From the NCBI RefSeq assembly GCF_016653315.1, contig NZ_NHSH01000042.1, positions 1 through 64,000 on the forward strand: a DNA stretch of 64,000 nt, written 5' to 3'. The translations under genes were made by a program, and so were the position numbers. The DNA comes from Halochromatium roseum. Its GTDB lineage: Bacteria > Pseudomonadota > Gammaproteobacteria > Chromatiales > Chromatiaceae. Shown in pieces: positions 1 through 64,000 of this stretch (the stretch's first letter is position 1; every line of letters starts with the position of its first letter). Below the pieces are notes generated by a model, which worked only from the letters and a program-made list of their open reading frames with translations, was not told the DNA's origin and did not search any database.

Positions 1-146
1 CCTAAGGGCGGGAAGAGGAAGGCAGGTCGACGGGCGCATTGGCACCAGGCGTGGGGCCTGCAGGTCGAATCAGCCCAACAGTGTAGCGCAGCTTTGCTGC
101 CGAGCTTGGAACAATCGTCATGGGGAGGCCCCGGCGGGGAGAGCAC

Positions 147-614
147 ATGCAGATCTGGGTTGATGCCGATGCCACACCAAATCCGGTCAAGGCTATCCTC
201 TATCGCGCTGCCGAGCGCGTGGATCTGCCGCTGACGCTGGTCGCTAACCAGCCGCTGCAGGTGCCGTCGCTCGCGCGGATCAAGGCGGTGCGGGTTGGCG
301 CCGGCTTTGATGTGGCCGATGACTATATCGTTCAGCATGCCGGTGTCGGCGATCTGGTCATCACCGCGGATATTCCGCTGGCGGCCGAGCTCGTTGCTAA
401 AGGCTGTCAGGTCTTGAGTCCGCGCGGCGAGCTGTTTACGACGGAAACGGTTCGTCAGCGTTTGAATATGCGCGACTTTCTCGACACCCTGCGCGCCAGC
501 GGTCTCGACACTGGCGGGCCACCGGCCTTTAGCCAGGCAGATCGTCAAGCCTTCGCCAACGCCCTGGATCGGATTCTAGCGCGGGCGAGGCCTGATAAGC
601 CTGACGCCGGATGA
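147..614 (+). CDS. yaiI: YaiI/YqxD family (UPF0178, DUF188) protein
   Basis: A 155-residue protein of the UPF0178 family, whose biochemical role is not established. The family hallmark is the N-terminal [13 protein letters not shown] segment, with the conserved acidic VDAD, followed later by VITADIPLA and SPRGELF. Length is typical of the family (about 150). I chose the ATG at 147 because a purine-rich GGGGAGAG stretch lies just upstream and the protein then begins directly with the conserved MQIWVDAD; an in-frame ATG at 120 would add nine unconserved residues. It is a single gene pointing away from the convergent plsC, so there is no operon context to suggest a function. The family assignment is firm; the function is open. 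Confidence 0.9.
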
Positions 615-709
615 GCCTGATGCCTCGCGATGAGACTGTTCAGGCCGTGGCTGTTCAGGCTGCTTCCTATCGTGTTCAGAGGCGCCATGCTGACCATCGA
701 GCGCGGGTC

Positions 710-1483
710 TCAATCCGCGGCAACGGCGCGCAGCTCGCCGGGATAATGCTGGCGAATCCAGGCCTCGACCTCAGCCGAGATCTGTTTCGGCGACTTACCC
801 TCGGTCGCGATTGGCTGGCCGATGCGCAGTCGGATGGTTCCGGGCAGGCGCAGCAAGGAGCGGCTGGGCCAGCAGTCGCCGCTGTTGTGGGACATCGGTA
901 ACACCTCGACTCCCGCGCGCGCCGCGAGCATCGCGCCACCGAGGTTGAATGTGCCGATAGTGCCGGGTGATTGACGGGTTCCCTCCGGATAGATGACGAC
1001 GCTGATCCCCTCCTGCAGCCGTTCTTGCCCCACCCGCAACAGCGTTTTCAGCGCCTGCGAGCCTTTTGCACGATCGATCGCGATCGGTCGTAACAGGGTG
1101 AGCGCCCAGCCGAAGAATGGCACCCAAAGCAGCTCGCGCTTGAGGATGGTGGCCTGTGGCGAGATGAGGAGCTGGAGATAAAAGGTCTCCCACTGGCTCT
1201 GGTGGTTACACATCACCACGACAGGCTTCCCCTTGGGGATATTCTCCAGTCCGTCGACCTGGATGTTGACGCCGTTAAGCCGCTGCAACAGCCACATGGT
1301 GGCCCTTGACCAGAGGTTGACGAACCAGTAGCGCTGCTCGAAGGTTTGAAAAGGGGCCAGGCTGAGCGAGAGCAGGCTATGGACGATGCCGATGAGGTTG
1401 TAAAGGCCGAAGAACAACAGGCTCAGAAGCCGGGTCTTGATGTTGATTGGGGGCAAGGCTTGGGGAGACGAAAGGGTAGGCAT
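710..1483 (-). CDS. plsC: 1-acyl-sn-glycerol-3-phosphate acyltransferase (PlsC family)
   Basis: Transfers an acyl chain to lysophosphatidic acid to make phosphatidic acid, at the inner membrane. The 257-residue protein has an N-terminal hydrophobic segment (LLSLLFFGLYNLIGIVHSLL), then the acyltransferase block I CNHQSQWET, in which the usual HX4D reads HX4E, a variant seen in many proteobacterial PlsC proteins. Further blocks are LKRELLWVPFFGWAL and the glycerophosphate-binding VVIYPEGTRQSPG. The ATG at 1483 is preferred over an in-frame TTG three codons upstream. It lies downstream of priA on the same strand, 136 bp apart, and may be co-transcribed. Whether it acts on phospholipid or on another lysolipid cannot be told from sequence. 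Confidence 0.9.
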   Translation of the reverse strand: MPTLSSPQALPPINIKTRLLSLLFFGLYNLIGIVHSLLSLSLAPFQTFEQRYWFVNLWSRATMWLLQRLNGVNIQVDGLENIPKGKPVVVMCNHQSQWETFYLQLLISPQATILKRELLWVPFFGWALTLLRPIAIDRAKGSQALKTLLRVGQERLQEGISVVIYPEGTRQSPGTIGTFNLGGAMLAARAGVEVLPMSHNSGDCWPSRSLLRLPGTIRLRIGQPIATEGKSPKQISAEVEAWIRQHYPGELRAVAAD

Positions 1484-1560
1484 CTGGTCCAACTGCGGTC
1501 GGTGGCGGATGCCTGATTATCCCCCGGCATCCCGTCCGCTTAAAGGAGCATGCGCCTTGA

Positions 1561-1588
1561 GCCAAGCCAAGAAGCCAAGCCAAGCCAA
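1561..1588. repeat. Short GCCAA tandem repeat
   Basis: Five copies of GCCAA (two, a GAA interruption, then three) lie in the 136-bp gap between priA and plsC. The repeat has no coding frame of its own and no stem-loop partner. It resembles the other small tandem repeats scattered through this window. Confidence 0.7.
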
Positions 1589-1619
1589 GCCGGTCGCTGA
1601 TCTGATAGCGATGGGAGGC

Positions 1620-3971
1620 TTACAGGCTCTCTTGCGGGTCGATGTCGATGCTCCAGCGGAGCTTGCGGTTGTTCACTTGGGCGCGCAGGGCGGGCAGCAA
1701 ACGATCGATCAACGCATGCAGCGGGCCGCGTTGGCCGCACTGCAACAGCAGCTGGGCACGGAAACGACCGGCTCGGCGTTCCATGCTCGCCGGTGCCGGC
1801 CCCCAGATCTCGACCGGTCCAGGCTCGAGCGCTAAGGCGAGCGCCCGCGCGTCGCGGAGAAAGTCGAGTCCGAGCTGCTCAGTGCGGCTGTCGGCGCGCA
1901 GCAAGGCCTGAAAGCTGAACGGGGGTAGCCCAGCCTCAGCACGCTCGCTGAGCGCTGCGGCAGCGAAGGCCGTATAACCTTGTCGCAGCAGCCGCATCAG
2001 CAGGGGATGATCGGGATGCCGCGTCTGCACCAGCACAGTGCCCGGACGCTCAGCACGCCCGGCACGCCCGGCAACCTGGATCAAGAGTTGCGCCATGCGC
2101 TCGGTGGCGCGAAAGTCACTGCCATAGAGTCCGTGGTCTAGGTCCAGAATGCCGACCAGGGTCACGCCGGGCAGGTGATGCCCTTTGGCCAGCATCTGGG
2201 TGCCGAGCAGGATCGGATAGGCGCCATCGCGTGCTTCTGCTAGCAGGCGCTCCAGCTCACCTTTGCGGCGCGTATTGTCGCGATCGATCCTGGCCAGGGG
2301 GATGCCGGGGAAACGTTGCCGCAGGCTGTCCTCGACGCGCTCGGTTCCCTGCCCGAGTGGCCGCAGGTCGGGCGATTCGCAGTACGGACATTGCACCGGC
2401 AGCGGGCGCTGATCGCCGCAGTGATGGCAGATCAGCTGGCCGTGACCGCGGTGCAGGGTCATGCGCGCATCGCAATGCTGGCAGACGCTGATCCAGCCGC
2501 AGTCATGGCAGGTCAACACCGGTGCGAAGCCACGTCGATTGAGAAACAACAGCACCTGATTGCCGGCCTCGATGACCTCCGTCATGCGCGCCAACAGCGC
2601 GTGCGAGAGGCCGGTGACCAGTGGCTGTGAACGCACATCGGCGAGCAAGAAGCGCGGTGCCTGGGCGCCACCGGCTCGGTGGCGCAGGCGCAGATGTTGA
2701 TAACGCCCGCGCTCGGCGTTGCGCAGGGTCTCCAGCGAGGGGGTGGCCGAGCCGAGCAGGATCGGGCACTGGCTGATCTGGGCGCGACGCACGGCGAGGT
2801 CGCGGGCCGAGTAGCGGAAGCCGTCCTGCTGCTTGAGCGAGACGTCATGCTCCTCATCGACGATCAGCAGTCCGAGATCCGGTAGCGGGGTGAAGATGGC
2901 GGAGCGGGTTCCAAGCACCAGCCGCGCTTGGCCACGAGCGGCACGTCGCCAAGCGGTTTCACGCTCGCGCTCGCCGAGGCCGGAGTGCAGCACCGCGCGC
3001 TCGCTGCGAATACGCTGCGCAAAACGCTCGGCAAGCTGCGGCGTGAGGCCGATCTCGGGAACGAGGACGAGGACCTGTTGGCCTCGCTCCAGGGCAGCTT
3101 GGATGAGTCGGATATAGACCTCGGTCTTGCCGCTGCCGGTGACCCCGTCGAGCAGGAAACAGTTGAATCCACTGGCCTGGCTGACGGCCTCGACGGCGGC
3201 CTGCTGCTCGCTGTTGAGCGCTGGGCCGAGCAGCGGTTCGCGGGCTGTTGGTGAAGCTGACGTGGCAGCGAGCGAGCTGGTTGCTAGACCGTCTGGTGGT
3301 GCGTTTGGCGATGCTGTCGGCGCTGTTGCTAGCGATAAGTCTGGTACTGCTTCTGGCGCTGTGGCTGGTGACCCGATAGGCGGAATACCCCGATGCTGCG
3401 CACCTAAGCCATCGAGCGGTGCCGACACCAGGCAACGCTCGATGAGTCCTTTCGTCGCGAGCGCTCTGAGCGCGGCGCGGCAGTCACCGAGCTGATCGCG
3501 CAGCGATATGTCTTCGAGACCGGCAGGCTGCGCCTTTAGGGCTGTCAGCGTCGCGGCTTGGCGAGGCGCGCGTGCGAGCTGCTCGAGCGCACAGGTATCG
3601 CCGGTTGCGGTGAGACGCCAGCCCTTGGGCTGCGCTGAGCTGCTCGGTACGGGTTTGCGCAAGCGAGTCGGCAGGGCGCTGAAGATCGCCTCCCCAGGCG
3701 GGCAGCGGTAGTAGTCAGCGGCCCAACCGATCAGTTCGATATCCTTGGCTGACAGCAATGGCTCTTGGTCGAGACAGCGTTCGATCGGCTTGAGTCGGTC
3801 TGGTGCAATCGCTGACTCTCGACGGCAGCCGACGATGATTCCCATTCGCTGGCCGCGACCAAAGGGAACGAGCACACGCTGGCCGATGCTGTAGGCCGTG
3901 TCCGAATGCGGGGGCAGGTAGTCGAAGACTACGGGCAGTGGTGCCGCAACGGCAACTTGAACGATCGCCAA
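1620..3971 (-). CDS. priA: Primosomal protein N' (replication restart helicase PriA)
   Basis: PriA recognises stalled or collapsed replication forks and reloads the replicative helicase; it is a 3'-5' superfamily 2 DNA helicase. The 783-residue protein shows the N-terminal 3'-DNA-binding domain (VVFDYLPP), a winged helix, Walker A GVTGSGKTEVY, the DEEH box (VDEEHDVSLKQQ), GSATPSLE, the zinc-binding insert with eight cysteines (from LTCHDCGW to CPYCES) and helicase motifs GTQMLAKGH and QVAGRAGR. An Ala/Pro/Ser/Thr-rich linker of about 55 residues, coded by degenerate 12-nt repeats, sits between the winged helix and Walker A and makes the protein longer than E. coli PriA (732). Translation starts at TTG 3971, with a strong AGGAG seven bases upstream. 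Confidence 0.96.
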   Translation of the reverse strand: MAIVQVAVAAPLPVVFDYLPPHSDTAYSIGQRVLVPFGRGQRMGIIVGCRRESAIAPDRLKPIERCLDQEPLLSAKDIELIGWAADYYRCPPGEAIFSALPTRLRKPVPSSSAQPKGWRLTATGDTCALEQLARAPRQAATLTALKAQPAGLEDISLRDQLGDCRAALRALATKGLIERCLVSAPLDGLGAQHRGIPPIGSPATAPEAVPDLSLATAPTASPNAPPDGLATSSLAATSASPTAREPLLGPALNSEQQAAVEAVSQASGFNCFLLDGVTGSGKTEVYIRLIQAALERGQQVLVLVPEIGLTPQLAERFAQRIRSERAVLHSGLGERERETAWRRAARGQARLVLGTRSAIFTPLPDLGLLIVDEEHDVSLKQQDGFRYSARDLAVRRAQISQCPILLGSATPSLETLRNAERGRYQHLRLRHRAGGAQAPRFLLADVRSQPLVTGLSHALLARMTEVIEAGNQVLLFLNRRGFAPVLTCHDCGWISVCQHCDARMTLHRGHGQLICHHCGDQRPLPVQCPYCESPDLRPLGQGTERVEDSLRQRFPGIPLARIDRDNTRRKGELERLLAEARDGAYPILLGTQMLAKGHHLPGVTLVGILDLDHGLYGSDFRATERMAQLLIQVAGRAGRAERPGTVLVQTRHPDHPLLMRLLRQGYTAFAAAALSERAEAGLPPFSFQALLRADSRTEQLGLDFLRDARALALALEPGPVEIWGPAPASMERRAGRFRAQLLLQCGQRGPLHALIDRLLPALRAQVNNRKLRWSIDIDPQESL

Positions 3972-4149
3972 GGCAGGCTCCTTTAAGACGTGTCGGCGGC
4001 TTTGCTGGTTGCGCTGAGGCTTGCAATCAGGATTCGAGCGCTAACGCTTGGGTGCGTCTGCGGCTTGCCCGATATCGGCATCCGTGTATTATTGCCGCGA
4101 CGCTCTGGTCGCTGTCGAATCCTTTCGCTCCTGAGCCGGGTTCCAAGCT

Positions 4150-4746
4150 ATGTTGTCACTAAGCCAACAGATCCTGCGCACTGATCTAGCCGGCATGCCG
4201 CTGGAGTGGATCGACTACAAGGCCGCCGCTCGACTCTACTTTCTCGGGCAGGTTGCTTATGCCTGCGGCAAGCCGATGATCTTGCTGCGTGGCGGTATCA
4301 ACGCGCGCACTCGCCTCCAAAGCGAGCTGCAGATTCATTCGATCATCGCGACCCAGGGGGCGCATCATGGCCCGACCAAGTTCGCCGACGATTACGTCCC
4401 GCCGCTGTCCAACCGAACATTGTTCCAGCGTGATGATCATCTCTGCATGTACTGTGGCGGTCGCTTCTCTGCGCGCTATCTGTCACGCGACCACGTGCGC
4501 CCGGTTAGCAAAGGCGGTCAGGATGACTGGAGCAACGTCGTCACGGCCTGTGTGCGGTGCAATAACTACAAGGCCGGACGCACGCCCGAAGATGCGAAGA
4601 TGCAGTTATTGGCGGTGCCTTTCGCGCCGACCCATGTCGAGTACATCTATCTGATGGGCCGAAACGTGTTGGCCGATCAAATGGCATTCTTGCGAGCGCA
4701 CTTCCCTCGCACCAGCCCATTGCTTCGTCGGTTGGCCGATGCCTGA
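4150..4746 (+). CDS. HNH endonuclease family protein
   Basis: A 198-residue stand-alone HNH nuclease-like protein. The C-terminal half carries the full zinc-supported HNH fold: CMYCGG (first CxxC), SRDHVRPVSKGG (catalytic His in DHV), WSNVVTACVRCNNYK (Asn plus second CxxC and terminal CN..K). The N-terminal 90 residues do not match anything I recognise. This architecture is common for chromosomal HNH proteins of unknown substrate in proteobacteria; no methylase or other restriction partner lies beside it. Its 3' end nearly abuts the fructosamine kinase gene, so the two are probably co-transcribed. The fold is secure; the target (DNA repair, defence or other) is unknown. Confidence 0.85.
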   Translation: MLSLSQQILRTDLAGMPLEWIDYKAAARLYFLGQVAYACGKPMILLRGGINARTRLQSELQIHSIIATQGAHHGPTKFADDYVPPLSNRTLFQRDDHLCMYCGGRFSARYLSRDHVRPVSKGGQDDWSNVVTACVRCNNYKAGRTPEDAKMQLLAVPFAPTHVEYIYLMGRNVLADQMAFLRAHFPRTSPLLRRLADA

Positions 4747-4774
4747 TCTGGCGGGCCTTGAAGAGAGCACCCTG

Positions 4775-5653
4775 ATGACGGACTGGCAGGCTATCGTCGA
4801 TCAGATCAGCGCTGTTTCCGGACGCCGATTGCAGTCGGGAAGGCCACAGGCCATTGGCGGCGGTTGCATCAATCAAGCCGTCGTTCTTGGTGAGGCGGAG
4901 CAGCGCGTCTTTATCAAGCTCAATCGCGCCGACCTGCTGCCGATGTTCGAGGCCGAGGCGGCTGGCCTGTCCGAGATGGCGGCAACCAAGAGCATTCGGG
5001 TCCCGGCGCCGATCTGCACCGGTGTTGATGGGGGGCAGGCGTTTATCGCCATGGAATACGTTGCCCTCGGTGGCGGGCGTGGAGATGCCATCGCGGCAGG
5101 CCGGCAGCTTGCGGCGATGCATCGTGCTACCCGACCCCGTTTCGGCTGGGATCGGGATAACACCATTGGCTCGACACCGCAGCACAACGCCGCCCGCGAC
5201 GATTGGGCCACCTTCTGGTCCGATCAACGGCTCGGTTTTCAACTCGAGCTTGCGGCTCACAATGGTTATAGCGGCAGGGTTCAGCGGCAGGGCGAGCGTC
5301 TGCGCCAAGGGCTTGGCGGGTTGCTTGACCACTCTCCCGCGGTTTCGCTACTGCACGGCGATTTGTGGGGCGGAAATATTGGCTACGCAGCCAACGGTCA
5401 GCCGGTGATCTTCGATCCGGCCTGCTACTACGGCGATCGCGAAGCGGATCTGGCCATGACCGAGCTCTTCGGTGGGTTTGGCGGCGAGTTTCGTGCGGCT
5501 TACGAGGATGCCTGGCCGCTGAGGCCGGGCTATGCAGTGCGCAAGGATCTCTACAACCTCTACCACATCCTGAACCATCTGAACCTCTTTGGCGGAGGCT
5601 ATCTCAGCCAGGCCGAGCGCATGATCGACCGACTGCTGGCCGAGCTCGGTTAA
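4775..5653 (+). CDS. Fructosamine kinase family protein
   Basis: A small-molecule kinase of the fructosamine-3-kinase family, which phosphorylates ketosamines on glycated proteins or amino acids so the adduct decomposes (protein deglycation). The 292-residue protein has the Gly-rich GGGCINQAV nucleotide loop, the catalytic LLHGDLWGGNIGY (Brenner-type HGD..N) and the highly specific FDPACYYGDREADLAM metal-binding block, and GYLSQAERMIDR near the end. I prefer the ATG at 4775, preceded by AAGAGAG at good spacing, over the in-frame ATG at 4739, which overlaps the end of the HNH gene. The family is certain; the natural substrate in bacteria is usually inferred only. Confidence 0.9.
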   Translation: MTDWQAIVDQISAVSGRRLQSGRPQAIGGGCINQAVVLGEAEQRVFIKLNRADLLPMFEAEAAGLSEMAATKSIRVPAPICTGVDGGQAFIAMEYVALGGGRGDAIAAGRQLAAMHRATRPRFGWDRDNTIGSTPQHNAARDDWATFWSDQRLGFQLELAAHNGYSGRVQRQGERLRQGLGGLLDHSPAVSLLHGDLWGGNIGYAANGQPVIFDPACYYGDREADLAMTELFGGFGGEFRAAYEDAWPLRPGYAVRKDLYNLYHILNHLNLFGGGYLSQAERMIDRLLAELG

Positions 5654-5786
5654 GGTGCGTCCCGCATCCCCAGCTATGTTTAAGGAATAAGGGGGATGGC
5701 TGGAAGAGGCGATTCCGTTACGGCGAGATTTGAAACGCGTCGCCAGCATCGAAGACGGAGCGATTGTGGCTCAGGCTCAAGCCGTT

Positions 5787-5816
5787 TGAGCCGCTGTCTG
5801 AGCCGTTGTCTGAGTC
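5787..5816. repeat. 12-nt direct repeat in intergenic region
   Basis: TGAGCCGCTGTC is followed immediately by TGAGCCGTTGTC and a partial third copy. It lies in the 291-bp gap between the fructosamine kinase gene and sixA. Nothing else that I could support (no terminator, promoter or small ORF) stands out in that gap. Confidence 0.6.
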
Positions 5817-5944
5817 ATTTCTTGGCGGTGCAGGTTTCGTCTCCGTTACCGTTATGTTAAAAGTACGCCTCGGTGGGTGCTCTCGGCTTGCCGATGAATC
5901 CCCTCAGTCTCGCCCAACCCGCGCTTCGATAACGATCTTCTTCA

Positions 5945-6457
5945 ATGGCCCGTGAGCTGCTATTGCTGCGACACGCCAAGTCCGATTGGGACAGCGAGGC
6001 GGCATCTGATATTGAGCGCCCGCTCGCAAAACGCGGCAAGCGTGATGCGCCCAGAATTGGCGAATGGCTTTACCGGGAAGGCTTAGTGCCGTCCCTGATC
6101 CTAAGCTCGCCAGCCGAGCGCGCTCGCGAGACGACCTTGCGCGTCTGCAAGGGGCTCGACTACAAGAAACGTGACATCAAATGGGAGCCGGCCATCTATG
6201 AGGCTGATCTCAAAACGCTGCTGCGCGTTCTTGGAGATTATGGTCAGGCTCCGAGTATCTTGCTCATGGTTGGCCACAATCCTGGGCTTGAGGACCTGCT
6301 GCGGTATCTGGCCGACGATGATCTAGATGAGATCACGGATGAGAAGCTGCTGCCAACGGCTGCCTTGGCGCGATTAGAAATGCCTGACGACTGGTTCTCG
6401 CTTGAGGCCGGATCGGCCCAGCTTTCAACGATTGTGCGGCCTAAGACGCTCAAATAG
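5945..6457 (+). CDS. sixA: SixA-type phosphohistidine phosphatase
   Basis: A 170-residue histidine-phosphatase superfamily member close in length to E. coli SixA (161), which removes phosphate from phosphohistidine domains such as the HPt of ArcB or the phosphotransferase NPr. The start carries the catalytic LRHAKSDW (RHG box with the nucleophilic His), then the SPAERARETT segment, and the second catalytic His in MVGHNPGLEDL. The ATG at 5945 lacks a clear Shine-Dalgarno sequence, but no better start exists. It stands alone, convergent with bchP. The SixA assignment rests on length and motif spacing; a general broad-specificity phosphatase cannot be excluded. Confidence 0.85.
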   Translation: MARELLLLRHAKSDWDSEAASDIERPLAKRGKRDAPRIGEWLYREGLVPSLILSSPAERARETTLRVCKGLDYKKRDIKWEPAIYEADLKTLLRVLGDYGQAPSILLMVGHNPGLEDLLRYLADDDLDEITDEKLLPTAALARLEMPDDWFSLEAGSAQLSTIVRPKTLK

Positions 6458-6735
6458 CGAGTGTCGGCTCTGCCTTGACACCCCAGCAGGCGCGCCTTGG
6501 TGGCCACCCACAACAGCCGGCGCCAGCTCCCAAAGCTCATTCCTCTGCCTCCGGCATCTGCAATAAGCCGCGCAGCCGGCGCTCGGTGCCCCGGGCTTCT
6601 GATTGCGGAGGCTATTCGTGCCATGCCTTGATGGCAGCCTGAGCGTTCAGATTCAGTAGGGGCCATAGGGTAGCCCCGTTGCTACGGTCAACCCGTCATC
6701 GGATGGGAGCAGGAACAGTTCTTCGGTTTCGTGCT

Positions 6736-7974
6736 TCAGTCGATGCGGCGCTCGGCCTTCTGCCAGGGCGAGACGATCCCTAGCAGATGAGCCATGTCTT
6801 TCAGAAAGATTCTGAGGTGGGCGGCTGGCTTTGCGCGCACCAAGCGCTTGTGCATGTAAGCCTCCCAAGTCAGATGCTGGATGTCAGGGTCATCGCAAAG
6901 ACTGACGAAGCGCTCGCGGCGTTTGTCACTCTTGTACCAGAAGCGTTGCATGATCCCGAGTATCCAGAACACGCGGCCATGGGCCTTCATGAACCGCTTG
7001 CGGGCGCTGGCGAGCGCCTTGGTATTGCCGGTGGCCAGGAGTTCCTCGACCGCATCGCCGGCGAGGCGGCCGCCGACCAAGGCGTAGTAAATGCCTTCGC
7101 CAGAGGCCGGGGCAACAACCCCGGCGGCATCGCCGGCCAGGACCAGATCGCGGTCGTTGTCCCATTTCTTCAGCGGGTGCAGTGGGATCGGCGCGCCCTC
7201 GCGGCGCAGGGTCTCGCACTGGTCGAGCCCGGTCTCTTTGCGCAGTTGATCGACCGCGTCGTGTAGCGAGAAGCCCTTCAACTCGGTGCCGACACCGATG
7301 CTGGTGGTATCGCCGTGGGGGAAGATCCAGGCGTAGAAGTCGGGTGAGAGCTTGCCCTGATAGTAGACGTCACAACGCGTGGGGTCGAAGTCGTGCAGGC
7401 CTTTACCGGAGGTTGGCGCGGGCGAGCGGACGATCTCGTGGTAGGCAGCCACATGTGGAAGCTCCTTGGCGCCGGGTACGCACTGCTTGGCGACTGATGA
7501 CATGGCCCCGTCAGCGCCTATCACTGTCCGGGCGCGCACTGTCTCGGTTGCGCTCCGATCGCTGGCCTCCGCCGGACGGAATTCGACGAGCGCGGTGCCG
7601 TCGGTGTCGCGCAATATCCGGGTGAAGGTGCCGTTGCGGCGCTCAGCGCCAGCGCTGGCAGCGCGCTCTCGCAGCCATTCATCGAAGGGCTCGCGATCGA
7701 CCATACCGACATAGCCGCCATTGATCGGCATGTCGACATGGCGGTCGCTCGGCGCCACCATGCGGGCCGAGCTGATCTTGGCCACCAGCTGCTCGTCCGG
7801 GATCTCGAACTCTTCGATCGCCTTCGGTGGGATCGCGCCCCCGCAGGGCTTGATGCGGCCGGGACGGTCGAGCAACAGCACCTTGCGGTTGCGTTTGGCC
7901 AGATCGGTGGCGGCAGTCGCCCCGGCTGGGCCGCCGCCGACGACGACGACGTCATAGGTCTCGGAATGTGCCAT
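6736..7974 (-). CDS. bchP: Geranylgeranyl reductase BchP
   Basis: Reduces the geranylgeranyl tail of bacteriochlorophyll a to phytyl, the last step of pigment synthesis, at the membrane and using reduced flavin/NADPH. The 412-residue protein has the N-terminal FAD-binding VVVVGGGPAGATAATDLA, a KPCGGAIPPKA segment typical of the ChlP/BchP family, and the second FAD motif LAGDAAGVVAPASGEGI. The ATG at 7974 is chosen over an in-frame GTG at 7983 because AAAGGTG sits six bases upstream of the ATG. It is the last gene of the leftward ppsR-bchG-bchP group, 112 bp after bchG, so pigment esterification, tail reduction and the repressor are probably co-expressed. Confidence 0.95.
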   Translation of the reverse strand: MAHSETYDVVVVGGGPAGATAATDLAKRNRKVLLLDRPGRIKPCGGAIPPKAIEEFEIPDEQLVAKISSARMVAPSDRHVDMPINGGYVGMVDREPFDEWLRERAASAGAERRNGTFTRILRDTDGTALVEFRPAEASDRSATETVRARTVIGADGAMSSVAKQCVPGAKELPHVAAYHEIVRSPAPTSGKGLHDFDPTRCDVYYQGKLSPDFYAWIFPHGDTTSIGVGTELKGFSLHDAVDQLRKETGLDQCETLRREGAPIPLHPLKKWDNDRDLVLAGDAAGVVAPASGEGIYYALVGGRLAGDAVEELLATGNTKALASARKRFMKAHGRVFWILGIMQRFWYKSDKRRERFVSLCDDPDIQHLTWEAYMHKRLVRAKPAAHLRIFLKDMAHLLGIVSPWQKAERRID

Positions 7975-8086
7975 CAGTCTCACCTTTGGACGTTATCTGT
8001 TGTTAAGGGCAATGGCCGCGGTATCCGCCTAGCCGTAGCATTGCATTGCCAAGCGTGCCCGTGGGTCACGCGGTCTGTGTTCTTGC

Positions 8087-9004
8087 CTAGGAGGCCGCGG
8101 CGATCACGGCACGCGCTGCGAATGCGCTCACCATCATGCCGCTGACATAGACGGTGACGCCAAGCGCGCTGAGCCAGGTTGCGCGAGCGATGGGGTCTTC
8201 CAAGAAGCGAAACATCAACGTGATCTGGACCATCACCAAGGCGGCCACGGCGGCGGCGTGCACCGGCTGCATCCAAGAGAAGAGCAGACCGACGACCACC
8301 AACTGTGGCACGATCATGACGATGCAGGCAATCCACGCCGCACCGCGCACACCCAATTGCACCGGGAGCGTGCGCACGCCCATCTGCTGGTCGCCTTCAA
8401 TCGCCTTGAAGTCGTTCAGGGTCATGATGCCGTGTGCGCCTAGTCCATAGAGGAACGCCAGCGCGAGGATGCGCCAATCCGGCATTGCGCCACCAATCAT
8501 CACCGCGGCGCCGGTAATCCAAGCCAGACTTTCATAAGAGAATCCGACCGCGGCGTTACCGAACCAGCCATTCTGTTTTAGTCGCAGTGGTGGTGCGCTA
8601 TAGGCCCAAGCGAGTGCTAAGCCGACGAGCGTGGCGCCGAATACCCAGGGACCGAGCACGAGCGCCAGCAGCAGCGACATCAGGGTCCAGATGATCGACA
8701 GCTTGTAGCCCCAGTTGCCCGGGATGCGACCGGACGGGATCGGACGGTTCGGCTCGTTGATGGCATCGACGTCACGGTCGAACCAATCGTTGACGACCTG
8801 GCTGGTCGCGCACAGGAGTGGGCCGGCCAGGATGACGCCGGCGAGCAGCAGCAGCCAATTCTCGACGATCGAGGCGCCAGAAGAGACCACGCCGCAGGCG
8901 AAGGCCCACATCGGCGGGAACCAGGTAATGGGGTGTAGGACCTCAAGGATGGCCGAGGGCTCGGGGCGGTTCGCCGTGGCAGCGGGGGTAGCCGGCTCTA
9001 TCAT
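8087..9004 (-). CDS. bchG: Bacteriochlorophyll synthase BchG
   Basis: Esterifies bacteriochlorophyllide a with geranylgeranyl diphosphate. The 305-residue polytopic membrane protein belongs to the UbiA prenyltransferase superfamily, with the diphosphate/Mg-binding NDWFDRDVDAINEPNRPI near residue 75-95 and the second Asp-rich LNDFKAIEGDQQMGVRT motif, separated by several hydrophobic helices. The start MIEPATPAATANRP precedes the conserved VLHPITWFPPMWAFACG. It follows ppsR on the same strand after 172 bp and precedes bchP. I looked for TGT-N12-ACA repressor sites in the 172-bp gap and found none. Confidence 0.95.
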   Translation of the reverse strand: MIEPATPAATANRPEPSAILEVLHPITWFPPMWAFACGVVSSGASIVENWLLLLAGVILAGPLLCATSQVVNDWFDRDVDAINEPNRPIPSGRIPGNWGYKLSIIWTLMSLLLALVLGPWVFGATLVGLALAWAYSAPPLRLKQNGWFGNAAVGFSYESLAWITGAAVMIGGAMPDWRILALAFLYGLGAHGIMTLNDFKAIEGDQQMGVRTLPVQLGVRGAAWIACIVMIVPQLVVVGLLFSWMQPVHAAAVAALVMVQITLMFRFLEDPIARATWLSALGVTVYVSGMMVSAFAARAVIAAAS

Positions 9005-9176
9005 AGGTTCAGAGGGTCGTGTCTGGATCGGTTAGGTTTGGACGGAAATCGCACGAGTTTAGCCTGAAGCCCAGGGTGCGGGCGCTGTGTTGCACAGGAA
9101 CGCTGATCAGGGTCAAGCCGCGTCTTGCGTCCGCGCTTGTGTCGATGCGAGTGGGAAGGCGCCGAGGTGCGACGCC

Positions 9177-10637
9177 TTAGGGGTCTCGAGGTGGCTGGTC
9201 ACCGCCGCTATCGGCGACCGCGTCGCTCAGGCCAAAGCGTCTCAACTTAACATAGAGACTCTGGCGGCTTAGACCGAGCAACTCGGCCGCGGAGGCACGG
9301 TTATCGCCGGTGAGCTCGAGCGCGGCCTCGATGCAGAGGCGCTCAATCATGTCGGAGGATTCGCGCACAACCTCTTTTAAAGGAACTCGTCCAACCAGCT
9401 CCGTTAGATGCTCGACTGAACGCGGTAGCGCCTGCTCGTTCCCGGTCGCTGCCGAGACGCGGCGGTCGACATTACGGATGATGAAACCGAAGCTGGGCTG
9501 ATCGCCGTTCTGGATGGCAACCGCCGATATCTCAACCTCGCTACTGGCTCCGAAGTCGCTGCGGATCGTGGTTGCAAACAGCCGGACTGCGCCATGCTGG
9601 CGCAGGTTGGCAAGCAAGACATTGAGGTCGACGCCAGGGCGGCCGAGCCAGCGGTCGAGCGATTCGCCGCGGACCTGGTCTTCGCTGTTGGCCTGAGTGA
9701 GATCGAGAAAGGCCGTATTTGCGTTCAGGATGCGGCCGTCCTGTGCGGTCACCACGATGCCATCGGGTGCTCGTTCCATGATCTTGGCAAGCCGCGATCG
9801 CGGCTCTGATGTCTCCGCTTTGTCCTCTGAGGAGCCTCCTGCGGTCTGTGCGAGCCGGAGCAGCACCAATGCGGTGTTCTCCTGACGAATCAGCGCGGCG
9901 GAGACGCTGACCTCGGTACCGCTGCGCAGGCGCGCGCGGATATCACTGGCGCGGCCGGCGGCGCGCACGCCTGCAATCAGCGACTCGACCGCGCGCGTGC
10001 CAGCCTCGTCGAAGCCTTCCGGAAAGTGGCGCCCGACCAGGCGCCTCGGCTCGGCGGCGAGCAACTGGCTCGCGGCCGGGTTGGCCTCTACGACCTTACC
10101 GGTGGTTGGGTCCATCACCAGAATTGCGTCCGACGACGATCGGAACAGGAGCCGATAACGGGTCTCCAGCTGTCGCAGCCGCCAATAGTCGCGCTCCAAC
10201 GATTGCTGAGCATCGACAAGACGTTGTTGCAGCGCGGCAAAGCCCTGGAGGTCGCGACCGACCGCGATGAGATGATCGTGACTGCCGAGGCGGGTCGCGC
10301 AATAGCGCACGGGAACCTCGCCGCCGCTGCGCGAGATATGGGCGATCTGTTGCCAGATCGGCGCGCCAGTGTCCTTTAAGGCGTCGGTGATCAGGCTCTC
10401 GACCCGGCCGCGGCTCTCCGCGGTGACCGTGTCGCTCCAAGAGCGGCCGACCCAGTCGTCGGAGACCTGTGCGCTGAGTTCGTCGTTGCCGAGCGCGACG
10501 TCGCGGATCATCCCTTTTTGGTCGAGGATGAGGGCGATATCCGAGGCTGCAGCGATGAGGTTTGCGACACGGTCGGTGTCGACTTTTCCGAGTGCGGCTT
10601 GCGGTGCGTCAAAAGGCTTCACAATAGCCCGCTCCAA
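9177..10637 (-). CDS. ppsR: Photosynthesis repressor PpsR/CrtJ
   Basis: Oxygen/redox-responsive repressor of bacteriochlorophyll, carotenoid and light-harvesting genes; it binds TGT-N12-ACA. The 486-residue protein has an N-terminal PAS-like domain (residues about 20-135), a Q-linker (about 136-160), two further PAS domains (about 160-265 and 283-395) and a Fis-type helix-turn-helix (about 430-470; NRASAAELLGLSRQSLYVKL). Only two cysteines are present: Cys113 in the N-terminal PAS and Cys435 just before the helix-turn-helix, the latter corresponding to Cys420/424 of Rhodobacter CrtJ/PpsR. The PAS cysteine (249/251 in Rhodobacter) that forms the regulatory disulfide is absent. It is the first gene of a leftward unit with bchG and bchP, divergent from bchF. 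Confidence 0.95.
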   Translation of the reverse strand: MERAIVKPFDAPQAALGKVDTDRVANLIAAASDIALILDQKGMIRDVALGNDELSAQVSDDWVGRSWSDTVTAESRGRVESLITDALKDTGAPIWQQIAHISRSGGEVPVRYCATRLGSHDHLIAVGRDLQGFAALQQRLVDAQQSLERDYWRLRQLETRYRLLFRSSSDAILVMDPTTGKVVEANPAASQLLAAEPRRLVGRHFPEGFDEAGTRAVESLIAGVRAAGRASDIRARLRSGTEVSVSAALIRQENTALVLLRLAQTAGGSSEDKAETSEPRSRLAKIMERAPDGIVVTAQDGRILNANTAFLDLTQANSEDQVRGESLDRWLGRPGVDLNVLLANLRQHGAVRLFATTIRSDFGASSEVEISAVAIQNGDQPSFGFIIRNVDRRVSAATGNEQALPRSVEHLTELVGRVPLKEVVRESSDMIERLCIEAALELTGDNRASAAELLGLSRQSLYVKLRRFGLSDAVADSGGDQPPRDP

Positions 10638-10993
10638 GCCGCCACTTGCAGCCCTCCGGGCTGCGGCCAGCCCAGAGCCTGTTCAGTGTTCTGTTCGCAA
10701 CGGACTCTAGCGATAGCGCCTGCGCTAACTCGCTTCACGTCATCACCTCGGCTCCCCCATACTGCAGCGGGGCGGTTTGCACCCGCCGAGCCCGAAGGGC
10801 GATGATCAAAACCCATTGATTTTTGTGGGAAATGATCCGCGACTTGCGCGGCACTGCGGGCAACGTTCGACGTGGCGTGCCTTGCGGTGTATCGCCTACC
10901 TCGTGGTTTGGCCGGGCAGGATTGATCGAACACTAAGACAGCACAGCGCGCAACGCCGTTGACCCCTTATTAGGTAGTCGTGAGGCGCCGATC

Positions 10994-11011
10994 TGTCAAG
11001 TATTCTTTACG
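10994..11011. promoter_or_regulatory. Candidate PpsR operator upstream of bchF
   Basis: TGT, twelve bases, ACG: one mismatch to the PpsR/CrtJ consensus TGT-N12-ACA. It lies 11 bp upstream of the proposed bchF -35 box. A weaker TGT-N12-ACT (11028-11045) overlaps the spacer and -10. Sites on both sides of a -35 would fit repression of the superoperon by the adjacent ppsR product. This is a pattern match only. Confidence 0.4.
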
Positions 11012-11021
11012 TTAAGCTGAG

Positions 11022-11050
11022 TTGACATGTTTGGGGATGCAGACTAGATT
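11022..11050 (+). promoter_or_regulatory. sigma-70-type promoter of the bchF superoperon
   Basis: A perfect -35 TTGACA (11022-11027), a 17-bp spacer and the -10 TAGATT (11045-11050, four of six) lie 42 bp upstream of the bchF ATG. It is the best promoter match in the control region and is positioned to drive bchF and the genes behind it. Confidence 0.55.
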
Positions 11051-11092
11051 CCTTATACGGCGGCAATTCTCAAACACTGCACGAGGAGGCTA

Positions 11093-12984
<1,892 letters not shown>

Positions 12985-13006
12985 TCCGCCGGGTTTACTC
13001 AAGCGC

Positions 13007-14570
13007 ATGCAACTGACTGTTTGGACATACGAAGGCCCGCCGCACATGGGCGCGATCCGCATCGCCGCCTCGATGCAGGGCGTGCATTGCGTGCTGCATG
13101 CGCCGCAAGGCGATAGCTACGCCGATTTGCTGTTTACCATGATCGCGCGCAGCGCAAAGCGGCCGCCGGTCACCTACACTAGCTTTCAAGCACGTGATCT
13201 GGGCGCGGATACGGCCGAATTGGTGCGCAAGACGCTGCGCGAGACGGTCGAGCGCTTTCAGCCGCGCGCGCTGCTGGTCGGCGAGGCCTGCACCGGTGAG
13301 CTGTTGCAGGATCAGCCGGCCGCCTTGGCGCAGGGGATGGGGTTCGACTGTCCCGTGGTGCCACTGGAGCTGCCCGCCTTTACCCGCAAGGAGCACTGGG
13401 GCGCGAGCGAGACCTTCCATCAACTGGTGCGGACGCTGCTGCGCGGCCAACAGCCGCGCACGCTGGACCCGGTGGCCGAGGGTCGCCGTCCAAGGGCCAA
13501 TCTGCTGGGTGCCACGGCGCTCGGCTTCCGCTGCCGTGATGACATTGCCGAGGTGACGAAACTGCTCGACAGCGCTGGCGTGGACGTCAATCTGAGTGCC
13601 CCGGCCGGTGCCTCGCCGGAGGACTTGCTGCGCATCCCGGAGGCCGACTTCAATGTCTGCCTCTATCCCGAGATCGCGCAGAGCACCTGTGTCTGGCTCG
13701 AGCGGATGTTCAAGCAGCCCTGGGTGAAGACGGTGCCGATCGGGGTTGGCGCGACCCGTGACTTCCTGATCGAGGTCGGCGAGGTCGCCGGGATCGACAC
13801 CAGCGCCGCGATTGCCGCCGGACGCACCCGTCTGCCCTGGTTCTCGCGCTCGGTCGATTCGACCTATCTGACCGGCAAGCGTGTGTTCATCTTCGGTGAT
13901 GCCAGCCATGTGATCGCCGCCGCGCGCATCGCCACCGAAGAGCTGGGGTTCGAGGTCGTCGGGCTCGGCAGCTACAGTCGCGAATTCGCGCGCGAGCTGC
14001 GCGCGGCCGCTGAGCGCCATGGCGTCGAGGCGCTGATCAGCGATGATTATCTCGAGGTCGAGGCGGCGGTGCTGGAGCTGGCCCCCGAGCTGGTGCTGGG
14101 CACGCAGATGGAGCGCCACATCGCCAAGCGCGCCGGCATCCCCTGCGCGGTGATCTCATCGCCGGTGCATGTACAAGATTTTCCGGCGCGCTACGCCCCG
14201 CAGATGGGCTTCGAGGGCGCCAACGTGATCTTCGATACCTGGGTGCATCCATTGATGATGGGCCTGGAAGAGCATCTGATTACGATGTTCCGGGAAGACG
14301 AGGAGTTTAATGACGAGGCGGTCGCCTCCCACCTCGGGTCTGGCAAGCTGACCGCGGCGAGCGCGGACACCGCACCCGGACCCGCGACGACGGCTGAGCC
14401 AACCACGAGCGCGGACGGCATGGGGGCTGATGCTGCGCCGGCGTGGGAGCCCGAGGCCGAGCGGGAGTTGAAGAAGATCCCCTTCTTCGTGCGTGGGAAG
14501 GCGCGCCGAAACACAGAACGCTATGCCGCCGAGCGCGGTGTCGCCAGAATCACGGTTGAGACACTTTACG

Positions 14571-14596
<26 letters not shown>
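13007..14596 (+). CDS. bchB: Light-independent protochlorophyllide reductase subunit B
   Basis: Partner of BchN in the NB-protein. The 529-residue protein starts [19 protein letters not shown], so that Asp36 falls in APQGD, matching the unusual aspartate ligand of the NB-cluster; this supports the ATG at 13007 over an in-frame GTG at 12965 that overlaps bchN. Further family segments are [29 protein letters not shown] and the C-terminal helical region [18 protein letters not shown] Pro/Ala/Thr-rich linker of about 45 residues precedes this C-terminal helical domain. The last 26 bases overlap the start of bchH, consistent with translational coupling. Confidence 0.95.
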
Positions 14597-19390
<4,794 letters not shown>

Positions 19391-19412
19391 GCGCCGCGAC
19401 TGAGTAATACCG

Positions 19413-20123
19413 ATGCCCAACCCTTCGTATCAAGAACGCCGCAACCAGGTCGAGTCCTATTTCGACCGCACCGCGGTGGAGGCCTGGAAGCGACTCACCT
19501 CGGATGCCCCGGTGAGCGGCATCCGCGCCACCGTGCGCGCCGGTCGCGATCGGATGCGCGCGACCCTGCTCGATTGGCTGCCGGCGGATCTCAGCGGCAA
19601 GCGCCTGCTCGATGCCGGCTGCGGCACCGGCCTGTTGTCGATCGAGGCGGCAAGGCGCGGGGCGGAGGTCTACGCGGTGGATCTCTCACCGACACTGATC
19701 GAGCATGCGCGCGAGCGTCTGCCGAACGATCTACCGGGACGGATCGAGTTCGCGGTCGGCGACATGCTGGCGCCCGAACAGGGTGACTTCGATCACATCG
19801 TGGCGATGGATAGCCTGATCCACTATGAGCTCGAGGACGCGCTTGATGTGGTCGCGGGCTTCGTCGCGCGCGCGCGCACCTCGGTGCTGTTCACCTATGC
19901 GCCGCGCACGCCGGCACTGGCGCTGATGCACGCCGTTGGGCAGTTCTTTCCGCGCAGCGATCGCTCACCGGCGATCATCCCGATCCCTGAAGCGACGATG
20001 CAGGGACGGATTCGAGCCTCGGCTTGGTTTGCTGGTTGGGAGATTGGCCGCAGCCAGCGGGTCGCGAAAGGGTTCTATACCTCGCAGGCGCTCGAGCTGC
20101 GCCGCTGCACGGAGACCAATTAG
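19413..20123 (+). CDS. bchM: Magnesium protoporphyrin IX methyltransferase
   Basis: Methylates the C13 propionate of Mg-protoporphyrin IX with S-adenosylmethionine, the step after Mg insertion. The 236-residue protein shows the SAM-binding motif I LLDAGCGTGLLSIEAARRG, the acidic VDLSPTLIEHA and post-motif FDHIVAMDSLIHYE, and the family N terminus RRNQVESYFDRTAVEAWKRL. It follows bchL after 22 bp and precedes lhaA by 2 bp, as in other purple bacterial superoperons. Confidence 0.95.
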   Translation: MPNPSYQERRNQVESYFDRTAVEAWKRLTSDAPVSGIRATVRAGRDRMRATLLDWLPADLSGKRLLDAGCGTGLLSIEAARRGAEVYAVDLSPTLIEHARERLPNDLPGRIEFAVGDMLAPEQGDFDHIVAMDSLIHYELEDALDVVAGFVARARTSVLFTYAPRTPALALMHAVGQFFPRSDRSPAIIPIPEATMQGRIRASAWFAGWEIGRSQRVAKGFYTSQALELRRCTETN

Positions 20124-20125
20124 CG

Positions 20126-21598
20126 ATGTCGTCTTCGACGGAAGAGCTCAAGCGTCTCTTTTACCAAGAGGTTCTGCCTAAGCTTCTGCCGTTTTCGGAT
20201 GCGGCGACGAAGGAGTTACCGCTCGCACGATTGCTCCGGTTGGCGCTGTTTCAGGCTTCGGTCGGCATGATGATGGTGTTGCTTTATGGCACTCTGAATC
20301 GTGTCATGGTGGTTGAGAAGGGCGTTCCGCCCTGGTTGATCGGGCTGATGGTCGCATTGCCGGTGCTGGTAGCCCCATTCCGTGCCCTGATTGGCTTTAA
20401 ATCCGATCATCACCGGTCCGCCTTTGGCTGGCGCCGAGTGCCTTACATCTGGTTCGGCACCCTGATGCAATTCGGGGGGCTGGCGATCATGCCCTTTGCG
20501 TTGTTGCTGATGGCCGAAGGCGGCAGCGTGCCGACCTTTGTCACCTGGCTGGCGGCCGGGCTTGCATTCCTGGTTGCCGGTGCCGGGTTGCACACGACAC
20601 AGACCGCCGGGCTGGCTCTGGCAACGGACCTGGCCAACGAGGAGACGCGTCCGCGCGTGATCGCCTTGCTGTTCGTCGTGCTGAATTTGAGCATGCTAGT
20701 CGCTTCGTTGGCCTTTGGCGCCTTGCTGAGCGGCTTTGACGAGATGAGCGTCAGCCAGTCGAACCAGCGCTTGATTGGCGTGCTGCAGGGTGCGGCGTTG
20801 GTGGCGGTCGTCTTCAACATGGTCGCGCTGTGGAAGCAGGAATCGATCAATCGCGAGCGCATCGAACAGATCGAGGCCGAGCGCCAAGCACATAAGGAGC
20901 CGCCGCGCTTCGCTGAGACCTGGGCCCACTTCATCCAAGCCGGCAGTGCGACCCGCTTGCTGGTCGCGCTTGGCCTCGGCACCGCCGGCTTTCAGATGCA
21001 AGATATCTTGCTCGAGCCCTATGGTGGACAGGTGCTTGGGCTGACCGTTTCGCAGACCACGCGTCTAACAGCGGTCTGGGCCTTGGGGACGCTGGCGGCG
21101 TTTGGGCTGGCGGCTTACCTGCTCGGGCGCCGCGTAGACTACTACCGTATCTCGGTGGCCGGAGCGCTGATCGGCGTATTCGCCTTCATCGCTGTCATCG
21201 CCGCTGATCCACTCGGCTCGCCATTGCTGTTTCGCTTCGGTGCGCTGCTGATCGGTTTTGGCGGTGGGCTGTTCGCGGTCGGCACCCTGAGCGCGGCAAT
21301 GAACCTGGCTGATGTCGAGGGGAGCGGACTAGCGCTAGGGGCTTGGGGCGCGGTTCAAGCCACCGCTTATGGTCTTGCGATGTTCCTCGGCGGCGCGATC
21401 CGCGATCTCGTGACGTCACTCGCCTCCACGGGAGGCCTTGGTCCGGACCTGATGGGGCCGGCTGTCGGCTATGCCTTTGTTTACAACCTGGAGATCTTGC
21501 TGCTTTTCGCAACCCTGATCGCAATCGGACCGCTTGCCCTGAAGGGCGGTCACGCTGCGCGGTCTTCCTCGAAGTTCGGATTGACCGAGCTTCCTTAA
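20126..21598 (+). CDS. lhaA: Light-harvesting complex I assembly protein LhaA (PucC/BCD family)
   Basis: A 490-residue polytopic membrane protein of the bacteriochlorophyll-delivery (BCD) branch of the major facilitator superfamily, needed for assembly of the LH1 antenna. About twelve hydrophobic helices are seen. Family segments are FQASVGMMMVLLYGTLNRVMVVE at the first helix, PFRALIGFKSDHHRSAFGWRRVPYIW in the first half and LEPYGGQVLGLTVSQTTRLTA in the second. The ATG at 20126, two codons after the bchM stop, is the right start; an upstream in-frame start would lie inside bchM. The position between bchM and puhA distinguishes it from pucC. Confidence 0.93.
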   Translation: MSSSTEELKRLFYQEVLPKLLPFSDAATKELPLARLLRLALFQASVGMMMVLLYGTLNRVMVVEKGVPPWLIGLMVALPVLVAPFRALIGFKSDHHRSAFGWRRVPYIWFGTLMQFGGLAIMPFALLLMAEGGSVPTFVTWLAAGLAFLVAGAGLHTTQTAGLALATDLANEETRPRVIALLFVVLNLSMLVASLAFGALLSGFDEMSVSQSNQRLIGVLQGAALVAVVFNMVALWKQESINRERIEQIEAERQAHKEPPRFAETWAHFIQAGSATRLLVALGLGTAGFQMQDILLEPYGGQVLGLTVSQTTRLTAVWALGTLAAFGLAAYLLGRRVDYYRISVAGALIGVFAFIAVIAADPLGSPLLFRFGALLIGFGGGLFAVGTLSAAMNLADVEGSGLALGAWGAVQATAYGLAMFLGGAIRDLVTSLASTGGLGPDLMGPAVGYAFVYNLEILLLFATLIAIGPLALKGGHAARSSSKFGLTELP

Positions 21599-21624
21599 GT
21601 CACCTTGCCAACGGAGGTTATCCG

Positions 21625-22398
21625 ATGCCTACTGGTGCGATTACCAACTACATCGATGTTGCTCAGCTCACGCTTTATGCGTTCTGGTTCTTCTTCTTCG
21701 CGCTCATCTTCTGGATTCGTCGCGAAGACAAACGTGAAGGCTACCCGGTCGAGTCCCAGCGCCTGCGCGGCGTGAAGATGATGGAAGGCTTCCCGCCAAT
21801 GCCGAAGCCTAAAACCTTCCTGATGCCGCACACGGGTCTTGAGGTCGTGAAGCCGGGTCCTGAACAGGCGCAATACAAGGTCAATGCCGCGCCGATCGCT
21901 CCTTTCCCGGGCGCTCCACTAGCGCCAGTTGGCGATCCCATGAAGGCCAATGTAGGACCTGGCTCCTATGCGATGCGACTCGATGAGCCAGACCTGACCG
22001 AGGATGGTCGAGCAAGGATCGTGCCGATGCGTGTTGCCAAGCACTTCACGGTCGTCGACAAAGATCCTGATCCGCGCGGCATGCCGGTGCTTGGTTGTGA
22101 TGGTGCGCAAGGCGGCACCGTTAAGGAGCTCTGGGTCGATCAGTCCGAGCCTCAGATCCGTTACCTCGAGCTCGAGGCGGCGGGCGGCAAGCGGGTGCTG
22201 CTACCGATCACCATGTGCGTGGTCAAAGGCAAGAAGGGCTATGTTGACGTTAACAGCATCACGGGCGCTCAGTTCGCCGGCGCGCCGACCCTGAAGAGCT
22301 ACGACCAAATCACGATGCGTGAAGAAGATATGGTCACCGCCTACTATGGTGGTGGAACCCTGTATGCCACCCCAGAGCGCGCGGAGCCGTTTCTGTGA
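21625..22398 (+). CDS. puhA: Photosynthetic reaction centre H subunit
   Basis: The H subunit caps the L/M core on the cytoplasmic side and guides protons to QB. The 257-residue protein has a single N-terminal transmembrane helix (LTLYAFWFFFFALIFWI), the conserved RREDKREGYPVES after it, and the cytoplasmic beta-barrel domain with AGTWVDQ-like KELWVDQSEPQIRYLE. The ATG at 21625 has a strong GGAGG seven bases upstream; in-frame starts further upstream fall within lhaA. The stop codon overlaps the puhB GTG (GTGA), so the two are translationally coupled. Confidence 0.96.
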   Translation: MPTGAITNYIDVAQLTLYAFWFFFFALIFWIRREDKREGYPVESQRLRGVKMMEGFPPMPKPKTFLMPHTGLEVVKPGPEQAQYKVNAAPIAPFPGAPLAPVGDPMKANVGPGSYAMRLDEPDLTEDGRARIVPMRVAKHFTVVDKDPDPRGMPVLGCDGAQGGTVKELWVDQSEPQIRYLELEAAGGKRVLLPITMCVVKGKKGYVDVNSITGAQFAGAPTLKSYDQITMREEDMVTAYYGGGTLYATPERAEPFL

Positions 22399-23093
22399 GT
22401 GAGTTTGCCTTCGAGCCGGTTCACGGCTTGCCGGAGAACCTCCCCCCAGGGGAGGCGCTCCGCTGGCAGGGCGCGCCACATTGGCGCGTCTTGGCTAGGC
22501 GTGCATTCTATGTGCGATCAGTCGCGTTCTATTTTGGCGTACTGATCGTGCTCCGGGTCGTGTATCTGCTAGCGAGCGGTGCCCCGGCCCCGACCGTGAT
22601 CCTGTCCGCGCTTTGGCTGGCCACCTTGGGCCTCTTGGCAACCGGTATCCTGACTCTGCTGGCCATGCTCTATAGCCGGTCGACGGTTTATAGCATTACC
22701 GACTACCGAGTGGTCATCCGGTTTGGCGTTGCCCTGCCGATGGCGGTCAATATTCCGTTTAAGATCGTCGAAAGTGCTGGTCTACGAACCTATGCGGACG
22801 GCTCAGGGGACATTCCGCTGGTGCTGAGTAAAGGTCAGAATGTCAGCTACTTGATCATGTGGCCGAATGTGCGTCCCTGGCAGTTCTCAAACGCGCAGCC
22901 GATGTTGCGGAGTATCCCCGACGCGGCGAAGGTGGCCGAGATCTTGGCTGAAGCGTTGCGCTCGGCCACTGCCGAGATGGCGGCCGAGTCTATGGCCGTG
23001 ACCGAGCAGACGGTGGACGCAGACCGTGAGGACAGCGCGCCTGCGAGTGAGCCCAGGCTGGAGCCCTCGGCTGCGAAGGCGGGTGGTCAATGA
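22395..23093 (+). CDS. puhB: Photosynthetic complex assembly protein PuhB
   Basis: Assembly factor for the reaction centre, located in the membrane. The 232-residue protein starts at GTG 22395 inside the puhA stop. It has the family N terminus EPVHGLPENLPPGEALRWQGAPHW, then two to three hydrophobic segments (LIVLRVVYLLAS, LLATGILTLLAML), and SRSTVYSITDYRVVIRFGVALP, which resembles a bacterial PH-like domain. The last 50 residues are charged and low in conservation. Function is inferred from the family (Rhodobacter mutants make little reaction centre). Confidence 0.92.
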   Translation: MSEFAFEPVHGLPENLPPGEALRWQGAPHWRVLARRAFYVRSVAFYFGVLIVLRVVYLLASGAPAPTVILSALWLATLGLLATGILTLLAMLYSRSTVYSITDYRVVIRFGVALPMAVNIPFKIVESAGLRTYADGSGDIPLVLSKGQNVSYLIMWPNVRPWQFSNAQPMLRSIPDAAKVAEILAEALRSATAEMAAESMAVTEQTVDADREDSAPASEPRLEPSAAKAGGQ

Positions 23094-23167
23094 TCAGTCT
23101 GCTACGCCTCGTCTCGCCTTGAGTGCGATGACGTTTTTACTTCAATCTTGCGGCGAGGACTATAGCG

Positions 23168-23677
23168 ATGAGCGACCCATTTGAGGGCCGCCCCTTTCCG
23201 CGCGGTGTGTTGATCGGCGCTGCGCTGCTTATCACCTTTGTTATCGCGGCGGCCGCGATGGTCCGCCTGACGGGGGTGGGCGGGGTCGAGATGCCGTTTG
23301 CACCGGTGATCGAGGCCCGGGAACTGGTGTTCGAAGAGCTTGGCGGTGGGGTGACGATGGTAGCCTTGCCGGGTCCAACTGGTGCCGATCGTGACGCTGT
23401 ACTCGGTCTATTGGAGTCTGGGGCTGATGGTTTTGCGATGGGGGTCATGCGCGGTATGGTGCGGGATCGCAAGGCCCGTGATCTACCGCTCGATGCGCCT
23501 TACCAACTCGCGCTACTCGAGGATCGTCGGCTCGTTTTTCGTGATCCGAGCGTGGGTACCGAGATCGATCTTCGCGCCTTCGGTCCAACCAACATGGCCT
23601 CGTTCACTCCCCTTCTGCGCGTCGAGCCCAAGCCGCTTGCCGATGTGGTTGCACTGACCCCGGCGACTGAAGACTAG
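23168..23677 (+). CDS. puhC: Photosynthetic complex assembly protein PuhC
   Basis: A 169-residue protein with one N-terminal transmembrane helix (GVLIGAALLITFVIAAAAMV) and a periplasmic domain. The order puhA-puhB-puhC-puhE and the segment ADRDAVLGLLESGADGFAMGVMRGMVRDRK identify it as PuhC, which affects the RC-LH1 core organisation in Rhodobacter. It begins 74 bp after puhB and ends 7 bp before puhE. The sequence is less conserved than puhA or puhB, so the call leans on position and length. Confidence 0.88.
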   Translation: MSDPFEGRPFPRGVLIGAALLITFVIAAAAMVRLTGVGGVEMPFAPVIEARELVFEELGGGVTMVALPGPTGADRDAVLGLLESGADGFAMGVMRGMVRDRKARDLPLDAPYQLALLEDRRLVFRDPSVGTEIDLRAFGPTNMASFTPLLRVEPKPLADVVALTPATED

Positions 23678-23684
23678 GGTCCGA

Positions 23685-24503
23685 ATGTCGACCTATACCC
23701 TAGCGATCGGCTATGCGTTATTCCTTTGGTGGTTCAGCACCGGTGTCATCCTCTATCTGAATGGGCTGCCGCAACGCACTTACCGTTTCAGCTTGATCGC
23801 AGCGACAGCGTTGATGCTCGCGCTGCTCGGGGTTATGACTTTGGTACGTGATCAGGATAACCTCTGGGGGGCCTATCTTGGCTTCACGGCTGGCGTGCTC
23901 GTTTGGGGTTGGCTGGAGATGGTCTATTTCATGGGTCTGGTGACCGGGCCGCACAAGCAAGCCTGTCCTCCGAATTGTGCCGGTTGGCAACGGTTTCGCT
24001 TGGCGCTCGGGACCAGTATCTACCATGAACTTTTGCTCCTGTTGATCGCTGCGTTGTTGATCGCCCTGACCTGGGATGCGGCTAATCAGCTCGGCACCTG
24101 GACCTTCGTGATCCTGTGGCTGATGCGCTGGAGTGCGAAGTTGAATCTGTTCTTGGGTGTCCCGAATCTGAATGAAGATTGGCTGCCAGAGCATGTTCGC
24201 TTCATCACCAGTTATCTTCGTAAGCGGCCGATGAATCTGCTGTTTCCGGTCTCGGTTAGCGTCGCAACAGTGGTCATGTCATTGTTGGTTGAGGCGGCGC
24301 TGGAGCTGCCGCCGACAAGCTTTGCTGGTGTATCGTTGATCCTCGCGGCAACCCTGTTGGCGCTGGCGGTTCTTGAGCATTGGTTTTTGGTGCTACCCTT
24401 GGCCGATGCGGCCCTCTGGCGCTGGGTGACCACCTCGGGTGATCGCACGAGCATTTCCGCTCCGGTCGTGCTGGAGGTGGTTGATCAGGAAACAGTGGAT
24501 TAG
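23685..24503 (+). CDS. puhE: PuhE (DUF3623) photosynthesis membrane protein
   Basis: A 272-residue membrane protein with about seven hydrophobic helices, starting YTLAIGYALFLWWFSTGVILYLNGLP, a hallmark of DUF3623/PuhE. Later segments are MGLVTGPHKQACP and RWSAKLNLFLGVPNLNEDWLPEHVRF, also family-specific. In Rhodobacter PuhE influences bacteriochlorophyll synthesis and RC assembly; its activity is unknown. In many purple bacteria acsF follows directly; here a putative hairpin and hemN follow instead. Confidence 0.9.
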   Translation: MSTYTLAIGYALFLWWFSTGVILYLNGLPQRTYRFSLIAATALMLALLGVMTLVRDQDNLWGAYLGFTAGVLVWGWLEMVYFMGLVTGPHKQACPPNCAGWQRFRLALGTSIYHELLLLLIAALLIALTWDAANQLGTWTFVILWLMRWSAKLNLFLGVPNLNEDWLPEHVRFITSYLRKRPMNLLFPVSVSVATVVMSLLVEAALELPPTSFAGVSLILAATLLALAVLEHWFLVLPLADAALWRWVTTSGDRTSISAPVVLEVVDQETVD

Positions 24504-24537
24504 CCTGTGGGTTGATGTGCGTCAACGCCCACACAGG
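24504..24537. promoter_or_regulatory. FNR/Anr-like palindrome in an imperfect hairpin after puhE
   Basis: TTGATgtgcGTCAA (24512-24525) differs at one position from the FNR/Anr consensus TTGAT-N4-ATCAA. It sits inside a longer imperfect inverted repeat running CCTGTGGGTTGA to TCAACGCCCACACAGG. Two readings are possible: an oxygen-regulator site for hemN, 157 bp downstream, or a stem-loop at the end of the puh transcript. There is no T-run to make a standard terminator. Confidence 0.45.
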
Positions 24538-24681
24538 TCGGGTTCACTAAGTTTGTCAGCACGGAGACGCAACCGGTGTCACCGCGTCCGCAGAGGTCAG
24601 ATCCGAAGACAGAATAAAACATCGGGTCAAGGAGCTGTGTGGCTATGGTTTCCTTCGCTCTCGCATCACTGAGGTTCCCCC

Positions 24682-26049
24682 ATGAGCAACGTCGCGCCAA
24701 CGGAGGTGTCACCGCAACAGCTTGCCCGCATCGCTGAGCTAGGACCCCTATACGCGCAGAGCGCTAACGCGCCTGCGATCTGGGTTGATCGTCTTGACAG
24801 CACAGAGTACGAGAACGCCCTCAGGAGCATCGCCCAATATCCAGACGAAACCCTCTCGCTCTACGTTCACATCCCGTTCTGTCCCGGACGTTGCCTGTAC
24901 TGCGCTTGCAATACGACGGTGACGCATGATACCGCCTGGATCGATCGTTATCTCGACGCAATCGATCAGGAGATGGCTCTGGCAGCCGAGCAGTTGCGCG
25001 GCGACCATGACGTGCTCCAATTACATCTCGCTGGAGGCACGCCGAATTACCTCAATGACGCTCAGCTCACGCGGTTAACCGAGATTATCGAGCGTCGCTT
25101 TCGCATCATTCCTGATACCGACCTCTCCATCGAGTGCGATCCACGCCGAACCTCCGCCGGTCAGCTCGATCTACTGCATGCCTTGGGCTACCGGCGGATC
25201 ACCTTTGGGGTTCAAGATCTCGATCCGCAGGTCCAGCGTGCCATCGGACGGCTGCAATCGATTGATCTCATTCGCGACGTTTATGCGATGGCGCGCGAGA
25301 CCGGTTTCGATGCCATTGCGTTTGATCTGATCTACGGCCTACCCGAGCAGAGCGAGGCGAGTTTTCAAGCCACTCTAGATGCGATTGTCGATCTGGCCCC
25401 CGATCGCATCGCCTGTTTCGGCTATGCGCGGACCACCGCTCAGGGGACTCATCAGTTTGCGATCGATGCGCATCGCTTACCCTCCGCGACCGAACGACAG
25501 GCGCTGTTTCATCGTGCCGTCAGCACCCTGACCGCTGCTGGCTACGCGTGGATTGGTCTTGACGCCTTTGCGTTGGATACGGATGAGCTTGCGATCGCAC
25601 AGGAAGAAGGTCGACTGCGCCGTAACTGTATCGGCTATACCAGCATCGAAACCGACCACACGTTGGGATTCGGCAGTGGGGCGGTCGGTGACGTCGGCGA
25701 ATTTTGTGTGCAAAATGAGGTGGATATCAACACCTGGATAGCGCGGGTGGAAAACGGCGAGCTGCCGGTCACACACGGCCATCGAGTCAGCGACCGTGAT
25801 CGGCGCCGCCGCGATGCGATCGAACACATGATCTGCAATCTCGAACTACCGGCCGAGATCGCTGCTGGCTGTCTCGACGATGAATACTCGCGGCTGTCTA
25901 GCTACGCTGCGGATGGTCTGGTTCATGTCGAGCCGGATCGGTTGCGGATCACAGCCTCAGGGCGTTACTTCTTGCGCACACTCTGCAGTGAGCACGGTGC
26001 CTACTTTGAGTGGGATCGGTCTCGCTGGCATTTCTCGCGCTCGCTATAG
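24682..26049 (+). CDS. hemN: Oxygen-independent coproporphyrinogen III oxidase (HemN-type radical SAM)
   Basis: Converts coproporphyrinogen III to protoporphyrinogen IX without oxygen, feeding both heme and bacteriochlorophyll. The 455-residue protein has the radical SAM cluster motif IPFCPGRCLYCACNT (CX3CX2CXC as in HemN), preceded by YVHI, then LHLAGGTPNYL, DLSIECDPRRTS, RITFGVQDLDPQVQRAIGRLQ, FDLIYGLPEQ and a HemN C-terminal domain with CIGYTSIETDHTLGFGSGAVG. The fourth cysteine (CAC) and full length argue for HemN rather than the chaperone HemW. It follows puhE and ends 11 bp before bchJ, so porphyrin supply is placed with the photosynthetic apparatus. Confidence 0.93.
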   Translation: MSNVAPTEVSPQQLARIAELGPLYAQSANAPAIWVDRLDSTEYENALRSIAQYPDETLSLYVHIPFCPGRCLYCACNTTVTHDTAWIDRYLDAIDQEMALAAEQLRGDHDVLQLHLAGGTPNYLNDAQLTRLTEIIERRFRIIPDTDLSIECDPRRTSAGQLDLLHALGYRRITFGVQDLDPQVQRAIGRLQSIDLIRDVYAMARETGFDAIAFDLIYGLPEQSEASFQATLDAIVDLAPDRIACFGYARTTAQGTHQFAIDAHRLPSATERQALFHRAVSTLTAAGYAWIGLDAFALDTDELAIAQEEGRLRRNCIGYTSIETDHTLGFGSGAVGDVGEFCVQNEVDINTWIARVENGELPVTHGHRVSDRDRRRRDAIEHMICNLELPAEIAAGCLDDEYSRLSSYAADGLVHVEPDRLRITASGRYFLRTLCSEHGAYFEWDRSRWHFSRSL

Positions 26050-26060
26050 GTCCTCTCGAC

Positions 26061-26663
26061 GTGAGTCCTCTCGACGACAGCAGCGGCATCGTCCGTATCG
26101 GCCCGAACGCCATCACCCGGATCGCCGAGGCGCTGAATGCGGCGCGAGGTTCGGCCGATGATGTCTTCGCCGCGGCTGGCCTCGGGCATTATCTTGTCGA
26201 CCCACCCGAGACGATGGTCGATGAGCGCGACGTCACTGCGCTGCAACGTGCGCTGCGGGCCAAGCTGGATGTTGAAGCCGCCGCCTTTATCGCCCATGAC
26301 GCCGGCCTGCGCACCGGCGACTACCTGCTTGCCCACCGCATTCCCAAGCCGGCCCAGCGCATCCTCAAGTTGTTGCCGTCGGGGCCGGCTAGCGGCATGT
26401 TGCTGAAGGCGGTCGGCAAACACGCCTGGACCTTCTCCGGTAGTGGGCATTTCAGTTACACCATCGGTCGACCGGTGCGGGTCCGCATCGAAGACTGTCC
26501 GCTGTGTCGCGGTAGCCAGGCCGATGCCCCGGTCTGCGATTTCTACCGTGGCGCCTTTGAGCGCTTGTTCACAACCCTGGTGAATCGCCGTACCCAGGTC
26601 ACAGAGACCCAATGTCAGGCCATGGGTGCCGACGCCTGTATCTTCGAGATGCGGTGGTCCTAG
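26061..26663 (+). CDS. bchJ: BchJ-type V4R-domain protein (4-vinyl reductase/pigment-binding)
   Basis: A protein of about 200 residues related to BchJ of purple bacteria. It has the N-terminal RIGPNAITRIAEAL and ends with a V4R (4-vinyl reductase) domain, whose cysteine-containing CPLCRG and QCQAMGADACIFEMRW are characteristic. BchJ was first proposed as the 8-vinyl reductase, but BciA/BciB do this reaction and BchJ is now thought to deliver or bind the substrate. The GTG at 26061, 11 bp after the hemN stop, is my preferred start; an in-frame start at 26010 would overlap hemN by 40 bp and add 17 hydrophobic residues. It is the last gene of the photosynthesis group. Confidence 0.88.
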   Translation: MSPLDDSSGIVRIGPNAITRIAEALNAARGSADDVFAAAGLGHYLVDPPETMVDERDVTALQRALRAKLDVEAAAFIAHDAGLRTGDYLLAHRIPKPAQRILKLLPSGPASGMLLKAVGKHAWTFSGSGHFSYTIGRPVRVRIEDCPLCRGSQADAPVCDFYRGAFERLFTTLVNRRTQVTETQCQAMGADACIFEMRWS

Positions 26664-26844
26664 GGCGTTCAGGCCATCGCGCTGACTGTGGAAGGAAGAG
26701 CAAGCTTCCTAGCCCCAACGGCCCGATGGTCAGTCTACAGCGGGTTTCAAATCGGGAAGCGTCTGATGGGCGGTTCCTAACCTGAATCTCGCTCGATTCA
26801 TCTGCCAGGCTGGCGCGGCGCCATGCGCTTTGACAGAAATCGCC

Positions 26845-28044
26845 TTAGTCCAAGGCCCGCAGCACCAGCGTCTTCAGATAGGCGGTCTCTGGAATCGCTG
26901 GATGAATCGGATGATCCGGCCCCTGGCTGCCGCTGAAGATCAGCTGCAGCCGGCGTCCTGACCGACGCGCTGCCTGTTGGACGGTCTGCAAGAAGGCCTC
27001 ACGGCCCATGTGGAAGGAGCAAGACGAGGTCAGTAAGAGCCCGCCAGGCTCGAGCACCTCGAGGCCGAGTCGATTAAGCCGCTGATAGGCGCGCTGTCCC
27101 TCCGCTTCGTCGCGGCGGCGCTTGATGAAGGCCGGCGGGTCCACAATCACCATCGCGAATTGGGTCTGGTCGTCGCGCAGCGACCGCAGTCCATCAAAGG
27201 CGTCTCCGTGGAGCGTGCTGACGCGCTCTTGCAGGCCGTTGAGCGCCGCATTGCTCTGCACTGCCGCCAGCGCACTCGCAGCGCTATCAATGCAGGTGAC
27301 CGAACTGGCGCCGGCAGCGACAGCCTGCAAGCCCCAAGCGCCGAGATAGCAACAGCAGTCGAGCACCGGGCCGCGCGGGGCAAGCCGATGCAGCAGGCGA
27401 CGGTTATCGGCCTGATCGAAGAACCAACCGGTCTTCTGACCCTGGGCAGGCGAGACCTGGAAGCGCAAGCCGCCCTCGCTGAGCTCGATGTCGCCCTGAT
27501 CCTCGCCAAGCACCCACTCGGTCCCCTGCTCCAACCCTTCCTGCTCACGCACCGCGGTGTCATTACGCAACAGGATGTGTGCTGGGCGCACTACTTGTTC
27601 AAGCGCTGCGAGTAGGTTGCCGCGCTCGCGCTCCATGCCTGCTGTGGTGATCTGCACGACGAGGAGGTCGCCGTAACGGTCGACGATCAGGCCAGGCAGG
27701 GCGTCACCCTCGCTATGGATCAGTCGGTAGAACGGGGTTGGATAAAGGCGCTCGCGCAGCGCCAGCGCCTGCTGGATGCGCGTGACGAACAGCGAGGCGG
27801 TCAAGGGGTGCCCGCGTTGGCGGCTGGTGAGGCGCACGGCGATCAGCGAGCGCGGATTCGCATAGCCATAGCCGAGCCAGCGACCGCGCTTGGAGAGCAC
27901 CTCGACCGGCTGGCCTGGCTCGAGCGGCTTCAGCGGGGTCTGACCGGTATCGATCTCGTTGCTATAGACCCAGTCGTGTCCGGCCAGGATGCGTCGTTCC
28001 TGGTCTTTCTTCAACTGCAGCGTGGCGGGGGTCATGGGCTTCAT
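26845..28044 (-). CDS. rlmI: 23S rRNA (cytosine-C5) methyltransferase RlmI
   Basis: Methylates C1962 of 23S rRNA with SAM. The 399-residue protein has an N-terminal PUA domain (HDWVYSNEIDT to RSLIAVRL), the RlmI linker IHSEGDALPGLIVDRYGD, and a Rossmann methyltransferase domain with VLDCCCYLGAWGLQAVAAGA, IVDPPAFIKRR and TSSCSFHM. The catalytic Cys is in SSCSFHM. E. coli RlmI (396) is the same length. It lies 65 bp downstream of tmcA on the same strand, so two RNA-modification genes may form one unit. The 181-bp region between bchJ and this gene holds only a weak stem (AGGAAG/CTTCCT near 26693-26712). Confidence 0.94.
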   Translation of the reverse strand: MKPMTPATLQLKKDQERRILAGHDWVYSNEIDTGQTPLKPLEPGQPVEVLSKRGRWLGYGYANPRSLIAVRLTSRQRGHPLTASLFVTRIQQALALRERLYPTPFYRLIHSEGDALPGLIVDRYGDLLVVQITTAGMERERGNLLAALEQVVRPAHILLRNDTAVREQEGLEQGTEWVLGEDQGDIELSEGGLRFQVSPAQGQKTGWFFDQADNRRLLHRLAPRGPVLDCCCYLGAWGLQAVAAGASSVTCIDSAASALAAVQSNAALNGLQERVSTLHGDAFDGLRSLRDDQTQFAMVIVDPPAFIKRRRDEAEGQRAYQRLNRLGLEVLEPGGLLLTSSCSFHMGREAFLQTVQQAARRSGRRLQLIFSGSQGPDHPIHPAIPETAYLKTLVLRALD

Positions 28045-28109
28045 CTCCGACTAAGGGGCTTCTGGCGCGACGTTCTGCTGTCTGTTGACGGCGCGGCCAT
28101 GCTGGAGCG

Positions 28110-30614
28110 CTACATTACCCTCTTTCGCGACCCAGTGAGCGTCAGTGAGCGCAGCGCAGCGATCGCCTCACGCAACAGCAATAGCCATTCAGCGTGGCCG
28201 CTGAGTCCGAGAGCCGCGATGCTGGTCTGCGGACTGCGTCGCTGCAGAATGCTGAGGATGAGCAGGTCGCGCTGTGATGTCGAGAGTTGACCCGGTTCCA
28301 AATGCTTCATCGTCGGCGGTGGTGACGCCTGATGGACGTTGGCCTCACCATGCGCATTAGGTGCGACGGCGAGATGCGCGCGAACCAGTCGCGCGAGCGC
28401 CGGTAATGCCGCCTCAAGGCCGCGGTGCGCGTCAGCGAAGGCGTCGATCTGCTGCCAATCCGCTGGGTCGATCTCCCGATCGTGATCGATGATCTGCCGA
28501 GCGTCGATCTCCTGATCAGGATCGATAGCTTGACAGGGGCCGACCTCCCGGGCGGGATTGGTGGCCTGACGAGGGGTGATCTCCTGAGCCGGATCGATGC
28601 GCTGAGGTCGGCAAGCTGCTTCCTGAATCAGCGCCGCGATCAGTGCCGGCTCGGCGTCTTGCAACGGGCCGGTGAGCAGGATCGGTAGATCCCGGTCGAG
28701 GCGCTGACGCGCCTGCTCGATCAAGTCGGCCCCAGCGGGGCTGAGCGGCTTCAGCACCACCACCGCTCGCGCGCCGCTTGCGGCGTTGTGACGCGTGCCG
28801 AGATGCAGCGGCGCGAGGCCGCAGTGGCGCCAGAAGCTCAGCAATTCGGCGCTGGCGCCGAAACTCGCGCCGAAGACATCGAGCCCATCCTGGCGCGCCC
28901 GCCCGGCGACGGCTTCGGTCAGTCGCCGCCCGAGCCCACGCCGCCGCGTTGCAGGATGCACGGCGATGCGCACGATCCGCGCATAGCCCAGCCGTGGCGC
29001 CTCGCGCAGCCCAGCATGAGCGGACAGGGTTTGTGGCAGCAGGTGTCCGCGTGGTCGCCGGCGACCCTCAAAGATCGGCTGGATGAGTGCAGGCTCCAGC
29101 CAGCCTTCACGGGCAATCAGCGCGGTCGCCAGCACCAGCCCGTCGACACACAGGCTCGCCACCGAGAGATTCGGGCCATCGAGCAGGTGGCGGAGGTCGT
29201 TTGGCCGGGTCTGATAATGTCCGAGCAGCAGGAGTCCGAACAGCTGTCGCAGCAGGGGCTCGTTTGCGGCCAAGGCGTCGCGGTCGTGCAGCACGAACTG
29301 CACCGCCCTGAGATCGGCGTCGGTAACCTGCGCATCCAATGCTGGCTCGGCATCGAGCAGCAACAGCTGATTCATCAACTGTTCGACGCAATCGCCTTGG
29401 CTCCAACGGATCGGCGTCCGCAGTCGCAGTGCCCGCCAGCCCGGTGTGCGCTGATCGAGTCGGGCGCGAAAGCGGATCTCGAAGCCGCGTCCGCTGCCCT
29501 CATACCCCTGTACCGTGGTCGCGAAACAGATCCGCCGATAGTGCATCAGCAGTTGCTCGAGCAAGGGTGCGGGAATCCCCGCGGCCTCGTCGATCAGCAG
29601 CAGATCAGCGGTTGGGGTGGTCGCGAGCAATGCATCGGGCGCCTGAAAGCCGAGCAAGGGCTCCAACTCAGCGGCCGATTCCGCCCGCAGCGTGGCGCGC
29701 GCGTGCTCGAACAGGGTGTCGACCGCGCTGCGCCTTGGGGCGCTGACGATGATCTGTAAGCGGCGCTTCGCGATGAGGCGACCCGCCGCAATCCCGAGCG
29801 CGGCCGACTTGCCGCGGCCGCGGTCAGCGGTGAGCACCAGGGGTTGCCGCGCGCGACCTGCGGCCAGCGTGCAGATGGCTGCAATCGCCTCCGCTTGATC
29901 GGCGCTTGCTGGCTGGTCTCGAGCGTCGGCAAGGCGTGCCTGCTGGGGCAGCGCGCTGAGGTCATCTTCCGGTTGTTGGGCATCGATTCGGCCCTGTCGG
30001 CCAAATTGATGCGGTCGCTCTGCGGCGGTACAGGCCTGCAACAGCCGCGCAAGGCGTGTGATGAAGCGGCTGCCGACCGCGGCTGCGGTGAAGGGATGCA
30101 CCGCAATGCGGGCTGCCTCTGGGTCTGCCCAGCTTGGCCAATCGGCGAGCTCGGGGCTTAACAACAGCAACTGACCGCCGCCGCGCAGGCTACCGACGGC
30201 TGCACCGATGGCGTCGGCATCGAGACCCGTCCAGAGGTCCATCACCAGCAGGTCGCACTCGCCACCGAGCAGCCGTTGGACCTTGGCGGGCGGGATGGCC
30301 TCGGCGATGAAGCTGTGGGTTGCGCTCGCGCTCCTGCTCGCGCGGGAGAACGGCTGGGACAGCGGCTTGGATATTGGCCTGGATCTGGATACTGGCCTGG
30401 ATGCCGGCCTGGATGCCGGCCGAGAGGCCCCAACGGGGAACACTTCGGAAATCCTGTCCGGCATGGGTGCGTTACTGACCCAGACCAGTCGCTCAGGCTG
30501 GCGCTTGGCGATGAGCTCAGCAGCGGTTTGTAGGCCGTGCTCACGCTCGCCATCGAGCAGGATCAGCTGGCGTTGGGGCCAGCCAATACGATCGGCCCTG
30601 ACGATCGAGTCCAT
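28110..30614 (-). CDS. tmcA: tRNA(Met) cytidine acetyltransferase TmcA
   Basis: Makes N4-acetylcytidine at the wobble base of elongator tRNA-Met with acetyl-CoA and ATP. The 834-residue protein has an N-terminal DUF1726 domain, a RecD-like helicase domain with Walker A DRGRGKSAALGIAAG and Walker B LLIDEAAGIPAPLLEQLL, VQGYEGSGRGFEIRF, then a GNAT domain with VRIAVHPATRRRGLGRRL and a C-terminal tail. It is longer than E. coli TmcA (671) because of two repeat insertions: an ASRP-type stretch near residues 65-95, and a 12-residue repeat near residue 675-720. The ATG at 30614 avoids an upstream start that would place a Fur box inside the gene. It is divergent from the DUF2061 gene. Confidence 0.94.
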   Translation of the reverse strand: MDSIVRADRIGWPQRQLILLDGEREHGLQTAAELIAKRQPERLVWVSNAPMPDRISEVFPVGASRPASRPASRPVSRSRPISKPLSQPFSRASRSASATHSFIAEAIPPAKVQRLLGGECDLLVMDLWTGLDADAIGAAVGSLRGGGQLLLLSPELADWPSWADPEAARIAVHPFTAAAVGSRFITRLARLLQACTAAERPHQFGRQGRIDAQQPEDDLSALPQQARLADARDQPASADQAEAIAAICTLAAGRARQPLVLTADRGRGKSAALGIAAGRLIAKRRLQIIVSAPRRSAVDTLFEHARATLRAESAAELEPLLGFQAPDALLATTPTADLLLIDEAAGIPAPLLEQLLMHYRRICFATTVQGYEGSGRGFEIRFRARLDQRTPGWRALRLRTPIRWSQGDCVEQLMNQLLLLDAEPALDAQVTDADLRAVQFVLHDRDALAANEPLLRQLFGLLLLGHYQTRPNDLRHLLDGPNLSVASLCVDGLVLATALIAREGWLEPALIQPIFEGRRRPRGHLLPQTLSAHAGLREAPRLGYARIVRIAVHPATRRRGLGRRLTEAVAGRARQDGLDVFGASFGASAELLSFWRHCGLAPLHLGTRHNAASGARAVVVLKPLSPAGADLIEQARQRLDRDLPILLTGPLQDAEPALIAALIQEAACRPQRIDPAQEITPRQATNPAREVGPCQAIDPDQEIDARQIIDHDREIDPADWQQIDAFADAHRGLEAALPALARLVRAHLAVAPNAHGEANVHQASPPPTMKHLEPGQLSTSQRDLLILSILQRRSPQTSIAALGLSGHAEWLLLLREAIAALRSLTLTGSRKRVM
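28467..28595 (-). repeat. 36-nt in-frame minisatellite in tmcA
   Basis: About 3.5 copies of a 36-nt unit code for DPAQEITPRQAT, NPAREVGPCQAI, DPDQEIDARQII and DHDREIDP. The period of 12 residues and repeated acidic/proline pattern are clear in the protein. It lies in the C-terminal region after the GNAT domain. Confidence 0.8.
30376..30426 (-). repeat. 12-nt in-frame repeat in tmcA
   Basis: Units of the type GGCCTGGATGCC (read on the + strand) repeat two to four times and code, on the minus strand, for ASRP tetrapeptides in the N-terminal domain of TmcA, forming a Ser/Arg/Pro-rich insertion. Confidence 0.75.
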
Positions 30615-30640
30615 CAGAATGATCGTCTGGATATTTTTAT

Positions 30641-30659
30641 GAGAGCGATTATCATTAAC
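30641..30659. promoter_or_regulatory. Fur box between tmcA and the DUF2061 gene
   Basis: Read on the minus strand, GTTAATGATAATCGCTCTC matches the 19-bp Fur consensus GATAATGATAATCATTATC at 15 of 19 positions, with the central AATGATAATC intact. On the plus strand it overlaps a TATCAT -10-like hexamer (30650-30655), placing it to block a promoter for the DUF2061 gene 33 bp downstream; it is also 27 bp upstream of the tmcA ATG. Iron regulation of at least one of the two genes is inferred. Confidence 0.6.
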
Positions 30660-30691
30660 GCACCAAGTCGGCAAACGCTAGAGGTTCCACC

Positions 30692-30919
30692 ATGATCAAG
30701 ACCCTGACCTTCGCTGTGATGCATTTTAGTGTCGCCTTTGCTGTCGCCTACGCCCTGACTGGCGACATCGTCGTCGGTGGTGCGGTGGCCCTGATTGAGC
30801 CCTTGGTCAATACGGTCGGCTACGCCATCCACGAGCATATCTGGGCGCGGCTTCGGCAGCGCCGGCAGGTATCGCCGCGGTCTGCCGAGGTCATCACGGC
30901 TGCGCCTTGTGCCGCGTGA
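30692..30919 (+). CDS. DUF2061 small membrane protein
   Basis: A 75-residue protein that fits DUF2061 closely: the start MIKTLTFAVMHFSVAFAVAY, then LTGDIVVGGAVALIEPLVNTVGYAIHEHIW, giving two transmembrane helices and a short cytoplasmic tail. Function is unknown for the family. An AGAGG Shine-Dalgarno lies eight bases before the ATG. The Fur box just upstream suggests that it is induced by iron limitation. Divergent from tmcA and convergent with argE. Confidence 0.85.
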   Translation: MIKTLTFAVMHFSVAFAVAYALTGDIVVGGAVALIEPLVNTVGYAIHEHIWARLRQRRQVSPRSAEVITAAPCAA

Positions 30920-30984
30920 CGGTTTGCGTCCGTCATGAGGTAGCACCCACTCAGCTCGTTGCCCAGTTGGCATCACAGGGCGCA

Positions 30985-32202
30985 TCAGTCGTCGACACAG
31001 AAGCGCTGAATCAGTTGGCGCAGATAGCCGAGCATCGGCGGAATGCGCTCTAGCGCAAGATACTCGTTGGGCTGATGCGCCTGCTCGATATCGCCTGGAC
31101 CAAAGACGATGGTCTCCATCCCCAGCGCATTCAGGAACGGCGCTTCGGTGCCGAAGCTGACGCTCTCCGCGCGATGGCCGGTGAGCGCCTCGGCGGCCTG
31201 GACGATCGCGGCCCCGGCGACAGTCTCCGCCGGCGGGATGCTTGGAAACAGCGGGGCGACCTCGAACGCGAGTTCACGCCGTTCGGCGATCGGCGCGATG
31301 CGTTCGCGGAGCTCGGCACGCAATTGCTCAGGGTCCTGATGCGGCAGTGGGCGGATATCGATGTGCAACTCGCAGTGACCGCAGATGCGATTGAAGTTGT
31401 CGCCGCCATGGATGTGGCCGACATTCATGGTCGGATGGTCGATCGCAAAGGCCGGGTCGCGATGCGTCTGTTTCAGCGCATCACGCCAGGCGAGGAGGGC
31501 GGTCATGACCTCGTGCATCCCTTCTAGGGCGTTGTTGCCCAGGCTTGGATCGCTGGCGTGGCCACTGCGGCCGGTGAGCCGAATGGCCTCGGCCATCACC
31601 CCCTTGTGCGCGCGCACGGGCCGCAGGCCGGTCGGCTCGCCGATCACTGCGTGACGGCCAAGGCTGCGCCCTGACTCGACCAATGCCCGTGCGCCGTGCA
31701 TCGCCGACTCTTCATCAGCGGTGGCGAGCAGAATCAGCGGTCGTTTCAGATCTGCGGGTCTGAAGCTGCGGGCGGCTTCGATTGCGAGTCCGAGGAAGGA
31801 TTTCATATCGGCGGTGCCGATACCGTACAAGCGTCCGTCGGCTTCGGTGAGGCGGAGCGGATCGTAGCGCCACAGGTGCGCATCGAAGGGCACCGTATCG
31901 GCATGTCCGGAGAGCACGAGTCCGCTTAGCGGTTTGTGGTCTTGCGCAGAGTCAGCCAAACCCGCGCCGCTCAGCCCCTCTCCGCCCAAGGTGGCGATCA
32001 GATTCGCCTTCTCGGGCTGGCCGGGAAGCGGCAAGATCTCGACCCGAAAGCGGGCGTCTTCGAGCCAGGTCGACAGGAGCTCGAGCACCGGCCGGTTGCT
32101 CTGGTCGAGATGCGGGTTGACGCTGCTGACCGAGGGCACTGAGATCAGTCCCTCGAGCATCTGGCGGAGCGGCGGGGCTGCGGAGGATGAGCGCTGAGAC
32201 AT
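30985..32202 (-). CDS. argE: Acetylornithine deacetylase ArgE (M20 family)
   Basis: Hydrolyses N2-acetylornithine to ornithine and acetate in arginine synthesis. The 405-residue M20 metallopeptidase-fold protein has the metal-binding LSGHADTVPFD (His and Asp), LLATADEESAMHGA (catalytic Glu-Glu), GEPTGLRPV, a dimerisation domain with TGRSGHASDP, and FGPGDIEQAHQPNEY near the end (last metal ligand His). AGGAG lies five bases before the ATG at 32202; the longer in-frame versions lack this and lack conservation. Homologues in the family include succinyl-diaminopimelate desuccinylase, but the motifs fit ArgE best. The 235 bp to the divergent methyltransferase gene holds no clear promoter. Confidence 0.9.
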   Translation of the reverse strand: MSQRSSSAAPPLRQMLEGLISVPSVSSVNPHLDQSNRPVLELLSTWLEDARFRVEILPLPGQPEKANLIATLGGEGLSGAGLADSAQDHKPLSGLVLSGHADTVPFDAHLWRYDPLRLTEADGRLYGIGTADMKSFLGLAIEAARSFRPADLKRPLILLATADEESAMHGARALVESGRSLGRHAVIGEPTGLRPVRAHKGVMAEAIRLTGRSGHASDPSLGNNALEGMHEVMTALLAWRDALKQTHRDPAFAIDHPTMNVGHIHGGDNFNRICGHCELHIDIRPLPHQDPEQLRAELRERIAPIAERRELAFEVAPLFPSIPPAETVAGAAIVQAAEALTGHRAESVSFGTEAPFLNALGMETIVFGPGDIEQAHQPNEYLALERIPPMLGYLRQLIQRFCVDD

Positions 32203-32437
32203 AGGGGCTCCTGAGCGGCTGGATGGTTGATCCATCCCGATGCCGTTAAGATGGGACGGATCGGGCGGTTGCTGCAAGCGGGGATTCGATCTGCCTGCAC
32301 ATTTTGTCTGCACCTGCTGTTCGCAGGTTCTGCCGGCGCAGCTGACCACTTGTCTACCCGCCTTCTAACGCTGATGGCGCGGTGCTACCCTGGAGCATGA
32401 ATCGCGTGAGATCCACGGTAACCTCGAGGCCCTCTGA

Positions 32438-34123
32438 ATGATCCCCCCGTCGACTGCGAGCGCTGATCTCGAGGCCGCACTCGGCCGTTACCGCTGCCTG
32501 TTCGATCAGCAGGTCGAGGGTTGGGACGCCTTCATCAGCACGCTGATGCGGCCGCTGCCGACCTGGATCTGGGCCCACCCGCTGCGCATCGAAGGGCAGC
32601 AATTGCGCGCGTTGATCGCTGAGGAAGGCGTGAGCGCTGAGCCGGTGCATTGGTTGAATTCTTGGTGGTCGTCGATTGCGGCACGCGTTGCAGCGCCCGG
32701 TGCTGATCTGTTGCCTGACTGTTCTGCCGTCGGCTCCGATGCGCCTGTGGCCGTCGGGCAAGGCGCCGAATTCGCTGTCAGCGGCACCATAGGTGCCGGC
32801 ATGCCCAGCTCGGCTTCGCCCAGCATTGCTGTGCGGCCGATCGCATTGCGGCTACCGCCAGGCTTTAAGGCCGGTCAGCGCTGGTGGTATTGCGCGGGTC
32901 TGGCACATGCGCAGGAGGCCGTTTCACAGCTGCCGGTCATGCTGCTCGATATTCGCCCTGGTCAGCGCGTGCTGGACCTGTGCGCGGCGCCTGGCGGCAA
33001 GACCGCGCAGCTCGCGTTCGCACTCGGCAATCGCGGGACCTTGCTTGCAAACGACTTCGCCGCCGAGCGCATCGCTGCGCTGCAAGGCAACTTGGATCGG
33101 CTTGGGGTGCTGAACTGCAGCACAACGCGCTGCGATGGCGGCAATTATCCGGCGGCGGCCGGTGCCTTCGACCGCATCCTGGTCGATGCTCCCTGCTCCA
33201 GCGAGGGCACGCTCAGACGTAACCCGAGCTTAGTGCAGCGCAGCAGCCAGGGGAGCGGCCAGGGCGGCGGCGAGCGTGTTCGCGCGCAGGCTGGCATCGG
33301 TCCCGAGCGCTCGCAGCGAATGGCGGGCCGCCAGCGTGCGCTGTTGCGCAAGGCGGTGCAGCTGTGCCGGCCCGGCGGGCGCATCGTCTATTCGACCTGC
33401 ACCTTTGCGCCAGAGGAGAATGAGCTGGTTGTGGCGGAGATTCTCGATGAGCAGAACGGCAACCTGGAACTGCTGTCGTGCGAGCTACCCGGCTTGGTGG
33501 CTGCTGCGGGGGTGACGCAGTGGCAAGGCCGCCAGCTTGATCCGAGCCTGACGCGCTGTCTACGCATCTGGCCGCATGCAAACGATACTGGAGGCTTCTT
33601 TGTTGCGGTCCTGCAGAAAGCCGCTCAGGCGCCGAGCTTGGATGCGCCCAATCCGGCCCGGTTGCAGCTCGAGCCCGATGATGACGGTTGGCTGCAGGGG
33701 CTCGACGAGCATTATGGGCTGTCGACATCAGCGCTAGCCGGACGCTGCTTTCATCGCCAAACGCGCCGCGGGCTGCATTTGATGGCTGCGGATCACCTGC
33801 CACCAGCGGTGCCGTCGTTGCAGGGGAGTGGTCTGTTTGCCTATCGAACCAATATTCGCCCGCCGAAGCTCACCACGGGCGCGGCGTTGCTGCTCGGCGC
33901 GGCCGCGAGTCGTCAGACGCTCGAGCTGAGTAGCGAGCAGCGCGATCGCTATCTGCGCCGCGAGCTGTGGCGTCCAAGCCCTGGGCAGAGAGTCGACTGC
34001 CGTCCAGGCCAAGTCCTGGTGCGTTATCGCGGCTTCACGCTCGGGGTTGCCGTGTTGCATCGATCTGGCGATCTGGAGAGCCTGTTTCCGAGTCGCTGGA
34101 GCGGGTGCAGCGCTGGGGCTTAG
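32438..34123 (+). CDS. RsmF/NSUN-type RNA (cytosine-C5) methyltransferase
   Basis: A SAM-dependent m5C methyltransferase of the NOL1/NOP2/Sun family; E. coli RsmF (479 residues), which modifies C1407 of 16S rRNA, is the closest architecture. In this 561-residue protein the SAM motif is LDLCAAPGGKTAQLAFAL, the two catalytic cysteines lie in VDAPCSSEGTLRRN and YSTCTFAPEENE, and a C-terminal RNA-binding PUA-like region follows. Two Gly/Ser/Arg-rich insertions (about residues 85-120 and after the first catalytic Cys) increase the length. The 5' neighbour argE is divergent; the YgfX-like gene follows 12 bp later. Confidence 0.88.
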   Translation: MIPPSTASADLEAALGRYRCLFDQQVEGWDAFISTLMRPLPTWIWAHPLRIEGQQLRALIAEEGVSAEPVHWLNSWWSSIAARVAAPGADLLPDCSAVGSDAPVAVGQGAEFAVSGTIGAGMPSSASPSIAVRPIALRLPPGFKAGQRWWYCAGLAHAQEAVSQLPVMLLDIRPGQRVLDLCAAPGGKTAQLAFALGNRGTLLANDFAAERIAALQGNLDRLGVLNCSTTRCDGGNYPAAAGAFDRILVDAPCSSEGTLRRNPSLVQRSSQGSGQGGGERVRAQAGIGPERSQRMAGRQRALLRKAVQLCRPGGRIVYSTCTFAPEENELVVAEILDEQNGNLELLSCELPGLVAAAGVTQWQGRQLDPSLTRCLRIWPHANDTGGFFVAVLQKAAQAPSLDAPNPARLQLEPDDDGWLQGLDEHYGLSTSALAGRCFHRQTRRGLHLMAADHLPPAVPSLQGSGLFAYRTNIRPPKLTTGAALLLGAAASRQTLELSSEQRDRYLRRELWRPSPGQRVDCRPGQVLVRYRGFTLGVAVLHRSGDLESLFPSRWSGCSAGA

Positions 34124-34135
34124 CGGGTTGTATCG

Positions 34136-34588
34136 GTGAGCGATCATCGGCGTCGGTCGGCACTGCGGCTGCAGCCGCGTCGCTCGATCTGGCTGGGAGT
34201 GCTGCTGGTGGTGATGCATCTGCTTGCAGCCTGGGTTCTGCTGCTGATCCCGCTCGAGCTGGGGCCGCGTATGCTGTTGATGCTGCTCGTCGCGCTCAGC
34301 CTTGGCTATGGGCTTTGGGCGCAGGTCTTGGCGCTGGCACCCTGGTCGCTGCGGGAGGCGATTTGGTCGGAACAGGGCTGGCAGCTCCGCTTTCAGAACG
34401 GCCGCCAGCGAGAGGCGGTGCTGCTGCCGAGCACGCTGATCTCGGTGCGCTTGCTGATCTTGCACTTTCGGGTTGGTTGGCTGCGTTATCCGCAACTGGT
34501 GCTGACTGAGGAGGTGATTGACGCCGAGCTGATGCGGCAGCTCAGGGCGCGGCTGCGGTTGCAGGGGGCTTGCCACTCTGGACGATGA
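34136..34588 (+). CDS. YgfX-like membrane protein
   Basis: A 150-residue protein beginning at GTG. It has a basic N terminus (RLQPRRS), two adjacent hydrophobic helices (residues about 17-38 and 43-65) with WLGVLLVVMHLLAAWVLLLIPL, and a soluble C-terminal half with ISVRLLILHFRV. This layout is that of YgfX (formerly CptA), which in E. coli is coded with SdhE. No sdhE gene is next to it here, so the assignment rests on topology and size only. It may be translationally linked to the methyltransferase gene 12 bp upstream. Confidence 0.6.
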   Translation: MSDHRRRSALRLQPRRSIWLGVLLVVMHLLAAWVLLLIPLELGPRMLLMLLVALSLGYGLWAQVLALAPWSLREAIWSEQGWQLRFQNGRQREAVLLPSTLISVRLLILHFRVGWLRYPQLVLTEEVIDAELMRQLRARLRLQGACHSGR

Positions 34589-34694
34589 CGCGTTCGTTTC
34601 ACGGTAACCGACAGCTGAAGGCGTGCAGAACCTGGCGCGTTAACAGACGCGGATGCCCGGCAATCAGCGTGCATGGCGATATACTGCGGGCAAG

Positions 34695-34714
34695 CCATCC
34701 ATCCATCCATCCAT
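34695..34714. repeat. CCAT tetranucleotide repeat upstream of galE
   Basis: Five perfect CCAT units lie 52 bp before the galE ATG, where a promoter would be expected. A tetranucleotide tract in such a place can alter promoter spacing by slippage, but five copies is short. Confidence 0.75.
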
Positions 34715-34765
34715 ACACTATCGGTCGGCGAGTTGATCGGCGGCATTGCAGCGAGAGGTGCAACG

Positions 34766-35785
34766 ATGAAGGTCTTAGTCACCGGCGGGGCGGGCTATAT
34801 CGGCAGTCATACCTGCGTTGAGCTACTGGCTGCTGGGCACGAATTGGTCGTGGTCGACAATCTCTGCAACAGCAAGGCCGAGTCGCTGCAGCGGGTGCGC
34901 GTGATCAGCGGTCGGCCTCTCGACTTCGTACAGGCTGACCTGCGCGATGAGGCTGCACTGGAGGCGTTGTTCTCGGCGCATGCGTTTGATGCCGTGATCC
35001 ATTTTGCTGGCCTCAAGGCGGTCGGTGAGTCAAGCGAGATCCCGCTCGAATACTACGACAACAACCTTGGCGGTACCTTTGCGCTCTGCCGTGCGATGCG
35101 CAAGGTTGGTGTTAAGCGGTTGGTGTTCAGTTCCTCGGCAACGGTCTATGGTGACCCGGCAACGGTGCCGATCCGCGAGGATTTTCCGCTCTCTGCAACC
35201 AACCCCTATGGCCGGACCAAGCTCTTTATCGAGGAGATCCTGCGCGATCTGCACCGCGCCGATCCGAGTTGGGACATCGCGTTATTGCGCTACTTCAACC
35301 CAGTCGGGGCGCACGCGAGTGGCAGCATCGGTGAAGATCCGAATGGGATTCCGAACAATCTAATGCCGTTCGTTGCCCAGGTGGCGGCCGGCAAACGCGA
35401 GGCACTGCAGGTGTTTGGTGATGACTATCCAACCCCAGACGGGACCGGGGTGCGCGACTATATCCATGTGGTGGATCTGGCGCTTGGTCATTTGTCGGCG
35501 CTGGAGCGTTTGCGGGATGCACCTGGGTTGCTGACCTGTAATCTTGGTACCGGGCAGGGCTATAGCGTGCTCGAGATGGTGCGCGCGTTCGAGGCCGCAA
35601 GCGGCCGGCCGGTGCCGTATCGGATCGTCGGGCGGCGCCCTGGCGACATCGCTGCCTGCTATGCCGATCCGACCCAAGCCCGTGCGCTGCTCGGCTGGCA
35701 GGCCGAGCGTGGCCTCGAGCAGATGGTCAGCGATGCCTGGCGCTGGCAGCGCCAGAACCCGGATGGTTATCCCGACCCAGACTAG
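34766..35785 (+). CDS. galE: UDP-glucose 4-epimerase
   Basis: Interconverts UDP-glucose and UDP-galactose for polysaccharide and lipopolysaccharide synthesis. The 339-residue short-chain dehydrogenase-type enzyme has the NAD-binding [28 protein letters not shown], the catalytic SSSATVYG and YGRTK (Tyr-X3-Lys), and [12 protein letters not shown]. The length is that of E. coli GalE (338). The ATG at 34766 follows a GAGAGG; an in-frame start 31 codons upstream would read through the CCAT repeat and is not conserved. The gene is monocistronic as far as can be seen. Confidence 0.95.
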
Positions 35786-35801
35786 CCTTGCGGTTTGCCG
35801 C

Positions 35802-36026
35802 TCAAGCGTCGCTCAGGCTAAGGCGTTGCTCGATGCGCTCGACGCGCCGAGTTAGGTGTGTCAGTGCGTGGCGGTCGCTAGCGGATAGGGCATACAGACC
35901 GCCCAGGGTTTACTCGACGGTCGAGAGTCGCAGCTCGATTCGATCCATTTGCTCGCCGTGTTCTGCCAGGGTGCCGCGAATCCCTCCTAGATGCTCGAGC
36001 ACCAAGTTCTCTATGTTCTCGGTCAT
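35802..36026 (-). pseudogene. Small coiled-coil protein gene interrupted by one in-frame stop
   Basis: On the minus strand an ATG with GGAG upstream begins MTENIENLVLEHLGGIRG, the N terminus of a small coiled-coil protein family of about 75-90 residues common in purple sulfur bacteria. After 38 codons (ending RLSTVE) there is a TAA at 35910-35912, and the same frame continues with 35 codons ending THLTRRVERIEQRLSLSDA and TGA. The second half is the family's heptad-type C terminus, so a single CAA-to-TAA change (or a sequence error) explains the break. Neither half is large enough to be found by length alone. Function is unknown; the recognition of the family is from memory and should be checked. 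Confidence 0.65.
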
Positions 36027-36119
36027 GGCCTGGTCTCCGATTTAAGCGGTCTTAGGCAAACGAAAATACTGCGCAATTCGGTAAGCGCTTTTCCGGCAAT
36101 CGCCTTGTGTGTTGGCATC

Positions 36120-36932
36120 TCAATCTTGCGCTAATATCCCATAATGCTGTGCACCCTCAAGCACACCGCTGCTGTAGTAGCCGCTCAGCCCCTTGAAGCC
36201 GCCCTTGGCGAAATAGGCGCGTAGGCTCGGGTTATCAGCCATGGCCTCGCGCACCTTCTCAACGAGCTGCTCATCGGCGTTGCGCACCAGCACGCCCGAG
36301 AAGCCGGCGGTGAGGGGAAAGATGTCATTGCCGCTATCGCCGCAGAACACCACTTCTTGCTTAGGCACGCCCAGCTCCTCGGCGAGGAACTCGAGCGCGG
36401 TCTGCTTGGTGGCTGCTTTCGGCAGAAAGTCGAGGAGACCATCGCCGCTCTGTGAGTCGAAGCTGTAGATCGCGACCTCGTCAAAGCGGTCCTGGGTGCG
36501 CTCGATCACCTGTGCCATCACTGCATCCTGGTTCGCGTGATCGACGTAATAGCTCTGCTTGAACGCGCTTAGATGTTCGGCCTCCTGTTCGCGCATGCCG
36601 TCGATGTCGGCCACGGCCTCGCGCACGGCAGCGGCGTCCCAGCGTGGACAGACCCTTTGTACGTGCTCGACCCAGGCCTGATCGATCTGCCACTGACCGC
36701 CCTCGAAACGGCGGATCGAGGTGCCAACATCGCCAATGAGTACATTCGGGTGACGAATACCGAACTCGTGGATCGCATTCTCGGCGAGGCGCAGGTTTCG
36801 CCCGGTGACATAGACGACAAAGATCCCTTGGCGTTCGGTCAGGTCGTTGAACAGCTCGATCGCGTTAGGATCAGCGGGCCAGCTGCCATTTGGAAGTAGG
36901 GTTCGGTCAAGATCGGTCGCAAGGACTCGCAT
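36120..36932 (-). CDS. HAD-IIB hydrolase, sucrose-phosphate-phosphatase-like
   Basis: A 270-residue HAD superfamily phosphatase. Motif I is LATDLDRTLLP, with the nucleophile Asp and general acid Asp; motif II VYVTGRNL; motif III Lys in PKAATKQTAL; motif IV FCGDSGNDIFPL. The spacing and the cap, including VLVRNADEQLVEKV, resemble sucrose-6-phosphate phosphatases and their relatives that dephosphorylate sugar-phosphate osmolytes. A GH13 sucrose-phosphorylase-like gene is 2.8 kb away, which suggests sucrose-type metabolism, although no sucrose-phosphate synthase is in the window. A related substrate, such as mannosylfructose or glucosylglycerol phosphate, is possible. Confidence 0.72.
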   Translation of the reverse strand: MRVLATDLDRTLLPNGSWPADPNAIELFNDLTERQGIFVVYVTGRNLRLAENAIHEFGIRHPNVLIGDVGTSIRRFEGGQWQIDQAWVEHVQRVCPRWDAAAVREAVADIDGMREQEAEHLSAFKQSYYVDHANQDAVMAQVIERTQDRFDEVAIYSFDSQSGDGLLDFLPKAATKQTALEFLAEELGVPKQEVVFCGDSGNDIFPLTAGFSGVLVRNADEQLVEKVREAMADNPSLRAYFAKGGFKGLSGYYSSGVLEGAQHYGILAQD

Positions 36933-37075
36933 CGCGGTGTCTCCGTTTCAGTCCAGTTGAGCGCCGCAGCGCTATCTTCGCCCATTTCGACAGATCGACC
37001 GAGGCCCGTCAAATGGCGGGCGCTCGTTCAGCAGGGACGGCCGGATCAGCATGTCATTGTCCTAGAGGTCCGTTA

Positions 37076-37261
37076 ATGCTTGAACATACTGAGGTGCACT
37101 GTCCGTATTGCGGCGAAACCATTGCCACTGAGGTCGATGGCTCGTTCAGTCACCGCTATATCGAGGATTGTCCGGTCTGTTGCCGGCCGATCGAGTTCGA
37201 GGCTGAGATCGACGCCTGGGGTGAGCTGGCGCGGCTGACGGTCTGTCGTGACGATGACTGA
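37076..37261 (+). CDS. CPXCG-motif cysteine-rich protein
   Basis: A 61-residue protein with two Cys pairs, HCPYCGETI near the start and DCPVCCRPI in the middle, the arrangement of the CPXCG family of presumed zinc-binding proteins of unknown function. An AGAGGT Shine-Dalgarno lies six bases before the ATG at 37076, after which the sequence MLEHTEVHCPYCG matches the family; longer in-frame versions only add unrelated residues. It is convergent with the diguanylate cyclase gene. Confidence 0.85.
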   Translation: MLEHTEVHCPYCGETIATEVDGSFSHRYIEDCPVCCRPIEFEAEIDAWGELARLTVCRDDD

Positions 37262-37300
37262 TGACTGATCGCTGCTCCACCTGTTGGCTGGTGCGGTTAC

Positions 37301-38569
37301 TCAGTCGTGCTCGCCATCTCGGGGTCGATCGGGGCTGGCATCAGGTTCTTCAGCAGTGCAGACACGATTGCGTCCTGTCTCCTTGGCCTGGTAGAGGGCG
37401 TGATCGGCGCGATCGAGCAAGGCATCGGCCGACTCGCCCGGCGAATGGGCAGCCACGCCAAAGCTGGCGCTGAGCTGATCGACGACTGGCCAGTGATCGC
37501 TAGCAATGGCTCGTCGTAGCTTTTCTGCAGCCGTGGTTGCTGCTTGCGCACCGGTCATCGGGAGTAGGAGGACGAACTCTTCGCCGCCCCAGCGGGCCAG
37601 CGCATCGCTGGCGCGTGTCTGCGCTTGCAGCAGCGCAGCGAACTGCCTCAACACTGCGTCACCGGCGAGATGGCCATGCTCATCGTTGACGCGTTTGAAG
37701 TGGTCGATATCGCAGAGCGCGATGGAAAAGCGCTGGCCATAACGCGCGTGAGCGGAGATGGCCGCCTGGAGGAGCTGATCGAACTTCATCCGATTGTATG
37801 CGCCTGTCAGGGTGTCGCGCTCTGATAGCGTCTGGATCTTTTTCTGCAAGCTAATGTCTTGGATCACCAGATGGCGTTCGGCGCCAACCTCATCCTCGAT
37901 CAACCCCCGGGCTTGGCGCACGCGGACCCAAAGTGCTTTGCCATCAGCCCGGCGCAGCGGCCGTTCTGGGAGCACGCCATCGGCGGATTCAGTGAGCGCG
38001 TCGAGTGGCCCGAGACCGAGCGCTTGCAACGATTGGCCAGCGATGGCCGTGGCGCTCCAGCCGGTGCTTTCGAGGAGCGCGGAGCTGGCGCGCATGATGC
38101 GACCATCGTCGGCATTGACGGCCAGCGTCATCACGTTGCTGTCAAGCAACTCCAGATAGCGTTCTGACGCCCTTGCCGCGGTGGCGGCGCGGGCCTCGGC
38201 CTCGCGCGTCGCGGTGACATCGTCAACGACGATGATCGCCCTACACGCGTCATCCTGATAGGGCAGGATTCGAATACGCTGCTGCATGTGAACGAAATTG
38301 GATTCTGTGACCCGGTCGAGTGGGACCGGAAACAGATAGCCTCGGCGCGGGTGCACATAAGATGGCGAGCGCAATTGCAGGGCGGCCTTCACCCGCCGTC
38401 GCAGTGTTGCCACCGGTAGGTCTGGGAACAGTGATTCTAGCGAGCGGCCAATCGCCTCCTCGGGCGCGAGCTTGGCATGCTCGGTCATCCAACGATTCCA
38501 AGCCTGCACAGTCAGCTCTGGGTCGACGATCACAAGCCCAGTCGACAGATGATCGGCGAGCGAGGTCAT
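37301..38569 (-). CDS. PAS-PAS diguanylate cyclase
   Basis: Makes cyclic di-GMP from two GTP. The 422-residue protein has an N-terminal PAS domain (residues about 5-125, DHLSTGLVIVDPELTVQAWN), a second PAS domain (about 130-250) and a C-terminal GGDEF domain with an intact active site RWGGEEF and, five residues before it, an RASD inhibitory site (RxxD), so product feedback is likely. No transmembrane segment is present. The ATG at 38569 overlaps the stop of the upstream CheC-like gene by one base (TGATG), indicating translational coupling. An alternative upstream start inside cheC is unlikely. Confidence 0.92.
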   Translation of the reverse strand: MTSLADHLSTGLVIVDPELTVQAWNRWMTEHAKLAPEEAIGRSLESLFPDLPVATLRRRVKAALQLRSPSYVHPRRGYLFPVPLDRVTESNFVHMQQRIRILPYQDDACRAIIVVDDVTATREAEARAATAARASERYLELLDSNVMTLAVNADDGRIMRASSALLESTGWSATAIAGQSLQALGLGPLDALTESADGVLPERPLRRADGKALWVRVRQARGLIEDEVGAERHLVIQDISLQKKIQTLSERDTLTGAYNRMKFDQLLQAAISAHARYGQRFSIALCDIDHFKRVNDEHGHLAGDAVLRQFAALLQAQTRASDALARWGGEEFVLLLPMTGAQAATTAAEKLRRAIASDHWPVVDQLSASFGVAAHSPGESADALLDRADHALYQAKETGRNRVCTAEEPDASPDRPRDGEHD

Positions 38570-39183
38570 CAACTCGGCAGGTCGTCTAGCATCCGATCGA
38601 GGGTCCGCCGAATCCACTCGAAGCATTGTCCGTGGGTCAAGATGAAGATGCGGCCGTGGATTTGCTGCTCGGCGAACTCGATCACGGTCTCGACCTTGAT
38701 CACATGATCGAAGGCTGCCGGCGCAGAACTCTGGCTGCTCTCTGGGAGGACGCTGATCCGATGCAGCTCGGGCTCGCCGAGTGTGACGCGGGCCTCCATT
38801 TGCGCACAGAGTTCATTCATCATTGCGGCCGTGACGATATTGCCCAACTCAAGAAGCACATCATCGTCATCGTTGTCGTCCGAGCCCAGCTGCGCCTGCA
38901 GATAGGCGGTGATGTTGGTGGCAGAGGCTTCATCGAGCAGGAAGACCACCTCGCCACTGACATCGCCCATGAAGATCTGTCGCGCTAGATAGCAGCTGGT
39001 TGCGGATGCGCAGGCCTGCTGCAGGAGCTCGCGGAAGCGCTCGCGATCGATCACCGCGATCTGCGGCGGGCGCATGGTGGCGAAGGCGCCCATGATGTCG
39101 GCAACCCGAGCAGTGGCCTTGCCATAGGCGACGTTGATGAGCTCGCCCAGACAATCGATCTGATCCTCGTTCAGCTGCTGCAT
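38569..39183 (-). CDS. CheC-type CheY phosphatase
   Basis: A 204-residue protein of the CheC/CheX family, which dephosphorylates CheY-like regulators. Two phosphatase signatures are present: LGELINVAYGKA (Glu14 and Asn17) and LLELGNIVTAAMMNEL, both with the E..N pair needed for activity. An acidic run DDNDDDD lies between them. The order is response regulator, CheC, diguanylate cyclase, each start overlapping the preceding stop (TGATG), so the phosphatase probably acts on the response regulator next to it. Confidence 0.85.
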   Translation of the reverse strand: MQQLNEDQIDCLGELINVAYGKATARVADIMGAFATMRPPQIAVIDRERFRELLQQACASATSCYLARQIFMGDVSGEVVFLLDEASATNITAYLQAQLGSDDNDDDDVLLELGNIVTAAMMNELCAQMEARVTLGEPELHRISVLPESSQSSAPAAFDHVIKVETVIEFAEQQIHGRIFILTHGQCFEWIRRTLDRMLDDLPS

Positions 39184-39548
39184 CAGAGAAACCCTAAACG
39201 CTTTAGGTTGTCATGCAGCTCAGCCGCGAGCTTTGATTTGTCGATGAAGCCATTGGCCCCGCTGGCCATGACCTTGGCCACGGCGCCAGCCTGGATATCC
39301 GCCGAGACGATCAGGATGGGGGTGTCCGGATCTTGCCCTCGGATCGCCACCAGGGCATCAAATCCGTCCATCACTGGCATGGTGAGATCGAGGAAGATCA
39401 GATCAGGGCGTTGCTCGTGCCAGAGTGCGACGGCCTCTTCGCCGTTGACGCCCTGGTGGATCTCGGCGCTGTCGCGCAGAGGCTCAGGCAGCATCCCAAT
39501 GAGGATGCGCCGAGCCATGCGCGAATCATCGACAACCAGCATCTTCAT
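39183..39548 (-). CDS. Single-domain CheY-like response regulator
   Basis: A 121-residue stand-alone receiver. The acidic pair is VVDDSR, the phosphoacceptor Asp54 lies in LIFLDLTMP, followed by the Ser of IVSADI and Lys of FIDKSKL. There is no output domain, so it must signal by protein contact. It is the first gene of a three-gene overlapping operon with a CheC-like phosphatase and a PAS-GGDEF diguanylate cyclase. No histidine kinase is adjacent. Confidence 0.9.
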   Translation of the reverse strand: MKMLVVDDSRMARRILIGMLPEPLRDSAEIHQGVNGEEAVALWHEQRPDLIFLDLTMPVMDGFDALVAIRGQDPDTPILIVSADIQAGAVAKVMASGANGFIDKSKLAAELHDNLKRLGFL

Positions 39549-39722
39549 AGCAAAAGTAGGTCAATGCCCTGACGGTTAGGGTTTGGCACTCAATGCCCGG
39601 GCACGGAAGTATAGCAATAGCAATCAGTCGTGCTGTCTCCCCAGGCTTAGCTGGCATGCTGTCGGTCAAGTCAATCCGTTTTGCCCGCACCAATCAGCTA
39701 GGGCGAGTCTAGAAATTCCACT

Positions 39723-39738
39723 CCGCCAACGTCGGCGG
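39723..39738 (-). terminator. Candidate stem-loop downstream of the GH13 gene
   Basis: CCGCC and GGCGG flank a six-base loop seven bases past the GH13 stop on its strand. The following minus-strand sequence is only weakly T-rich, so termination is tentative. The remaining part of the 196-bp gap must hold the promoter of the CheY-like gene, but no clear match was seen. Confidence 0.35.
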
Positions 39739-39744
39739 CATGCC

Positions 39745-41499
39745 TCAGCGATCGTAAGAGAGCCTTTTCTCCTCGCCTGTACCGTCGCTCGCACTGATGT
39801 TGAAGCTGCTATTGCGTAGGTCGGCGTCGAGGGTTGCGAGGCTGTCGCCATTGCGCCAACTGATGCGCAGGTGGTGCTCGTCGGTCGGATGCACCTCAAA
39901 GCTGCCCTGAAAGGCTGGGCAGGTATTGCGCAGCTGAATCAGCTTGAGCTGGTCGCGCACGACCAGGCGCTTGAGCCCAGCCTCGACATCCTCGAGCGAG
40001 AGGTTGGTGCGATTGATCTCCTTGTGGCCGGCAGCGCCGCCGCGATCGGCGGCCTCGTAGTCGTTCTTGCCAGCGAACAGATCCAGGTACCAGACCTGAG
40101 GGATGCCCGGCATGAAGAGCTGGATGGCGCGCGCCATCAGCAGTTTCTGCTCGTCCTCGCCAAGGGCACTGAAGAAGGTGGCGTTGATCTGGTAATAGGC
40201 GATCTTGCGCCCATCCGGGCCATAGAGGTTCTTGACCCGTCCGCCGCGCTCGGTGACGCGGGCCATGGTGGCCTCGATCTGCTCTTCGTCGAGCAGACCT
40301 TCACGGAAACTGCCGGCCTCGGCCTTGCCACGCAGATCCAGCAGCGGGATGCCGTCGTGGCAGCCGAGCATGTTGATGGTCTGCAGACCCTTGGTGCGAA
40401 TCTCGTCGATCCAGCGCAGCAGGGCCTGATTGCTGCCGCGCTCGAGCGCGTCGATGACCAGGCCAGGGAAGAAGAAGTCATAGATCGGGAAGCCCTTGCT
40501 GGCGACCTCCTCGTGCAGTCCGGTCCCGTACTCGGCGTGGATCTCGGGGAAGACGATCAGATCGTTGGCCTCGGCGATGCGCTTCAGTCGTTCGAGGTAA
40601 TCCCAGGTGCCGGGGCGGTTGAAGAAGTTGGGCTCGCCCGGAACCTTATGCAGATAGGCGAAGGCATCGAGGCGGATGATCTTGGCGCCATAGTCACGCA
40701 GCCTGCGTAAGGTTTCTTCGTAAAAGCTCCAGACCTTCTCGGAGCGTGCGTTGAGATCCATCTGCCCGAGGTACTGGCGCTTGCGCTCGATCACGCCCAG
40801 GATGGCGTCCTTGTGCTCCGTATAGCCGTCGAGGTCGATCGCCGCTGGATCGGTTTTCGCGGCGATGGCTTGGTTGACCAGGGAAGCGACCGCCGGGGCC
40901 TCGTCCTTGGAGAGGCCCTCAACCTCGGCGAGGTCTTCGGGCTCGAGTTCTTTGTAGCTGACATCCTGATAGAACGTGTTCCAGTACAAGCGATCTGAGC
41001 CGTCCGGAAAGCGTACCTTGAGGATCGGCAGCCCGGGCTTACGCATGAACAGTTTCTGTAGGTATTCTTCGGTCGGGATGATGGTCCCATCCGGCGCCTC
41101 GGTGCCGTGCTCGTGCCAGAATTCGTTCCAGTCGACGAAGAAGTCCTTGTACGGGGAGTCGTTGCCGTGCTCAATCAGGTCCTGGAACTGGTGCGACTGC
41201 ACCGAGAGGTGATTCAGCACCAGATCCAGCTTGAATTGGATATTGAGCGCGTTCAGTTCTGCGAGATCCTCGGGGGCGACCAATTCTTCGTTGAGGCCGT
41301 AGTCGATGATCGAGAATCCGCGATCGAGGTCGCTATTGAAGAAGGTTGGTAGGATGTAGAACAAAGAGAAGCTGTCTTTGAACTCCGGTCGTTTCAGTAC
41401 GGCGACGATGTCGGCAAGTTTTCCACCGATGCTGTCTGGATAGGCATTGAGCATCACCCCAGTCGGCAGCGTTTGACGGATGGGCTGTTCTTGAGACAT
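39745..41499 (-). CDS. GH13 subfamily 18 sucrose phosphorylase-like enzyme
   Basis: Glycoside hydrolase family 13 enzyme of 584 residues. The four conserved regions are DLVLNHLS (region I), IIRLDAFAYL (nucleophile Asp278), FPEIHAEYG (acid/base Glu319) and LGCHDGIPLLDLRG (Asp382). The HDGI form of region IV and the LFAGKNDYEAADRGG segment point to subfamily 18, which contains sucrose, sucrose-6-phosphate and glucosylglycerate phosphorylases, releasing glucose 1-phosphate. An insertion of about 60 residues (roughly 182-245, acidic, helical) after region I is not present in classic sucrose phosphorylases of about 490 residues. The acceptor sugar cannot be told. Confidence 0.85.
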   Translation of the reverse strand: MSQEQPIRQTLPTGVMLNAYPDSIGGKLADIVAVLKRPEFKDSFSLFYILPTFFNSDLDRGFSIIDYGLNEELVAPEDLAELNALNIQFKLDLVLNHLSVQSHQFQDLIEHGNDSPYKDFFVDWNEFWHEHGTEAPDGTIIPTEEYLQKLFMRKPGLPILKVRFPDGSDRLYWNTFYQDVSYKELEPEDLAEVEGLSKDEAPAVASLVNQAIAAKTDPAAIDLDGYTEHKDAILGVIERKRQYLGQMDLNARSEKVWSFYEETLRRLRDYGAKIIRLDAFAYLHKVPGEPNFFNRPGTWDYLERLKRIAEANDLIVFPEIHAEYGTGLHEEVASKGFPIYDFFFPGLVIDALERGSNQALLRWIDEIRTKGLQTINMLGCHDGIPLLDLRGKAEAGSFREGLLDEEQIEATMARVTERGGRVKNLYGPDGRKIAYYQINATFFSALGEDEQKLLMARAIQLFMPGIPQVWYLDLFAGKNDYEAADRGGAAGHKEINRTNLSLEDVEAGLKRLVVRDQLKLIQLRNTCPAFQGSFEVHPTDEHHLRISWRNGDSLATLDADLRNSSFNISASDGTGEEKRLSYDR

Positions 41500-41712
41500 A
41501 GATCACTCGTATCGTTGACGGCCGGCTTTGAGGCCTGTCTTTCGCGTCAGGGTCTGCGACCTCGCGACCGTTGACGCAGGGATGCTGGCGTGAAGCAGCG
41601 AACGAGTTGGCAGGGTAAAGAACCTAAGGGCCAGAATGCAAGAAATCACCTCACAGTCTGACGGCAAAGGCATTCATGCTGGCCCGATTATGCCAAGCCT
41701 GGAGAGTCAGCG

Positions 41713-42201
41713 ATGAAGATACGTCCGCTGAGTGCCTTTCTGTTATCCCTGGCGGGCGTGGTGCTGCTGCTCGCTTCGGTCGCCGTGGTTCAGAGTCGCC
41801 TCGATACTACCCCTTACATCGCCTTAGACGGCAACTGGGATATCCATCATCTGGTCCAGTGGGGACCCTACAAGACCTGGAGCTTTCACTATCGGCTCAG
41901 TCTGCGCGAGCAGCGCGGGCGGCTGTACGGCGAAGGTGTCACCTTGCTGGTGAATGGTGACCGCCCCGGAGCGAGGGAGCAGACCACGCTGCAGGTTGTC
42001 GATGGTGTGCGTGAGCGTGGTCAGATCATTGCCTGGGTGTTTGAGCGCAATGGCGATCGTGCCGGTCGTGGGGCAATCAAATGGCGGGTTGTCGATGCCA
42101 ACCGCCTGGTTGGCACGTTTGCGACGACCTTCTACCGTGGGGCCTCGGTCGCACAGCGGGTTGTCGCTGATGCGGTCGACGCAAACGGACGCTCAGACTG
42201 A
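41713..42201 (+). CDS. Exported or membrane-anchored protein of unknown function
   Basis: A 162-residue protein that I do not recognise. The N-terminal residues 5-27 (PLSAFLLSLAGVVLLLASVAVV) form a signal peptide or single membrane anchor after a basic MKIR. The rest is predicted soluble and periplasmic, rich in beta-type pattern (YKTWSFHYRLSLREQRGRLY), with no cysteines. It looks like a small lipocalin-sized domain, though that is only an impression. The 213 bp before it contain no recognised gene. Confidence 0.65.
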   Translation: MKIRPLSAFLLSLAGVVLLLASVAVVQSRLDTTPYIALDGNWDIHHLVQWGPYKTWSFHYRLSLREQRGRLYGEGVTLLVNGDRPGAREQTTLQVVDGVRERGQIIAWVFERNGDRAGRGAIKWRVVDANRLVGTFATTFYRGASVAQRVVADAVDANGRSD

Positions 42202-42234
42202 TGATCTGAGCTGATCCGATCCGATCCGGCGCTG

Positions 42235-42397
42235 AGCCGAACGGCGATTGGGCTAGTCGTGACCTGTGGCGATGGCCGAGGCCCCTGTCGTCGAGCGAGC
42301 AGCGGCAGTCGAAGACGACGATGTCGCCCGACTGGGTCGCGAGCTGGGCCTCAAGGCTTTCGACGTCGATCAATGGGGACTGTGTTGGCGTCGGCAT
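42235..42397 (-). pseudogene. 5' remnant of a rhodanese (thiosulfate sulfurtransferase) gene
   Basis: From ATG 42397 on the minus strand the sequence codes SPLIDVESLEAQLATQ, then GDIVVFDCRCSLDD, the typical first 40 residues of an SseA/thiosulfate-sulfurtransferase-type rhodanese. After RGLGH the similarity stops and the frame continues as unrelated Arg/Ser-rich sequence. The HIPGA motif and the catalytic-Cys CRxG loop are missing. It is therefore a truncated 5' fragment, 18 bp downstream of the DUF3127 gene. Confidence 0.6.
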
Positions 42398-42414
42398 AAG
42401 GCTTCGGTTCTCGA

Positions 42415-42747
42415 CTAGAACGGCGGCTCTTCATCGAAGGACGGCGGCTGATCGCGGAACGGCTCACCGCCCGGCTCGCCATTGCCGGCTGGCGCTACGC
42501 GCCAGGCCTTCACATCGGTGTACCAGCGACCGTTGAACTCACGGCTCTCCAGGTCGAAGCTGATGGTCAGTTCCTGCCCCTCACGGATGCCGAACTGATC
42601 GATCCTGTCGCCCCAGAGCATAAAGCAGACCTGCTTCGGAAAGTCGCCCGGTAGCTCGATCACATACTCTTGCTTACGCCAGGGGCCACGTGCCGAGGTG
42701 CCGTTCTTCTCCGGCAGTACCTGCGTGATCTTGCCTGTCATCTCCAT
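42415..42747 (-). CDS. DUF3127 domain protein
   Basis: A 110-residue protein that fits DUF3127, a compact OB-like family of unknown function: MTGKITQVLPEKNGTSARGPWRKQEYVIELPG, then CFMLWGDRIDQFGIREGQELTISFDLESREFNGRWYTDVKAWRV, and an acidic/proline-rich tail ending FDEEPPF. The tail resembles the acidic C-terminal tips of single-stranded DNA-binding proteins, which is a comparison only. The start could also be the second ATG two codons later. Confidence 0.85.
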   Translation of the reverse strand: MEMTGKITQVLPEKNGTSARGPWRKQEYVIELPGDFPKQVCFMLWGDRIDQFGIREGQELTISFDLESREFNGRWYTDVKAWRVAPAGNGEPGGEPFRDQPPSFDEEPPF

Positions 42748-42883
42748 CTTGCCTGTTGCCTCCGCGGTGGCGTTTTCTTTGGGTAGGGCTCATGGTACCA
42801 GCGCTGTCTGAGGACGCGCTGAATCACATGACTCCTGTAGCGGTGACGCGATCCTGCCTGCTTCAGCGCAACATGCGCGGGTT

Positions 42884-43516
42884 CTACATCATCATCAGGT
42901 AGTCGTAAGCTCCGGGTCCGCAGCGGCGTTCGAGCTGTTTTAGGATCCGTCGCTGCATCGCTGGAGTATCGTTGGGGCCATTGATATAGAACGGCTTGCC
43001 GTTCTGGCCAAAGGTAAAGCTCACCGGGCATGCATTTGCCTCGATGTCACCGAAGATCAAGCGTGCGATCCGGTAGTCCGCATGCGGCTCGAAACCGAGG
43101 TTTTCGGCATAGGCCAGTGCCCCTTCGACTATTTTGCGTGCGCAACTCGGATGTTGAGGTTCCATGGATTCCGCGGGGTTCGAATGGATGCGATCCAGAA
43201 TCTCAGGATACTCGGCTGCTTCGGCGATCTTGTACAAGGCGTTTTTGACGCCAAGACAAAAGACATCCACGAGGATTCCTGCGATCGCATACCGACCATC
43301 AGGCAGGTGACGAGATAACCAAACCGTGCCAATGCCTTGCTCGAAGAGGTTTGTCGGAACGAACACGTCAGCGATGGGCGCCTGGCCCACCACGGCCCAT
43401 TCGCGCGTCAACGATAGCGCACCGGAGGAGGCTCTGACAGACTTCGTCTTCGTTTGCTGACGTTTCTTTTCTCGTTTAGCTCGCTTTTTCTGCAAAGCTT
43501 TTTGGTCAAGCGCCAT
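42884..43516 (-). CDS. Conserved protein of unknown function, basic N terminus
   Basis: A 210-residue protein. The first 30 residues are a lysine/arginine-rich helix (QKALQKKRAKREKKRQ), followed by a domain with WAVVGQAPIADVFVPTNLFEQGIGTVWLSR, GRYAIAGILVDVFCLGVKNALYK and CARKIVEGALAYAENLGFEPHADY. I recall similar uncharacterised proteins with the FLVDxxCLGVKxA core in many proteobacteria, but know no function. The ATG at 43516 (MALDQKALQ) is preferred to a start 21 codons upstream. A Cys in DVFCLG is part of the core motif. Confidence 0.72.
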   Translation of the reverse strand: MALDQKALQKKRAKREKKRQQTKTKSVRASSGALSLTREWAVVGQAPIADVFVPTNLFEQGIGTVWLSRHLPDGRYAIAGILVDVFCLGVKNALYKIAEAAEYPEILDRIHSNPAESMEPQHPSCARKIVEGALAYAENLGFEPHADYRIARLIFGDIEANACPVSFTFGQNGKPFYINGPNDTPAMQRRILKQLERRCGPGAYDYLMMM

Positions 43517-43675
43517 TGGGACACTCTCATGTTCGGGAAGTGATTGGGGTGATGCCCACTGAGGGCAGGTCATCAACATCCAGATGTCGAGTCGATGAAC
43601 CCAGGGCGTTGTGTTGTGCCGAGGTCGGCATGATAACAGCGCCCGTCATATTTCGTAGCGCGTCACCGCCCCCGA

Positions 43676-43698
43676 CGATGAAGCACCGTGCTTCATCG
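43676..43698. repeat. Perfect 23-bp palindrome
   Basis: Arms CGATGAAGCAC and GTGCTTCATCG are exact inverse complements separated by a single C. It lies between the gene for the unknown basic protein and the 3' end of the large oxidoreductase. No T-run follows, so it is not a standard terminator; an operator or recombination site is possible. Confidence 0.75.
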
Positions 43699-43791
43699 AA
43701 GCCGACGCCTCAATCACCATGTCTGGCTCAGCGGTAACCTCGCTGGCGACGCGCTCGATGGTCCAGTCTATGTCCACTGGCTGCTGTGGTC

Positions 43792-46700
43792 TTAGAGCAA
43801 CACCCGCTCAATCCCCCCAGCCTTCACCTGCTCCAAGAACCGCTGCTGCCAGCCCTCGCCAAGGCGATGCTTGGCCAACTCGACGACGATGTAATCGGTC
43901 ATCAGGCCGGTCTCGTCGGCATATTTGGCCAGGCCCTGCTGGCAGGCGGGGCAGGCGGTGAGCAGTTTGACCTCGCCGTGCTCGACGCGGGGCTTGCCGG
44001 TGAGCGCCTGGATGCCCTTGGTTAGCTCCTCCTGCTTGCGGAAGCGGACCTGATTGGCGATGTCCGGTCGGCTGGTGCCCAGCGTGCCGGCCTCGCCGCA
44101 GCAGCGGTCTGACAAGGGCACTGGCTGACCCATCAGCTTTTCCGCCACCGAGGTCGGCTGATAGGTCTTCATCGGCGTATGGCAGGGGTCGTGATAGAGA
44201 TACTGCTTGCCGCTGACGCCCTCCAGACTCACGCCCTTTTCCATTAGATACTCATGGATATCGAGCAGCCGGCAGCCCGGAAAGATACGCTCGAACTCGT
44301 ATTGCAGCAGCTGATCCATGCAGGTGCCGCAGGAGACGATGACGGTGCGGATGTCCAGATAGTTGAGCGTGTTGGCGACCCGGTGGAACAGCACCCGGTT
44401 CTCGGTGGTGATCTGGTGGCCGGAGTCCTCGAGCCCAGCGGCGCGCTGCGGATAGCCGCAGCAGAGATAGCCCGGTGGCAGCACCGTCTGGCTGCCTTGC
44501 TCATAGAGCATCGCCAGGGTCGCCAGGCCGATGTCCGAGAACAGCCGTTCGGAGCCGCAGCCGGGGAAGTAGAACACCGCGTCTGAGTCCTCGGTCACCT
44601 TGGCTGGATCGGCGAGGATCGGCACCCGGGTGCGGTCTTCGAGCCCGAGCACCTGACGGAAGGTGCGCTTGGGCAGATCGACCCGGATCGAGCGACTGAC
44701 CAGCTGCACCGCTTGGCCGACCGGATTCGGCGTGCCGCTGCTGGCGCCCGGGCGCGCGTTGGGTTGCTCGGTCAGCTGCAGGCCCTTGGCGACAGCATTG
44801 GCCAGGTTGAGCCCCTGAAAGCCCCATTCGGCCAGCCCCTTGCGCATGAGCCGAATCGCCTGCGGATGCTGGGTATTCAAGAACGCCATCGCCGCCTTGG
44901 CGCCGGGGCTCGAGCGTTTCTTGCCGCGCTCGACCAGGATGCGGCGCATGCGCATGGTGACATCGCCAAAGTCGATATCGACCGGGCAGGGCGTCAGGCA
45001 CTTGTGGCAGATGGTGCAATGGTCAGCGACATCGTTCATCTCATCGAAGTGCCGCTCCGAGAGCCCACGCCGGGTCTGCTCCTCGTAGAGGAAGGCCTCG
45101 ATGATCAGCCCGGTGCCGAGGATCTTGTTGCGCGGCGAATAGTCCAGGTTCGCGCGCGGCACATGGGTCATGCACTTGGGCTTGCACTTGCCGCAGCGCA
45201 GGCAGTGCTTGATGTCGTCGTTGAGCGCGCCGAGCTCGGTGGCCTCGAGGATGATCGCCTCTTGCTCGACCAATTGCAGCGAGGGCGTGTAGGCGCCATC
45301 GAGTCCGGAGCCGGGCAGCAGCTTGCCAGGGTTGAAGCGTCCTTGCGGATCGACCCGCTGTTTGTACTCGGCGAAGGCGGCGAGCTTCTCCGGCGCCAGG
45401 TAGCGTACCTTGGTCAGGCCGATGCCATGCTCGCCCGAGATCACGCCATCGAGCCGCTCGGCGATGGCCATGATGCGATCGACCAGCCGATCGGCCTCTT
45501 GCAGCATCTGATAGTTGGCCGAGTGCACCGGGATGTTGGTGTGGATGTTGCCATCGCCGGCATGCATGTGCAGGGCGACGAACAGCCGCGCGCCGCGCAG
45601 TTGACGATGGATCTCGGCGAGGCGCTCGCGCACGCCAGTGAGATCCTGACCCGCGAAGATCTCGGCAAGCCGGTTGCCGACCTCCTTGCGATAGGTCTGG
45701 CGTAGGTCGCGGCGCAGCATCATCTCGAGCAGGCTGTCGCCGTCGCGGATCAGCGCGCGCTCGGGGTCGCGCAGCAAAAAGGTCTGCTCGGTGGCGGGTT
45801 GATCCAGTCGGGCGAGGATCTGCTGCCAACGCTGACGGGCGGCGCGCACCGCGTCACGGGCGGCGGCGCACTTGGCCTCAAGGATCGCCAGCGCCTCATC
45901 CGAGCGTTGATACTCGCCGGCCGGCAGGGCCTCGCGCAGTGGGCCATTCAGATAGTCGAGCACCGCCGCCATGATAGCGTCCTTGTTCTTGATCGACTGC
46001 TCGATATTCAGGCGCTCGATCTCGCGGCTGTATTCGGCCAGCCGTGGCAGCGGGATGACCACATCCTCGTTGATCTTAAAGGCGTTGGTGTGGCGTGAGA
46101 TGGCGGCGGTGCGGGCGCGATCGAGCCAGAAGCGCTTGCGCGCCTCGGGGCTGATGGCGATGAAACCCTCGCCATCGCGCGCCTGGGCCAGCTCGACCAC
46201 GGCCTCGGCGACTGCAGCCACCGCCGTCTCATCGTCCGAGACCAGATCGGCGAGCAGCACCATCTTCGGCAGCTCGCGCCGGGCGGCCTTGGTCGAATAG
46301 CGCACCGCGCGCACATAGCGCTCGTCCAGATGCTCGAGGCCGGCGATCTGCACATCCGTGCGCGCATCGACGAAGTCCTTGATCTCGACGATGGCCGGCA
46401 CGGCGCGATTGAGATCGGTGCCGAAGAACTCCAGGCAGACCGTGCGCACATGCTCCGGCATCCGATGCAGGATGAACCGGGCCGAGGTGATGAGCCCGTC
46501 GCAGCCCTCTTTCTGCACCCCGGGCAGCCCGCCGAGGGCCTTGTCGGTGACATCCTTGCCCAGTCCCGGCTTGCGCATCCGCGCGGTCGGGATCGCGAGC
46601 AGCTCGGGCTCGCCCTTGGGCGTGTGGCCATCGGCCTCGAAGCGGCTGATGCGAAACCGGGCCACCTCGGTGTCCTGCAGCTTGCCCAGGTTATGATCCA

Positions 46701-47724
46701 GGCGCTCGACCTCGAGCCAATCGGCATCCGGGGTCACCATGCGCCAGGAGGCGAGGTTGTCGATCGCGGTGCCCCAGAGCACCGCCTTCTTGCCGCCGGC
46801 GTTCATGGCGACATTGCCGCCGATGCAGGAGGCGTCCTGCGAGGTGGGGTCGACGGCGAAGGCGAGCCCATGGGCATCGGCCAGATCGGCGACCCGGCGC
46901 GTGACCACGCCGGCGCCGCAGCGCACCGTCGGCACCGGCTCGGCGACGCCGGGCAGCGCGATGCGCTCGACGCCGGACAGCGCCTCGAGCTTCTCGGTGT
47001 TGATCACCGCCGAGCGCGGCGAGAGCGGCACCGCCGAGCCGGTATAGCCGGTGCCGCCGCCGCGCGGGATCAGCGACAGGCCGCAGTCGATGCAGGCGGC
47101 GACGATCGGTGCGACTTCCTCCTCGGTATCCGGCAGGATGACGACGAACGGCATCTCGACGCGCCAGTCGGTGGCGTCGGTCGCGTGTGACACCCGCGCG
47201 AGGCCGCCGAAGTCGATGTTGTCCTTGCGGGTGATGCCGCTGAGCCGCTTGCGCAGGCGTTGACGCAGCGCGCGATCAGCGTCGAGCTGGGCATCGAAGC
47301 GGGCGATGGCCTCGCGCGCGGCGCTGAGCAGGGCGGCGGCCTCGGCGTTCTCGTTCAGGCGTCGCTCGAATTGTTCGAGTCGATGCCGCAGCGCGTCGAG
47401 CAAGAGCCGGCGGCGTTTCGGGTCTTCGAGCAGATCGTCCTGCAGATAGGGGTTGCGGGTCACCACCCACATGTCGCCCAACACCTCGAACAGCATCCGC
47501 GCCGAGCGCCCGGTGCGCCGCGAGCCACGCAGTTGCTCGATGCGCTGCCAGTGCTCCAGGCCGAGGAAGCGGATGACGATCTCGCGGTCCGAGAACGAGG
47601 TGTAGTTGTAGGGGATCTCGCGGATGCGAGGGGTTGCGGTCGCGCGCTCAGCGCTGTCGAGACTGTCTGGCGTCGCGATCGGCGACAGGAGCGTTTCCGG
47701 CTGTGAGCGGTCTGGATCGAGCAT
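43792..47724 (-). CDS. Giant FAD/Fe-S oxidoreductase (DUF3683 family, D-lactate/glycolate dehydrogenase-like)
   Basis: A 1310-residue protein combining in one chain the parts that are separate in glycolate or D-lactate dehydrogenases. Order: N-terminal DUF3683 region ([22 protein letters not shown]); FAD-binding type 4 domain with [18 protein letters not shown]-oxidase C-terminal domain ending [14 protein letters not shown]; two [4Fe-4S] clusters, [11 protein letters not shown] and [12 protein letters not shown]; and a cysteine-rich CCG domain region with [27 protein letters not shown] and DPCHTPM with [10 protein letters not shown]. It probably oxidises a 2-hydroxy acid and passes electrons to the quinone pool or another carrier; the substrate is unknown. 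The ATG at 47724 is preferred to GTG 47739. Confidence 0.9.
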
Positions 47725-47964
47725 GAAGGACCATGGCACTGCTTGAAGATGCTGTCGATCTTATCGCAGCCGGGTGGGGAGCCGGCGATGACATCGGGCA
47801 GAACAACCGCGTGTTGGCACGGGTTAAGACGGCCTGGCTCGCCTTGGCAAGTTATTGGGTAGCGCTGCTGGCCACTGGGCAGTGAACCTTGGCGTGATTG
47901 ACGTCCGCCCCCTGGGCAGTCAAGCTTCTCGCCACAACGGGTTCAACGCTGCTGGATGATTGCC

Positions 47965-48366
47965 ATGAAAGAGCTGCTGTGGGACAAGACGCTGAGTGTT
48001 GATGTGCTGGAGATCGATCAGGATCATCGCCGTCTGCTTGAACTCTTCAATCGGCTTGGCCATGCCACCGAGGAGGGGGAGCCGCAGGCCTATATCGAAG
48101 CGTTGATGGATGAGCTCATCAGCTGCACGGCTTGGCACTTCCAGCATGAAGAACGGCTGATGGAGAAGTATGACTATCCGGGGCTGGATGAACACCGGGC
48201 CGAGCATCAGGAGTTGATCAGCAGTGGTAAGGCGCTGCAACAGCAACTCCAGCGGTCTGGGGCTCCGCTATCGGCGCAGGAGATCGAATTTCTCGAACAT
48301 TGGCTCAGCGCCCACATCTATGGTGCAGACATGGCGTTGGGCTCGCATCTGGCTGAGGTGATGTAG
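47965..48366 (+). CDS. Bacteriohemerythrin
   Basis: A 133-residue non-heme diiron O2-binding protein. All ligands are present: His21 (DQDH), His58 and Glu62 (HFQHEE), His77 and His81 (DEHRAEHQ), His117 and Asp122 (HIYGAD). It may store or sense O2 or deliver it to enzymes in an otherwise anaerobic organism. An in-frame ATG at 47956 is an alternative start. It precedes the large Amt-GGDEF-EAL gene by 153 bp with no clear promoter, so they may be linked. Hemerythrins are often found near cyclic-di-GMP signalling genes. Confidence 0.93.
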   Translation: MKELLWDKTLSVDVLEIDQDHRRLLELFNRLGHATEEGEPQAYIEALMDELISCTAWHFQHEERLMEKYDYPGLDEHRAEHQELISSGKALQQQLQRSGAPLSAQEIEFLEHWLSAHIYGADMALGSHLAEVM

Positions 48367-48519
48367 CGCATCCCCAGCCTGGCACCCCGCCATGATGGTG
48401 CGCCACCACTCAGCCGGATGATGACCAACTGATCTCGAGTGACGTTGCGCTGAAGCTATTGATGCGGCTGGCTGATCACCGATAATCGATGCATAGTCAG
48501 CCGTAGCGACCGAAAGGCC

Positions 48520-51500
48520 ATGGACGAGATTGCCAGAATCGATATTCTCTGGGTGCTGATGAGCAGCGTGTTGGTGTTGCTCATGCAGGCCGGCTTTCTG
48601 TGTCTGGAGTCTGGGCTGACGCGGAGCAAGAACGCGATCAATGTCGCGTTGAAGAATGCCTCGGATTTCTTGATCACAAGCCTGGCCTGGTACCTCGTCG
48701 GCTACGGGTTGATGTTCGGTGCTTCGAAGAGTGGTTGGATCGGTAGCGATCGCTTCGTTCCCGACCTCTCCACGAGCGATCCCTGGGATGCGACCTTCTT
48801 CCTCTTCCAGCTCATGTTCTGCGCAACAGCGGCGACCATCGTCTCCGGCGCAGTCGCCGAGCGGATGCGTTTTAATGGCTACCATCTCGCTACCCTGATC
48901 ACGGTGGCGCTGATCTACCCGCTGTTTGGACACTGGGCGTGGGGCGGTGCGCTAGGTGGTGAGCGCGGATGGCTGGCGACCCTGGGCTTCGTCGACTTTG
49001 CCGGCTCAACCGTGGTGCATAGCGTCGGCGGCTGGATTGCGCTGGCCGCCGTATTGGTGATCGGCCCGCGCACGGGTCGTTTCTCCGCGGGTGAGGCACA
49101 GCTGATTCCCGGCAGCAACCTGCCGCTCGCCATGCTCGGTGTGCTGTTCTTCCTCGTCGGCTGGATCGGCTTCAACGGTGGTAGCACCCTAGCACTGGAT
49201 GCGGCGGTGCCGAGTATTATCGTCAATACCTTGATGTCGGCGGCGGCCGCTGGCGTCGCGGCTCATCTGCTGACGCGCTGGCTTGCCTGGCGCTCGTTGG
49301 ATCGGGTTGCGGTGCCATTAAACGGTGTCATTGCTGGCCTGGTCGCCATCACCGCTGGCTGCCATGTGGTTGCCACTTGGGAGGCCATCCTGATTGGTGC
49401 GCTGGCGAGCCTGTTCATGGTCTACGCGATCGAGCTGTTAGCCCGTCTGCGGATCGACGATGCCATTGGTGCGATACCGGTGCATCTGATTGCCGGCATC
49501 TGGGGCACCTTGGCGGTTGCCCTATTCGGCGCCCCAGCGCTGCTTGGCACCGGCCTCTCGATGATCGAGCAGTTGGCTGTGCAAGCCTTCGGCATCGTCA
49601 TTGCCGGCGCCTGGGCGTTTCCCCTGTCCTACCTATTGCTGCGCCTCATCAATCGATATTACCGGCTTCGGGTTGGTGTGGCTGAAGAGGAGATTGGCCT
49701 CAACGTTGCCGAGCATGGCGCGAAGACCGAACTGGTCGATCTGATGACCGCGCTCAGACGTCAGGAGCGTTCGGCAGATCTCTCGTTGCGCGTGCCCGTC
49801 GAGCCCTTCACCGAGGTGGGGCAGATCGCCGCGCAACATAATCGGTTGATGGATTCGCTGCAGCAGGCGGTCACGCGTAGTCAGGCGATTGTGCGTGATC
49901 TGCGCGATGGCATCCTCACCTTCACCGAGGCAGGTATTTTGACCAGCCTCAATCCAGGCGCGGAGAAGATCCTTGCCGTTGCCGGCGAAGCGGCGGTTGG
50001 GACCGCCTTCACTGATTTCTTCGATCTTGACAGCCACCGCGTTAGCCGAGGTCAGGGCGGGGATGAGCACCCTGAGCTACATGCAGTCTGGCATCGTGAT
50101 CCGGCCTTGCTCTCGAAAGAGGGCAAGGTTGAGGTTGCCCTGCGCCGGCGCGAGGCGGGTCAACCGGTGTTCGTCGAGCTGGCGGTGACCCCGGACTCGC
50201 GCGCGACCGGCAGCTATACCTGCCTGATGCGCGACGTCAGCGACCGGCGCCGGGTCGAGGAGCAGCTGTTCGAGGAGAAGGAGCTGGCGCAGATCACCCT
50301 CGAGGCGATTGCCGACGGTGTGATCACGACCGACAGTGTCGGTCGGGTGGTTTACATGAACGCGATCGCCGCGGAGCTGACCGGTTGGTCGCTGCAGGCA
50401 GCCGGTGGTCAGCCGCTCTACCGGGTGTTTCCGGTGGTCGATTCGCCCACCGAGATGCCGACCGACTGGATTACGCGGCGGGTGTTGAGGGATGGTGAGA
50501 CCCTGGTCGAGTCGACATCTCGTCTCCTCTATTGCCGTGACGGTAACGTCCATGTGGTGCAGCACACGGCAGCGCCGATTCGCAATGCCGAAGGCCGGCT
50601 GCGCGGACTCGTGGTCGTCTTTCATGACAAGACCCAGGCGCGGGCGATGGAGCGTCAGCTCACCTATCAGGCCAAGCATGATGCCCTCACCGGGTTGATC
50701 AATCGGCGCGAGTTCGAGCACCGTCTGACCGAGCTGATCGACCAGCTCGAGGACGGTCCTGCTCAGCATTTGCTCTGCTATCTGGACCTCGACCAGTTCA
50801 AGCTGGTCAACGATGTCTGCGGGCATGCCGCTGGTGATGCCCTGTTGCGCCAAATCGCCACGCTGCTCAAGCGGGGACTGCGCAGCGCGGATACCCTGGC
50901 GCGCTTGGGTGGTGACGAGTTTGGCGTGATCCTGACCAACTGCCCGATTGAACGCGGCCTCAAGATCGTCGAGGGGATGCGCGAGCGCGTGCATGCCTTG
51001 CGTTTCCCCTGGGAGGATCGGGTCTTCGGGGTTGGCGCCAGCATCGGTGTCGTGCCCTTGTCGCGTGCCCTCGGCAACCTCGCGGATGCCCTCGCCCGCG
51101 CCGATGCGGCCTGCTATGCGGCCAAGGATACCGGGCGCAACCGGGTGCACCTGTACGACCCGGATGACCGCGAGCTGAGCCTGCGCAAGGGACAGATGAA
51201 ATGGGTCTCGCGGATTCAGCAAGCGCTCGATGAGGATGGCTTCCGGCTCTTCTACCAAGGCATCGTGCCGCTTGATCAAGCGCAGGATAGCTGCAGCCAC
51301 TTCGAGATCCTGCTGCGCATCGCCGGCGAGGATGACGAGGTGTTGCCGCCAGGTGCCTTTATCCCGGCCGCTGAGCGCTACGGATTGATGCCAGAGGTCG
51401 ACTACTGGGTGGTCGAGCACACGCTGCAGTGGCTCTCAGCCTACCAAGCCCAAGGTGGCACGCAGATCAAGCATTGCGCGATCAACCTCTCTGGCGCGAC

Positions 51501-51984
51501 GCTGGGCAACGACAAGCATACGGCACGCATCCTCGAGTGCCTCAGGCGCCATTCGATCGGTCCATCGTCGATCTGTTTCGAGATCACCGAGACGGCGGCC
51601 ATGTCGAACCTTGATCTGGCCAAGCGCTTCATCGATGAGGTCAAGCAACTTGGTTGTCGCCTCGCTCTCGATGACTTCGGCAGCGGCCTGTCTTCCTTTG
51701 GTTATTTGCGCGATCTCAACGTCGATCTGGTCAAGATCGACGGCAGCTTCGTGCGCGAGCTGGACAGCAACGAGGTGCATCGGGCGATGGTGGAGGCAAT
51801 CGTGGGCATCACCGGCGTCATGGGGCTCGAGAGCACCGCCGAGTTCGTTGAGAATGCTCAGGTGCTTGAGGTGCTTCGCGAGATCGGTGTCGACTATGCG
51901 CAGGGCTACCATTTGGGTCGGCCGCGGCCGCTCGCCGATTACCCGATGCCGGCAGGGTCTTCAGCCCCGGATCAATCATGTTGA
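48520..51984 (+). CDS. Ammonium transporter domain fused to PAS-GGDEF-EAL
   Basis: A 1154-residue protein. Residues 1-380 are a complete Amt/MEP/Rh ammonium channel with about eleven helices, AGSTVVHSVGG (His167) and IPVHLIAGIWG (His322), the twin-His of the pore. Residues 385-450 are a linker (AEEEIGLNVAEHGAKTELVDL). Two PAS domains follow (about 455-575 and 590-710), then a GGDEF domain with RLGGDEF (797-801) and an RSAD inhibitory site, then an EAL domain in which the EAL triplet reads EIL, with DDFGSGLSSFGYL and DGSFVREL intact. Presumably a membrane sensor that links ammonium to cyclic di-GMP level. No PII gene (glnK) is adjacent. Whether it transports or only senses is not known. Confidence 0.93.
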   Translation: MDEIARIDILWVLMSSVLVLLMQAGFLCLESGLTRSKNAINVALKNASDFLITSLAWYLVGYGLMFGASKSGWIGSDRFVPDLSTSDPWDATFFLFQLMFCATAATIVSGAVAERMRFNGYHLATLITVALIYPLFGHWAWGGALGGERGWLATLGFVDFAGSTVVHSVGGWIALAAVLVIGPRTGRFSAGEAQLIPGSNLPLAMLGVLFFLVGWIGFNGGSTLALDAAVPSIIVNTLMSAAAAGVAAHLLTRWLAWRSLDRVAVPLNGVIAGLVAITAGCHVVATWEAILIGALASLFMVYAIELLARLRIDDAIGAIPVHLIAGIWGTLAVALFGAPALLGTGLSMIEQLAVQAFGIVIAGAWAFPLSYLLLRLINRYYRLRVGVAEEEIGLNVAEHGAKTELVDLMTALRRQERSADLSLRVPVEPFTEVGQIAAQHNRLMDSLQQAVTRSQAIVRDLRDGILTFTEAGILTSLNPGAEKILAVAGEAAVGTAFTDFFDLDSHRVSRGQGGDEHPELHAVWHRDPALLSKEGKVEVALRRREAGQPVFVELAVTPDSRATGSYTCLMRDVSDRRRVEEQLFEEKELAQITLEAIADGVITTDSVGRVVYMNAIAAELTGWSLQAAGGQPLYRVFPVVDSPTEMPTDWITRRVLRDGETLVESTSRLLYCRDGNVHVVQHTAAPIRNAEGRLRGLVVVFHDKTQARAMERQLTYQAKHDALTGLINRREFEHRLTELIDQLEDGPAQHLLCYLDLDQFKLVNDVCGHAAGDALLRQIATLLKRGLRSADTLARLGGDEFGVILTNCPIERGLKIVEGMRERVHALRFPWEDRVFGVGASIGVVPLSRALGNLADALARADAACYAAKDTGRNRVHLYDPDDRELSLRKGQMKWVSRIQQALDEDGFRLFYQGIVPLDQAQDSCSHFEILLRIAGEDDEVLPPGAFIPAAERYGLMPEVDYWVVEHTLQWLSAYQAQGGTQIKHCAINLSGATLGNDKHTARILECLRRHSIGPSSICFEITETAAMSNLDLAKRFIDEVKQLGCRLALDDFGSGLSSFGYLRDLNVDLVKIDGSFVRELDSNEVHRAMVEAIVGITGVMGLESTAEFVENAQVLEVLREIGVDYAQGYHLGRPRPLADYPMPAGSSAPDQSC

Positions 51985-52025
51985 AACTCTCGCGTATTGC
52001 AGATGGATTCGTTAGGCTTTACAGC

Positions 52026-54731
52026 ATGGCAAAGAAACGAAACAAACCAGTCAATCGGGCGAGCGCCAAAGCGGCCGCGACGCAGAGTCCCGAGGTGCGC
52101 GAGCGCGAGGCGCTGCAAGCCCTTGAGGCCGGGCGTTACCGCGAAGCGATTGCCGATCTCAAGGCGCTGCTCAAGGATGATGCGGCCAGCGAGCGCAGTG
52201 CCGCGCGGCGGCTCGCGCTCGCCGAGGCCTATGCCGGACGCGCGCATGAGTTGACCGAGAAGGGCATGCTCAAGGAGGCACTGGTGATCTGGGAGAACCG
52301 TGCTGGCCTTGGCCCCGAGGTGCCGCCGGCCCTGGAGCACGGCCTGCTGTGCCTGCGTCTTGGCAATCTAGAGCCGGTGCTCAAGCACTGGTCACACCGC
52401 GATGCGCTGACGCCTGCCGAGCGCGAGCGCATCGGTGAGCAGCTGGCAGCGGCGGTGCTGGCTGGTGATCAGCAGCTCCTTGCGCGGCTCGATGCCGATG
52501 ACCTGATTCGACGCCATGCCGAGCCGGCGCGCACCGCGCTCGAGGCTTACTGCGCCAAGGAGGCGCAGGCGCTCGAGGCGGCCTTGGCGCAGATCCCGTT
52601 CCGCTCGCCTTATCGGTCCTGGGCCTCGTTGTTAAAGGCGCTTGTGCGCGCCGAGCACGAGCCGGAGGCGGCACGTGCGATGCTCAAGCGCATCGGCGAT
52701 GACTCAGCCTTTGCCCCGCTAAGGCGTGCGGCCGAACTGGCGTTGCTCGATGACGCCGGGTTCATTCGTGCGCTCGAGCACGCTGGACCACAGCAAGCGG
52801 CCTTCGCCGCAGAGCTGCGTGGTTGGTCGCCACAGCAGTTCGAGCTGGCTCAGGCGCTGGCTGCGCTGGGCGCCAAGTCGCGGTCGACCAAGTCGCAGCC
52901 AACCAGGTCGCAGTCAACCAAGTTCGCTGATCGACAAACGCCCAATCGGCAAGCGATGGATCATCAAGGTCTATTGCGACTGCTGCAACGCTATCGGGAT
53001 CTGCTCGGCGCAGACTGGGTGCAACAGGCCTCGTTGCGATTGTTGCCGCCCATCTCCGAGCCCTGGGGTCCGCGTCCGAAGGGCTGGCGCGAATTGACTG
53101 ACTTGGAGCAGGCCTTGGTCGAGGCCTGGAACGCGGAGAATCCACAGGGCGGCTTCGGCTGGGATCCACCCGAGGCCTGGGAGGCGGTGGCCGATGCGCT
53201 GAGCAACCCGCATTGCACTGGCGCAGGCCTTGCGGCGCAAGATCGATTGCTCGCGGCGGCCCTCGCCCTGCGGCGTTTCGATGCGTACTACAAACTCCTC
53301 GAGACCGATCCGAGCAAGGGCCCTGTTGACCCCGATCCCGATTCGAGCGAAGCGATTGCGGCTCGGCAGCTTGAGCGCAGCCTAGCGTTCGACCCGGACC
53401 ATCGCGAGACCTATCTGCGGCTGATCAACTGGTATCGGCGCGCCGATCGATTGAAGGACGCTCGGCGCATCCTGGGCACCGCTCAGAAGCGCTGGCCCCG
53501 GGATATGGCGGTGTTGGAGGCTGCGATGCAAACGGCGCTTGCCAGCAATGCCTTCAAGAAGGCTGCCGGGCTGGCGCAGCAGATGCTCAAGGTCGATCCG
53601 ATCAATACCGGTGTACGTCAGCAACTGGTCAAGGCGCATCTTAAGCATGCTGCGAAACAGATCCGCAACCGGCGCGGCGATCTCGCGCTCAAGGAGGTCA
53701 GCGAGGCGCGGAACTGGGTCGCACGTGGCGCGGGTCAAGACCCTTTGCGTGAGCGCCTGACCTGGATCGATGATGTGTTGGCGATGCATTACGTCGATCG
53801 CGATGCGGGACGTGCCCGCTTGCAGGAGCGACTGCAGCAGCGGGGCGAGGGTCTCGCGGGTCGTGTCGAGCTGATGGTCGCCATTGATGAGCTCGCGCTG
53901 AGCCAGTCACAGATTGCCAAGCTGCTGGAGTGGAAGCCGGAGAAGGTTCGTGATGCTGCTGATCTGCGGTCAATCATCGCCCATTTGCGACAGTTTCTCG
54001 ATCAAACAGAACGTTTCACCAAGGGCTTGAGCGATCAGCTCAAGGCGATGCTGAAGGGGGCTCCTTGGAAGCAGTTCGAGCGCTCGGAGCTCGAGGTGGC
54101 CTGCGAGCTCCTGCGCCGCATGCGGCTCCACGCCGCACGTCAGGAGGCTGCCCGCGCGGCCCTGAAGCGCTGGCCGCGCACGCCGATCTTCGAGTTTCAC
54201 CTCTATCACAGCCAATATGCCGATCAGGGCCACCCGAAGCCAAAAGAACTGGAGCGGATGCGCGATGCCTTGCAGCGAGCCGAGGAGGCTGGTGACATGC
54301 GCGTGGCTAACCAGCTGCGCGAGCTGGTGCGGCAGTTTCTCCCGTTCGGTGGCCTGCCCATGCCAAACTTTGATCCGGACTTTGATCCGGACTTTGATCC
54401 GGACTTGGACCCAGGCTGGGGTGAGGGTTCACCCGATCAGATGGCGGCCTTGCTCACCGGTGCGCTTGGGCTCGATCAACTGCTCGACGCCCTACAACGC
54501 AAGCCATTGAAGCAGGCGCTCGAGGAATCCAGCATGCCCGGGGTCTTACGTGCCCATTTCCTTGAAATAGCGGAAGAAGAGGGCGAGGAATCGGTGGTCG
54601 AGATGCTCGAAGCGATTGTGTTGAGTGCTGCGGACAGTCTCGATGGGTTGCCGCTGCCGAATTCCGGCTCCGGTTCCAAACAGCGCAAACGCAAGTCCAA
54701 GAAATTCCCTTTTAATTTAGATCTATTCTGA
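52026..54731 (+). CDS. TPR-like co-chaperone protein of the Hsp70 module
   Basis: A 901-residue helical protein made of TPR-like repeats (for example EALQALEAGRYREAIADLKALLKD, then KEALVIWENRAGLGP, and a central block AYLRLINWYRRADRLKDARRIL type). The middle has a Ser/Arg/Thr linker from 15-nt repeats and the C terminus has an FDPDFDPDFDPDLDPG acidic repeat plus a basic end KQRKRKSKKFPF. I do not recognise a named family. The start at 52026 (MAKKRNKPVN, basic) is preferred; an in-frame ATG at 51978 overlaps the stop of the preceding gene. Its stop overlaps the start of the J-domain gene (TGATG), so it is the first gene of the chaperone operon and may present or recognise clients. Confidence 0.8.
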   Translation: MAKKRNKPVNRASAKAAATQSPEVREREALQALEAGRYREAIADLKALLKDDAASERSAARRLALAEAYAGRAHELTEKGMLKEALVIWENRAGLGPEVPPALEHGLLCLRLGNLEPVLKHWSHRDALTPAERERIGEQLAAAVLAGDQQLLARLDADDLIRRHAEPARTALEAYCAKEAQALEAALAQIPFRSPYRSWASLLKALVRAEHEPEAARAMLKRIGDDSAFAPLRRAAELALLDDAGFIRALEHAGPQQAAFAAELRGWSPQQFELAQALAALGAKSRSTKSQPTRSQSTKFADRQTPNRQAMDHQGLLRLLQRYRDLLGADWVQQASLRLLPPISEPWGPRPKGWRELTDLEQALVEAWNAENPQGGFGWDPPEAWEAVADALSNPHCTGAGLAAQDRLLAAALALRRFDAYYKLLETDPSKGPVDPDPDSSEAIAARQLERSLAFDPDHRETYLRLINWYRRADRLKDARRILGTAQKRWPRDMAVLEAAMQTALASNAFKKAAGLAQQMLKVDPINTGVRQQLVKAHLKHAAKQIRNRRGDLALKEVSEARNWVARGAGQDPLRERLTWIDDVLAMHYVDRDAGRARLQERLQQRGEGLAGRVELMVAIDELALSQSQIAKLLEWKPEKVRDAADLRSIIAHLRQFLDQTERFTKGLSDQLKAMLKGAPWKQFERSELEVACELLRRMRLHAARQEAARAALKRWPRTPIFEFHLYHSQYADQGHPKPKELERMRDALQRAEEAGDMRVANQLRELVRQFLPFGGLPMPNFDPDFDPDFDPDLDPGWGEGSPDQMAALLTGALGLDQLLDALQRKPLKQALEESSMPGVLRAHFLEIAEEEGEESVVEMLEAIVLSAADSLDGLPLPNSGSGSKQRKRKSKKFPFNLDLF
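52875..52919 (+). repeat. 15-nt in-frame repeat in the TPR gene
   Basis: Three 15-nt units (AAGTCGCGGTCGACC and two variants) code for KSRST, KSQPT, RSQST in a disordered linker. Confidence 0.75.
54369..54404 (+). repeat. 12-nt in-frame repeat in the TPR gene
   Basis: Three exact copies of TTTGATCCGGAC code for FDPD tetrapeptides and give an acidic stretch near the C terminus. Confidence 0.85.
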
Positions 54732-55132
54732 TGGCTGATCCCTTTCTCGTGCTCGGCATCGATTCCGATGCCGACGATGCTGCCGTAGAAACGGCCTATC
54801 GTAGTGCGATCAAGCGCTGTCCGCCCGACCGCGATCCGTCCGCGTTTCAGGCCGTGCGCGAGGCCTATGAGCAGCTGCGCACCCGGCGTGATCGGATTGC
54901 CTATCGGTTGTTCGAGACCGCACCGCCGCAACCGATCGACATCTTGCGCCGGGCCGAGGTGAATCGGCGCGCCGCCCAGTCGACGACCTCGTCTGCGGCC
55001 AAGCCCTCCGCCAAGCCCAACGCTAATTCCCACGCCAAGCCGGCTAATGAACGGTCCCCTGGATCAGACGCTTCGGGCAGGCAGCGACCTGCGCCGGAGC
55101 GGTTTCAAGCCTTGCTGAGAGGAGAGCCCTAA
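54731..55132 (+). CDS. Variant J-domain protein (PPD instead of HPD)
   Basis: A 133-residue protein. Residues 1-65 form a J-domain-like helical fold: DPFLVLGIDSDADDAAVETAYRSAIKRC, then PPDRDPSAFQAVREAYEQLRTRRDRIAYRL. The invariant HPD that contacts Hsp70 is replaced by PPD at residues 31-33, so only the Pro and Asp remain. The C-terminal 65 residues are Ala/Lys/Pro-rich with repeats of KPSA and AKP type and no zinc or substrate domain. It sits between the TPR and GrpE-like genes. This is probably a co-chaperone dedicated to the Hsp70 of the same operon. Confidence 0.8.
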   Translation: MADPFLVLGIDSDADDAAVETAYRSAIKRCPPDRDPSAFQAVREAYEQLRTRRDRIAYRLFETAPPQPIDILRRAEVNRRAAQSTTSSAAKPSAKPNANSHAKPANERSPGSDASGRQRPAPERFQALLRGEP

Positions 55133-55981
55133 ATGGATACGGCCACCAAGGATCGGCTCGCGGAACGTTTTCGTCTCTACCTGGATCAACCGCCCGCGGC
55201 TACCCAAGCCAATGCGAGTCTGTTTGGCGATGCTGAGGAGAACGCCCCGAAGGCGCCGGATCTGTTCAGCCTGCTGGCTGAGGTCGCGGCGCTGAAGAAC
55301 GAGGTCAAGCTCGAATCGCGCCAGTTTAAGATGGCGCTCGATGAATTTCGTGGGCTTTTTGAGGCCCTGCAGTCGGCTCAGACGCGCCTTGAGCAGGAAC
55401 AGCAGCGGCGGCGCGAGCAAGAGCGCGGCGCGCGCCGGCGTGAGCACAAAGCGCTGCTGCTCGAGCTGTTGGAGCTGCGCGACCGGCTGCAGGCCGGACA
55501 GGCGAGCACGGCTGGTTATAAGCCTAAAGGGCTGTTCGGTCGGCGCCGCGCGCGTGAGTTCGCAGCGGCCATGGCCGAGGGGCTGGCGATGAACCTGCGC
55601 CGGCTCGATGAGACCCTAGCGCGGCGTGGCGTGCGGCCGCTACCGGCGCTTGGCAAGACCTTTGATCCACATCGCATGCATGCCGCTGAGCTGGCCTTTG
55701 ATCCCGAGATCCCCGTTGGTCAGGTGATCGCCGAACGCCGCCCTGGCTTCCTGCTCGAGGACGAGCTGCTGCGGATCGCTGAGGTGGTCGTCAACCGCCC
55801 TGAGGCGGTCGGACCGGCTGAGCCACCTGGACCTGCATCATCTGTGCGCACTGCCGCCCCGACCAGGCCTGAAGCGGCACCGGCCGCTTCTGCAACGACC
55901 GCGTCTACACCTCCTGCATCTACACCGCCTGCACCCGCTGCTGAACCCATTAACCAGACACCGACCGAGCCTTCTCCATGA
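55133..55981 (+). CDS. GrpE-like nucleotide exchange factor
   Basis: A 282-residue protein starting immediately after the J-protein stop. Residues about 44-150 are a long coiled coil (EVAALKNEVKLESRQFKMALDEF onward), and residues about 170-222 match the GrpE beta-wing: LPALGKTFDPHRMHAAELAFDPEIPVGQVIAERRPGFLLEDELLRIAEVVVN. GrpE normally has about 190 residues and a VV.NP end; this one adds a Pro/Ala/Thr-rich tail of 60 residues with a 15-nt repeat. The last four bases overlap the Hsp70 start (ATGA). Nucleotide exchange on the neighbouring Hsp70 is inferred. Confidence 0.8.
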   Translation: MDTATKDRLAERFRLYLDQPPAATQANASLFGDAEENAPKAPDLFSLLAEVAALKNEVKLESRQFKMALDEFRGLFEALQSAQTRLEQEQQRRREQERGARRREHKALLLELLELRDRLQAGQASTAGYKPKGLFGRRRAREFAAAMAEGLAMNLRRLDETLARRGVRPLPALGKTFDPHRMHAAELAFDPEIPVGQVIAERRPGFLLEDELLRIAEVVVNRPEAVGPAEPPGPASSVRTAAPTRPEAAPAASATTASTPPASTPPAPAAEPINQTPTEPSP

Positions 55982-57726
55982 GCGACATCATCATCGGCAT
56001 TGATCTTGGCACCACCAACTCGGAGGTCGCGGTGTTACGCGATGGCCGTGCGGAGGTGCTCGAGGTCGATGGCTCCCGCATCCTACCCTCGATCGTTGGC
56101 GTTGCCGATGACGGCGCCCTATTGGTCGGCCAGGCCGCGCGTAATCAGTATGCCCTGTATCCGGAGCGGACCATTCGCTCGGTGAAAAGACGCATGGGTG
56201 AGGATGTCCGGCTGCCGATGGGCGATCAGTCCTACAGCCCGCAGGAGATCTCGGCACTGATCCTGAAGCGGCTCAAGCGCGCCGCCGAAGAACAGCTAGG
56301 CGAGCCGGTCGGCAAGGCCGTGATCACGGTGCCGGCCTACTTCTCCGATGCCCAGCGCCAAGCGACCCGCAATGCCGGCGAGCTGGCCGGGCTCGAGGTG
56401 GTGCGTATCATCAACGAGCCGACCGCTGCCGCCTTGGCCTACGAGGTCGATGCCGAGCAGCCGCGCACCATCCTGGTCTACGACCTGGGCGGTGGCACCT
56501 TCGATTGCTCGGTGGTGCGTGCCGGCGGCGAGATCACCGAGGTGTTGGCCAGCCACGGCAACAACCATCTCGGTGGCGACGATTTCGACGCCAAGCTCAT
56601 CGAGCATGTGGTCACCCATCTGAAGGAACAGCACGACTGTGATCCCAGCCAGGATCAGGCCGCGATGGCGCGCATCACGCGCGCCTGCGAGACGGCCAAG
56701 ATCGCGCTCAGCGATGCCCCCTATGCGCGCATCGACGAGGAATACCTGCTGCCCGGTCGCAACCCGCCAGTCAACCTGTCGTTGGAGGTCAGTCGCCTCG
56801 ACTACGAGGCGATGATCGAAGCCTACATCGACGAGACCCTAGATGCCGTGCATACGGCGCTCAAGGGGGCCGAGCTGACGGTGTCCGACATCGACGAGGT
56901 GGTGTTGGTGGGTGGTGCCACGCGCACCCCGGTGATCCAAGCGCGACTCGAGGAACTGCTTGGGATGCAGCCACGCGCCGAGATCGATCCCGATCTCTGT
57001 GTGGCTGCGGGCGCTGCGATCCAGGCTGCGGTGATCGCGGGTCAGGCAACCAGCACCGTGCTGGTGGACGTGACGCCCTATACCTTCGGCACCAGTGCCC
57101 TTAGCGAGATGAATGGCATGCCCTATCCGTACTGCTTCGTGCCGGTCATCCGCAAGAATACGCCGATCCCAACCAGCAAGACCGAGGCCTTCCAGACCAT
57201 GTTCGATGGTCAGGACTCGGTTGACGTGCATATCTATCAGGGTGAGGATCGCGATGCGCTCAACAATACCGAGATCGGCTCGTTCCGGGTCGAAGGATTG
57301 AGTGATGTGCCTGCGGGTAACGTGATCCTGATGCGCTTTGATCTGGATCTGGATGGCATCCTCAAGGTCACGGCGATCGAGAAGAGCTCTGGGCTGGAAA
57401 AGCATATCGAGATCGATAACGCGACGGCCCGGTTTGAATCCGAGCAGCTTGATGCGGCCAAGCAACGCCTCGCGACGCTCATCGATGGCGACGCTGAGGT
57501 TGAAGGGAGCGCGGATGCCGACACCGAGCAGCACCGTGGGCAGGTTCGCGCCAAGGCCCTCCTTGACAAGGCGGAGCGCCTGCTGCAGAGCGCGAGCGAT
57601 GAGGATAAAGAGGACCTGATCGACCTGATCGAAGCCGTGCGTGATAGTTTGGAGGCAGGGGACGAGGATGGGCTAAAGCGCTCGACCGACGCCTTGGCCG
57701 ATCTGATCTATTACCTGGAGACCTGA
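55978..57726 (+). CDS. HscC-like Hsp70 family chaperone
   Basis: A 582-residue Hsp70. The ATPase domain has IGIDLGTTNSEVAVL, INEPTAAALAYEVD, YDLGGGTFDCSVV and VLVGGATRTPVIQ; the linker VLVDVTPYTFG is near residue 360; the substrate-binding beta domain follows with NTPIPTSKTEAFQTM and VDVHIYQGEDRDALNN. The lid is short (about residues 490-582) and lacks the DnaK C-terminal motif. The length and the RMGEDVRL type of segment agree with HscC rather than DnaK or HscA. Co-coded with TPR, J-domain, GrpE-like and zinc-ribbon genes, it is probably a specialised second Hsp70. Confidence 0.88.
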   Translation: MSDIIIGIDLGTTNSEVAVLRDGRAEVLEVDGSRILPSIVGVADDGALLVGQAARNQYALYPERTIRSVKRRMGEDVRLPMGDQSYSPQEISALILKRLKRAAEEQLGEPVGKAVITVPAYFSDAQRQATRNAGELAGLEVVRIINEPTAAALAYEVDAEQPRTILVYDLGGGTFDCSVVRAGGEITEVLASHGNNHLGGDDFDAKLIEHVVTHLKEQHDCDPSQDQAAMARITRACETAKIALSDAPYARIDEEYLLPGRNPPVNLSLEVSRLDYEAMIEAYIDETLDAVHTALKGAELTVSDIDEVVLVGGATRTPVIQARLEELLGMQPRAEIDPDLCVAAGAAIQAAVIAGQATSTVLVDVTPYTFGTSALSEMNGMPYPYCFVPVIRKNTPIPTSKTEAFQTMFDGQDSVDVHIYQGEDRDALNNTEIGSFRVEGLSDVPAGNVILMRFDLDLDGILKVTAIEKSSGLEKHIEIDNATARFESEQLDAAKQRLATLIDGDAEVEGSADADTEQHRGQVRAKALLDKAERLLQSASDEDKEDLIDLIEAVRDSLEAGDEDGLKRSTDALADLIYYLET

Positions 57727-57806
57727 GCCTGAGCCACGGCGCTTAGGCACTTGAGCTGCGGGCGTCGATGACCCACTCAATGTTAGAACGAGCGATCAGA
57801 GCCACC

Positions 57807-58136
57807 ATGGAACGCTGTCCTAACTGTCGTGCGCGCCTCGATGAGGCCGAGATCTGCCGCCGCTGCGGCATGGAGCTCGGTCTACTGTTGGCGACCGAGC
57901 GTGCCGCAGAGCACTGGCTGCGCATCGGCATCGCCGAGTTCGTCAAGGATGAGTCAGCGGCTGCGGAGCAGGCGCTGCAGCGTGTGTTGAGCCTCCGACG
58001 CGACCCGCTCGCCGAGTCGCTGCTTGGTCTTCTATACCAGCGCGTTTCCAGTTCAAGCGATCGGCTCCTGATCGACCCCGGCACCAGGCTCGTGATCTCC
58101 AATTTTGGTGGTCGGGTTCTGATCTCCCAGTCCTGA
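57807..58136 (+). CDS. Zinc-ribbon/TPR-like small protein at the end of the Hsp70 module
   Basis: A 109-residue protein. Residues 3-25 form a four-cysteine zinc ribbon: CPNCRARLDEAEICRRCG. Then follows a short helical hairpin (LATERAAEHWLRIGIAEFVKDESAAAEQALQRVLSLR) resembling a TPR pair. The ATG at 57807 is chosen because the ribbon then begins at residue 3; two upstream in-frame ATGs (57768, 57780) add unconserved residues. It lies 80 bp downstream of the Hsp70. Function is unknown; it could be a client adaptor. Confidence 0.65.
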   Translation: MERCPNCRARLDEAEICRRCGMELGLLLATERAAEHWLRIGIAEFVKDESAAAEQALQRVLSLRRDPLAESLLGLLYQRVSSSSDRLLIDPGTRLVISNFGGRVLISQS

Positions 58137-58187
58137 TCTCCTCCGAGCGCACGCAGACGGGTGGCCGACGCATCCCTTGTTTCAGAC

Positions 58188-59351
58188 CTAATCCAGCCGT
58201 TTCTTGAAGCGCAAAGAGGCTAGCAGGAGTCCCAACAGCATAAAGCCGAGCAGCCAGAGCGTATCTTCGGCAACCTGGTCGAGGTTGGCATCGCGCAGCA
58301 TCACGGCACGGATGGCGCGCATGAAGTGGGTTGCCGGTAGCACCTCGGCGATGTATTGAGCTGGGATCGGCATGCCTTCATACGGGAACATGAAGCCGGA
58401 GAGTAGGATTGAGGGCAGCAGGATGAAAACGGTCATCTGCATCGCCTGCAGTTGGTTGCTGGCGATGGTCGAGAGCACCAGACCGAGGGCGAGACTGGCG
58501 CCGATGAAGGCGAGCGTAGCGATCGCCAGTGCCAAGAGTGAGCCGTGCAGCGGTACACCAAAGATCAGATGGCCAAGCAGCAGGATGATGGTGGTCTGCA
58601 CCAGGCCGATGGCGATGTAGGGCACGATCTTACCGAGCATCAGCTCGAGCGGCCGCACCGGGGTGTTGATCAGCATCTCCATGTTGCCGCGCTCGCGCTC
58701 GCGTACGATGGCCGCTGAGGTGAACATCACCATGGTCATGGTCAGGATCACGGCGACCAGGCCGGGCACGATGTTGATCGCGGTGCGCTGCTCTGGATTG
58801 AAGAAGAGTGCGACGGCGAAGGTGGGCGTGCTGCGGTTGGCGGGTCGGCGCAGTAGCTCCGTCAGTGGCATCGCGCGGAGACTCTTGATGGCGCCGGCGA
58901 TCATGGTATCGGAGCCATCGACGATCCATTGTGCGACCGGTCGACTGGTCTGCTCGTCGGTGGAGGCTGGGGTCTGAAGTCCCGCGCCAACGCTGCTGCT
59001 GCGGGCGACGCGCTGACTCAGATCCGGTGGAATGATGAAGGCGGCGCGCACTCGGCCCTCGATGATGGCGTTCTGCGCCGACGTGATATCGGCGTAGCGT
59101 TCGGTGAAACTGACCACCTGGGTGGCTTCTACCGTCTGGGTCAGCACTCGGCTGAGTCCGCTGTTGGCCTGATCGACCAGTGCTACCGGGATATGACGCA
59201 CGTTGGTGTTGATCGCATAGCCGAACAGAAGCAGCTGGATCAGCGGGATCATGATGACCATACCCAGCGTGGTGCGGTCGCGCCGCAGCTGCGTCAGCTC
59301 CTTGGAGAGGATGGCGAGGATGCGCCGGGCCGATTGCAGCAAGCCGTTCAC
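58188..59351 (-). CDS. ABC-2 type transporter permease
   Basis: A 387-residue membrane protein: one N-terminal helix (TLGMVIMIPLIQLLLFGYAI) following AILSKELTQLRRDR, a large periplasmic loop of about 150 residues, then five helices ending with LLGFMLLGLLLASLRF. The FMFPYEGMPIPAQYIAEVLPATHFM motif is typical of the YhhJ/YbhR/YbhS type of ABC-2 permeases for drug or lipid export. The start overlaps the ATPase stop by four bases (59348-59351), so permease, ATPase and adaptor form one operon on the minus strand. Confidence 0.92.
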   Translation of the reverse strand: MNGLLQSARRILAILSKELTQLRRDRTTLGMVIMIPLIQLLLFGYAINTNVRHIPVALVDQANSGLSRVLTQTVEATQVVSFTERYADITSAQNAIIEGRVRAAFIIPPDLSQRVARSSSVGAGLQTPASTDEQTSRPVAQWIVDGSDTMIAGAIKSLRAMPLTELLRRPANRSTPTFAVALFFNPEQRTAINIVPGLVAVILTMTMVMFTSAAIVRERERGNMEMLINTPVRPLELMLGKIVPYIAIGLVQTTIILLLGHLIFGVPLHGSLLALAIATLAFIGASLALGLVLSTIASNQLQAMQMTVFILLPSILLSGFMFPYEGMPIPAQYIAEVLPATHFMRAIRAVMLRDANLDQVAEDTLWLLGFMLLGLLLASLRFKKRLD

Positions 59352-60487
59352 CGTGGATTGTTCCCAGAGCGGTCTTCAGCGCGAGCCCCAGGAGGGCCTC
59401 CTGCGGGCAGGCTGGCGTTATCAGTGGTGCCGCTGTGCTCGAGGTCGGTGCCCTTGTTGGCTCGGTCGCTCGCCTTGAGCCTGGTTCCAGCTTGCGCTCG
59501 ATGGTTCTCATGGTCAGCGTCCCTATCGCCAATCTCCTGTTGCCGCGCTTGGCTTGTACTTGACCCCGCGTGATGACCAGTGCTGGTGACGAATACGTCC
59601 TCTAGGCTTGGCCGTGCCAGCTCCAAGCCAGTGGGTACGGGTCTCAGCGACTGCGCCTTGAGCCAGTTGATCGGATCATCGATGCGCTCTTGCACCAACA
59701 CCCGCAGCCGGCTGCCGAGCTGGGCCGCCGAGATCACCTCCGGCAGCGTCGCAAGTTGTTGCTTCAGCGCACGCAGGTTGGGCGCCTCGACCTCAACCAC
59801 ATGGGCGCCCATCGCCGCCATCAGCTCCGCCGGCGAGCCATCAGCGCGCTTGTGACCCGACTCCATGATGGCCAACCGGTGGCAGCGCTCGGCTTCGTCC
59901 ATGTAATGGGTCGAGACCAGGATGCTGGCGCCGGCGTCGATCAGGTCGAATAGTCGTTCCCAGAAATCGCGGCGGTTTTCGGGGTCGACGGCCGAGGTTG
60001 GCTCGTCGAGGAACAAGAGCGTCGGCTGATGGATGGTCGCTGCCGCTAGGGCTAGGCGTTGACGCTGCCCGCCGCTCATGCGCCCAGCGCGGCGATTGTG
60101 CATCGGCTCCAGCGCATAGGTCGACAGCAGCTCGCTGATCCGCTGGCGCGCGATGCGCTGGCTGAGACCATAGATCTCGGCGACAAAGCGGAGGTTCTCG
60201 GCGACGGTGAGGTCGTCGTAGAGCGAGAACTTCTGGGTCATGTAGCCGATCCGACGCTTGAGGCGTTCAGCGTCGCGCGGCAGCTGATGGCCGAGCACGC
60301 TGACCGTGCCGGCGGAGGGTGTCAGCAGGCCAGTCAGCATGCGCACGGTGGTGGTTTTACCGCAGCCGTTGGGGCCGAGAAAGCCATAGATGGTCTGCGG
60401 CTCGACGGTCAGATCCAGGGCGTCGACGGCGGTCAGCGTGCCGAAGCGGCGGGTGAGTCCCCGCGCCTCGATGATCGGCTCCGTCAC
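59348..60487 (-). CDS. ABC transporter ATP-binding protein with long C-terminal tail
   Basis: A 379-residue ATPase. Walker A is GFLGPNGCGKTTTVRML, the signature MSGGQRQRLALAAA and Walker B LLFLDEPTSAVDP; the H-loop is STHYMDEAERC. Homologues of this type (YbhF/DrrA half) have about 310 residues; here a Gln/Asp/Gly-rich tail of about 70 residues follows LEDVFV. The tail could be a real extension or the product of a frameshift in the overlap with the permease region. The start overlaps the HlyD stop by four bases. Confidence 0.9.
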   Translation of the reverse strand: MTEPIIEARGLTRRFGTLTAVDALDLTVEPQTIYGFLGPNGCGKTTTVRMLTGLLTPSAGTVSVLGHQLPRDAERLKRRIGYMTQKFSLYDDLTVAENLRFVAEIYGLSQRIARQRISELLSTYALEPMHNRRAGRMSGGQRQRLALAAATIHQPTLLFLDEPTSAVDPENRRDFWERLFDLIDAGASILVSTHYMDEAERCHRLAIMESGHKRADGSPAELMAAMGAHVVEVEAPNLRALKQQLATLPEVISAAQLGSRLRVLVQERIDDPINWLKAQSLRPVPTGLELARPSLEDVFVTSTGHHAGSSTSQARQQEIGDRDADHENHRAQAGTRLKASDRANKGTDLEHSGTTDNASLPAGGPPGARAEDRSGNNPR

Positions 60488-61440
60488 GGTAGCTCGACCT
60501 GCGCTGGCACGCCATTCGGCAGCTCGGCGGCGCTGTCTGGGAGCTCGACCTCGGCCAGGTACATCAGGCGTGCGCGGTCGCTGGCATTGAGCGCGTAGTA
60601 GGGGGTGAAGGCGGGGTCGGAGCTGATCCAGCGCACGTTGCCATCGAAGGTCTGCTCGAGGCCATCGACCCGCACCTTGAGCCTATCGCCCTGGTTGATC
60701 TTGACTCGGTAGGGCTCCGGCACGTAGACACGAGCGTAGGGCGCCTTGCCGGCGAGCATCACGGCCACTGGGCTGCCGATGGTGACGCGCTCGCCGAGAT
60801 TCCAGGGCAGGCTGTCGAGCACGCCGTCGCGGGTGGCGACGACGGTCAGCTCGGCCAGTAACGCCTGCTTGTAGTCGAGTTCCGCCCGTGCCGCATTCAG
60901 CTCGGCTTCGGCCTGGCTGATCTCCTCCGGTCGCGTGCCAGCGAGCAATGCATCGAGCTTCTCCTTGGCCTCATCAAGCCGCGCGCTGGCGGCATCACGC
61001 AGTGCCTTGGTCCGATCGACCTCGGCCTGGCTGACAGCCTTGCGGCCGAGCAGCTCAGCATTGCGATCGTAGGTGATCTCGGCCTCGCGTAGATTCGCCT
61101 CTGCGCCCGCGACCTGCGCCCGGGCTGTGGCGATATCTTGGTCGCGCGGGCCGTTGCGCAACTGCTGCAGATGTGCCTCGGCCTGCGCCACCTGGGCCTT
61201 GGCGCGCTCGACCTCGGCACGCTGCTGGCGGTCGTCGAGCTGGGCGAGCAGGGTGCCCTTGGTCACCGGCGAGCCTTCGGCGACGGGCAGCGCGAGGATG
61301 ATCTCAGCGGCGGTGGCGGTGAGGGCGACGCGATCGCGCTCCAGGGTTCCGAGGGCGAGCGGTTGCTCGGTGTCCATGCAGCCAGCGATGAGGGCAGGAG
61401 CGATGAGCGCAAGCGTGAGTTTGCGTATGGATATAGACAT
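60484..61440 (-). CDS. HlyD-type membrane fusion lipoprotein
   Basis: A 318-residue periplasmic adaptor. The N-terminal segment ends with a lipobox LIAGC, so it is likely a lipoprotein anchored in the inner membrane. It then shows the first half of the biotinyl-lipoyl-like domain (LALPVAEGSPVTKGTLLAQLDD), a long coiled-coil hairpin (VERAKAQVAQAEAHLQQL to EKLDALLAG) and the barrel domain (VVATRDGVLDSLPWNLGERVTIG). The ATG at 61440 gives the basic MSISIRKL signal; an upstream start adds 26 irrelevant residues. First gene of the exporter operon; an outer-membrane TolC-like gene is not in the window. Confidence 0.88.
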   Translation of the reverse strand: MSISIRKLTLALIAPALIAGCMDTEQPLALGTLERDRVALTATAAEIILALPVAEGSPVTKGTLLAQLDDRQQRAEVERAKAQVAQAEAHLQQLRNGPRDQDIATARAQVAGAEANLREAEITYDRNAELLGRKAVSQAEVDRTKALRDAASARLDEAKEKLDALLAGTRPEEISQAEAELNAARAELDYKQALLAELTVVATRDGVLDSLPWNLGERVTIGSPVAVMLAGKAPYARVYVPEPYRVKINQGDRLKVRVDGLEQTFDGNVRWISSDPAFTPYYALNASDRARLMYLAEVELPDSAAELPNGVPAQVELP

Positions 61441-61881
61441 GAATATGGATGAACGTCTTGCGAACCCGCAGATACCGTCTTGTTGACGGCAAGAGCGAGG
61501 CCGTACTGGCTTGACCAAGCGCGAGGTCGTACTAGCTTGACCCTGGCCAGAGGCTAGAGCGATGCCGAGTCCCGGTCAAGCATGTCGCCCGCCCGCTGAG
61601 CGTCGGTTTGGGAGTGCAGCCTCTTTGCCACCAGCATGATTGGGCTGGGGCGCTTCAGCCTAAGAATTCAGCCGTGAACGCAGATGGGCGAGAAATAGGC
61701 TTATGACGGATTGGTGGAGACATCCATCGTCTTGATGGATTCATGCAGCTGGTCGGTCATGGTCGGCTGTCAGCGCGCCTTCCTTCCCGTTGAAGAAACG
61801 CTCGCTTTGCTTTTGGTAGACCTGACTGGAGACTTTGACTATGCTCGCGATGACTCGTCCAAGCGACTTGGTCCCGCTGCT
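61441..61881. other. Divergent region between the hlyD operon and fccA
   Basis: A 441-bp stretch with no credible gene except a possible N-terminal extension of fccA. It holds a 22-nt direct repeat (listed separately) that ends in TTGACC in each copy. No clear FNR, Fur or sigma-70 site for fccA was found; several TTGAC motifs occur without a -10 at the right distance. Confidence 0.6.
61495..61542. repeat. Tandem 22-nt repeat, 26-nt period
   Basis: Two copies (61495-61516 and 61521-61542) agree at 20 of 22 positions and are separated by four bases. Both end in CTTGACC, so each has a -35-like element. The repeat is 55 bp upstream of the hlyD ATG on the minus strand. Confidence 0.7.
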
Positions 61882-62508
61882 ATGCCCTCATCTCATCTCG
61901 GACTCGCACTACTTGGTAGTCTATTGGTGGTTAACCCCCAGCAAGCCATCGGCTCAACCTTCTCGCCAGCATTGAGCTGGAACTGTAGCGGTTGTCATGG
62001 CTTCGAGGGTGTGAGCGAAGGGCCTCTGGTGCCGAGCATTGCGGCGATGAACGCCCGCCTATTCTTCTACATTATGCGTGGTTATAAGCTGGATGAGCGC
62101 CCATCGACCATCATGGGCCGCATCGCCAAGGGCTATAGCCTGAAAGAACTTCGCGCGATGGCTGACTATTTCGAAGGTCGGCCTTGGCGAGGGGCGCGCG
62201 GGGAGGGCCTAGGGGCAAGTTTGGAGATTGATCGTGAGCGCGCCTTGGAATTGCATGATGACCTGTGCGCCGAGTGTCATGATGATGAAGGGCGGTTTCA
62301 GGATAAGGAGATCCCGCGCCTCGCAGGTCAGTGGCCAGCGTACCTCAGCATGATGCTGACTGATTACCGGGATGCTGGTTCCGGCTCAGCCGAAGGTTCG
62401 GCTTTCGGTTCTAGGCTACCGCAGCCTGAGAAAATGCGAGAGCGGGTTCAAGATCTGAGCGACGAGGAAATCGATCTGCTGAGCCAGTTCTACTCGCAGG
62501 TCGACTGA
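61882..62508 (+). CDS. Diheme cytochrome c, FccA-like (flavocytochrome c sulfide dehydrogenase subunit)
   Basis: A periplasmic diheme cytochrome of 208 residues. Heme 1 binds at NCSGCH (Cys35-His39) and heme 2 at CAECH (Cys129-His133). Between them STIMGRIAKGYS and later LAGQWPAYLSMMLTDYRD closely match the Allochromatium FccA pattern (STIMGRIAKGYS, AGQW). FccA takes electrons from the sulfide-oxidising flavoprotein FccB. The start is uncertain: ATG 61882 gives a signal sequence with few basic residues, and the reading frame upstream contains a KR pair that may belong to a longer signal peptide with a non-ATG start. No fccB gene is adjacent. Confidence 0.82.
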   Translation: MPSSHLGLALLGSLLVVNPQQAIGSTFSPALSWNCSGCHGFEGVSEGPLVPSIAAMNARLFFYIMRGYKLDERPSTIMGRIAKGYSLKELRAMADYFEGRPWRGARGEGLGASLEIDRERALELHDDLCAECHDDEGRFQDKEIPRLAGQWPAYLSMMLTDYRDAGSGSAEGSAFGSRLPQPEKMRERVQDLSDEEIDLLSQFYSQVD

Positions 62509-62579
62509 TTCGAAACTGCACACAAGATCTGACGCATCTGTAGTATTCGGAGCTGTCAAATCTAGGTCGCACTGGCTCC

Positions 62580-62729
62580 TCAGGCGCTAGATGGGCTGGG
62601 AGTCAGCCGTCGCCAGGTGATCAGTATCCAACGATCCGTGACCTTGCGAACCTCGTTGACGACGTTCAGACCGGCGTGACCGGCACCGATGATGGCGACA
62701 TCAACGTTCGTGGTCACAGCATTCTCCAT
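62580..62729 (-). pseudogene. Truncated dihydrolipoamide dehydrogenase-like gene
   Basis: From ATG 62729 (or GTG 62717) on the minus strand: VTTNVDVAIIGAGHAGLNVV, then NEVRKVTDRWILI, followed by an unrelated tail and TGA after 49 codons. The GAGHAGLN FAD-binding motif and the following helix are the typical N terminus of a pyridine nucleotide-disulfide oxidoreductase. The redox-active CXXXXC site expected 12 residues later is missing in all frames. It is a 5' remnant of a gene whose body was lost. Confidence 0.65.
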
Positions 62730-62744
62730 TGGGAAGCAACGCCA

Positions 62745-62766
62745 CTTTCAAGCGCTGGCTTGAAGG
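62745..62766. repeat. Hairpin next to the truncated dehydrogenase remnant
   Basis: TTCAAGC and GCTTGAA flank a four-base loop (GCTG), extendable by a G-T wobble and a C-G pair to nine pairs. It lies 16 bp upstream of the remnant's ATG. No T-run. Confidence 0.5.
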
Positions 62767-62847
62767 CTGTGTTTGCCACAGCAGTCAAGACCGCAGGTGG
62801 AAACGAGAGCGCAGGCTGTTGAGATGGTCGCCGGTAGGGACCGCTTA

Positions 62848-62872
62848 GAGGCTGCGCAGAGGTTGCAGCCTC
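62848..62872 (-). terminator. Candidate stem-loop downstream of the cytochrome c gene
   Basis: GAGGCTGC and GCAGCCTC form a perfect 8-bp stem with a nine-base loop, 35 bp past the stop of the minus-strand cytochrome gene. No T-run follows on that strand, so it may serve as a 3' stabilising hairpin rather than a terminator. Confidence 0.4.
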
Positions 62873-62906
62873 CAAGCATGACGTGGGGTGACGGGGGGAG
62901 GGGTGG

Positions 62907-63257
62907 CTACTGCATCGAAAGCCATTCGGTGATTGATTTGACCTGCTCGTCACTCGGAGGCGCGTCGCAGCTCGATGGGGAATAGAACGCGGCGTGCATC
63001 AGCTTCGCCTCATCGTTGCTGCCTTCGCCAGCGAGAATCTTAGTGGCTTTCGAATAGAGCTCGTCGGCCGGCTTACCCGCGAGTTCAGGAACCATTTTGC
63101 TGACTGGGCTCTTGCCGTCGGCGCCATGGCAGTTGACACAGCCATGGAACTTGAACAGCTCCGCGCCAGCATTCTCGTTGGCATCCTCAGCCTGAACAAC
63201 GGTGTGCGTGCTGAGCAATAGGGTCAGTAGGCTGGCGGTTAGGGCAGTGTGTTTCAT
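62907..63257 (-). CDS. Monoheme cytochrome c
   Basis: A 116-residue periplasmic cytochrome. A signal peptide (MKHTALTASLLTLLLSTHTV, cleaved near VQA) is followed by one CVNCH (Cys40-His44) in the FHGCVNCHGADGKSP context of a small class I cytochrome c. KMVPELAGKPADELYSK and a C-terminal Met (WLSM) provide candidate sixth ligands. The ATG at 63257 gives a proper signal peptide; the longer in-frame ORF adds 73 unrelated residues. It could shuttle electrons from sulfur oxidation, given fccA nearby, but it is transcribed in the opposite direction. Confidence 0.88.
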   Translation of the reverse strand: MKHTALTASLLTLLLSTHTVVQAEDANENAGAELFKFHGCVNCHGADGKSPVSKMVPELAGKPADELYSKATKILAGEGSNDEAKLMHAAFYSPSSCDAPPSDEQVKSITEWLSMQ

Positions 63258-63661
63258 GACGGAACCTATCTCACGTAGTGGGCAGAGGAGCTGGACGACG
63301 TTTTGCGAAACCTTGTCGGTCGTGCTGAGGCACGGCTGATAACAATGCGATTTCGCACGATACTGCTGATAGAGGCATGGTTGGCGACAATGGCGAATCG
63401 GTCTATAGCTCGGATGGCCTAGTGCAACTGGACTAGTCCATCCTGTTGTCCAGGTTCGGCACTGATGACTGGGCACCGACCGTTGAGCTTTTTCGTATAC
63501 TCAGGGCACGGGAATTCTCGTCTCTGATGTCACGCACTGATTCGCACAGGGCTGATCGACGCCCTCGGTCAGCCCTGCGACCGATCGCTAGATGCGACTG
63601 ATCCTTGGCCATCGCGGTCTGTAGAATGGCCGTTAACGCCGAGAAACAGCTGAGCCAACAC
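63258..63661. other. Intergenic region between cytochrome c and yrfG
   Basis: A 404-bp stretch with no supported gene. It contains the inverted repeat at 63547-63577 and TATACT at 63496, for which no -35 is found at the right distance. Both genes are transcribed outward from this region, so promoters for both must lie here, but I cannot place them. Confidence 0.6.
63547..63577. repeat. 9-bp inverted repeat upstream of yrfG
   Basis: CAGGGCTGA and TCAGCCCTG flank a 13-base spacer, 85 bp before the yrfG start. It could be an operator or the start of a stem-loop. It has no T-run. Confidence 0.6.
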
Positions 63662-64000
63662 ATGCTGGACTGGAACGCCATCGATACCGTCTTCCTCGAC
63701 ATGGACGGCACACTGCTGGACCTGCGCTTCGACAACCATTTCTGGCTCGAGCACGTCCCGCTGCGCTATGCCGAGTCGAGAGGGATCTCGCTGGCGGCCT
63801 CGAAGGACGACCTCTATGCGCGCTATCAGGCGCTGCTAGGCTCGCTGCAGTGGTACAGCGTTGATCACTGGACGCAAGCGCTCGCGCTCGATATCGCCAT
63901 GCTCAAGGCTGAGGTCGAGCATCTGATTGCGATTCATCCGCATGTGCTGAGCTTCCTTGAGGCGTTGGCTGCTGCCGGCAAGCGGCGCGTCTTGGTGACC
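63662..64000 (+). CDS. yrfG: YrfG-like GMP/IMP nucleotidase (partial, runs off the window)
   Basis: The first 113 residues of a HAD hydrolase. The HAD motif I with nucleophile is VFLDMDGTLLDLRFDNHFWLEHVP, matching the start of YrfG, which dephosphorylates purine nucleotides. The N terminus begins MLDWNAIDTV at 63662, which fits YrfG better than a 12-codon extension from ATG 63626. The sequence reaches the window end in the middle of the cap/core region (AAAGKRRVLVT), so the C-terminal half is not visible. Confidence 0.8.
   Translation, partial: MLDWNAIDTVFLDMDGTLLDLRFDNHFWLEHVPLRYAESRGISLAASKDDLYARYQALLGSLQWYSVDHWTQALALDIAMLKAEVEHLIAIHPHVLSFLEALAAAGKRRVLVT

Follow-up and report, generated by a model that had tools for sequence, protein, structure and literature searches.

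The window, a 64,000-nucleotide stretch of Halochromatium roseum DNA, carries five genes on its forward strand between positions 52026 and 58136, which encode, in order, a TPR protein, a J-like protein, a GrpE-like exchange factor (GrpE2), an Hsp70 and a zinc-ribbon protein. The gene for the TPR protein (52026..54731, 901 amino acids), a putative alpha-solenoid scaffold based on its AlphaFold2 model and weak Pfam TPR matches, overlaps that for the J-like protein (54731..55132, 133 amino acids) by 1 nucleotide; the latter abuts the GrpE2 gene (55133..55981, 282 amino acids), which overlaps the Hsp70 gene (55978..57726, 582 amino acids) by 4 nucleotides. These consecutive reading frames and their junctions match the original prediction. 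Pfam scores were above the cut-off for DnaJ (33.5 versus 27.8 bits), GrpE (76.4 versus 25.8 bits) and HSP70 (497 versus 20.6 bits), and the Pfam TPR and zinc-ribbon models scored below cut-off for the TPR and zinc-ribbon proteins. The zinc-ribbon protein (57807..58136, 109 amino acids) has a CPxC...CxxC pattern and a weak TPR-like hairpin; its open reading frame is readable from 57768, but a start at 57807 is more likely because aligned homologues share a starting M[EDQ]RCP[NS]C. The housekeeping DnaK (883 bits) and a directly adjoining GrpE are encoded on another contig, and the five genes are thus set apart from housekeeping dnaK, as had been proposed.

Gene-neighbourhood comparison showed that 27 of 31 loci from named genomes, and 20 of 24 from a class and phylum sample, have the five genes in this order, which is far beyond chance, and the five genes do therefore co-occur elsewhere. 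The sequences flanking them differ from locus to locus. In the class of the window, GrpE2 was present in 10 of 369 genomes, and the module Hsp70 was found in the same ten plus one more (G108), which has a TPR-J-Hsp70 row without GrpE2 alongside; in a second class, the module was found in 15 of 48 genomes. Within the first class, GrpE scores were separated by a gap, with GrpE2 at 172.9 bits or more and all others at 73.5 bits or less; we counted the latter as canonical after inspection of the one in G046, which sits in a grpE-dnaK-dnaJ row. Pairwise distances of the five proteins were correlated across 34 loci, near-duplicates excluded (r = 0.66–0.93; 0 of 999 permutations as high), in agreement with the earlier suggestion that the set has co-diverged. 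Together, order and co-occurrence bear out the proposal of a compact chaperone module inherited as a unit with J-like, GrpE-like and Hsp70 partners, and it is well supported that the five genes form one dedicated, jointly inherited Hsp70 module.

Among 351 flanking open reading frames from 48 loci, the largest common cluster covered only nine loci and the next four, and no replication or repair gene family recurred. The member of the nine-locus cluster that was displayed is the Amt-GGDEF-EAL gene. In the window, the module does lie directly behind this gene, as first described, but the gene is a neighbour and not a member of the set. We also considered several origins for the module. A plasmid origin was rejected as GrpE2 had no plasmid match, and a viral origin because none of the 28 viral stretches that matched a peptide pattern encodes a relative. 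The Hsp70 matched 52 phage records; all of the ten matches listed were <45% identical and the two annotated among them were both dnaK, so we took the phage matches, on the basis of these ten of the 52, to be of housekeeping type and rejected a phage origin. Assignment to a defence system was rejected for want of a credible PADLOC match. The lone PADLOC match was to Cas8b, in the TPR protein, with an E-value of 0.0067.

The Hsp70 combines features of two known groups. All 25 module Hsp70s compared lack the segment corresponding to DnaK residues 76–101 (as do those of G108 and G004, tallied separately), have a small deletion in the D211 loop, which HscA shares, and carry an 8-residue insertion in L1,2 of the substrate-binding domain (SBD), at the upper end of the 4–8 residues used as an HscC criterion. 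Escherichia coli HscC, which works with DjlC and DjlB, has the same two deletions, the insertion and a shortened helix B, and its J partner likewise combines an altered HPD motif with the short helix II-III loop that the window's J-like protein has. J genes and Sel1-repeat proteins are also encoded close to hscC, a further resemblance to the module. However, the GrpE loop is 31 residues long in 25 of 25 module Hsp70s and 7 of 7 DnaKs, compared with 23–25 residues in five HscCs and 21 in HscA, although its sequence is unlike that of DnaK. HscC thus lacks the loop and the E. coli hscC locus lacks a GrpE, and the module has both. In a phylogenetic tree, 27 module sequences fell on one side of a branch with support of 100/99, apart from five HscC sequences. 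We therefore rejected HscC membership: the label 'HscC-like' in the original prediction holds for the deletions and insertion but not for the GrpE loop or the clade. Similarly, the lid end was reported as missing, but the helical lid itself is retained, and what the protein lacks is the tail at the C-terminus together with some of helix B; it ends in a conserved type of C-terminus, DLIYYLET.

With the canonical DnaK-DnaJ-GrpE system, encoded by grpE-dnaK-dnaJ, the module shares a three-part cycle, the GrpE fold and the GrpE-type loop. It differs in that its Hsp70 forms a clade of its own, lacks a 24-residue segment of the nucleotide-binding domain (NBD) as well as the tail, and scored 544.4 against the NCBIfam DnaK model (PRK00290, NF001413), below the cut-off of 648; in that its J protein is approximately a J domain only and has no histidine; and in the added TPR and zinc-ribbon proteins. 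The predicted structure of GrpE2, with a long helix at residues 44–127 and a beta wing at 167–221, had GrpE or GrpE-like structures as its 12 best Foldseek matches. An added tail had been described as part of the shared divergence, but the long Pro/Ala tail is variable and not conserved; it is instead the N-terminal extension that is conserved.

The TPR protein was modeled as a helical solenoid (mean pLDDT 86.6), with the solenoid at approximately residues 11–771, a low-confidence linker to 802, helices at 803–873 and a disordered tail at 874–901. Its best Foldseek matches were eukaryotic TPR proteins, including Ctr9, Ski3, Naa15 and Cut9, with significant E-values and TM-scores of only ~0.1–0.25, and the match therefore concerns the type of repeat only. 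The disordered tail ends in NLDLF and the stop codon (54714..54731), which resembles a sliding-clamp-binding peptide and takes forms such as QLDLF, QFDLF and QLEFDF elsewhere in the family. The clamp-peptide consensus and its tolerance of Gln to Asn are given in the available part of one paper, where the delta subunit is the sole natural clamp ligand named without Gln in first place (PMC11139829). NLDLF is a weaker, Gln-less form, in a basic tail whose final segment has pLDDT <50; one relative (L054) ends in NPFNFF. The same patterns occur at the C-termini of the E. coli clamp-binding polymerases PolB (QLGLF) and DnaE (QVELEFD), and the clamp partners described in the available text include no chaperone scaffold. 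The original prediction, which gave client and role as unknown, did not include this peptide, which now provides a concrete lead.

To quantify the signature, we used a pattern defined after viewing the first 45 tails. TPR proteins that carry the motif include those of Halomonas ventosae (QPDLFT) and Thiorhodococcus minor (QLDLFS). The pattern matched 24 of the 45 TPR proteins (16 pentamers and eight hexamers), compared with a mean of 0.2 and a maximum of 3 matches for shuffled tails, 7 of 2,643 internal 14-mers of TPR proteins and 1 of 578 control C-termini, the last being mechanical open reading frames with TPR proteins removed, many of which are perhaps not genes. A broader control that still included TPR proteins gave 32 of 1,409 ends. 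Of 53 genomes with a TPR match, we read 49 and excluded four with partial matches; in 28 of the 49 proteins, the final 40 residues are distinct from those of the first 45 proteins. The pattern was present in 15 of these 28, all outside the pattern-setting alignment, and in 13 of 25 after removal of three whose tails had been viewed beforehand (G001, G006 and G029); the 28 are not phylogenetically independent, since all belong to the same order as the window, with close relatives among them. Matches cluster in groups of close relatives. Outside the pattern were 21 of the first 45 tails (Thiocapsa, Thiocystis and several others, some of them near misses) and 13 of the further 28, two of which are cut by contig ends. 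Alignment of 16 anchored tails showed conservation in the motif columns but not in the linker, and 5 of the 16 anchored pentamers have one extra residue after Phe. In two loci (L058 and L066), QIDLF or QPDLF can be read in a different frame shortly after the TPR open reading frame ends; these are not among the 24. Mimicry of the host DnaE tail was dropped as an idea, since the DnaE C-termini of 12 module genomes (one, G231, from a partial locus) lacked the pattern by eye.

The gene set, its order and co-inheritance, the sequence features and the folds predicted for GrpE2 and the TPR protein are established here. They are best read as a single dedicated Hsp70 machine, which the TPR tail would tether to the replication clamp; we give this reading about even odds. 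The Hsp70 would hydrolyze ATP and hold clients; the J-like protein, whose loop reads P-P-D/E instead of HPD, would dock where J domains usually do (R167, the linker and P419); and GrpE2 would engage the retained subdomain IIB loop to eject ADP. The TPR solenoid, perhaps with the zinc-ribbon protein, may gather the parts and present clients, and its C-terminal peptide would hold the chaperone at the clamp and hence at the replication fork. Both the clients and the step at the clamp are inferred. Counting against this reading are the Gln-less tail of the window, the tails outside the pattern, the clustering of matches among close relatives, the finding that no replication or repair family recurs next to the module, the changed Hsp70 residues described below and the G108 locus without GrpE2. 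The fuller proposal, a complete Hsp70-J-GrpE machine that is addressed to the clamp, remodels or matures clamp clients and has moved as a single operon from one bacterial lineage to another, falls slightly short of an even chance.

The most serious competitor, possible but clearly less probable, keeps the same machine and drops the clamp, with the TPR tail as a local, EEVD-like latch that binds either a part of the machine itself (the Hsp70 SBD, GrpE2 or the J protein) or a client. Gene order and distance correlations are identical under both readings, some lineages have tails without a clamp-like motif, and DLF-like peptides recur in the set, as a conserved internal PDLF in GrpE2 and as LFxALLRG at the C-terminus of the J protein in the nearer relatives, with which the window's J-like protein shares an LLRG motif near its C-terminus. 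However, the internal PDLF of GrpE2 lacks the Gln, whereas matching tails retain the Gln and space their hydrophobic residues as in the two published forms, pentamer and hexamer. Moreover, acidic flanks, such as the DDDDDMPE that precedes QLDLF, would be ill suited to an Hsp70 substrate site that prefers positive charge, as is reported for E. coli HscC (PMC8215388). The tail might also act like that of SSB and bind SSB partners. An SSB tail has an acidic stretch and a terminal Phe, and several TPR tails are acidic with Phe at or near the end (for example, DDEDPPIQTDPF in L061). This is very unlikely, as the Gln and the next hydrophobic residue are conserved in matching tails, the Phe is often not terminal, the tail in the window is basic and the hexamers do not fit.

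Other alternatives concern the cofactors. The J-like protein could be a tether or inhibitor that does not stimulate the ATPase, with the Hsp70 using another J protein, or client and scaffold alone. As originally predicted, the HPD histidine is missing, and this holds for all 53 J copies (PPD in the window; position 33 is Pro in 45 and Ser in eight); in the systems tested, loss of either His or Asp abolished stimulation (PMC8215388). On the Hsp70 side, E206 and D211, which pair with the J domain in DnaK, are changed and deleted, respectively, in 25 of 25, and D477 is changed in 11 of 25. We nonetheless consider this reading improbable: the third residue of the loop is acidic in 53 of 53 copies (position 35; 38 Glu and 15 Asp), the contacts R167, L391, D393 and P419 are kept in 25 of 25 Hsp70s, and J genes adjoining four HscC orthologues read HPE, NPE, RPD and KPE, with E. 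coli DjlC (HPE) stimulating HscC (PMC8215388). We dropped two further ideas: an exchange of charges between position 206 of the Hsp70 and position 22 of the J protein, which by eye was inconsistent across the two classes, and a seeming change in G108 at DnaK position 32, where the alignment is ambiguous. It is just as improbable as an SSB-like tail that the J-like and GrpE-like proteins serve the housekeeping DnaK and lie beside a divergent Hsp70 by chance: both domains are present, but the ten genomes in which GrpE2 and the module Hsp70 occur together, the order fixed over two classes, the correlated divergence and the gap in GrpE scores all argue against it.

Myxococcus xanthus (GrpS) and Nostoc (DnaK1-DnaJ3-GrpE) have specialized Hsp70s that work with a GrpE partner in dedicated roles, but the available parts of these papers mention no five-gene TPR-J-GrpE-Hsp70-zinc-ribbon unit (PMC10313047, PMC9239167), and Nostoc punctiforme has a single GrpE (PMC9239167). 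If the tail binds DnaN, the module would be, as far as open-licence PubMed Central papers show, the first known case of an Hsp70 machine that carries its own clamp address, and whether specialized Hsp70s act in DNA replication or in damage tolerance would become directly testable. Even without a clamp link, our searches of those papers indicate that a clade of Hsp70s with a GrpE of its own and a His-less J partner has gone undescribed. How HscC makes E. coli resistant to UV is not understood (PMC8215388), and the module could therefore help with this standing puzzle of HscC-like Hsp70s. The J proteins are also much shorter (mostly 97–133 amino acids) than E. coli DjlB (475) and DjlC (483), and J partners that lack the HPD histidine in every copy examined are a natural experiment on how far that residue is needed.

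The module at 52026–58136 consists of five genes, all on the forward strand as the original prediction had placed them, encoding in order a TPR protein, a J-like protein, a GrpE-like protein (GrpE2), an Hsp70 and a zinc-ribbon protein, with junctions of −1, 0, −4 and then +41 or +80 nt depending on the choice of zinc-ribbon start. A Pfam search of the window returned DnaJ, GrpE and HSP70, all over the cut-off. Its proposed separation from housekeeping dnaK was confirmed: a canonical DnaK, the genome's top Hsp70 match, lies on another contig with an adjoining GrpE match. The module was also said to lie behind an Amt-GGDEF-EAL gene, which holds in the window (gap of 41 nt), but such a match precedes it in only some same-genus genomes, and the flanking genes differ among loci. 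The upstream gene (48520–51984) is a single ORF of 1,154 aa combining an ammonium transporter with PAS, GGDEF and EAL domains.

Scanning named genomes with a GrpE2 profile yielded 31 loci, whose hosts are Chromatiaceae, two Halomonas and a number of gammaproteobacterial MAGs. All five genes occurred in the same order at 27 of these (at one, L055, the TPR gene is cut at the contig end); the exceptions were L073, which runs into a contig end, L075, which has no TPR and J genes, L066, which has no Hsp70, and L081, a decayed copy. In a sample of the class, GrpE2 was found at ≥172.9 bits in 10 of 369 genomes, with the next best score at 73.5, and a module-Hsp70 profile applied to a same-sized draw recovered those ten plus one further genome, G108. 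In the phylum sample GrpE2 was present in 16 of 398 genomes, namely the window's own and 15 from a single second class, represented by 48 genomes. Loci drawn from both samples had the full order in 20 of 24 cases, the remainder being three cut by contig ends and one (G149) with the module divided over two loci. Gene-neighbourhood analysis thus bore out the co-occurrence of the five genes elsewhere, with the zinc-ribbon protein a constant member; a TPR match was found in 53 of 210 genomes of the window's order, some of them partial.

Several variant arrangements were seen. G149 carries J-GrpE2 at one locus and Hsp70-zinc-ribbon at another (L126 and L158), so the module can be split. G108 (L157, 150–3383) has a minimal TPR-J-Hsp70 set with a shorter TPR protein, a PPS J motif and no GrpE2, and the same-genus genome G004 (L045, 5147–8017, the same locus as L075) has GrpE2-Hsp70-zinc-ribbon without TPR and J. 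In the Thiosymbion ectosymbiont of Catanema, one copy is split into several frames (L081, 9600–10560) and another retains TPR-J-GrpE2, with no Hsp70 found inside the 20.7-kb locus (L066). G001 has a second, partial TPR gene copy upstream of the module (L040, 4629–5072).

Aligned with E. coli DnaK, HscA and HscC, the Hsp70 of the module is missing DnaK residues 76–101, the D211 loop and the C-terminal tail; its helix B is shorter, and its L1,2 is eight residues longer than that of DnaK. According to passages of a review of bacterial Hsp70s, such features are typical of HscC, and both HscA and HscC have typically lost the GrpE signature (PMC8215388). The subdomain IIB loop of the module Hsp70 keeps the DnaK length with its own sequence, and in 25 of 25 module Hsp70s other residues stand in place of R56 and E264, the pair behind one of the two salt bridges across the cleft. 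In a tree, a branch with support 100/99 set 27 module Hsp70s apart from DnaK and HscC, with the exact placing of HscC and HscA unsure owing to long branches. The predicted HscC likeness therefore stands for the deletions and insertion but not for the retained GrpE-type loop and the separate clade, a combination that makes the protein look like a GrpE-dependent relative of HscC, classed here as neither HscC nor DnaK. Of the predicted loss of the lid end, what holds is the missing C-terminal tail and the shortened helix B; the helical lid itself is kept. The G004 Hsp70 has a long branch, with Cys and Leu at the T199 and Q378 positions.

The J-like protein matches the DnaJ profile and has a short loop as in DjlC-type J domains. 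As predicted, the HPD His is missing: none of 53 copies (close relatives counted) reads HPD, the site being PPE (31), PPD (13), SPE (6), SPD (2) or PAE (1). Altered forms also occur beyond the module in this part of the Hsp70 family, since J genes adjoining four HscC orthologues (L164–L167) read HPE, NPE, RPD and KPE. E. coli DjlC, described in the same review as stimulating HscC (PMC8215388), reads HPE in its sequence. An AlphaFold2 model of GrpE2 (mean pLDDT 85.6) comprises an 84-residue helix, one further helix and a beta wing, and the best twelve Foldseek matches were GrpE or GrpE-like structures. The added tail noted earlier, a Pro/Ala tail in the window, is not conserved; conservation lies instead in the N-terminal region around PDLFxLLxELAALKNEVKxESRQ, almost letter for letter in nearer relatives.

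Across 34 loci selected without near-duplicates, pairwise distances of the five proteins correlated (r = 0.66–0.93; 0 of 999 permutations as high), in line with the suggested co-divergence. Among 11 genomes, Hsp70 distances were smaller than DnaE distances between the two classes (0.66 versus 0.88) and alike within each (0.57 and 0.54 versus 0.58 and 0.50), a pattern that fits, without proving, transfer between classes.

In the predicted model of the TPR protein, a helical solenoid leads into a small domain of helices, and the last 28 residues form a disordered tail. In many Gammaproteobacteria the tail ends in QLDLF, QFDLF, QLELF, QFELF, QPDLF, QLDMF or QLGLF, sometimes with one more residue, and in the second class in hexamers such as QLTLDF, QLILDF, QLEFDF, QLIFDF or QLEIEF followed by a few more. 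This pattern was matched by 24 of 45 TPR proteins: pentamers in 16 of 32 from Gammaproteobacteria (two with Asn, including the window's NLDLF) and hexamers in 8 of 13 from the second class. Shuffled tails gave a mean of 0.2 matches and a maximum of 3 of 45 over 2,000 rounds. Only 1 of 578 other C-termini of the same loci fitted, as did 0/53 J, 0/56 GrpE2, 0/53 Hsp70 and 1/51 zinc-ribbon proteins. In 16 anchored tails the motif columns were fixed or nearly so and the linker variable. Applied unchanged to further TPR proteins of the order, the pattern matched 15 of 28 (two of the 28 being truncated at contig ends), or 13 of 25 when three tails already inspected are left out.

Judged by sequence, these peptides correspond to published beta-clamp motifs. 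In the sections of PMC11139829 that treat them, the consensus is QL(S/D)LF, QLDLF is the strongest peptide, Gln to Asn has a modest effect, LQLELDF is a phage-display hexamer ligand, binding peptides have acidic flanks and the delta subunit is the single natural ligand without Gln. The window's NLDLF is accordingly a candidate motif of tolerated yet non-consensus form. Similar C-termini occur in the E. coli polymerases PolB (QLGLF) and DnaE (QVELEFD).

The best-supported reading is a dedicated Hsp70 cycle in which the TPR protein would act as scaffold and its tail as the address of the Hsp70 machine. Most simply, that address would be the sliding clamp (DnaN), a putative target deduced from a pattern of five or six residues that just over half of the TPR proteins retain. 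The flanking genes gave no pointer to replication, and no description of this gene set, nor of a chaperone associated with the bacterial clamp, turned up in the titles and abstract openings of the open-licence papers searched.

The pattern is lost in the window's near relative L054, and pattern-free tails are often polybasic, with a Lys/Arg run at the end (Thiocapsa and others; L197, L198, L215, L222 and L225). The sole control match (L121, 12130–12903) ends in QLGLF and lies directly behind a module whose TPR tail is without the pattern.
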